From the NCBI GenBank assembly GCA_937922785.1, contig CALAJQ010000043.1:1-37655 (forward strand): a DNA stretch of 37,655 nt, written 5' to 3'. A model generated the notes under the pieces. The model was given only the letters and a program-made list of their open reading frames with translations. It did not search any database and was not told the DNA's origin. Shown here in pieces: positions 1 to 37,655 of this stretch (its first letter is position 1; the number at the start of each line of letters is the position of its first letter). Both the position numbers and the translations under genes were made by a program. This DNA comes from an uncultured Acidimicrobiales bacterium (GTDB lineage Bacteria > Actinomycetota > Acidimicrobiia > Acidimicrobiales > SZUA-35).

Positions 1-241
1 GGAGGGTGGCCGTCATAAGCCGTTCTTTGGTAACTATCGTCCGCAGTTTTATTTCCGTACTACTGATATTACGGGGACTGTGACTTTGCCTGAGGGTACT
101 GAGATGTGTATGCCGGGTGATAACACTGAGATGTCTGTTGAACTAATCAACCCGATTGCTATGGATGAGGGTTTGCGGTTTGCTATTCGTGAGGGTGGCC
201 GGACTGTTGGCGCTGGCCGCGTAACAAAGATCAACAAATAG
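1..241 (+). CDS. tuf: Elongation factor Tu, C-terminal 79 codons (partial, 5' end outside window)
   Basis: EF-Tu carries aminoacyl-tRNA to the ribosomal A site as a GTP complex in the cytoplasm. Reading from base 2, 79 codons run to a TAG stop and match the EF-Tu domain III end: [20 protein letters not shown], then MPGDNTEM, then [18 protein letters not shown]. The GTPase domain lies outside the window. Codon use is unusual: none of the 9 threonines uses ACC, and T- or G-ending codons dominate, unlike the ribosomal protein genes downstream. A second tuf fragment at the far end shows the same bias. A strong hairpin terminator follows 33 bases after the stop, so this tuf ends its own transcript. 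Confidence 0.98.
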
Positions 242-273
242 CACTTCTCTAGCTAACTAAAGACTTAAGCGAA

Positions 274-310
274 GGCCGGCCAGGGAAACCTGAGCCGGCC
301 GTTGCGTTTT
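274..310 (+). terminator. Rho-independent terminator after tuf
   Basis: GGCCGGC (274-280) pairs with GCCGGCC (294-300). The stem continues inside as CAGG/CCTG around a GAAA tetraloop, with one bulged A. GTTGCGTTTT follows. This is a strong intrinsic terminator that separates tuf from the sigma factor operon. Confidence 0.88.
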
Positions 311-353
311 AGCTAGGTCTTGGTTCGTCTGCGGGCAAACCTCTTCTCGCGGC

Positions 354-458
354 AAATTTCAGCTGTAGGTGACATTTTCTCCTTCTGTCAGCTGTGGGTG
401 ACAATAGATGTCACCTGGAGCAGAAATTTGGGTGAAGTGTCACCTGGGGCAGAAATTT
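354..458. repeat. Four-unit palindromic intergenic repeat, copy 1 (MITE-like)
   Basis: Two direct units on the left (CAG of each at 360 and 389) are followed by two inverted units on the right (TGTCACC starts at 409 and 438). Units are 29 bases apart in both arms, and 5 bases separate the arms. The outer 21-base ends (354-374 and 438-458) are inverted repeats matching at 17 of 21 positions. A second copy with the same spacing lies at 28181-28286. No transposase gene is nearby. Tandem binding motifs in inverted arms resemble transposon ends (IS21/IS481 style), but that link is inference. Confidence 0.85.
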
Positions 459-690
459 CGATGGGTTAAGAACTGGCACGCATTGTGGCCTTAAACCACT
501 ATCGGTTGTCATGCGTCTGTAACAATTGGCGATATCGTCATTGTGAACGGGGCTGGGGGTCTCCCTAGTCATTATTAGGGGGTGACCATCACTCCCCGAG
601 AGTGGCTAGTTCATTAGTCTGACCAGGTGAAAGAGTGTCGGTTGCGCCACGGCGGTGTAACGAAGTTACGAGGGTAGGAGTCTGATCGTT

Positions 691-1275
691 ATGGTGTCTT
701 CCACCATTTCTGAGTTAGTAGCTGACGCAAAGGACGGAGATCACCGCGCCTTTGAGGAGCTAGTTCGTCAGACATATGCTGACACCTACACCTTGGCTTT
801 TCGGCTTACTGGCGACGAAGAAGATGCTCGTGACGTCGTTCAAGAAGCGTATTTGAGAGTCCACAAGGGCCTTCAACGCTTCCGGGGCGATGCTCAGTTC
901 AGCACCTGGCTTCATCGCATAACTGCCAACTGCGCTAACACCTTCCTCGGCCGCCGGGTTCGTCATCGTCATGACGAACTGCCAGCCGAGCCCAACATTG
1001 CCGACGTTCATCCGCTACGGGACCCAGTACAACGGGGCGAAATCGGCGATCTGAGAGCCCAGCTAACTGAAGCACTGAGATCGCTGCCTCCTAAGTTGTC
1101 AGCGGTAGTAGTGCTCAGAGACATCTATGACCTCCCGCACGAGGACATTGCAGATGAGTTGGGAATCTCCGTGTCAGCCGCCAAGGTTCGCCTTCATAGA
1201 GCCCGAAAGCGGCTCCGTGAACGCCTTTACCCATTTGGCGACGAATCCGGAGACCAAGAATCTCATGCAATGTGA
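691..1275 (+). CDS. ECF-type RNA polymerase sigma factor (RpoE-like)
   Basis: This 194-residue protein is a group 4 sigma factor that directs RNA polymerase to a small stress or envelope regulon. Region 2 spans about residues 22-88 (EEDARDVVQEAYLRVHKGL, then FSTWLHRITANCA). Region 4 spans about 122-176 (LRSLPPKLSAVVVLRDIYDL, then the helix-turn-helix ISVSAAKVRLHRARKRLRER). There is no region 1 or 3, as expected for ECF factors. The ATG at 691 has GGGTAGGAG upstream. The stop overlaps the start of a zinc anti-sigma gene by 11 bases, the usual coupled pair. The target promoter set cannot be read from the sequence. The placement between tuf and tRNA-Trp/secE is uncommon. Confidence 0.93.
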   Translation: MVSSTISELVADAKDGDHRAFEELVRQTYADTYTLAFRLTGDEEDARDVVQEAYLRVHKGLQRFRGDAQFSTWLHRITANCANTFLGRRVRHRHDELPAEPNIADVHPLRDPVQRGEIGDLRAQLTEALRSLPPKLSAVVVLRDIYDLPHEDIADELGISVSAAKVRLHRARKRLRERLYPFGDESGDQESHAM

Positions 1276-1621
1276 GGAAGTAACACTCGTACTAGCCGAA
1301 GTGGCACCCGTAGAAGACGCTGCGCTTCCCCTGGCGGCAGCTCGCCATCTCGATGGCTGCCTGCGTTGTCAGGCCGAGTTGTCGCAGTATCGCAAGCTCT
1401 TGAGGGGCCTCTCATCGCTTCGGGAGGTGCAAATCGCGCCCGATTCCACACTTTTGGATGAGATTTTGGAGAACCTTCGCCCACCAGCTCCAGTGCTTAA
1501 ATTGCGGCGCCGGGACCGAAGAAAGGCTATCCTAAAGGGGGTTGGTGCGGCAGCTGCCACCGGAGCCGCAGGGGCTTTTGTTGCCGTATCCAAGCTAAAC
1601 CGGTCAACTGTGGCCCAGTAA
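1265..1621 (+). CDS. Zinc-containing anti-sigma factor (ZAS family)
   Basis: This protein of 118 residues probably binds and inhibits the sigma factor encoded just upstream. It carries the ZAS signature exactly: Cys3, 24 residues, His28, three residues, Cys32, two residues, Cys35. These four ligands hold zinc in the RsrA/ChrR type of anti-sigma domain, which in some members is redox sensitive. A basic stretch (RRRDRRK) near residue 84 is followed by an Ala/Gly-rich hydrophobic run that may be one membrane segment, with a short tail outside. The frame is open further upstream, but the ATG at 1265 gives a start adjacent to Cys3 and a normal 11-base overlap with the sigma gene, so I chose it. 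A redox role is inference. Confidence 0.85.
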   Translation: MQCEEVTLVLAEVAPVEDAALPLAAARHLDGCLRCQAELSQYRKLLRGLSSLREVQIAPDSTLLDEILENLRPPAPVLKLRRRDRRKAILKGVGAAAATGAAGAFVAVSKLNRSTVAQ

Positions 1622-1645
1622 CTAAAGGTTGCTGGTAGCCTTTAG
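1622..1645 (+). terminator. Short hairpin between anti-sigma gene and tRNA-Trp
   Basis: CTAAAGG (1622-1628) pairs with CCTTTAG (1639-1645) around a 10-base loop. There is no clear U-run. It could be a weak terminator or a processing signal ahead of the tRNA. Confidence 0.3.
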
Positions 1646-1652
1646 GCCGCTT

Positions 1653-1728
1653 AGGGCAGTAGCTCAATTGGTAGAGCACCGGTCTCCAAAACCGAAGGTT
1701 GCGGGTTCAAGTCCCTCCTGCCCTGCCA
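1653..1728 (+). tRNA. trpT: tRNA-Trp (anticodon CCA)
   Basis: A full cloverleaf is visible. The acceptor stem AGGGCAG (1653-1659) pairs with CTGCCCT (1718-1724). G1725 is the discriminator and CCA is encoded at 1726-1728. The anticodon loop CTCCAAA (1684-1690) carries CCA at 1686-1688, which reads UGG. The T arm has GGTTCAAGTCC. The outermost anticodon-stem pair is a C-A mismatch. tRNA-Trp directly before secE is a common actinobacterial arrangement. Confidence 0.97.
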
Positions 1729-1783
1729 CTTAATTTTGGCGTACCAAACGCAATTACACACTTAACGAAGGCAAGCAGTTGTC

Positions 1784-2086
1784 ATGGCAATGAATCGGGA
1801 GCAAAGGCGTTACCTGCAGAAGCAGGGCCAAATAGACGCCGAGGGCAACCCAACGAGCCTCCCTCGCGAGAATCGGATGCCCGTTAAGGGGGAGAGGGCG
1901 ACCCCCCTTCAGTACATTCGCGAGACCAATACCGAACTTAAGAGAGTTAACTGGCCGACTCGTCCCGAGGTGGTCAAGTACACCCTCGTGGTTCTGGCTG
2001 CGCTGCTGTTCTTCACCGGATTCATCGCTCTCATGGACTTCTTGTTCGGCGAGGGCGTTATCAAGCTTCTAAGGCTGGCCGAATAA
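1784..2086 (+). CDS. secE: Preprotein translocase subunit SecE
   Basis: SecE is the clamp subunit of the SecYEG channel in the cytoplasmic membrane. The protein has 100 residues, with an Arg/Gln-rich N-terminus, the conserved amphipathic stretch [20 protein letters not shown] (about residues 44-63), and one transmembrane helix (about 65-88). The order tRNA-Trp, secE, nusG is the standard one. The gene begins at ATG 1784; an in-frame ATG at 1790 is an alternative. Its TAA stop shares a base with the nusG ATG (TAATG), so the two are translationally coupled. No L33 gene (rpmG) precedes it, unlike in many bacteria. Confidence 0.96.
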
Positions 2087-3219
2087 TGACCTACGTACTC
2101 AAAACAACGCCGGGCGGCGATTACAGCTTCTGCCTAAAGGCGGCCAACGGCCAAGTGATCCTTAACAGCGAGGTCTACACAACAAAGGCTGCTGCTGAGA
2201 ACGGGATTGAGTCGGTCAAGACCAACTCACCCGACGACGCTCGGTACGAGCGTTTGACCTCAAGTGCCGATCAGCCCTATTTCAATTTGAAAGCCGGCAA
2301 CGGTCAGGTCATTGGAACAAGCCAGATGTACTCATCGGTAGACGCAATGGAAAACGGCGTCGAATCTGTGAAAACCAACGGTCCTGATTCACCAACCGAA
2401 GACGAGACCGACGCGACCGGCGTCGAGGTTGACGATGCGCCGCAGACCGCTGCTGAACCTGAGCCCGAAGTAGAGGTTCAAACAATTGCTGCCGAAGCTC
2501 CTGCCGAATCGCCCGAGCCAGAGCCAGAGCCAGAGCCGGCTGAAGATGCCGCTGCCGCAGAGGCAGTAGTTGCCGAAGCTGAGCAAATTGTGGCCGATGC
2601 CGAAGCTGATGTGGTCGTTACTGACGAAGCCGGTGAAACCGTTGACGAGGCTCCGGTAAAGCAGAAGTCTCCTTATGACCGCCCGGGCCGTTGGTTCGTA
2701 CTTCACACCCAAAGTGGTTACGAGAACAAGGTTCGCAAGAACCTCGAAGCTCGAACCTCGTCAATGAACATGGAAGATCGCATCTACGAAGTTGCGATCC
2801 CTATGGAAGATGTTGTCGAGTTCAAGAACGGCAAGAAGGTCGTAGTCCAAAAGAAGGTATTCCCCGGCTACCTCTTGTGTCGCATGCGTCTCGACGATGA
2901 CTCGTGGTTCGTTGTTCGTAACACTCCCGGAGTCACTGGGTTTGTTGGTGCTGGAAACAAGCCGTCGCCGTTGCCTCGTCGCGAGGTAGAGAGCTTCCTC
3001 ACCGAGAAGACAGATGGCGAAGAGCCAGCACGCAAGGGACGTCCTCGCCTGGAGTACGAACAAGGTGAAACTGTTCGAGTCAAGGAAGGCCCGTTTGCGG
3101 ACTTCCAGGGCGAAATCGTTGAGATCAACGAAGACCAACTCAAGCTCAAAGTGCTGGTCAACATCTTCGGCCGAGAAACTCCGGTTGAACTCGAATTCGC
3201 TCAGGTGGGCAAGATCTAA
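2086..3219 (+). CDS. nusG: NusG with an N-terminal YegP-like (two DUF1508) extension and acidic linker
   Basis: NusG binds the RNA polymerase clamp and links transcription to Rho or the ribosome. At 377 residues this one is about twice the usual size. Residues 1-100 hold two tandem DUF1508/YegP-type repeats. Each has the pattern F-L-K-A-x-N-G-Q-V-I, then Y(T/S), then E/M-NG(I/V)ESVKTN. Residues about 101-198 are a low-complexity acidic linker rich in Ala, Glu and Pro. The NGN domain starts near Trp203 ([38 protein letters not shown]). The KOW domain closes the protein ([19 protein letters not shown]). Actinobacterial NusG often has an acidic N-terminus, but I know of no YegP fusion. No internal start with a ribosome binding site separates the parts, and the frame is continuous. 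Confidence 0.95.
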
Positions 3220-3222
3220 CAA

Positions 3223-3247
3223 AGCGGTACGCTTTACCGCTGTTCTT
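3223..3247 (+). terminator. Weak hairpin after nusG
   Basis: AGCGGTA (3223-3229) pairs with TACCGCT (3235-3241) around CGCTT, followed by GTTCTTT. The short U-rich tail suggests partial termination or attenuation between secE-nusG and rplK-rplA. Confidence 0.4.
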
Positions 3248-3333
3248 TCCCGACGTTCAACCTCGGGCTCAAATTCATCGCTCTAGCACGAGCAAACCTC
3301 TAAACACCTCTTCAATAAGAAACGCAATTTCTC

Positions 3334-3759
3334 ATGGCTAAGAAACAAGTACTCGCAGTAGTAAAGATCCAGATTCCGGCTGGCGCTGCATCTCCAGCAC
3401 CACCGGTTGGTACCGCTTTAGGTCCATACGGTCTGTCGATCATGGACTTCTGCAAGGAGTACAACGCACGAACCGAGGCACAGCGGGGAAGCATCATTCC
3501 CGTTGAAATCACCGTTTTTGAAGATCGAACCTTCAGCTTCATCACTAAGACTCCTCCTACATCTGAGCTGATCAAGAAGGCAGCCGGTGTCCAAAAAGGT
3601 GCTTCTGATCCGCTTCGTGACGACGCTGGGTCCATCACCGATGCTCAACTAACTGAGATCGCTGAGATCAAGATGCCTGACCTCAATGCATACGACATTG
3701 ACGCAGCCAAGCGCCAGATTGCTGGCACTGCTCGTCAGATGGGTATCAGCGTCAGCTGA
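3334..3759 (+). CDS. rplK: 50S ribosomal protein L11
   Basis: L11 binds the GTPase-associated region of 23S rRNA and is needed for the stringent response. The protein has the usual 141 residues. The N-terminal domain contains the Pro-rich segment [20 protein letters not shown] and [15 protein letters not shown]. The C-terminal rRNA-binding domain ends with [15 protein letters not shown] at 3334 gives [17 protein letters not shown], the family's normal start. It lies 84 bases before rplA, the standard L11 operon pair. Confidence 0.98.
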
Positions 3760-3843
3760 CTCCGGCTAATAGCAAAGTTCTAGCAAACCACAGGCTCGTC
3801 GAGATCACCTCGTCCGGCGGCCTTACTAACGAGGGAGCCAATC

Positions 3844-4548
3844 ATGGCAAAAGGTAAGAAGTACATCGACGCACACAAGCGCTATGACCGGGATCACCTC
3901 CATGAGCCCCAAGAAGGCCTTGAGCTGGTTAAGTCCTTGGCAACAGCCAAGTTCGATGAGTCAGTTGAACTTGTGGTCAGCCTTGGTGTTGATCCGCGTA
4001 AGGCCGACCAGATCGTGCGTGGCACAGTTGCCCTTCCTTCGGGAACTGGCAAGGACGTGCGCGTTGCAGTTTTTGCAAGTGGAGCGGCTGCAGAAGCAGC
4101 GTTGGAAGCAGGCGCTGACCATGTTGGCGCAGAGGACCTTGTAGAACTGGTCGAAGGTGGTATGACTGACTTCGACATCGCAATTGCATCACCGGAGCTA
4201 ATGCCCCAGGTTGGCAAGCTCGGCCGAGTGCTAGGTCCGCGTGGCCTTATGCCTAACCCAAAGACCGGAACTGTCACTCCCAATGTGGCTAAGGCAGTAG
4301 GCGACTTCAAGGGTGGAACTGTTGAGTATCGCACTGACCGTTACGGAAACGTAGCTGTCGCCATTGGCAAGGTTGGCTTTGAGCCAGCGGCGCTACGTGC
4401 CAACTTCGATGCTCTGATCGGTGAAATCGTTCGAGCTAAGCCAGCGTCGGCTAAAGGTCGCTACATCAAGAAGGCAACCCTCTCTTCAACCATGGGACCT
4501 GGGATCAAGCTGGATCCAACCAAGGTTGACGAAGGCGTCACTAAATAA
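3844..4548 (+). CDS. rplA: 50S ribosomal protein L1
   Basis: L1 binds the L1 stalk of 23S rRNA and helps release E-site tRNA. In many bacteria it represses its own operon. The 234-residue length fits the family. Diagnostic segments are [38 protein letters not shown] and PKTGTV. The start ATG at 3844 follows GAGGGAGCC. It is followed by a 225-base leader before rplJ. Confidence 0.98.
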
Positions 4549-4773
4549 TTTCTCTAGATCGAGAGGGCTCAGTTAGCCTCACGAAACAATCGAATTTTCT
4601 CTGCCCGAGACATCAGGTGCCGGCTAGCCGGATAAATACTCCTGACGAGGCGGTCGCTTAGCTTCTAGGAAGCACCTCCGGTGTGACCTGTGGTGGTGTG
4701 GTCGTCGCAATTCGATGACACAAGTAACACCAAGACAAACACAGGAAAAACAACCAAAACGGAAGGAGGTGCA
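4549..4773 (+). promoter_or_regulatory. rplJ leader, probable L10(L12) autoregulatory region
   Basis: This 225-base untranslated stretch between rplA and rplJ contains several potential stems, including the self-complementary CCGGCTAGCCGG (about 4620-4631) and GAGG/CCTC pairing around 4648-4678. It ends in a very strong ribosome binding site, GGAAGGAGGT (4761-4770), before ATG 4774. L10 leaders that bind the L10-L12 complex are widespread in bacteria. I infer such a role from position and have not matched the kink-turn consensus. Confidence 0.45.
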
Positions 4774-5538
4774 ATGAGCGAACCAAGACCAGAAAAAGTA
4801 GCGATCGTGGACGAAATCCGTGATCGTGTTGGCGCTGCCGAGGCAGTTGTAGTCACCGAGTACCGCGGTCTGACAGTTTCAGAACTAGCCGAGCTTCGGC
4901 TGGCTATGCGTCCATCAGGCGGCAAGTACAAGGTCTACAAGAACACTCTCGCAAAGAGAGCTATCTCCCAAGACCAGCCCGAACTGGCTGAGCTGCTAGT
5001 TGGACCAACTGCGATTGCGTTTATCGAAAACACCCCAGAGGGTGAGACCGGTGACGTTGTCGGAGTAGCCAAGGCACTCAAAGACTTCGCCAAAGCATCA
5101 CCAGAGCTAGTCGTTAAGGGTGGTCTGTTTGAAGGCAACTTCATTGACGCAGACGGCCTGAAAGCACTAGCCGATATTGAACCTCGCGAAGTATTGCTCG
5201 CCAAGTTCGCTGGCCTACTGGCTGCACCAATGCAGCGCATGGCTGGCCTCTTGCAGGCAGTTCCGCGAGACTTTGCTTACGGCCTGAAGGCACTTATCGA
5301 CATCGGAGGAGCGCCAGGCGCACCGGCCGATGCACCAGCAACTGCTGAAGAAGCCGAAGAGGCAACTCCAGCAGCCGAGGACGCTGTGGAGGCCGAAGAG
5401 GCCGAAGAGGCCGCTCCAGCAGCAGAAGAAGCAGTCGAAGAGACTGAACAAGCAGATGCTGCACCCGCAGCTGAGGCACCAGAAACAACCAATGAAGAGA
5501 CCGCCTCAGCTGACGCTGAGCAAAAAGAAGAGAGCTAA
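4774..5538 (+). CDS. rplJ: 50S ribosomal protein L10 with a long acidic C-terminal tail
   Basis: L10 anchors L7/L12 dimers to the ribosomal stalk. Residues 1 to about 178 are an ordinary L10: [18 protein letters not shown], then [12 protein letters not shown], then the C-terminal L12-binding helix [16 protein letters not shown]. After that comes an extra tail of about 76 residues made almost only of Ala, Glu, Pro and Thr (residues 179-254). The usual L10 is near 175 residues. The frame is open upstream to 4690, but ATG 4774 has GGAAGGAGGT three bases before it and gives [15 protein letters not shown], so it is the start. rplL follows after two bases. The tail role is unknown. Confidence 0.97.
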
Positions 5539-5540
5539 GA

Positions 5541-5909
5541 ATGAGCAAAGAAGAAGTACTAGAAGCAATCGCAAGCATGTCAGTTCTGGAGCTCTCTGAG
5601 CTTCTGTCTGAATTCGAAGAGAAGTTCGGCGTAACAGCCGCAGCTCCAGTTGCAGTCGCAGCTGCTGGCGGCGGCGCTGCTGAAGAAGTTGAAGAGAAGA
5701 CTGACTTCGACGTAGTGCTAACCGGTCCTGGTGACAAAAAGATCCAGGTAATCAAGGCTGTTCGTGAGCTAACAGGGCTGGGTCTGAAGGAAGCTAAGGA
5801 CCTAGTTGAGTCTGCTCCTAAGGCTGTTGTCGAAGGCGCAAACAAGGACGACGCTGAAGCAGCGAAGGCCAAGATTGAAGCCGCTGGTGGTTCAGTAGAA
5901 CTTAAGTGA
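5541..5909 (+). CDS. rplL: 50S ribosomal protein L7/L12
   Basis: L7/L12 forms the flexible stalk that recruits translational GTPases. The protein has 122 residues: an N-terminal dimerisation helix pair ([20 protein letters not shown]), an Ala/Gly hinge (residues about 36-50), and the C-terminal factor-binding domain ([20 protein letters not shown], then LVESAPKAV). It starts two bases after the rplJ stop and ends the operon at a strong terminator. Confidence 0.98.
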
Positions 5910-5930
5910 GCTAGTTCCAGTTATGAACGA

Positions 5931-5953
5931 GCGGGCCTTCGGGCCCGCTTTTT
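5931..5953 (+). terminator. Rho-independent terminator after rplL
   Basis: GCGGGCC (5931-5937) and GGCCCGC (5942-5948) form a perfect 7-bp GC stem around the stable TTCG loop, followed by five T. It closes the rplJL transcript and leaves rpoB to its own promoter. Confidence 0.95.
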
Positions 5954-5985
5954 CACCTTTTGGCGGCCGTTTGTGAATACCCTCT

Positions 5986-6030
5986 TCTAGGTCCATCGCT
6001 TCTGGGTCCATCGAACATCTAGGTCCATCG
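5986..6030 (+). repeat. Three direct copies of TCTRGGTCCATCG upstream of the OmpA-like gene
   Basis: Copies start at 5986, 6001 and 6018, spaced 15 and 17 bases apart. The first and third are identical and the second differs by one base. They lie 61-105 bases before the GTG at 6091, a position suited to regulator binding sites. No regulator is known. Confidence 0.6.
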
Positions 6031-6090
6031 AGCGGTCACAGAAAAGCGGAAGTAGAGAGCGGACGTGGGTCAGATCCGGGGAGAGCGGTA

Positions 6091-7383
6091 GTGGAGGAGA
6101 GCGACATTGACTTGCCGATGCGGCGTGTCTCGGCCCAGAAGGTCCGCGACGACTCTCGCATCGCTCGATCAAATTCGACCACAACCGACTACTGGATTCG
6201 TGGAACCGAGAGTGGCAAGTTTCCGCTCTCGATGCGCGGTTGTTTTTGGCTCGGAAGCTTCGTCGCTGTGCTTCTAATCGCCTTCAGCCTGTTTCAGGTG
6301 GTTCCCAGCGTCGAAAGAAATCTCGAGCAGCGCGCTGTCTCGGAACTAAATGCCGCGGGTATTGAGACAGGAGGTCTCGAGGTGGACTTCTCGTGGCGTG
6401 ACGGCGATATCAGCGGGCTTGTGGCTACCGAGGACTCCGCGGATGTGATTCTCGACACCGTGTCTGGCCTGGACGGGGTCAGGTCGGTTGAGCTGAATCT
6501 CGATGTCGCCGAGACCCCAACAAGCACAACGACTCCAGGCTCGCCTCGGGCGATCGGGCCAGTCAGCGTGATCGTCCAGTTCACCGGCGGAGGCTCCAGC
6601 TTGAGCGGAACGGTTCTGACCGAGCAGCAGCGTTCCGAACTCGTTTCAGCGGCAGAGGCTGCGATGGGTGCAGAAAATGTTTCAGATCGTCTGCAGGTGT
6701 CAGGCTTGTTGCCTGAGCTCGAGGGTGCAGATGAGCGGGTTAAAAGTATGGCTTCAGTGATCGCCAAGATCCAAGCACCCACTTCAGGCCGGATCGTGTT
6801 AGTCGATGGGAGTCTCAGTTCCAGCCTTAGTGTTCCAACTGAAGAGAATGTTGTTCTGTTAGAAGAAGCATTCGCCGAGTCGGGCCTTGTTGGCGAACGC
6901 CAAATTGAGGTCGAAACGGTCAGGGATCTAGACCCCGACCCCGACCCCGACCCCGAACCTGAACCCGACCCAGCCTCGGCTGTGCTCCTACCAGCCGAAC
7001 AAGCTGCGGCGCTACAGGCTGAACTAGATCTACTACAGGCTGAGGTGGCCGCAAATGTCGTGTTTGGAGCTAACCAATCTTCTCTGAGTGCAGAGGCCCA
7101 ACTGACCCTTGATAAAGTTGCCGCCGCGATGAACCAATACTTGCAAACGTCCATCGAGGTCGAAGGCCATACTGATTCAGCTGGCGTTGAGAGTGAGAAT
7201 CGGCAGCTAAGTCAAGAGCGTGCTGATGCTGTTGCGGCCTATCTGATCAGTGCGGGAGTTGAAGCGAGGAGACTGTCAGCGATTGGATATGGCCAAGATA
7301 GGCCAGTTGGTGACAATTCGACCAACGCCGGTCGTCAGGCCAATCGCAGGGTCCAGTTCACTGCGTCGGAGTTAGCTCCATGA
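6091..7383 (+). CDS. Membrane-anchored BON/OmpA-family protein (OmpATb/ArfA-like)
   Basis: This 430-residue protein has a basic cytoplasmic N-terminus, one transmembrane helix (about residues 52-71), BON-like repeats (about 78-280), an Asp-Pro/Glu-Pro repeat linker (about 286-297) and a C-terminal OmpA domain (about 320-425). The OmpA part shows the peptidoglycan-binding pattern: VEGHTDSAG, then NRQLSQERADAV, then IGYGQDRPV and ANRRVQF. The TM-BON-OmpA order matches mycobacterial Rv0899/OmpATb (ArfA). It probably ties the membrane to peptidoglycan. The start is GTG 6091 with GGGGAG upstream; ATG 6118 is an alternative. The stop overlaps the next gene (ATGA). The actual substrate or pore role is unknown. 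Confidence 0.83.
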   Translation: MEESDIDLPMRRVSAQKVRDDSRIARSNSTTTDYWIRGTESGKFPLSMRGCFWLGSFVAVLLIAFSLFQVVPSVERNLEQRAVSELNAAGIETGGLEVDFSWRDGDISGLVATEDSADVILDTVSGLDGVRSVELNLDVAETPTSTTTPGSPRAIGPVSVIVQFTGGGSSLSGTVLTEQQRSELVSAAEAAMGAENVSDRLQVSGLLPELEGADERVKSMASVIAKIQAPTSGRIVLVDGSLSSSLSVPTEENVVLLEEAFAESGLVGERQIEVETVRDLDPDPDPDPEPEPDPASAVLLPAEQAAALQAELDLLQAEVAANVVFGANQSSLSAEAQLTLDKVAAAMNQYLQTSIEVEGHTDSAGVESENRQLSQERADAVAAYLISAGVEARRLSAIGYGQDRPVGDNSTNAGRQANRRVQFTASELAP

Positions 7384-8036
7384 TTTTTGTGATTACTGAC
7401 CTTCTTTTCCCGCTAATTGCAGCGCTTTTGCTTGGTCTTGGCCTTGGTTGGTTGATGTGGCGCTGGAGGCATAGACATGTGACGAGTCTGGAGTGGGACA
7501 CAGTCTTGGCCGAATCGAGCGCCCGGCACGCCAGGATCATGGAGCTCGAAGATCTGATCGAGAGCCAAGAGCGAGAAGTTGTGGCCTTGCCCGCTGAACC
7601 TCCGGAGCCTGTCGGTCAACCGAGCCCGGTAGCCCGGGATCTGCCGGTAGCCAGTGATCTTCCGGTAACGAGTGATCTTCCGGTAACCAGTGATCTTCCG
7701 GCAACCAGTGATCTTCCGGTAACAGAGAATCTGACTGAATCGGCCCAATCCGATCCGGATTCTCCTTCGGCAGATCTTGAACAAGCTCTTGCGGCAGCCC
7801 ACCTGCGAATCGCTCAGCTCGAAGCCCAGCCTCGAGAGCCAGATGACTTGAAGAAGATCAAAGGCGTCGGACCTAAGCTGGAAAAAATCCTTCATGGAGC
7901 TGGAATTCTGGCCTTCTCAGATCTGGCTGACCTCGACCAGGCAGGCGTTGAGGCCTTGCAGGAGCAGCTAGTTCAGTTCCCTGGCCGGGTCGAGCGCGAA
8001 GATTGGGTTGGTCAAGCACGAGCGCTGATGGGCTGA
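7380..8036 (+). CDS. Membrane-anchored protein with a C-terminal helix-hairpin-helix domain
   Basis: The 218-residue protein starts with a transmembrane helix (about residues 4-26). A short coiled-coil-like stretch follows (about 38-66), then five copies of a six-residue repeat DLPV(A/T)S (about 87-116). The C-terminus (about 155-215) reads DLKKIKGVGPKLEKILHGAG, a helix-hairpin-helix of the COG3743/H3TH type found in several membrane and ribosome-linked proteins. Such a domain normally binds nucleic acid without sequence specificity. The ATG overlaps the stop of the OmpA-like gene, and its stop overlaps the next start, so the three genes are coupled. Function unknown; nuclease activity should not be assumed. 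Confidence 0.75.
   Translation: MIFVITDLLFPLIAALLLGLGLGWLMWRWRHRHVTSLEWDTVLAESSARHARIMELEDLIESQEREVVALPAEPPEPVGQPSPVARDLPVASDLPVTSDLPVTSDLPATSDLPVTENLTESAQSDPDSPSADLEQALAAAHLRIAQLEAQPREPDDLKKIKGVGPKLEKILHGAGILAFSDLADLDQAGVEALQEQLVQFPGRVEREDWVGQARALMG
7638..7727 (+). repeat. Five tandem 18-bp repeats inside the helix-hairpin-helix gene
   Basis: The unit is GATCTTCCGGTAACCAGT with small variations, starting at 7638, 7656, 7674, 7692 and 7710. Being a multiple of three, copy-number change would keep the frame and alter only the linker length. Confidence 0.9.
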
Positions 8037-8860
8037 TGGATCTCAAAACAACGTCGTTTAGTGTTGCCTCTTCCGGAGTTGGGACCATCACGCTGTCCAG
8101 GCCAGAACGGCACAACGCTTGGACCGGTCGGATGCACACCGAATATCGATGGCTTCTAGATCAGGCCGAGTCTTCTGAGAAGGTGCGAGCCATCGTGGTG
8201 GCTGGCGATCCCGAAGGGCGAGCGTTTTGTGTCGGGGGAGATTCGGAAGCACTTTCTGGCCATGCCGCAAAAGGGGGCTATGACCCGGGCACTCCCGATC
8301 CGCTGGCGACACCGGGTTTTGGAGTGAGGCCTGAGTTCGATGCAAAGTTCGCACACCAGTTTGGAATGACCAAGCCGATTATTGCTGCGGCAAACGGGGC
8401 GGCTGCTGGTGTTGGATTAGCAGTGGTTTGTTTCGCTGACATTCGCTTTATGGCTACAGACGCCAGCTACACCACAGCCCATGGCCGTATTGGTTTGGCC
8501 GCTGAGTACGGCTTGGCGTGGCTTTTGCCTCGCCTTGTTGGTCTGACCACCGCAACTGAGATTTTGCTCAGCAGTCGCAAGTTCAGGGGCTCTGAAGCCA
8601 AAGCTATTGGGCTTGCCAACGATGCACTGCCAAGAGATGAGGTGGTCGCCCATGCTCAGGAATATGCGGCCAATCTCATAGCTCATAACAGTCGAGCGTC
8701 CCTGCGCGAAACAAAGCGGCTCATCTACACAGACCTCCATAGACCTGTCAACGAGGCGGTCGAAGACTCAGAAAAGCTTCTAAACAAGCTGATGGCCGAT
8801 CCCGACTACGCAGAAGGCATAAAAGCCCTCCACCAAAAACGCCCCCCAAACTTTGCGTAG
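8036..8860 (+). CDS. Enoyl-CoA hydratase/isomerase (crotonase) family protein
   Basis: This protein of 274 residues has the crotonase fold. The oxyanion-hole segments are AFCVGGDSEAL (about residues 64-73) and ANGAAAGVGLA (119-129). IGLAAEYGLAWLLPRLVG (152-169) closes the active site. The two catalytic glutamates of classical enoyl-CoA hydratase are absent: their positions hold Gly127 and about His149. Glu157 lies where PaaG-type isomerases carry their single acid, so an isomerase or other crotonase reaction is likelier than hydration. The ATG at 8036 overlaps the upstream stop (TGATG), which supports it over a longer frame beginning at 8003. The link to its two membrane-protein neighbours is unclear. 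Confidence 0.85.
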   Translation: MDLKTTSFSVASSGVGTITLSRPERHNAWTGRMHTEYRWLLDQAESSEKVRAIVVAGDPEGRAFCVGGDSEALSGHAAKGGYDPGTPDPLATPGFGVRPEFDAKFAHQFGMTKPIIAAANGAAAGVGLAVVCFADIRFMATDASYTTAHGRIGLAAEYGLAWLLPRLVGLTTATEILLSSRKFRGSEAKAIGLANDALPRDEVVAHAQEYAANLIAHNSRASLRETKRLIYTDLHRPVNEAVEDSEKLLNKLMADPDYAEGIKALHQKRPPNFA

Positions 8861-8871
8861 TTAGGGCACGT

Positions 8872-8980
8872 GCCTAGCGTCGTTTCCCGACCGCAAGTCC
8901 TGAGTCGGGCAGGCCACTTGCTTAGCGTCGTTTCCCGACCGCAAGTCCGGAGCCGGGCGGCCTCCGTGGCCGGGAAACGG
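8872..8980 (+). repeat. Two 41-base direct repeats with hairpin potential in the rpoB leader
   Basis: Near-identical copies start at 8872 and 8920 (period 48) and share the core CGTTTCCCGACCGCAAGTCC. Each can fold CCCGAC/GTCGGG or a shorter form. The second copy can instead pair CGTTTCCCG (8929-8937) with CGGGAAACG (8971-8979). The rest of the 8861-9185 gap holds the rpoB promoter and leader. There is no T-run, so a simple terminator is unlikely. Confidence 0.7.
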
Positions 8981-9044
8981 CCGGAACAGTGGGATGGTCC
9001 TTGACCTTGGGGGTCAGTTTCTTTATGGTGTCGGCCAAAGTGCG

Positions 9045-9073
9045 TTGGAGCCGCCCCGTGGCGCGCCTATGCT
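9045..9073 (+). promoter_or_regulatory. Probable rpoBC promoter
   Basis: TTGGAG (9045-9050) and TATGCT (9068-9073) are separated by exactly 17 bases, a good vegetative sigma match. Transcription would start near 9080 and give a leader of about 105 bases before the rpoB start. A similar pair with the same spacing precedes rpsL. Confidence 0.6.
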
Positions 9074-9185
9074 GGTTCGAAGCCGTGCCTGCTCGCTATC
9101 TTCGCGCTCCCCTAAAAGGAACACCCAGTCTGCAGCGCGCACGGAATGCCCGGCCCCTTCAAATCTCTGTTTCAGGTGGTGACCC

Positions 9186-12100
9186 TTGCCTGCACGTACC
9201 CTTGCACGCGACCGTTTTTCTTTCGGAAAGCTCGATCAAGCACTCGAGCTGCCCGACCTAATTGCAATCCAGAAAGACTCGTTTGAGTGGTTTCTTGATG
9301 AAGGGCTTGCGAATGCGTTTCGTGACATTAGCCCAATCAAGGATTTCACCGAGACTCTTCAGCTAGAGCTCGAATTTGATCCTCACGACGAGGATCTAAA
9401 GCCTTACCCGAAGTACACGGTTGAGGAATGTAAAGAAAAGGACATGACCTACGCGGCGCCAATCTTTGTGCGGGCCCGCTTCATGAACTCAACAACCGGA
9501 GAAATCAAAGAGCAGACAGTCTTCATGGGCGACTTCCCAATGATGACTGACAAAGGCACTTTTGTTATCAACGGCACTGAGCGAGTTGTTGTATCTCAGC
9601 TCGTCCGATCACCTGGAGTTATCTTCCAGCCGGGTGAGCGTTTCCGTCTTCGTAACCTGGCCAAGCACCAGATGGTTACTGGCACCATTCACCCTTACCG
9701 TGGCGAATGGATTGAGTTCGATGTAGAGCAGAAGCCAGGCAAGCACCCAACCGCTGGTGTTCGTGTTGCTCGTAAGCGTCGTATCTCGGTCTTCACCATG
9801 TTGCGAGCACTCGGTTTCGACGAGGAGAACGCTCCAGGATTCCTCGACGCCTTTGCCGCACACTTTGACTTCCTAGAAGGTCAGTGGGAAAAGGACAAGG
9901 AAATCTCGCCGACTCAGGACGAGAGCCTCATCGAGATTTACAAGCGTGCTCGCCCAGGTGAGCCACCAACCCTTGAAGCTGCCCGCAGCTACCTGCGCAA
10001 CGCGTTCTTCGAGAGCCGCCGCTATGACCTTTCACGTGTTGGTCGCTACAAGCTGAACCGCAAGCTAGGTCCAGAAATTGACCGCATCGAAGAACTCTTT
10101 CCACAACTGGCAGATCTCATAGACAAGCCAGACATTGATCAGCCAGTTCTGTCAAAGGTTGAGGTTCTTGCCTCAGCTACCTATCTCCTCCACTTGATGC
10201 TGGCCGAGCCGGGCTACCGCTTGGATGACCAGGATCACTTCGCGAACCGTCGGGTCCGCTCAGTTGGCGAGCTAATTCAGAACCAGGTTCGAATCGGCCT
10301 TAGCCGGATGGAACGAGTGGTTCGAGAGCGCATGACCACCCAAGACGTCGAGGCGATTACTCCTCAGACTCTTATCAACATCCGTCCAGTCGTGGCTGCA
10401 ATCAAGGAGTTCTTTGGAACTTCTCAGCTGTCTCAGTTCATGGACCAGGTGAACCCGCTTTCGGGTCTGACTCACCGCCGTCGACTTTCCGCACTTGGCC
10501 CTGGTGGCCTAAGCCGAGAGCGTGCAGGTTTTGAGGTTCGAGACGTTCACTTCTCCCACTACGGGCGAATGTGTCCTATCGAGACTCCCGAGGGCCCGAA
10601 CATCGGACTTATTGGATACCTGTCTTCTTATGCCCGGGTTAACGCTTTTGGCTTCTTGGAGACTCCGTATCGCAAGGTGAACAACGGCGTTGTCTCTGAT
10701 GAGATCGTCTTCCTGACAGCAGATGAGGAAGAGGAGTACATCGTTGCTCAGGCCAACTCACAGCTGAATGCAGATGGCAGCTTTACGAACGAGCGAGTTC
10801 TTTCCCGCCGTTCACCACAAGCTGCGTCACTGCGTGACCTTAAGCTCCAGCTGGAGCGAGACATCTTCTTCGGTGCTACCACCGAAATCGCCAACGTTCC
10901 CGGCGTCGAGGTCCAGATGATGGACGTTTCACCTCGCCAGATTGTTTCCATCGGAACAGGTCTTATCCCATTCCTTGAACACGACGACGCAAACCGCGCC
11001 CTCATGGGTGCAAACATGCAGCGTCAGGCTGTGCCGCTTCTAACTCCAGAGGCTCCATACATCGGTACAGGTATTGAGGGTCGTGCGGCCCTAGATGCCG
11101 CCGACACTGTTGTTGCAATTGACGACGGTGTTGTGGTCGATGTCGACGGCCGTCAGATCGTAATGGACTACAAGAATGAGGGCCGCAAAGTCTTCCGTCT
11201 GTTGAAGTTCGATCGTTCCAACCAGGACACCTCAATCAACCAGAAGCCACGAGTTTCTGTTGGTCAGGAAGTCAAGAAGGGCGAGCTTCTTGCTGATGGC
11301 CCTTCTACTGACAACGGTGAGCTAGCTCTTGGTAAAAACCTCGTCGTGGCTTTCATGCCATGGCAGGGCTACAACTTCGAAGATGCGATCATCTTGAGCG
11401 AGCGTCTCGTGCGAGACGATGTGCTTACTTCTATCCACGTTAAGGAGCACGAGATTGATGCTCGTGACACCAAGCTTGGGCCAGAAGAGATTACTCGAGA
11501 CATCCCGAACCTCTCTGAAGAGATCCTTGCTGATCTCGACGAGCGGGGCATCATCCGAGTCGGTGCCGATGTGGGTCCGGGCGACGTCCTGGTTGGCAAG
11601 GTCACACCTAAGGGCGAGACTGAGCTAACTCCAGAAGAGCGCCTCCTTCGTGCCATCTTCGGTGAAAAGGCTCGCGAAGTTCGAGACACCTCTTTGAAGG
11701 TTCCTCACGGCGAAGTCGGCAAGGTTATTGACGTAAAGGTCTTCAACCGAGACGACAGCCACGAACTTCCTCCTGGTGTGAACCAGCTAGTGCGGGTTTA
11801 TGTTGCCCAGAAGCGAAAGATATCAGTTGGCGACAAGCTGGCTGGACGTCACGGAAACAAGGGTGTTATCTCCCGCATTCTTCCAGTCGAGGACATGCCT
11901 CACATGGAAGACGGAACTCCAGTTGACATCATCTTGAACCCACTCGGTGTTCCTTCTCGAATGAACATCGGTCAGGTTCTTGAATCTCACTTGGGCTATG
12001 CAGCTCGATGGGGTTGGCAGGTTGATGGCCAAACAGTTGGTGAACCGCCGCTGCGTAACACCGTCAACAAGACTCGTCCATTCACCACTCCTTCAACCCT

Positions 12101-12776
12101 GGTTTCAACCCCAGTGTTTGATGGTGCGAAGTGGGACGAAAAGCACCTTTCCGGCGACAAGCCAACCATTCAGGAAATCTTCACCAACCTCAACCCTGAG
12201 GCCGAAGACGGAACTCGAATGATCGGACCTGACGGTAAGGCCACCTTGTACAACGGCCAAACCGGCGAGGCATATGACAACCCGATCATGGTTGGCATCA
12301 TGTACGTCTTGAAGCTCAGCCACATGGTTGATGACAAGATCCACGCCCGTTCAACAGGTCCATACTCCATGATTACCCAGCAGCCACTTGGTGGTAAGGC
12401 CCAATTTGGTGGCCAGCGCTTTGGTGAGATGGAAGTTTGGGCGCTTGAGGCTTATGGCGCCGCTTACTGCTTGCAGGAGCTGCTCACCATCAAGTCCGAT
12501 GACGTGCTCGGTCGTGTGAAGGTCTATGAAGCCATTGTTAAGGGCGAGAACATCCCCGAACCAGGCATCCCTGAGAGCTTCAAGGTTCTCATCAAGGAGA
12601 TGCAGGCCTTGTGCCTCAACGTTGAAGTCCTCGCTGAGGACGGCCATGAAATTGAGATGCGCGAGCTCGATGACGAGCTATTCCGCACCGCTGAAGAATT
12701 AGGAATCGATTTGTCCCGTCCAGAACGTGGAACTGACGAAGACGACGCCGCCCGAGCCGCAAGTCGCGGCCGCTGA
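9186..12776 (+). CDS. rpoB: DNA-directed RNA polymerase subunit beta
   Basis: This is the 1196-residue beta subunit, which forms one pincer of RNA polymerase. The rifampicin region runs [18 protein letters not shown], then [14 protein letters not shown], with Asp420, His430 and Ser435 matching E. coli D516, H526 and S531. Val422 replaces N518. Other hallmarks are [30 protein letters not shown] and [13 protein letters not shown]. The start is a TTG at 9186 with AGGTGG six bases upstream; no in-frame ATG or GTG lies nearby. rpoC follows after 16 bases with AAGAGGAG as its ribosome binding site. Confidence 0.99.
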
Positions 12777-12792
12777 TCAAGAGGAGCTCTAA

Positions 12793-16824
<4,032 letters not shown>

Positions 16825-16846
16825 CAGCCCAAGACCCAAAAACTGC

Positions 16847-16894
16847 TTCTGTCAGAGGTTTATCGGGCTATAGACCGATAAACCTCTGACAGAA
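16847..16894. terminator. Perfect 20-bp inverted repeat between convergent rpoC and methyltransferase genes
   Basis: The arms at 16847-16866 and 16875-16894 are perfectly complementary around an 8-base loop. On the plus strand no T-run follows. On the minus strand the hairpin is followed by GCAGTTTTT, so it would work best as a terminator for the minus-strand gene, while still stopping or protecting the rpoC transcript end. Confidence 0.75.
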
Positions 16895-16913
16895 CGTTAA
16901 AAGGTGGTGTTGT

Positions 16914-17750
16914 TTAGGGGTGGGTCTTCTTTGTGGCCCACATTGAGAACATCAGCGGCATCATCTGGCGAAGGTCGGTCGGCAGGTACCACTGGTTGCC
17001 TTCCATGACTGCCGACGGCACAAACTGCCACTCGATGCTTTGGTGCTCTTCGATCCTTGTTACTTCCATACCGTGAGTTGTGAGCGCGTTAAAGACCTCA
17101 GCTATGGAGTGGTTCCACTCGTGCTGTTTGGTGTGTGTAATCGTCGACGCATCGCCGTCGGTGTAGGTCCAAGCTTCGTCCCAGGTGAGTGGATTGTTGG
17201 GGCCGGTGAAGTAGTTGTAAGTCGGCAAGATCTTGCCGTCGACTTCTTCGAACACAAAGGCCATTGGGTGCATCTCGCGGATGTAGAACTGGCCGCCTGG
17301 CTTTAGGCAGCCGGCGACAGCTGCCGCCCAGCGGTCTAAATCAGCGATCCAGTTGATCGCACCAACGCCGGTGTAGACCAGGTCAAACTGTCGTCCCAAT
17401 AGTTCGGGTGCGTCATAAACATTGCCGGCTACGTACTCAACTTGCGCGCCACAGGCTTCTGAAAACTTGCGGGCCTCGGCTACTGCGGTTTCGGAAAAAT
17501 CCAGGCCGGCCACATCAACCGCGCCTAGCCGGGCAAGCGAGATTGTGTCGGTGCCGATGTGGCATTGCAGATGGACCGCCGACTTGCCCTTGATGTCTCC
17601 GATCAACGGCGCGTCAAAGCTGACTACGTCACTTATGCGCTCGGGTTCCTCGATGTAGTTGGCGAGCCCATACATCTCAGATGTCACATGAACCCGGGCT
17701 CGGTCGTTCCAGTTCGCTTGGTTGTTCTTCTGATACTCGTCGAGTTCCAC
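16914..17750 (-). CDS. Class I SAM-dependent methyltransferase
   Basis: The 278-residue protein has a Rossmann-type methyltransferase core. Motif I reads AVHLQCHIGTDTISLARLGA (about residues 58-77), followed by the acidic strand end VAGLDFSE, then DLVYTGVGAINWI and LKPGGQFYIREMHP. The substrate cannot be told; C-terminal residues 175-278 form a substrate-side region with many Trp and His. It starts at GTG 17750, divergent from the HAD gene and convergent with rpoC. Similar small-molecule methyltransferases are common in actinobacteria. Confidence 0.8.
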   Translation of the reverse strand: MELDEYQKNNQANWNDRARVHVTSEMYGLANYIEEPERISDVVSFDAPLIGDIKGKSAVHLQCHIGTDTISLARLGAVDVAGLDFSETAVAEARKFSEACGAQVEYVAGNVYDAPELLGRQFDLVYTGVGAINWIADLDRWAAAVAGCLKPGGQFYIREMHPMAFVFEEVDGKILPTYNYFTGPNNPLTWDEAWTYTDGDASTITHTKQHEWNHSIAEVFNALTTHGMEVTRIEEHQSIEWQFVPSAVMEGNQWYLPTDLRQMMPLMFSMWATKKTHP

Positions 17751-17794
17751 ACAACCACGCTAGGACAGAAGGGGAGGTGGGTGCCGGGGTTAGC

Positions 17795-18463
17795 ATGGGG
17801 CAAGTGCGCAATCTTGCTTTGTTTGACCTCGACGGAACTCTGACCGACCCGGCGGAGGGAATTGTCGGGTCGCTTCTACACGGCATGGCAGCCGTTGGTG
17901 TTGACCCCAACGACCACGAGCCGCTCGAGCAGTTCATTGGGCCGCCGTTGCAAGAGTCCTTCGCCGAGATGGGCCTAGACAATGCTGGAGTGGCTGCCGC
18001 TATCGAGGGGTATCGCGAGCGCTTTGCCACCGTCGGGATATTCGAGAACAAGGTCTATGACGGCATACCCGAGCTTCTCCAGCAGATGCAGAACGATGGC
18101 TGGACGTTGGCCGTGGCCACCTCAAAACCAGAACCCTTCGCCGTGCGAATCGTTGACCACTTCGATCTGACCCAGTACTTCGAGGTAATCGCCGGCGCAA
18201 CGATGGACGGTTCTCGACGCCATAAGAAAGACGTGATTCAGCACGCCCTTGACCAGCTGCACCACCAGTCCGGCGCCGGAGGGCCTAAGCCGGTGATGAT
18301 TGGCGACCGTGACGTCGACATTAAGGGTGGGCAAGCACATGGGCTGTCGACAATCGGGGTTGTCTGGGGTTATGGGTCGGTGGAGGAACTTATCGACGCC
18401 GGACCCTCAGCACTAGCTGCCCAACCCTCAGAGATTCCTGAGGCACTGGAACTATGCGTCTGA
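17795..18463 (+). CDS. HAD-superfamily hydrolase, phosphoglycolate phosphatase-like
   Basis: This 222-residue protein has all HAD motifs. Motif I is FDLDGTLTD (residues about 10-18, with the nucleophile Asp). Motif II is ATSKPEP. The lysine motif lies in RRHKKDVI, and motif IV is MIGDRDVDIKGG. The helical cap between motifs I and II fits the Gph/PGP type, so it probably dephosphorylates a small phosphate ester. The frame is open further upstream to 17681, but that part overlaps the divergent methyltransferase. ATG 17795 gives a natural start just before motif I. The GNAT gene follows after 12 bases. Confidence 0.85.
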   Translation: MGQVRNLALFDLDGTLTDPAEGIVGSLLHGMAAVGVDPNDHEPLEQFIGPPLQESFAEMGLDNAGVAAAIEGYRERFATVGIFENKVYDGIPELLQQMQNDGWTLAVATSKPEPFAVRIVDHFDLTQYFEVIAGATMDGSRRHKKDVIQHALDQLHHQSGAGGPKPVMIGDRDVDIKGGQAHGLSTIGVVWGYGSVEELIDAGPSALAAQPSEIPEALELCV

Positions 18464-18475
18464 AAGGCTGAGCCC

Positions 18476-19054
18476 ATGCCCCGAACTGTTCCTCCAATGA
18501 TCGCCGCGGGCACTATGGCCACCACACCCCAGCCCACACTCAAGATCGACGGCGCTCTGACGCTTCGCCCTTGGGTCCCGGGAGATGCAGCGGTCGCTAA
18601 GCAGGCCTTCGAGACCCCCGATATTCAGCACTTCCACACCAGGCACTTAGTCGACGACGCCGAAGCGCTGGCATGGATCGAATACTGCGCTAACAGTTGG
18701 CTAGAAGAGAAGTCCGCAACCTGGGCAATTGTTGATGACACCAACGGTGAGATTGTCGGACGGGTCACAATCAATACAAATCTGGAGTTCGGTATCGGCG
18801 AGGTGGCCTATTGGATGCTGCCGGCCGGCCGTGGGCGGGGGATAGCCCGGCGGGCTTGTGTGGCAGCAACCAAGTGGGCCCACGAGCTAGGCATACATCG
18901 AGTCGAGCTTGAACATTCGGTTTCCAATGAAGGCTCACGCCGAGTTGCCGTGGGTGCCGGCTACATCCAGGAAGGGATCAAGCGGGCAAGTGGGCGTCAT
19001 GCCGACGGCTGGCATGACATGGTCTTGTATTCAAAACTGGCGTCAGACCCTTAA
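18476..19054 (+). CDS. GNAT-family N-acetyltransferase (RimJ/RimL-like)
   Basis: The 192-residue protein matches RimJ/RimL-type acetyltransferases: LTLRPWVPGDA at the start of the domain, then VAYWMLPAGRGRGIARRACV, which is the acetyl-CoA pyrophosphate loop (R-G-x-G-x-A). RVELEHSVSNEGSRRVAVGA and GY follow. It probably acetylates an amine on a protein N-terminus or small molecule. The first 20 or so residues look unconserved, so an internal ATG (M14, 18515) could be the true start. Its 3' end overlaps the convergent methyltransferase by 12 bases. Confidence 0.85.
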   Translation: MPRTVPPMIAAGTMATTPQPTLKIDGALTLRPWVPGDAAVAKQAFETPDIQHFHTRHLVDDAEALAWIEYCANSWLEEKSATWAIVDDTNGEIVGRVTINTNLEFGIGEVAYWMLPAGRGRGIARRACVAATKWAHELGIHRVELEHSVSNEGSRRVAVGAGYIQEGIKRASGRHADGWHDMVLYSKLASDP

Positions 19055-19663
19055 TACAAACACTTGATATTGCCAGCCGCCGGGGCCCACGGGCCAAGTT
19101 GTGGCCTCTTCTAACGAACCGGCTCCGCTGACGAGTTCGCCGTTGCGTTCAAAGGTGCGCAAACTGAATAGCCGCTCGCAGCCCTCGATTCCATCGCTTT
19201 GGGTCAGGTCAGCGGCGGCTGAGGCAGAGTCGGCGCCCCACACGGCAATTAGCAAGGGAGCGCCGGGACGCAACGTTTTGGTCATCGCTCCCAGCGCATC
19301 CGGGACCTCAATCTCAGGAAGGTGCATGAGGGTGCTCATCGACCAGCCAGCGTCAAAGGAATGGGTTTGGAATGGCGGATGAGTAAGTGATCCTTGGATC
19401 ACTACATTGCCAGCGGCCGCCGCCCGGCGACAGTTCCCCAGCGCCAGATCCAGACCAACATAGGTATAGCCAGCCTCGGTGAACCCCGGGGCGTCCCCGC
19501 CTGGTCCAGCACCAAAATCGATGACCGAGCTCCGCCCTTCGCCCGTAATGCGCTGAATAAATTCATCGCGAAGCTTGACCCGGCGACCTACAACTGCACT
19601 GCGGGTACCTAGCCGGGCTTCCTCTTCGTAGTAAGCACGAAGGTCGGCTTCCACAGAACTCAT
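19043..19663 (-). CDS. Small class I SAM-dependent methyltransferase
   Basis: The 206-residue protein has the methyltransferase core: VIDFGAGPGGDAPGFTEAGY (motif I, about residues 47-66), then YVGLDLALGN (acidic residue binding the SAM ribose), VVIQGSLTHPPF, and the strand-5 region LRPGAPLLIAVWG. It is most like methyltransferase type 11/25 proteins with unknown substrate. The ATG at 19663 is clear. It overlaps the GNAT gene tail to tail and does not share an operon with it. It lies downstream of the alaA-like gene on the same strand. Confidence 0.78.
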   Translation of the reverse strand: MSSVEADLRAYYEEEARLGTRSAVVGRRVKLRDEFIQRITGEGRSSVIDFGAGPGGDAPGFTEAGYTYVGLDLALGNCRRAAAAGNVVIQGSLTHPPFQTHSFDAGWSMSTLMHLPEIEVPDALGAMTKTLRPGAPLLIAVWGADSASAAADLTQSDGIEGCERLFSLRTFERNGELVSGAGSLEEATTWPVGPGGWQYQVFVLRV

Positions 19664-19694
19664 TACCAGAAGTTACGCCGGGGACAGTCCCGGC

Positions 19695-20930
19695 TCAACT
19701 CAACTGCTTGTAGCCCGCCAAGAACTTCTCCAACTTGCCAATAGCGGTTTCAAGCTCACGAACGCGAGGCAAGAAAACAAGCCGGAAATGATCGGGCTCG
19801 GGCCAGTTGAAACCGCCGCCTTGGACCATCAGAATTCGTTCCTCCAACAGGAAGTCCAAGATGAACTTCTCGTCGTCGACGATGTTGAACTTCTTTGTGT
19901 CGATCTTGGGAAACAGGTAAAGAGCACCCATCGGCTTGGTACAGCTCAGCCCGTCTATCGCGTTGATCATCTCCCACGCGACCTGGCGCTGGTCATAGAG
20001 TCGTCCGCCGGGAACAATGAACTCGTTGATGCTTTGATAACCGCCCAGCGATGCCTGAATTGCGTGTTGGGCGGGCACGTTTGCGCACAGGCGCATCGAG
20101 GCCAGCATTTCGAGCGCCCCGATGTAGCTCTTAGCTCTGCTCTTTGCGCCACTCACAGTCATCCAACCCGAACGGAAACCGGCAACTCGGTATGACTTAG
20201 ACAGTCCGCTCATCGTTATGAAGAACACGTCATCAGCTAGGGCGGCAATCGGTTGGTGAACGGCTTCGTCGTAGATGATTTTGTCGTAGATCTCATCGCT
20301 GAGAACGACGAGGTCATGTTCGCGGGCGACTTCCACGATTTCTTGCAGTAGCGCCTTGCTATAAACAGCACCGGTCGGGTTGTTCGGGTTGATGACGACG
20401 ATCGCCTTGGTCTTGTCGGTGATCTTGGCCTTGATGTCGGCAATGTCTGGGAACCAGTCAGCCGCTTCGTCGCATCGGTAGTGCACCGGCGTGCCACCAC
20501 TAAGGTTCGCTGCCGCCGTCCACAATGGATAGTCAGGTGACGGTACGAGCACTTCGTCGCCATTGTTCATCAGGCCTTGAAGTGACATCACAATTAGCTC
20601 CGAGACGCCATTGCCTATGTAGATATCGTTGATGTCGACCCCAGAGATGCCTTGCTTCTGGGTGTACTGCATGATTGCCTTACGAGCGGAGTAAAGGCCT
20701 TTGGAGTCTGAGTAGCCCTGAGAGTCAGGCAGATTCTTGATCATGTCTACAAGCAGCTCTTCGGGAGCTTCGAAGCCAAACGGGGCTGGGTTGCCGATAT
20801 TCAGCTTGAAGACCTTGTGGCCTTCTTCTTCTAGTCGGTTGGCTTCGTCAAGAATTGGGCCACGGATGTCATATAGGACATCATCCAGCTTGTTTGAACT
20901 GACGATCTGGTTTGGTGTGTTGTCCACCAA
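19695..20930 (-). CDS. alaA: PLP-dependent aminotransferase, AlaA-like (alanine:2-oxoglutarate type)
   Basis: The 411-residue protein is a fold-type I aminotransferase. It shows KVFKLNIGNPAPFGFEAPEE at the N-terminus, GYSDSKGLYSARKAI, NPNNPTGAVYSK, SDEIYDKI, and the PLP lysine in SGLSKSYRVAGFRSGW. The C-terminal arginine that binds the substrate carboxylate lies in DHFRLVFLP. These features and the length match AlaA, which makes alanine from pyruvate and glutamate. The start is TTG 20930, or GTG 20927 right after it; AGG lies five bases upstream. It begins six bases after the hydrolase stop, so the two are co-transcribed. Confidence 0.88.
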   Translation of the reverse strand: MVDNTPNQIVSSNKLDDVLYDIRGPILDEANRLEEEGHKVFKLNIGNPAPFGFEAPEELLVDMIKNLPDSQGYSDSKGLYSARKAIMQYTQKQGISGVDINDIYIGNGVSELIVMSLQGLMNNGDEVLVPSPDYPLWTAAANLSGGTPVHYRCDEAADWFPDIADIKAKITDKTKAIVVINPNNPTGAVYSKALLQEIVEVAREHDLVVLSDEIYDKIIYDEAVHQPIAALADDVFFITMSGLSKSYRVAGFRSGWMTVSGAKSRAKSYIGALEMLASMRLCANVPAQHAIQASLGGYQSINEFIVPGGRLYDQRQVAWEMINAIDGLSCTKPMGALYLFPKIDTKKFNIVDDEKFILDFLLEERILMVQGGGFNWPEPDHFRLVFLPRVRELETAIGKLEKFLAGYKQLS

Positions 20931-20936
20931 TCAAAC

Positions 20937-21689
20937 CTAGTCAGCCAGGGCGATGGTCGCTTTGATAAACGCCACGAATTGCTCCGGGTGTGTTCGGTGG
21001 CATGGGTGGGCAGCATCAGGTGCGGCCATAAGTGAGCCTTGGGGCAAGTTCTTGGCTAGCCATTCCGCCCGGGCGATATGGCGGGGGATTGATTGGCCGC
21101 CATAGCCAACAAGCGTGGGCACTGGAACAGTCGACGGATCGAAGGGCGGATCCATCTCCCGCACGTTGGTTAGGTCGCTTTTAAGCGCTGGGGCCTCGGC
21201 GACGAGAGCCTTACGCGCTTGTTCACCCATTCGATCGAATGCTGATTCACCTACAACTCGTCGATACATCCACCGAACCAGGTGTTCGGGATCTTCAGGT
21301 GGGTCGGGGTGAGGACCCGGCTCGTCAGTTGGTAGCACGATGCCAGGAATTGGAGGCTCGAAAACCCCGAGGACAGGAATCAGTTCGGGTTGTTGAGCGG
21401 CGGCCAACATTGATACGACGCCGCCATAGGAATGGCCGATGACAATACTGGGCTGATCCTCAATCAGTCCGAGGAGATCCTCAACATGGTCATTAAGCGA
21501 GGTAGCCAGGGGTAGGTCGAGGCTTGCCCCGTAGCCGCGGCGGTCATAGACAGTGGTGTTGTAATCACCAAGGCGTTGGACCACACCTCTAAATGCCATG
21601 CCCCGATCAAGAGCGCCGTGGACCAAGATGATGTTGCCCGCGGGCTCGTCATAGGCCTCGTGCAGAATTGAAGTTACTGGGTCTGTCAC
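20937..21689 (-). CDS. Alpha/beta hydrolase
   Basis: The 250-residue protein has the alpha/beta hydrolase fold: the oxyanion segment ILVHGALDRG (about residues 20-29), VYDRRGYGAS, the nucleophile elbow IGHSYGGVVS (Ser near residue 86), and the catalytic histidine region AAHPCHRTHPEQF near the C-terminus. The acid is probably Asp in the strand before the His. A Pro-rich lid lies near 115-135. The substrate is unknown. Start GTG 21689. It is the first gene of a two-gene unit with the alaA-like gene. Confidence 0.82.
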   Translation of the reverse strand: MTDPVTSILHEAYDEPAGNIILVHGALDRGMAFRGVVQRLGDYNTTVYDRRGYGASLDLPLATSLNDHVEDLLGLIEDQPSIVIGHSYGGVVSMLAAAQQPELIPVLGVFEPPIPGIVLPTDEPGPHPDPPEDPEHLVRWMYRRVVGESAFDRMGEQARKALVAEAPALKSDLTNVREMDPPFDPSTVPVPTLVGYGGQSIPRHIARAEWLAKNLPQGSLMAAPDAAHPCHRTHPEQFVAFIKATIALAD

Positions 21690-21741
21690 GTCGCCGAACC
21701 TACATCAGTCTCGGCTCTGGTCCATATTCGACTGGTACCTA

Positions 21742-22809
21742 CTACTGGAGAACTGGCATCAACAGCGAGGTGTAAGTGCCCGAGTCAGCCGACCGAAACA
21801 GCAACGGCTGGTCTGGCGAGGTTGCCTCGATGACGATTTCAGCACCCACTGCGTGTTTTGCTGCCGAAGCTGCGAATTCGGGGTTGACCCAAGTCTCCAG
21901 AAATTTGCCGATAGTGCGGGCCGTGACTTCATCAGACGAAGGGCCTCTGGAAAGTCGGATTTGTTGGTTTCCAACGCAGAGCCGTAGCGGTTCAGGTCCC
22001 CGGAATTTGCTTAGCGCCTCTAGTAATTCTGCACGGTCACAAGTCAGCTGGGTGGTAGGCACGCTTTGACGGTTGAGAACTTGTTCATAAGGAGGAAATT
22101 CGATTGGCAGTCGGGGTGCGGAGATCGATATTCCTCTGCCTGTGGCGGTTAGACCGCCGTGCTCGTTCGCGATGAGCTTGACTTCTTGGCTAGTTGAGCC
22201 TTCTAGAACACAAGCCCACTCGGTCAATCTCGCGGCCGCCAACACAATTGCGAAATCAGAGCCTGCATTCGTAGGAACACAATCGCGAATCGAAAGCCTG
22301 TAGCTATCTGTGGCGACAAACCGAAGCGAATGGTCCTTGATCTCAACGAGTACACACATCAGATGTGGAGCAGTCATGTCGGTGCCAGCTGTTGGCACTA
22401 TCTGGCCGATCGCTTCAAGCAGAGTCTCGGCCAAAACGACGGTTGGTTCGACTGGCTTCGCTGGTCTGGAAGATTGGCCGTAACCGATCCCCGCCGCTAC
22501 CTCTGCGGCGTTGACCGCAGCCTCCTCAAGCTGTTCGACGTGGGCGCGAATGAAATCAGCACGTTCAGATGGATCCATCCCTGCCGCCTCTGACACCTGG
22601 TCGAGCGACAATCCCATGGTGCGCAGATCTCTAATTAGCTCGGCATCGGCGATCTGACTTGGGAAGAAACGTCGGTATCGGTTCGATTGGTCAACAAACC
22701 CGGGCGACAACAGCCCTCTGTCGCAATAAAAGCGCACTGCGCTCACAGACAATCGAGCCTGTAACGCAAATTGCCCGATACCAATCGATTGCTCAGCCAT
22801 TGGCCTCAT
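21742..22809 (-). CDS. MerR-type DNA-binding domain fused to a DNA polymerase III beta-clamp-like domain
   Basis: The 355-residue protein opens with a MerR helix-turn-helix (about residues 8-75): IGQFALQARLSVSAVRFYCD, then NRYRRFFPSQIADAELIRDL, then a dimerisation helix to about 105. The rest resembles DnaN clamp domains 2 and 3. LLEAIGQIVPTAG, then FVATDSYRLSIRD, match the central clamp domain, and the last residues LLMPVLQ mirror the end of DnaN (MPMRL-like). It may be a regulator whose sensor is a clamp fold, or one that docks like a clamp. Its start overlaps the end of the yunG-like gene by 17 bases (ATG 22809; 22800 also possible). I believe related fusions occur in other actinobacteria. 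Confidence 0.8.
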   Translation of the reverse strand: MRPMAEQSIGIGQFALQARLSVSAVRFYCDRGLLSPGFVDQSNRYRRFFPSQIADAELIRDLRTMGLSLDQVSEAAGMDPSERADFIRAHVEQLEEAAVNAAEVAAGIGYGQSSRPAKPVEPTVVLAETLLEAIGQIVPTAGTDMTAPHLMCVLVEIKDHSLRFVATDSYRLSIRDCVPTNAGSDFAIVLAAARLTEWACVLEGSTSQEVKLIANEHGGLTATGRGISISAPRLPIEFPPYEQVLNRQSVPTTQLTCDRAELLEALSKFRGPEPLRLCVGNQQIRLSRGPSSDEVTARTIGKFLETWVNPEFAASAAKHAVGAEIVIEATSPDQPLLFRSADSGTYTSLLMPVLQ

Positions 22810-23185
22810 TTAAGTGTTGGTCAACCCTTAGGCGAAAGTCGTCCCATCGTTTCAACAACGAAGGCTTGATAGGGCCTGCAGTCGCAAAGAACTCGGCATC
22901 AAGTGTCACGGTGTCTACAAACTCTTCGGTTCCATCGAACTGCTCCTTTGTCACATCAACCTCGGTTCCGTCGCTGAGAACGTTCCAATAATGGTGCTCG
23001 CTCATTTCGCCGTTTCGGAACACTTTGGCCATCTTAAGATCTCCGCCACAGCGATCTCGAACGATCAGCGAAGACACGTCGCAATGGCCGGCGGCTGGAT
23101 TCGAGGCATCCCATCCACGGTCGGTGTCTGAGGTCTCAAAAGACCAACTAGAACGGATGGCTGCTTCAAGGTTTGGATCAATCAT
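22793..23185 (-). CDS. YunG-like protein of unknown function
   Basis: This protein of about 130 residues fits the YunG family pattern: LEAAIRSSWSFETSDTD, then an Asn-Pro-Ala-Gly-His-Cys run (NPAAGHCDVSSLIV), GGDLKMAKV, HHYWNVLSDGTEVDVT and KEQF. The conserved Cys, His and Trp suggest an enzyme-like pocket, but no activity is established that I know of. ATG 23185 is preferred over an upstream TTG at 23209. It overlaps the MerR-clamp gene, so both are made from one transcript. A perfect 9-3-9 palindrome lies 14 bases before the ATG. Confidence 0.7.
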   Translation of the reverse strand: MIDPNLEAAIRSSWSFETSDTDRGWDASNPAAGHCDVSSLIVRDRCGGDLKMAKVFRNGEMSEHHYWNVLSDGTEVDVTKEQFDGTEEFVDTVTLDAEFFATAGPIKPSLLKRWDDFRLRVDQHLNEANG

Positions 23186-23198
23186 GTGGGCATTGTGA

Positions 23199-23219
23199 AC
23201 TCTCAACAAGGTTGAGAGT
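23199..23219. promoter_or_regulatory. Perfect 9-3-9 palindrome, candidate MerR operator
   Basis: ACTCTCAAC (23199-23207), AAG, GTTGAGAGT (23211-23219). MerR-family dimers bind such inverted repeats inside promoter spacers. It sits just upstream of the yunG/merR-clamp pair and between it and the divergent coxS, so autoregulation or control of both directions is plausible. Confidence 0.6.
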
Positions 23220-23220
23220 C

Positions 23221-23304
23221 AATAGCCAAAACCCAATAGCCAAACCCACTAGCTGTGCTCGGTTCGACGATCCGGAGGACGTAACGACTGGGCAATCGGT
23301 CGTT
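23221..23304 (+). promoter_or_regulatory. coxS upstream region: tandem 14-base repeat and inverted repeat
   Basis: AATAGCCAAAACCC (23221-23234) is followed at once by AATAGCCAAACCC (23235-23247). Further down, AACGAC (23283-23288) and GTCGTT (23299-23304) form an inverted repeat. A weak promoter candidate is TTGGCG (23308) and AATAGT (23332) with 18-base spacing. These could be activator sites for the cox operon; the sequence alone does not prove it. Confidence 0.35.
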
Positions 23305-23374
23305 TGATTGGCGCGGATTGGCTGAAAGTGGAATAGTCGACTTCTATCCAAAACACGACACACAGGGGGATCTT

Positions 23375-23836
23375 GTGAAAGTCGACTTAACAGTCAACGG
23401 CAGCGCTATGTCAGCCGATGTAGAGCCTCGCACACTTCTAGTGCACCTAATTCGCGACGATCTGGACTTGACCGGAACCAATGTGGGATGCGATACATCC
23501 TCTTGCGGCGCCTGCACAGTTCACGTAAACGGCGAGTCCGTAAAGAGCTGCACGATGTTTGCAGTTCAGGCCCAAGGCCTGGAAATAACCACCATTGAAG
23601 GCATGGCCGCCGATGACGGCACGCTGCATCCAATGCAGGAAGCTTTCCGCCAATGTCACGGATTGCAGTGCGGTTACTGCACGCCGGGAATGGTAATGGC
23701 AGCGACATCACTGCTGAAACAGAACCCGAGCCCATCAGAAGCCGAAGTGCGCGAGGGCCTTGAAGGCAACCTCTGTCGCTGTACCGGCTACCACAACATT
23801 GTTAAGTCTGTAATGAGTGCAGCAGGAGGCGCATAA
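23375..23836 (+). CDS. coxS: CO dehydrogenase-type small subunit, 2Fe-2S
   Basis: The 153-residue iron-sulfur subunit passes electrons from the molybdenum site to FAD. The plant-type cluster is bound by Cys in [18 protein letters not shown] plus the later Cys in VKSC. The C-terminal four-helix cluster uses [12 protein letters not shown] and [13 protein letters not shown]. All eight cysteines are present. The start is GTG 23375, with AGGGGGA four bases upstream; a longer frame from 23318 lacks such a site. The coxL ATG follows the stop directly. The S-L-M gene order is typical of form II enzymes. Confidence 0.93.
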
Positions 23837-26194
23837 ATGACTATCGGAACTCCAATGCTTCGCAAAGAGGACCCAAAGCTCCTCACCGGCGAGGGCAAGT
23901 TTGTAGATGACATCCACGTTTCGGGGGAACTGTGGATGGGCATGGTTCGAAGCCCAATGGCTCACGCGAAGATACTCTCGGTTGACGTATCTGAGGCGCT
24001 GAAAATGCCGGGTGTCCATTCCGCTTATAGCGGCGCCGACCTCAACGGCATGGGTCTCTGGGCAGCACCGCTGCCTTGTGCATGGCCTGTTACCGAAGAC
24101 ATGGTCAACCCTCCGCATTTCCCAGTGGCCGCAGAATACGCCCGACACGTCGGCGAGATTGTCGCCGTTGTTCTGGCCGACAGCCGTTACGGGGCAGCTG
24201 ATGCAGCAGAAGCCGTGATTGTCGACTTCGAGCAGCTTCCAGCTGTTGCGTCACTTGATGAGGCTGTTGCCGACTCGAAGATGGCCCACTCTGACCTTTC
24301 AACAAACAAGGCTTACCACTGGGCCCTGGAGCCCGACAATGCCGCTGTCGAAGCGGCGTTCGCTAACGCTGCTCACACTGTCACAGGCAACTTCGTACAG
24401 CAGCGAATGATCCCCGCTGCGATGGAACCCCGTGGAGTGCTGGCTGTCCCATCACCTCACGGCGGTGAGCTCACGCTCTACTCAGCAAGCCAGGTGCCGC
24501 ACCTCCTTAAGGTGTTGATTGCAGCTACAACTGGCCTGCCAGAAAACAAGCTTCGAGTGATCGCTCCGGCAGTTGGTGGCGGTTTCGGTGCAAAACTTAA
24601 CGTCAACCCCGACGAGCTATTGGCAGCGACACTGTCGAACAAGCTGGCCAAGCCGGTCCGCTGGACCGAAACCCGGTCTGAGGCTGCATTCTCAACCCAT
24701 CAGGGTCGAGGTCAGAACCAACGAATCGAGTTGGCCGCCGACGCTGATGGCAAAGTGACTGGCTGTCGAGTTCACCTCGACGCCGATATGGGCGCCTACA
24801 TGATGCTGATCACCCCAGGTGTGCCGCTTCTTGGCAGCTTCCTCTACACCGGCGTCTATGACATCCCGGCGTTCGGGTTTACCTGCGACGGTCACTTCAC
24901 AAACCTCACGCCAACCGACGCTTATCGAGGCGCAGGCAGGCCCGAGGCCTCATACGCCATCGAGCGAGCCATGGACATGTTGGCCGCCGAAATGGGAATG
25001 GACCCGGCAGAACTGCGTCGCCGCAACTACATAGCTGGCGGCGACCACTTCGAGAACTTTACGGTCTCTTCGACGCTTGCCTTTGACTCTGGCCACTACG
25101 GCCCGAACTTAGACAAGGCGCTGGAGATGGCCGACTATGACGGTCTCCGGGCTGAACAGAAGAAGCGTCGTGACGCTGGCGATGCCAAGCAACTTGGAAT
25201 CGGCATGGTCACTTACGTTGAGATCTGCGGTCTGGCTCCCTCACGGGCCCTAGGCGGCTTGAACTTCAATTCTGGTGGCTGGGAGCATGCAACAGTACGC
25301 ATGTTGCCAACCGGCAAGGTTGAAGTTGTGTCCGGCTCTACGCCTCACGGTCAGGGACATGAGACATCATGGTCACAGATCATCGCCACCAAGTTCGGCA
25401 TGGACCCCAACGACGTTGAGGTACTCCATTCTGACACCGCCCTAAGCCCGCTCGGCTTGGACACCTACGGTTCCCGATCACTTTCTGTTGGTGGTGTGGC
25501 AATTGCCATGGCAGCTGACAAGGTCATCGAGAAGGCTCGCCTGATGGCTGCTCACATGTTTGAAGCAGCTCCAGGCGACGTCGAATATGAGAACGGCAGC
25601 TTCTCCGTTAAGGGCACACCAGCCAAGTCGGTGCACATTGCCGAACTCGGCTTCGGAGCCTTCCTTGCTCACGACCTTCCTGACGGCATGGAGCCAAACC
25701 TGCAAGAGCAGGTCAGCTTCGACCCACCGAACTTCGCATTCCCATTCGGCACCCATGTTGCTGTGGTGGAGATTGATGAAGGCACCGGCAACGTCGAACT
25801 GCTTGACTACATCGCAGTTGATGACTGTGGCAATCAGGTCAACCCACTGATTGTTGAAGGTCAGGTTCACGGCGGAATTGTGCAGGGCGTCGGCCAGGCA
25901 CTGTTCGAAGCCGCCGCATATGACGAAGACGGCAACTGCCAGAACCCATCATTCCTGGACTACTTGGTGCCCTCTCCAATGGAGATGCCAAACATCAAGA
26001 CCGACTACACCTACACCCCAAGCACTTCAAACATTCTTGGTGTGAAGGGCGTAGGCGAGGCTGGAACAATTGGTTCAGCGGCTGCGGTGATGAACGCTGT
26101 AGTTGACGGACTGAGTCCGCACGGAGTGAAAGATATGAAGATGCCGGCCACTCCCCAGAGGGTTTGGAACGCAATCCAGGGAGTAACAGTATGA
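23837..26194 (+). CDS. coxL: Form II CO dehydrogenase-type molybdenum large subunit
   Basis: The 785-residue subunit binds molybdopterin cytosine dinucleotide and is the catalytic part of a xanthine-oxidase-family hydroxylase. VGGGFGAKL, then DAYRGAGRPEASYA, then the C-terminal VKGVGEAGTIGSAA with its catalytic Glu are visible. AYRGAGR marks form II (also called BMS), whereas true aerobic CO dehydrogenases (form I) carry AYxCSFR. The cysteine that binds copper in form I is therefore absent, and CO oxidation is uncertain; a different substrate is quite possible. Its stop overlaps the coxM start (ATGA). Confidence 0.93.
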   Translation: MTIGTPMLRKEDPKLLTGEGKFVDDIHVSGELWMGMVRSPMAHAKILSVDVSEALKMPGVHSAYSGADLNGMGLWAAPLPCAWPVTEDMVNPPHFPVAAEYARHVGEIVAVVLADSRYGAADAAEAVIVDFEQLPAVASLDEAVADSKMAHSDLSTNKAYHWALEPDNAAVEAAFANAAHTVTGNFVQQRMIPAAMEPRGVLAVPSPHGGELTLYSASQVPHLLKVLIAATTGLPENKLRVIAPAVGGGFGAKLNVNPDELLAATLSNKLAKPVRWTETRSEAAFSTHQGRGQNQRIELAADADGKVTGCRVHLDADMGAYMMLITPGVPLLGSFLYTGVYDIPAFGFTCDGHFTNLTPTDAYRGAGRPEASYAIERAMDMLAAEMGMDPAELRRRNYIAGGDHFENFTVSSTLAFDSGHYGPNLDKALEMADYDGLRAEQKKRRDAGDAKQLGIGMVTYVEICGLAPSRALGGLNFNSGGWEHATVRMLPTGKVEVVSGSTPHGQGHETSWSQIIATKFGMDPNDVEVLHSDTALSPLGLDTYGSRSLSVGGVAIAMAADKVIEKARLMAAHMFEAAPGDVEYENGSFSVKGTPAKSVHIAELGFGAFLAHDLPDGMEPNLQEQVSFDPPNFAFPFGTHVAVVEIDEGTGNVELLDYIAVDDCGNQVNPLIVEGQVHGGIVQGVGQALFEAAAYDEDGNCQNPSFLDYLVPSPMEMPNIKTDYTYTPSTSNILGVKGVGEAGTIGSAAAVMNAVVDGLSPHGVKDMKMPATPQRVWNAIQGVTV

Positions 26195-27015
26195 TCCCCG
26201 CAGCCTTTGACTACGTGACTGCCGATTCTGCTGATGCAGCAATCGCAGCGCTCACCGAACACGGTGACGAAGCCAAGCTATTGGCCGGAGGCCACAGCCT
26301 CATTCCTTTGATGAAGTTCCGATTGGCGACACCGTCGGTACTTATCGACATTGGTCGACTCAGCGATCTGAGTTACATCAAAGAAGATGGTGACCAAGTT
26401 GCTGTCGGTGCCATGACCACCCACCGAGCAATTGAGAACAGCGATGTTCTGAAGGCTCAACTGCCGATGCTGGCCCATGTGGCTGGCCAGGTTGGAGACC
26501 CGTCAGTGCGTCACCGCGGAACACTCGGAGGCTCAATCGCTCACGGCGATCCAGCTTCGGACTTGCCCGCAGCGTTATTGGCGCTTGGTGGTTCGGTTGT
26601 TGTGAAGGGGCCAAACGGTGAGCGGACGATTGCTGCCGACGACTTCTTCACTGGCTTCTTGGAAACGGCGTTAGCTCCAGATGAGTTGATGACCGAGCTT
26701 CGGTTCCCGAAGATGCCTGACGCCAAGTGGAGCTATCAGAAGTTCAACCGCCGAGCCCAGGACTGGGCCATCGTCGGTGTAGCGGCGGTGACAAACCCGA
26801 TGAACACCAGCGTTGCGTTGGTGAACATGGGAGCTATGCCGCTGCGAGCCGAAGCAGTTGAAGCAGCCCTTCAGGGTGGTGCCTCAGCAGCAGATGCCGC
26901 AGCCAAGGCTGGTGACGGAATGAGTCCTCCCACGGACCTCAACGCTGATGCCAACTACCGAAATGCACTAGCTCAAACACTTGTGGCCCGGGCGCTAGCC
27001 GAAACCGGCGCCTAG
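26191..27015 (+). CDS. coxM: CO dehydrogenase-type medium subunit, FAD-binding
   Basis: The 274-residue flavoprotein subunit accepts electrons from CoxS. FAD-binding motifs are AGGHSLIPLMKFRLATP (about residues 32-48) and TLGGSIAHGDPASDLPAA (about 111-128), as in CoxM/CutM. The CO-dehydrogenase flavoprotein C-terminal domain follows. ATG 26191 overlaps the coxL stop (ATGA) and is preferred to an upstream in-frame start at 26164. A terminator hairpin follows 40 bases after the stop. Confidence 0.93.
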   Translation: MIPAAFDYVTADSADAAIAALTEHGDEAKLLAGGHSLIPLMKFRLATPSVLIDIGRLSDLSYIKEDGDQVAVGAMTTHRAIENSDVLKAQLPMLAHVAGQVGDPSVRHRGTLGGSIAHGDPASDLPAALLALGGSVVVKGPNGERTIAADDFFTGFLETALAPDELMTELRFPKMPDAKWSYQKFNRRAQDWAIVGVAAVTNPMNTSVALVNMGAMPLRAEAVEAALQGGASAADAAAKAGDGMSPPTDLNADANYRNALAQTLVARALAETGA

Positions 27016-27054
27016 ATTGTCCACAGGTCGTGGGACCTAGCTACTTTTGAGACT

Positions 27055-27091
27055 TGACCCCCTGTGTTCCGCAGGGGGTCAGTTGCGTTTT
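27055..27091 (+). terminator. Terminator of the cox operon
   Basis: TGACCCCCTG (27055-27064) and CAGGGGGTCA (27072-27081) pair perfectly around TGTTCCG, followed by GTTGCGTTTT. The hairpin contains the stop codon of the convergent methyltransferase gene. The tail is identical to that of the tuf terminator. Confidence 0.85.
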
Positions 27092-28122
27092 ACTGCCACG
27101 ATCACGTCGCGGTCGATTGTGGAGTCGACTTTGTGTCTCATGGTGTGCCCGCCGGTGACGGTGACTGGTTCAAAGCCAGCGACAGCTAGAACCCGGCTGA
27201 CGTCGCGACGCCCGGCGCGCTTTAAGTTCCAGGCCAAGCAGATCGAGCCGCCGGGGCGAGCCCATTGGTGCCACGCGGGCAGCACTCGCTCGAGCAGCTC
27301 GGAGGTGTCTGATTCTCTAGCTGAGCCCTGATGCTGAATGCCATAAGGCAAGTCCGACACGATCACGTCGACCGATCCGTTCTTGATGTGAAGCGACTCG
27401 TCTGCTCCGTCGGCGTTGAAAGTGTCGACGGTCTGGGCCTCGTCGGCTTTTTGGGCGGCCCGGTTCGGTGAAACCTCGAACGTCCGGTGGCGCTTCAGGC
27501 TGTCTTTGTTGGCGAACTTGTGCATCTTGTGTGGCAGGCGTTGGCGCTTGGCCCAGGTCTCGAGGAAGGACCCGTAGTGATCTAGCGAGGACCGGTCGGG
27601 CTCAATCCCTATTGCGCTCATGCCATAGGCAACAGCCCAGTTCAAGGACGTGCCGCGCCCACACATTGGGTCCAGCAAGGTTCCCGTTGGCTCAGCAGGG
27701 TTGATCCCAGCCGATGCCAACGCCATGTTTAACATCGCACGGGTGAGGCGCTCGTTGGTTTTGCCCCGATAGCGCTGAGTGGTCACCAGTTCGCTGCTGT
27801 ACGCCAGAGTCTCCGAAATTGAAAGCGGTTGGACCGGGCCGTCGTCTGCATGGTCTTCTTGCGCGCCAATTCTGAACAGCGCAGCCGACGCCGAGAGCTG
27901 GCCGACTATCGCAGCGACGGTTGTGTCATCCGCATCTACCGACTCATCTACTGAGAATCGCAAGAACTGGGAGCGGCCATCGCTGACCTGATCGATGTCT
28001 CCCACAGGTTCCATCTCGAGGGCAGTCAACACAAGGCGCAGCTCTGTGCTAGCGATCTCAAGTAGCGAGCCGGTAAAGACGCGATTTAGATCAGACTCCA
28101 GATAAAGGGTGTAGCGGTTCAT
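27079..28122 (-). CDS. RNA guanine-N2 methyltransferase-like protein (Trm11/UPF0020 family)
   Basis: The 347-residue protein has a divergent N-terminal part (about residues 1-95, possibly a THUMP-like fold) and a C-terminal methyltransferase domain. The SAM site reads LLDPMCGRGTSLNWAVAYG (about 148-166), and the catalytic motif is SDLPYGI, the N/D-PPY-like tetrad of N2-guanine enzymes such as Trm11 and TrmG10. QRYRGKTNERLTRAMLNMAL precedes the domain, as in that family. tRNA is the likely substrate, but the exact position is unknown. It is convergent with coxM and separates coxSLM from coxDE. Confidence 0.75.
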   Translation of the reverse strand: MNRYTLYLESDLNRVFTGSLLEIASTELRLVLTALEMEPVGDIDQVSDGRSQFLRFSVDESVDADDTTVAAIVGQLSASAALFRIGAQEDHADDGPVQPLSISETLAYSSELVTTQRYRGKTNERLTRAMLNMALASAGINPAEPTGTLLDPMCGRGTSLNWAVAYGMSAIGIEPDRSSLDHYGSFLETWAKRQRLPHKMHKFANKDSLKRHRTFEVSPNRAAQKADEAQTVDTFNADGADESLHIKNGSVDVIVSDLPYGIQHQGSARESDTSELLERVLPAWHQWARPGGSICLAWNLKRAGRRDVSRVLAVAGFEPVTVTGGHTMRHKVDSTIDRDVIVAVKRN

Positions 28123-28180
28123 AGAGGTCCGGTAACTGTAGGACGAACTGACTGCCTTGCTTCCACTTCAGAACCTCAGG

Positions 28181-28286
28181 CAAATGTCAGCTGGAGGTGA
28201 CAATTCCCCGTTCTGTCAGCTGGAGGTGACACTAATTGTCACCTGGGGCAGAAATTTGGGAGGAATGTCACCTGGGGCAGAAATTT
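28181..28286. repeat. Four-unit palindromic intergenic repeat, copy 2 (MITE-like)
   Basis: Left units TGTCAGCTGGAGGTGACA lie at 28185-28202 and 28214-28231. Right units TGTCACCTGGGGCAGAAA begin at 28237 and 28266. Unit spacing is 29 bases in each arm and the arm gap is 5 bases, the same as in copy 1 at 354-458. It sits between divergent genes. Confidence 0.85.
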
Positions 28287-28300
28287 GGGCGAACCACTAC

Positions 28301-28348
28301 CGAGGTAGCTGAAGCACTGGCGAGATAGCTGAAGCACTGGCGAGATAG
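28301..28348. repeat. Short 20-bp tandem repeat upstream of the MoxR-type ATPase gene
   Basis: CGAGGTAGCTGAAGCACTGG (28301-28320) is followed by an almost identical copy (28321-28340) and a partial third (CGAGATAG, 28341-28348). It abuts both the palindromic repeat and the possible GTG start at 28348. Confidence 0.75.
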
Positions 28349-29295
28349 TGAGACGAGCCCGATGTGCTTGTAATGTGGCGTCTGTGGAAGTTACTGATGT
28401 TGCCCAGGTGAACGAAGCTCTTGCTGAGCACGACTATTTGTCCGACGAAGGCCTAGCAACATCGATCTTTCTAGCAATGACCCTCGAGCGCCCGCTGTTC
28501 CTTGAAGGCGATGCCGGGGTCGGCAAAACTGAGGTCGCCAAGGCGTTGAGCCGCTGGACTGGTGGCCCCTTGATCCGTCTTCAGTGTTATGAGGGAATCG
28601 ACTCGGCGCAGGCGGTTTATGAGTGGGACTACGCGCGCCAGCTTCTGCACCTTCGTACCGCCGAAGCAACCGGTCGGGCAAATGACGCTGGTGCCAATGA
28701 GCTGGAGGCCGAGCTATACAACGAGAGGTTCCTAATTCGAAGGCCCCTCCTTGAGGCCCTGAGCCCAACTGATGGTCCAAGGCCGGTGCTCCTGATCGAC
28801 GAGATCGACCGCGCCGACGATGAGTTTGAAGCGTTTTTGCTGGAGGCTTTGAGCGACTACAGCGTGACCATTCCCGAACTGGGAACCGTTAAGGCTGAGA
28901 ACCCGCCGCTGGTTGTGTTGACCTCTAACCGCACTCGTGACGTGCATGATGCACTAAAGCGACGCTGTCTGTATCACTGGGTTGAACACCCTGACTTTGA
29001 TCGTGAGGTCGCAATCGTGTCTATGCGGGCTCCCGGTGTTAGCGAACCGTTGGCCCGACAGGTAGCAGCTCTAACTCAGATCATGCGTGAAGCCGGCCTT
29101 TACAAGCCGCCCGGCGTGTCAGAGTCGATCGATTGGGCAATGAGCCTTGCTGCATTGGGGCGTCAGGATCTAGACGAATCGATCGTCGAGGCCACCTTGG
29201 GAACCGTTCTAAAATACCGCGAGGATCAGCGCAGGGTTAAGGACAATGGTCTTGAGGGCCTTTTGGCCGCGGCGCGAACCGTTGGTGGCATCTAA
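28348..29295 (+). CDS. coxD: MoxR-family AAA ATPase, CoxD-like
   Basis: The protein of up to 315 residues is an AAA+ chaperone-like ATPase. Walker A is EGDAGVGKTEVAKAL, Walker B is VLLIDEIDRADDEFEAFLLE, and the sensor region is VVLTSNRTRDVHDALKRR. CoxD helps assemble the active site of molybdenum CO dehydrogenases. It is followed after three bases by a CoxE-type VWA gene, the usual MoxR/VWA pair. The start is uncertain: GTG at 28348, 28375 or 28384 are all in frame and none has a strong ribosome binding site. The first 12 residues of the longest form look unconserved. It lies 1.3 kb past coxM, not in the same operon. Confidence 0.85.
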   Translation: MRRARCACNVASVEVTDVAQVNEALAEHDYLSDEGLATSIFLAMTLERPLFLEGDAGVGKTEVAKALSRWTGGPLIRLQCYEGIDSAQAVYEWDYARQLLHLRTAEATGRANDAGANELEAELYNERFLIRRPLLEALSPTDGPRPVLLIDEIDRADDEFEAFLLEALSDYSVTIPELGTVKAENPPLVVLTSNRTRDVHDALKRRCLYHWVEHPDFDREVAIVSMRAPGVSEPLARQVAALTQIMREAGLYKPPGVSESIDWAMSLAALGRQDLDESIVEATLGTVLKYREDQRRVKDNGLEGLLAAARTVGGI

Positions 29296-29298
29296 AGC

Positions 29299-30468
29299 GT
29301 GAACAGAGATGCTAACGGTGCCGTTGAGCTAGCTCCGCCAATTGAGCGCCTCGCAGTTGGGTTTACTCGAGTCTTGCGTCAAGCGGGCCTCAAGGTGCCA
29401 GCCAGCGCAACAATCAACTTCACCCAAGCGCTTGGCGCTGTCGGCATGGCCGAGCGGTCCGGCCCTTATTGGGCAGGCCGGGCGACCTTAGTCAACAAGC
29501 CCGAAGACATCGACGTTTACGACCAGGCCTTCCTGGCTTACTGGGACCAAAGGGCCGGAGTCGGGTTTGTAATTGAGACGCCCCCCGATGACCAGGCCAC
29601 CCTTGCGCTCGACACCGACGACGAAGATGACGCGCCAGATGGTGATGATGACGATGAGCCAGAACAGCCCGAGGACCTTATTTCGCTGCGCTTTAGTCGG
29701 CTCGAAGTATTGGGCGAAAAGGACTTCGCCGAGTGCACCCAGGATGAGATCGCAGAGCTTTCGGTCCTTCTTGGAGCCTTGAGATTTACCACACACCAGC
29801 GCCAGAGTTTGCGTCACAAGCGGGTCAAGGGGTCCGGCGACAGAGCCGACCTGCGGCGAACCGTGCAGCTTGCGCTGAAGCACCAGGGCGAACCTATTCG
29901 CCGGTCCTTCACAAACCCAGCATCAAAGCCGCGTGCTCTGACGCTAATTCTGGACGTTTCCGGATCGATGGAGACTTACGCTCGCGCCTTGATCCGGTTT
30001 TGCCACGCAGCTGTTGTTGCGCGGAATCGAGTTGAGGTGTTTGCCCTTGGTACTCGCCTAACTCGCATCACTCGCCAGCTGTCGAACCATGACCCTGACG
30101 CTGCCATTGCTGCAGCAACCCCCGAAGTTGCTGACTGGTCAGGTGGCACCCGCCTGGGTGATGCCATCGGCGAGTTCAACAACGAATGGGGCGTGAAAGG
30201 GATGGCCCGCGGGGGAGTTGTGGTCATACTTAGTGACGGATGGGACCGAGGCGAACCCGAAATTCTGGGTGAACAAATGGAGCGACTCCATCGGGTAACT
30301 CATGAGCTCATCTGGGTTAACCCGCTTAAGGCTTCCCCTGGCTACGCACCGCTGGCAGCTGGTATGGCTGCGGCGTATCCACATCTAGACAAGTTTGTCT
30401 CAGGGCACAGCTACAACTCCTTGGCTGATTTGGCCATGCTGCTCGCTGGCTCAACACTTCGGAACTAA
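29299..30468 (+). CDS. coxE: VWA-domain protein, CoxE-like
   Basis: The 389-residue protein belongs to the CoxE family that pairs with CoxD-type ATPases. A central acidic segment (about residues 108-130, Asp/Glu-rich) precedes RFTTHQRQSLRHKRV. The VWA domain follows with the metal site DVSGSM (about 217-222) and GTRLGDAI, then VVILSDGWDRGEP. The start GTG 29299 comes right after the coxD stop. Its TAA stop overlaps the stop of the convergent membrane protein gene, with no terminator between. Its client in this window is presumably the CoxSLM enzyme (inference). Confidence 0.88.
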   Translation: MNRDANGAVELAPPIERLAVGFTRVLRQAGLKVPASATINFTQALGAVGMAERSGPYWAGRATLVNKPEDIDVYDQAFLAYWDQRAGVGFVIETPPDDQATLALDTDDEDDAPDGDDDDEPEQPEDLISLRFSRLEVLGEKDFAECTQDEIAELSVLLGALRFTTHQRQSLRHKRVKGSGDRADLRRTVQLALKHQGEPIRRSFTNPASKPRALTLILDVSGSMETYARALIRFCHAAVVARNRVEVFALGTRLTRITRQLSNHDPDAAIAAATPEVADWSGGTRLGDAIGEFNNEWGVKGMARGGVVVILSDGWDRGEPEILGEQMERLHRVTHELIWVNPLKASPGYAPLAAGMAAAYPHLDKFVSGHSYNSLADLAMLLAGSTLRN

Positions 30469-32195
30469 CGCACCCGCTCGTAAGAAGTCACTAGCACCAC
30501 TCGAGTGTGTTCGAAGAAGACAAGTTCTTCACTTGTCCTGGCAGCAAAGCCTTCAAACTCTATTGGCCCGTCGAACACGTTGCCTATGTAGGCAAACGAG
30601 TCGAACTCGGCCAGTTCGATTATGGCCAGCGCTTTCGCTCGCTGTTCAACACCTTCGGCTGCCAGCCAATTCTCCGAAACTCCAACCGGTCCGGCTTCTC
30701 GCGCCAAGAAAGGGTCATCAAAGATCAGGGCCGACTCAGGCCGATTGGCAAGAGCTTGGGATGCTTCGGCGAACCCATGAGTTCGTTGATGCAAGAACGT
30801 GACACCAATCAAAGTCATTGCCGCCCCGGCGACTACCAGGGATTTGACCCATCGATGCAACTTGGGACCAAGGATTGACCTTTGGCTCATGGCATATGCC
30901 ACGAGCAGCAATCCAGTTGGCAGGATGTATCGGCCGCCCCACTGCGGCGCTGCGGCCCGTGTGTATTGGAATGACCAAACCAGAGGAAGGGGGGCGAGGG
31001 CAAGAACAGCAATAAGACGTTCGTTGTTCAGCCAAAGAAGCGCTAAGCCAGCACCTGCAAGTGGAGCGGCAGCCAGCATGCCTGACACAAAGCCCGGGCC
31101 AAAGGCAATCAGCCGCAACAACAGCGCAAGTGAAGCCACGCCCAGCAAAGCGACCGGGCGCGTCAACTCGGTCGATCTGACGTGGCTTACCGTTGCCCAG
31201 ACCAAGCCGACCGCCACCATGGCTGCAAGCAGCAGGGCGCTCCAGTGCACGTGATCGACCGGCGAAGCGAAGGTGATCAGCGCCTCAGACAGCCGAAGTG
31301 AGATTCCTGAATCGGCGGTGCCGGAAAGAGTTCCGACGGATCGAGAGGTTCGAGCTGTTTCATCGAGGACAGCTTTCTCAAGGGCCACATTTGCGCCCAA
31401 CATCAGCAGCGTTCCCACTGCCATGGCCACGCACGGCCCTAACCATGACACCAGCGATCGATCTCGCTTTCGTAGCGTCGCAAACAAAACGACACCGGCA
31501 ATGAAGCCATATATCAGCGCTTCTTGCCTCATGTTTGCGGCGAATCCGAATCCGATTCCCGATCCAAACGCGCTTGCGAGTTCGGCTCGGCCGGTCTGCA
31601 CTTGCGCGCTCAGGACCTTCAGCACCAGCACGAAGGACCAGCCCATGGCGGCCAGGCCAAGGCTGTGTTCCCAAAAGTCGAGCGCATAAATTGCCACGGG
31701 AGTACTTAGGCCGACAACCCATACAGCGGGCCAACTATCTGCGGCACCCATTTGTACGCTCAGGCGCCCGGCAGCCAGAGCGGCCAGAACCGAGCCAAGC
31801 ATCGGCAAGATCAGAACCGCTTTCTCACCTCCGAGGTCCCAAAGTGGTCTTGCCGCAATGATCATGGGCAATGAGGTCACCTGAATCCAACTGTCACCTC
31901 GCCGAGTCGTGCCAAAGTACGGATGAAGGTCGCCTTCGGGATCCCATGACTCTGCCCAATACCCAATATCAGGTGACCAGTCTTGGTTGTGAGACATCAC
32001 TGCAACCGTGGCTGCTTTGCCTCCGGTGTCAGAACCCATGTAGCCGCCAGGGTCAAGCAACAAAGCGGCGCACATGTAAACCCCAAGCAAGACAATGGCC
32101 GACAGCCAGCTTGGAACCACCCGCCCGGCCGCTGCCGTTGGCTGCGTGTGAGCGCGTTGTTCCAGGAGCGCGTCGGCGTTGGCCATAACCATGGG
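30465..32195 (-). CDS. Polytopic membrane protein, possible GT-C-type glycosyltransferase
   Basis: The protein of about 576 residues has many hydrophobic helices (roughly ten) and a short soluble C-terminus. An early periplasmic-loop motif GGYMGSDTGGKAA and the overall layout resemble lipid-linked-sugar glycosyltransferases of the GT-C fold, but no clear family signature is seen. The frame stays open upstream to 32402, but that N-terminal stretch of about 70 residues lies antisense to the next gene and is low complexity. ATG 32195 (or 32189) is a better start. A similar kind of membrane gene lies divergently next door, so the two may act together. Confidence 0.6.
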   Translation of the reverse strand, partial: PMVMANADALLEQRAHTQPTAAAGRVVPSWLSAIVLLGVYMCAALLLDPGGYMGSDTGGKAATVAVMSHNQDWSPDIGYWAESWDPEGDLHPYFGTTRRGDSWIQVTSLPMIIAARPLWDLGGEKAVLILPMLGSVLAALAAGRLSVQMGAADSWPAVWVVGLSTPVAIYALDFWEHSLGLAAMGWSFVLVLKVLSAQVQTGRAELASAFGSGIGFGFAANMRQEALIYGFIAGVVLFATLRKRDRSLVSWLGPCVAMAVGTLLMLGANVALEKAVLDETARTSRSVGTLSGTADSGISLRLSEALITFASPVDHVHWSALLLAAMVAVGLVWATVSHVRSTELTRPVALLGVASLALLLRLIAFGPGFVSGMLAAAPLAGAGLALLWLNNERLIAVLALAPLPLVWSFQYTRAAAPQWGGRYILPTGLLLVAYAMSQRSILGPKLHRWVKSLVVAGAAMTLIGVTFLHQRTHGFAEASQALANRPESALIFDDPFLAREAGPVGVSENWLAAEGVEQRAKALAIIELAEFDSFAYIGNVFDGPIEFEGFAARTSEELVFFEHTRVVLVTSYERVR

Positions 32196-32298
32196 TACCA
32201 ATCGGCCTCGAGTCCGATTGGTTGAGTGGGGGCTGGGGTTCTGGGAGGCTGGGGTTCTGGGAGGCTCAGTACTGGGGGCCTTTGGCCGATAGAGCGCC
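32196..32298. repeat. Divergent intergenic region with a 16-bp tandem repeat
   Basis: This 103-base gap between two divergent membrane protein genes holds two exact copies of GGCTGGGGTTCTGGGA (32231-32246 and 32247-32262). It presumably contains both promoters. I could not pick out clear -10 and -35 boxes. Confidence 0.6.
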
Positions 32299-33315
32299 AT
32301 GGCCCTGGCGCGCTTTTCGGACGACGAGCTGCGCGTAATTACGTGGCTGATGGTGGTCGTTTTCAGCTTGTTGACCTTCGCCGTGCCCCTGACTTCGGGC
32401 AACGAGGTAGACGTAGACGAGCTTGTCTATGTGCAAACTCTTGAATCAATGCAGGAGGGGCAGGGCTACTACCCAGCGATGCGTGATGCCCTGATCGCTA
32501 AAGAAGGAGCGCCACCCACCCAGATCAGGTCCTTCCGCACGCCGGTTGTTTTTTGGCTCCTGGCCATGGTTCCTAGTGGCCTTTGGCATCTGGCAGCACT
32601 GGTTCCTTTCGCCGCAAGCATCGGTTTAAGTGTTCCTACTGCCAAACCATTTGGTTCGCGAGCGGCGTTGATTGCAGTCGCAGGGGTCGGAACTATGGCT
32701 GTTGCTTACAGCAATCATCTTTATCTCCACGCCGAGGTGTGGGCCCTGCCATCAATCCTGGGCGGTCTGTTGGCTTTGAGGAATAACAAGGCCTACTCCC
32801 CTTGGCTCCTCGCCTTTGGCCTGGCAACACGAGAGCTGTACGCAGTGCTGTTTGGAGTCTGCATGGTTTATGACTGGCTTAGAAACTCTTCATACCGACG
32901 TCACTGGTTGGGTGCCGGGGCATCGGTTTCGATGTTTGGGTTGATTCACGCAAACCGAGCGGCCGACTTCGTGGCTGAAACGGGTTATGAGGCGCCCTTT
33001 GGCAACGAAAAGCTGAACCCGACGTTTGTGTTCTCTGCGATTAGTCCCGGTGTTGGGTGGTTGAGCTGGACACTGGGTGTTGCGATTGTTGTGTTCGGCG
33101 CCTTTGGGCTCGCTCGAGTCATCAAATCAGACCCGATCGCTCCGTTAGTGGCGGCACACGTAATGTTGATGTTGCCGGTCACACTGGTTTTGGGTCGGGT
33201 CTATTGGGGCTACACGTTTGTTCCACTCCTGGCCCTTTACGTGGCTGCGGTGCCACCCACCCGACAGCTATCGGACCTACAGTCATCTAAGGCCAAGCAG
33301 CTAGCTGGGCTCTAA
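32299..33315 (+). CDS. Polytopic membrane protein, possible GT-C-type glycosyltransferase
   Basis: The 338-residue protein has about eight hydrophobic helices. Just after the first helix comes NEVDVDELVYVQTLESM, whose Asp/Glu-rich loop resembles the acidic first-loop motif of GT-C glycosyltransferases. FRTPVVFWLLAMVP and YLHAEVWALPS follow. It is shorter than typical family members (about 400-550). The substrate is unknown. The ATG at 32299 has no strong ribosome binding site. The CPBP gene begins 13 bases after its stop. Confidence 0.6.
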   Translation: MALARFSDDELRVITWLMVVVFSLLTFAVPLTSGNEVDVDELVYVQTLESMQEGQGYYPAMRDALIAKEGAPPTQIRSFRTPVVFWLLAMVPSGLWHLAALVPFAASIGLSVPTAKPFGSRAALIAVAGVGTMAVAYSNHLYLHAEVWALPSILGGLLALRNNKAYSPWLLAFGLATRELYAVLFGVCMVYDWLRNSSYRRHWLGAGASVSMFGLIHANRAADFVAETGYEAPFGNEKLNPTFVFSAISPGVGWLSWTLGVAIVVFGAFGLARVIKSDPIAPLVAAHVMLMLPVTLVLGRVYWGYTFVPLLALYVAAVPPTRQLSDLQSSKAKQLAGL

Positions 33316-33328
33316 ACCGAGATACCTC

Positions 33329-34303
33329 ATGACTCCTGGCTTCCCCACTAACGGTCCTCCTGGCAACGACTTGCCCAGAACTGGTCCCGCGTCCGCACCG
33401 CCGACGTCCCCGCCAACCTTTAGCCCTGGCGTAGCTCCTGGATATGTGCCCGGTCCGCCTACGGCCCCGCCCTCAGGCTCTTTGCCGCCACCAACCACTG
33501 GGCCCTTTGACCCGACGGTCGCTCAGTTTCAGCCGTCATCAGCAGATTCGCGCAACAAGGTCCGACCATGGTGGGGTCTGGGTGATGTGTTCCTTGGCGT
33601 CGGCTTCATTTTGCTGTTGGCCATAATTGGCATGGTGGCTGCGCTGTTTATTGGCGCTGCAACCGGTGAGTTTGAGCTGGATTTGGAAACCTTTGGCGGA
33701 GATGAACTTGCTACAAGCGGCCTGGTAATCGTCATCGGTGGAGGCGCCCAGCAGCTTGGTCAGTTCTTGTGGCCATTGATCGTTGGACGGTGGAAGGGCT
33801 TTGGAGCGGCGAAAGACTTCGGATTTCGGTTCAAGCTGGTCGATTTGCCTCTCGGCATCGCCACTGGCGTGGTTGCCCTCATTAGTGCCGGCCTCATCAA
33901 TTTTGGTTTGTCGTGGCTACTTGGAATCGATCCAGAAGCTGCTGACAACACCGGCTTTCTAACCGACAACACTGATAGTCCCTGGATCTGGGGTTTGGTG
34001 TTTATTACCGTAATCGGCGCGCCTTTCTCTGAAGAACTCCTCTTCCGAGGACTGCTGCTTCGGGCATTGGAGAAACGCGCCACCTGGGTCTCTGGTCTGG
34101 TTGGCTCGTCAATCATCTTTGCGCTGGTGCATTACCAACCTGGGATGGGCCGCAGCGAACTTGCCGTATTGCTCATCGCGATCGGCGCAGCCGGAACACT
34201 CTTTGGGGCAATTGCAATCAAGACAGGCCGACTTGGAGCTCCGATAATCGGTCACATGTTATTCAACGGAGCTGCGGTACTGTCGATCCTGGCCACCCAG
34301 TAG
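33329..34303 (+). CDS. CPBP-family intramembrane metalloprotease
   Basis: The 324-residue protein starts with a Pro-rich, low-complexity region of about 75 residues, likely cytoplasmic. About six to eight transmembrane helices follow. The three CPBP (Abi) motifs are all present: EE-xxx-R in FSEELLFRGLLLRAL, F-xxx-H in FALVHYQPG, and H-xxx-N in IGHMLFNGAA. These bind the metal in type II CAAX-protease-like enzymes. Targets are unknown. It starts 13 bases after the upstream membrane gene and ends before the rpsL promoter. Confidence 0.88.
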   Translation: MTPGFPTNGPPGNDLPRTGPASAPPTSPPTFSPGVAPGYVPGPPTAPPSGSLPPPTTGPFDPTVAQFQPSSADSRNKVRPWWGLGDVFLGVGFILLLAIIGMVAALFIGAATGEFELDLETFGGDELATSGLVIVIGGGAQQLGQFLWPLIVGRWKGFGAAKDFGFRFKLVDLPLGIATGVVALISAGLINFGLSWLLGIDPEAADNTGFLTDNTDSPWIWGLVFITVIGAPFSEELLFRGLLLRALEKRATWVSGLVGSSIIFALVHYQPGMGRSELAVLLIAIGAAGTLFGAIAIKTGRLGAPIIGHMLFNGAAVLSILATQ

Positions 34304-34331
34304 AGCCGACACTCGAACAATCCGATAGTCG

Positions 34332-34360
34332 TTGTGATCGCCATCGACCCCCCGTAGGCT
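34332..34360 (+). promoter_or_regulatory. Probable promoter of the str operon
   Basis: TTGTGA (34332-34337) and TAGGCT (34355-34360) are 17 bases apart. The predicted start, near 34367, gives a 100-base leader to rpsL, close to the leader length predicted for rpoB. CGACCC/GGGTCG (34345-34350, 34364-34369) forms an inverted repeat around the -10 box. Confidence 0.5.
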
Positions 34361-34466
34361 TGTGGGTCGGTCTTAGGCCGAGGTGCCCGCGTGCGTCTCC
34401 ACATCGCCCAAGGCTGAAATATCCGTCTCCAGTCTTCTTAGAGGACAGGACACCTAAAGGTTTTGT

Positions 34467-34835
34467 ATGCCCACAATTCAGCAGTTGGTCCGCAAGGGTC
34501 GTCAAACAAAAACCAAGAAGGCTAAGACACCAGCCCTCAATGGTTCACCTCAACGGCGTGGGGTATGCACTCGCGTGTACACCGCTACACCAAAGAAGCC
34601 AAACTCCGCTCTGCGTAAGGTCGCCCGTGTGCGTCTAACCAGCGGTATTGAGGTGACTGCTTACATTCCTGGTGAAGGCCACAACCTTCAGGAGCACTCA
34701 ATTGTTCTTGTTCGCGGTGGCCGTGTGAAGGACCTTCCAGGTGTCCGTTACAAGATCGTTCGAGGAACTCTCGATACCGCCGGTGTCCGAGACCGCAAGC
34801 AGGCCCGTAGCCGCTACGGCGTAAAGAAGGACTAG
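34467..34835 (+). CDS. rpsL: 30S ribosomal protein S12
   Basis: S12 lies at the decoding centre and controls accuracy. The 122-residue sequence is highly conserved: [11 protein letters not shown] with Lys43 and Lys44, and [12 protein letters not shown] with Lys88 and Asp89. Lys43 and Lys88 are the usual streptomycin-sensitive residues, and Asp89 is the residue methylthiolated in some bacteria. ATG 34467 follows AAAGG. rpsG follows after 5 bases. Confidence 0.99.
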
Positions 34836-34840
34836 TAGTT

Positions 34841-35311
34841 ATGCCACGTAAAGGCCCCGCTCCCCGTAACGAGCTTCTGCCCGACCCAGTGCACCGCAGT
34901 GTCCTGGTTACCCAGTTCATCAACAAGGTTCTTCTTGATGGCAAGAAGACAACGGCAGAGCGCATTGTTTACACCGCTCTAGACATCGTTGCTGAAAAGA
35001 CTGGTGGCGATGCTGTCGCAACACTTAAGCGAGCCGTCGAAAACGTTCGTCCACAGCTCGAGGTCCGCAGCCGCCGTGTTGGTGGCGCCACCTACCAGGT
35101 GCCAGTAGAGGTTCGTCCTCGTCGGGCAACAACTTTGGCCGTCCGCTGGATGGTTACTTTCTCCCGTGCTCGTCGTGAGCGCACTATGGCGGAACGTCTA
35201 GCGAATGAAATTCTGGACGCATCTAACGGTATTGGCGCATCGGCCAAGCGTCGTGAAGATCTGCACAAAATGGCCGAGTCCAACAAGGCGTTCGCCCACT
35301 ACCGCTGGTAG
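34841..35311 (+). CDS. rpsG: 30S ribosomal protein S7
   Basis: S7 nucleates assembly of the 30S head and lines the E site. The 156-residue protein contains [54 protein letters not shown] and [12 protein letters not shown], all typical. The length is normal for bacteria. It is the second gene of the str operon, 51 bases before fusA. Confidence 0.99.
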
Positions 35312-35362
35312 TGCGCGAAACTAACCTGGTTCGCGTAAAGCACCGTTTAGAGGAACTAAGAA

Positions 35363-37459
35363 ATGTCTAGACCAACTCCACTTGAGCGCTACCGCAATAT
35401 CGGCATCATGGCCCATATTGACGCTGGCAAGACCACCACAACCGAGCGCATCCTTTTCTACACCGGTAAGAACTACAAAATCGGTGAAGTTCACGACGGC
35501 GGCGCCACCATGGACTGGATGGAACAAGAGCAGGAGCGTGGCATCACGATTACCTCTGCGGCCACCACTTGCTTCTGGAAAGACCACCGAATCAACATCA
35601 TTGACACCCCTGGCCACGTTGACTTCACCGTTGAAGTAGAGCGTTCATTGCGCGTACTCGATGGCGCAGTTGCTGTGTTCGACGGGGTGGCCGGTGTTGA
35701 ACCTCAGACCGAGACTGTCTGGCGCCAGGCCGACAAGTACGGCGTTCCTCGCATGTGCTTTGTTAACAAGCTTGACCGAACTGGTGCTGACTTCTACTTC
35801 TGTTTAGACACCATAAAGGAACGTCTTACCAACGACGTTGCAGTAATCCAGCTTCCCATTGGCATCGAAATGGACTTCCTGGGCGTCGTTGACCTCATCC
35901 AGATGAAGGCACTTGTATGGCCTCCAACCACAGATGAGAAGGATCTCGGCGCAACCTATGAGGTTGTCGATATTCCTGCCGAATACGAAGATAAGGCAAA
36001 CGAATATCGTGAGCTTCTTGTTGAGGCTATTGCCGGCACCGATGATGACCTAATGGAGAAGTACCTCGGTGACGAGGCAATCTCCAACGACGAACTTCAG
36101 GCTGCTCTTCGTCGGGCAACCATTGACAACAAACTTGTTCCGATTCTTTGCGGTACTGCGTTCAAGAACAAGGGCGTTCAGCCGTTGCTTGACAACGTCA
36201 TCAACTATCTCCCCTCGCCACTTGACCTGCCCGACATTGAAGGCACCGCTCTAAAGGGCGGCGATCCAATGACCCGCAAGGCCGACGACGATGCGCCGTT
36301 CTCAGCGCTTGCTTTCAAGATCATGTCTGCCCCCAACGTGGGCAAGCTTGCATACTTCCGGGTCTACTCAGGCTCATTGGGCAAGGGCGATCAGGTTTTG
36401 AACACCCGGACTGGCTCCAAGGAGCGCATGGGTCGTTTGCTTGAGATGCACGCCAACAAACAGGAAGATCGTGATCTCGCTATGACCGGCGACATCATGG
36501 CTGCCATCGGCATGAAGAACGTCCGCACCGGTGACACCCTCACTGACGCCTCCAACGCCATTGTGTTGGAGAACCTCACTTTCCCTGACCCCGTTATTCA
36601 CGTGGCGGTAGAGCCCAAGACTAAGGCCGACCAAGACAAGATGGCCAAGGCTCTCATGTCATTGTCAGAAGAAGACCCGACCTTCACGGTTCACACCGAC
36701 GAAGACACCGGACAAACAATCATTGCCGGAATGGGCGAGCTTCACCTTGAGGTTCTTGTAGATCGCATGCTTCGCGAGTTCCGAGTAGACGCAACTGTGG
36801 GTAAGCCACAGGTCGCCTACCGCGAGACCATCATGAACACGGTGGAGAAAGACTCCTACACCCACAAGAAGCAAACTGGTGGTTCGGGTCAGTACGCGGA
36901 AATCACCATCATGATGGAGCCATCGGGCCCCGGTGGCGGTTATGAGTTCGTAGACAAGATCACTGGTGGACGTATTCCTAAGGAATACATCCCTTCAGTA
37001 AGTCACGGCATCGAAGACGCCATGACAACCGGTGTTCTTGCCGGTTTCCCCACAGTTGATGTTCGAGTGACCTTGCTTGATGGCAAGTACCACGACGTTG
37101 ACTCGTCTGAAATGGCATTCAAGATTGCTGGAACCATGGCGTTCAAGCAGGTTGCCAAGAAGGCAAAACCAATTCTCCTAGAGCCAGTTATGGCTGTAGA
37201 AGTAGTAACCCCTGAAGACTACATGGGCGATGTGATCGGCGACCTTAACTCTCGCCGTGGTCGCGTCGGCCAGATGGAAGCCCGGGGTAACAACCAGGTA
37301 GTAAGTGCAAATGTCCCTCTTTCAGAGATGTTCGGTTACTCAACCGACCTTCGCTCAAAGACTCAGGGTCGAGCAACTTACACCATGCAATTTGATAGCT
37401 ACCAACAAACTCCCGGCAACGTTCAAGAAGACATTGTCAAGCGCATCCGGGGCGAGTGA
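35363..37459 (+). CDS. fusA: Elongation factor G
   Basis: EF-G drives translocation on the ribosome using GTP. At 698 residues it is full length. G motifs are [15 protein letters not shown] (P-loop, about residues 17-31), [19 protein letters not shown] and NKLDRTGAD. Domains II to V follow ([12 protein letters not shown], then [20 protein letters not shown]). The start ATG 35363 has GAGGAA upstream. tuf follows after 55 bases, as in the classic str operon. Confidence 0.99.
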
Positions 37460-37514
37460 ACCACTAGATAACCCGAGAACAGCTCGTTCCGGAAACTGAA
37501 AGGACTTGACCGCT

Positions 37515-37655
37515 ATGGCCAAGGCAAAATTTGAGCGTACGAAGCCTCACGTGAATGTGGGGACTATGGGTCATATTGATCATGGTAAGACGACGTTGAC
37601 TGCGGCGATTACTAAGGTTTTGTCTGATCGTGTTGCTGGTAATGATGCGACTGCG
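37515..37655 (+). CDS. tuf: Elongation factor Tu, first 47 codons (partial, 3' end outside window)
   Basis: The ATG at 37515 follows GAAAGGA. The translation [20 protein letters not shown], then [16 protein letters not shown], is the EF-Tu N-terminus with its GTP-binding P-loop (GHIDHGKT). None of its 7 threonines uses ACC, and from codon 13 to the window end no codon ends in C, in sharp contrast to fusA just upstream. The same bias occurs in the tuf fragment at the window start, so these are probably two copies of one gene kept alike by gene conversion. Confidence 0.98.

Follow-up and report, generated by a model that had tools for sequence, protein, structure and literature searches.

Here we report the analysis of a gene in which a pair of DUF1508 (YegP) domains stands at the N-terminus of NusG. 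The DNA that was analysed, hereafter the window, is an entire contig (C43) of 37,655 bases from a 4.9-Mb draft genome of 45 contigs that is 95.7% complete (G000) and belongs to an actinobacterium, very probably of the Acidimicrobiales type. The gene and its surroundings comprise the following features:

1653..1728, plus strand: tRNA-Trp(cca), upstream of secE (ARAGORN)
1784..2086, plus strand: secE (Pfam SecE, E 3.6e-18), whose TAA shares 1 nt with the fusion's ATG
2086..3219, plus strand: yegP-nusG fusion, 377 aa, the sole NusG match in the genome
2116..2250, plus strand: DUF1508 repeat 1 (residues 11-55; 72.4 bits, profile positions 4-48)
2263..2403, plus strand: DUF1508 repeat 2 (residues 60-106; 74.8 bits, profile positions 2-48)
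2395..2667, plus strand: acidic linker (residues 104-194; 33% D+E), with low pLDDT in a poor full-length model
2689..2997, plus strand: NGN domain of NusG (PF02357, 107.5 bits)
3064..3159, plus strand: KOW domain (residues 327-358; PF00467, E 1.3e-07)
3334..3759, plus strand: rplK (ribosomal protein L11; Pfam), downstream of the fusion in the usual synteny

The fusion is a single ORF with an ATG start, in which the DUF1508 pair is followed by a 91-residue acidic linker and then by an NGN-KOW body from Trp203 onwards. In an hmmscan of the protein, PF07411 (DUF1508) matched in two stretches with 140.1 bits (E 2e-41; cut-off 22), PF02357 (NusG) matched residues 202-304 (E 5.2e-30), and PF00467 the KOW domain given above. 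Among the NCBIfam models, the NusG equivalog TIGR00922 scored 212 bits over residues 203-377, against a cut-off of 135.7. The yegP-nusG fusion is thereby confirmed as a real, single coding frame, and chance is ruled out. These matches bear out the initial annotation, which had recognized from the sequence two DUF1508/YegP repeats at the N-terminus, now seen as two tandem copies above the cut-off of the family model, and behind them an acidic linker and a normal NGN-KOW body starting near Trp203. Nearly all bacteria have NusG, and additional folded domains on it are rare. Literature searches found no published description of a fusion of YegP, DUF1508 or UPF0339 to NusG, in agreement with the earlier statement that none was known, and nothing relevant on NusG fusions and N-terminal extensions. 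As far as these searches reach, a NusG with this added known domain is new.

The C-terminal part of the protein has the properties of a housekeeping NusG, namely NGN and KOW domains, an equivalog score above the cut-off, the secE-nusG-rplK gene order, and a single copy, the fusion being the one match to PF02357 in the whole genome. With no other NusG match in the genome, it is the fusion that must act as NusG, barring a second copy in the few per cent absent from the draft. The fusion resembles the NusG paralogues RfaH, LoaP, and UpxY in that all are NGN-containing regulators; it differs from them in scoring under their curated cut-offs (74.9 versus 144.5 bits for the RfaH model, and 78 versus 125 for LoaP) and in being the only NusG of its genome. 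The NusG body is 62-75% identical between the window and 20 relatives, and 120 columns of their joint alignment are invariant, nearly all of them within this body.

NusG proteins of the same family (loci L006-L034) share with the fusion the NGN-KOW body, a start of the type that overlaps secE, and an acidic N-terminal extension; those that were read differ from it in having no YegP ahead of the extension. At the 20 of 29 loci of relatives where extensions were measured, with starts picked by a script, the start is directly followed by an acidic low-complexity extension of 49-125 aa (27-44% D+E), a range of length and acidity that includes the linker in the window. Behind it, the NusG body begins with SPYDRPGRW in the window and the relatives alike. 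The secE gene was located by a motif at 10 of the 29 loci, and at all 10 an in-frame start codon lies no more than 11 nt from the secE stop; in L011, L015, and L016 the nusG start has the same 1-nt overlap with the secE stop as the fusion. The CTAAGG ahead of the fusion ATG also resembles, by eye, a CTGAGG that in L011 and L014 stands at the end of secE. Since the NusG of the relatives already has an acidic extension, the YegP pair is best described as inserted ahead of it, and the 'linker' as old. The initial annotation was right about the acidic stretch, with the correction that NusG proteins of relatives, which have no YegP, contain the same kind of stretch.

The YegP part was examined by structure prediction. 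An AlphaFold2 model of residues 1-110 has a pLDDT of 95.1, and its closest solved structures are those of YegP proteins, 2k8e (Z 18.8, rmsd 1.5) and 2k49 (Z 18.5, rmsd 1.2), both matched over 110 residues. The model also matched a segment of a contractile-injection baseplate chain (7b5h_AD), with Z 8.5 over 99 residues; matches to structures other than YegPs that scored under Z 8, including one RNA polymerase II complex, were not counted as evidence. E. coli YegP (2k8e) and Shewanella SO_3888 (2k49) have the same two-repeat fold as the fused pair, which is 49% identical to an E. coli YegP, and differ in occurring free, with a length of about 110 aa, whereas the fused pair forms the N-terminus of NusG. 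The pair thus has two PF07411 matches above the cut-off and the YegP fold, and it is not a small stand-alone protein; being fused to NusG, it makes a YegP-domain protein rather than a YegP. Of the 21 alignment columns with 90% or more conservation across 34 other YegPs, the pair retains 20 and has V in place of I in the remaining one. These columns look largely structural, and their retention therefore shows folding, not function.

Relatives of the fusion were searched for in 119 genomes including G000 itself, and 110 of these had a match, that is, 109 of the 118 relatives. Two of them (G074 and G107) matched in the YegP part only, which leaves 107 relatives with a NusG match. In none of the 107 is DUF1508 joined to NusG, although in a few of them (for example G012, G030, G041, G047, and G113) the NusG match is partial or is found at, or close to, the end of a contig, and an upstream domain is possible there. 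Conservation of the fusion in the clade, which the initial annotation had raised, is accordingly rejected for this set, in which the genus is represented by one genome. Scanning the genome contigs with the N-terminal part gave six loci, none of them a NusG fusion (one of these, L035, is a contig of G004). DUF1508 was found in 31 of 395 genomes of the class and 27 of 396 of the phylum, which are overlapping sets that both include G000, as well as in 59 of 299 genomes of Pseudomonadota and 6 of 249 of Bacillota; these sets are samples, from which a fusion split by a contig end could escape. Among the matches listed, and G000 aside, all but one of the long DUF1508 frames (at least 200 aa from stop to stop) proved not to be NusG, and in the genome of the remaining frame (G072:C36:90720, 206 aa) NusG is about 23 kb away. 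A tblastn search with the fused protein on phages and plasmids gave no record covering 80% of the query. On viral contigs, a single-sequence search found no relative, and an alignment search found 35 loci, none of them in a frame longer than 199 aa and therefore none fused to NusG. The fusion is lineage-restricted, occurring in one genome among all those sampled. As the sets are samples and the genus is represented by one genome, it may extend wider within its genus; a single occurrence offers no evidence of conservation.

Beside the two repeats in the window, the genome has one stand-alone double DUF1508 gene (G000:C6:7248-7574, L042; 80 and 61.8 bits), located directly downstream of groEL (801 bits, versus 582 for TIGR02348). 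Its product is 47% identical to the fused YegP. Phylogenetic placement was based on a tree of 35 rows, which leaves out 19 of the 35 viral loci and a truncated copy from G061 (L060); a mixed alignment (A1), in which the stand-alone YegP was misplaced, was set aside. The stand-alone YegP and five others from the order form a clade with support of 100/98, and between their repeats all six members have an NC....C motif. The fused YegP has no such motif and lies outside the clade; the tree does not support its derivation from the genome's own YegP, and places it on an end branch of 0.61 with no supported sister. Its best seven matches are YegPs from viral contigs, Acaryochloris, and Nitratireductor (58-67%), and the eighth, from its own family (G004, 58%), comes close to the best outside matches. 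The truncated copy, on contig G061:C125 of another family of the order, is 67% identical to the fused YegP over 54 residues; it ends after the first repeat, and a transposase-like ORF (HTH_Tnp_1, 24.0 bits; cut-off 24.1) comes next in the same frame. YegP genes are also present on plasmids and viral contigs. These sequence comparisons suggest that the fused YegP may have been gained horizontally.

The DUF1508 domain was also found on other proteins. In 8 of the 299 Pseudomonadota genomes (loci L114, L115, L116, L118, L119, L124, L126, and L127, with the start codons of L118 and L119 chosen by eye), it lies near the C-terminus of a tryptophanyl-tRNA synthetase (TrpRS) of 430-456 aa. All eight are tryptophan--tRNA ligases of NF008923 (718-771 bits; cut-off 597), a model whose 431 positions reach the C-terminal part, and the longer TrpRS form is therefore an annotated subfamily. 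In an hmmscan their DUF1508 scored above the cut-off of 22 in six of the eight, with L124 (21.6) and L127 (20.2) just under it. These proteins and the NusG fusion both append DUF1508 to an essential gene-expression protein; in TrpRS it is one divergent C-terminal domain on an enzyme of Pseudomonadota, whereas on NusG it is an N-terminal pair. None of the TrpRS papers listed in a literature search mentions DUF1508. Elsewhere, a DUF1508 pair is joined to an FRG domain (L117:769-1950, minus strand) and a DUF1508 to an HTH and a Peptidase_M78 domain (XRE-M78; L123:1570-3060, plus strand), both of which are stress- or defence-like architectures. Six actinobacterial loci (L051, L052, L053, L057, L059, and L061) combine DUF1508 with a C-terminal tail that by eye is rich in Lys and Ala and resembles histone H1, and in L056 a beta-helix protein bears a weak DUF1508 match (22.8 bits), outside the gene-expression and stress pattern. 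Judged from its fusions to TrpRS, FRG, and XRE-M78, DUF1508 is a recurring accessory module, found several times on gene-expression or stress/defence proteins.

YegP, a widespread protein, is described in several publications. It is called uncharacterised in a study that counts 57 cases of it behind the DNA-damage-responsive capK-capS pair (PMC13373217), in E. coli it forms a hub within the genes that several stresses raise (PMC9501238), and the YegP-like HVO_2922 of Haloferax is induced by perchlorate and listed with recombination and repair genes (PMC12175516). Elsewhere, the YegP-like NMR structure 6Q2Z stands with no function given, a YegP family protein appears at 0.40 in an Acinetobacter trmB study, and the yegP promoter appears in a published list.

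We favour, as the probable explanation, a genuine lineage-restricted fusion in which a working NusG tethers YegP to elongating RNA polymerase. The NGN domain of NusG binds elongating RNA polymerase at the clamp, and the KOW domain contacts Rho or ribosomal protein S10. A complete double-DUF1508 sequence, of a lineage other than the stand-alone YegPs of the order, would have been placed at the nusG translation start, ahead of the acidic extension that NusG already carried. The product would be one protein serving as the NusG of the cell, with its NGN on RNA polymerase and its KOW directed to Rho or S10, and the YegP pair would hang near the elongation complex on a flexible acidic arm of about 90 residues, with neither contact blocked. 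The most likely effect would be a constant tethering of the stress-linked activity of YegP to the transcription elongation complex. That one intact polypeptide is present in the cell, that it has retained the NusG function, and that it acts as a tether, we infer from this arrangement. The initial annotation had suggested that the domain acts on RNA polymerase, nascent RNA, or the ribosome; the TrpRS, FRG, and XRE-M78 fusions lend some weight to such a role, which YegP may have, and conservation lends none, as the fusion is not conserved in the clade.

A serious rival to functional tethering, itself possible but less probable, is that a chance capture put YegP at the nusG start, and that the protein tolerates it there as a near-neutral passenger because the acidic arm insulates it; it would have no role in transcription and may go on working as a soluble YegP does. 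Such an accident would be expected to look much the same, namely as a fusion found in one genome, on an acidic arm that existed beforehand and would insulate an N-terminal insert; the presence of YegP genes on plasmids and viral contigs, which makes them mobile, and of a separate stand-alone YegP already in the genome also agree with it. The intact state of the domain pair, which has no sign of decay, and the recurrence of DUF1508 on other expression and stress proteins speak against a passenger, and neither is decisive.

It is unlikely that the ORF is merely a shared gene for two proteins, in which internal initiation or proteolysis of the linker frees the YegP pair and an ordinary NusG. The linker is long and, from its low model confidence, probably unstructured, which makes it a possible protease target, and GTG codons at residues 169 and 176 might serve as starts. 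From residue 96 to the NGN domain there is no other start codon, there is no ATG between residue 88 and that domain, and by eye neither GTG has a clear Shine-Dalgarno stretch; with these two as sole candidates, internal initiation is unlikely to yield an ordinary NusG. The initial annotation had considered a conserved internal start near residue 195 in the relatives, and none was found; the relatives, which lack YegP, start at the secE-overlapping site with their own acidic extension.

Still less likely is regulation in cis by analogy with RfaH, whose C-terminal domain masks its NGN, such that the YegP pair or the acidic arm would mask an RNA polymerase site until a stress signal arrives. The published stress links of YegP would fit such a switch; against it, NusG models clearly beat those of RfaH and LoaP, and no intramolecular contact between YegP and NusG was seen in the full-length model, whose quality (pLDDT 57) is too low for contacts to be judged. 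A sequencing or assembly artefact that joins a yegP gene to nusG is highly improbable, as the single occurrence in a 45-contig draft is outweighed by the unbroken synteny of tRNA-Trp, secE, fusion, and rplK on both sides, by the two in-frame joins within about 330 bases that a chimera requires, and by the similar GC of the YegP part (0.528) and the NusG body (0.533).

Beyond the tethering of YegP by NusG, we put forward a broader and rather doubtful proposal that DUF1508 acts as a recruitment module of the gene-expression machinery, hard-wired by its fusion to NusG and to the TrpRS of Pseudomonadota, with RNA, tRNA, RNA polymerase, or ribosome partners as possible binding targets under stress. 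If this were true, the YegP-NusG fusion would tell where free YegP works. Together, the NusG and TrpRS fusions give a concrete guess for the site of YegP action, the transcription/translation machinery, whose weight is limited because the NusG fusion was found in one genome.

Three further observations concern the plasmid genes and the rest of the window. The plasmid YegP genes L098, L100, and L104 are found near umuD, a Y-family polymerase, or a DNA ligase together with Lsr2, and a link to DNA damage is possible. Downstream in the window, at 4690-5538, ribosomal protein L10 has a long, Ala/Glu-rich acidic C-terminal tail that resembles the NusG extension. The rplL and rpoB genes are usually adjacent; here, ORFs of the OmpA family, of a helix-hairpin-helix type (a weak match, 24.8 bits against a cut-off of 27), and of the enoyl-CoA-hydratase type at 6091-8860 sit between a likely rplL (5541-5909, identified by eye) and rpoB (9186-12776).
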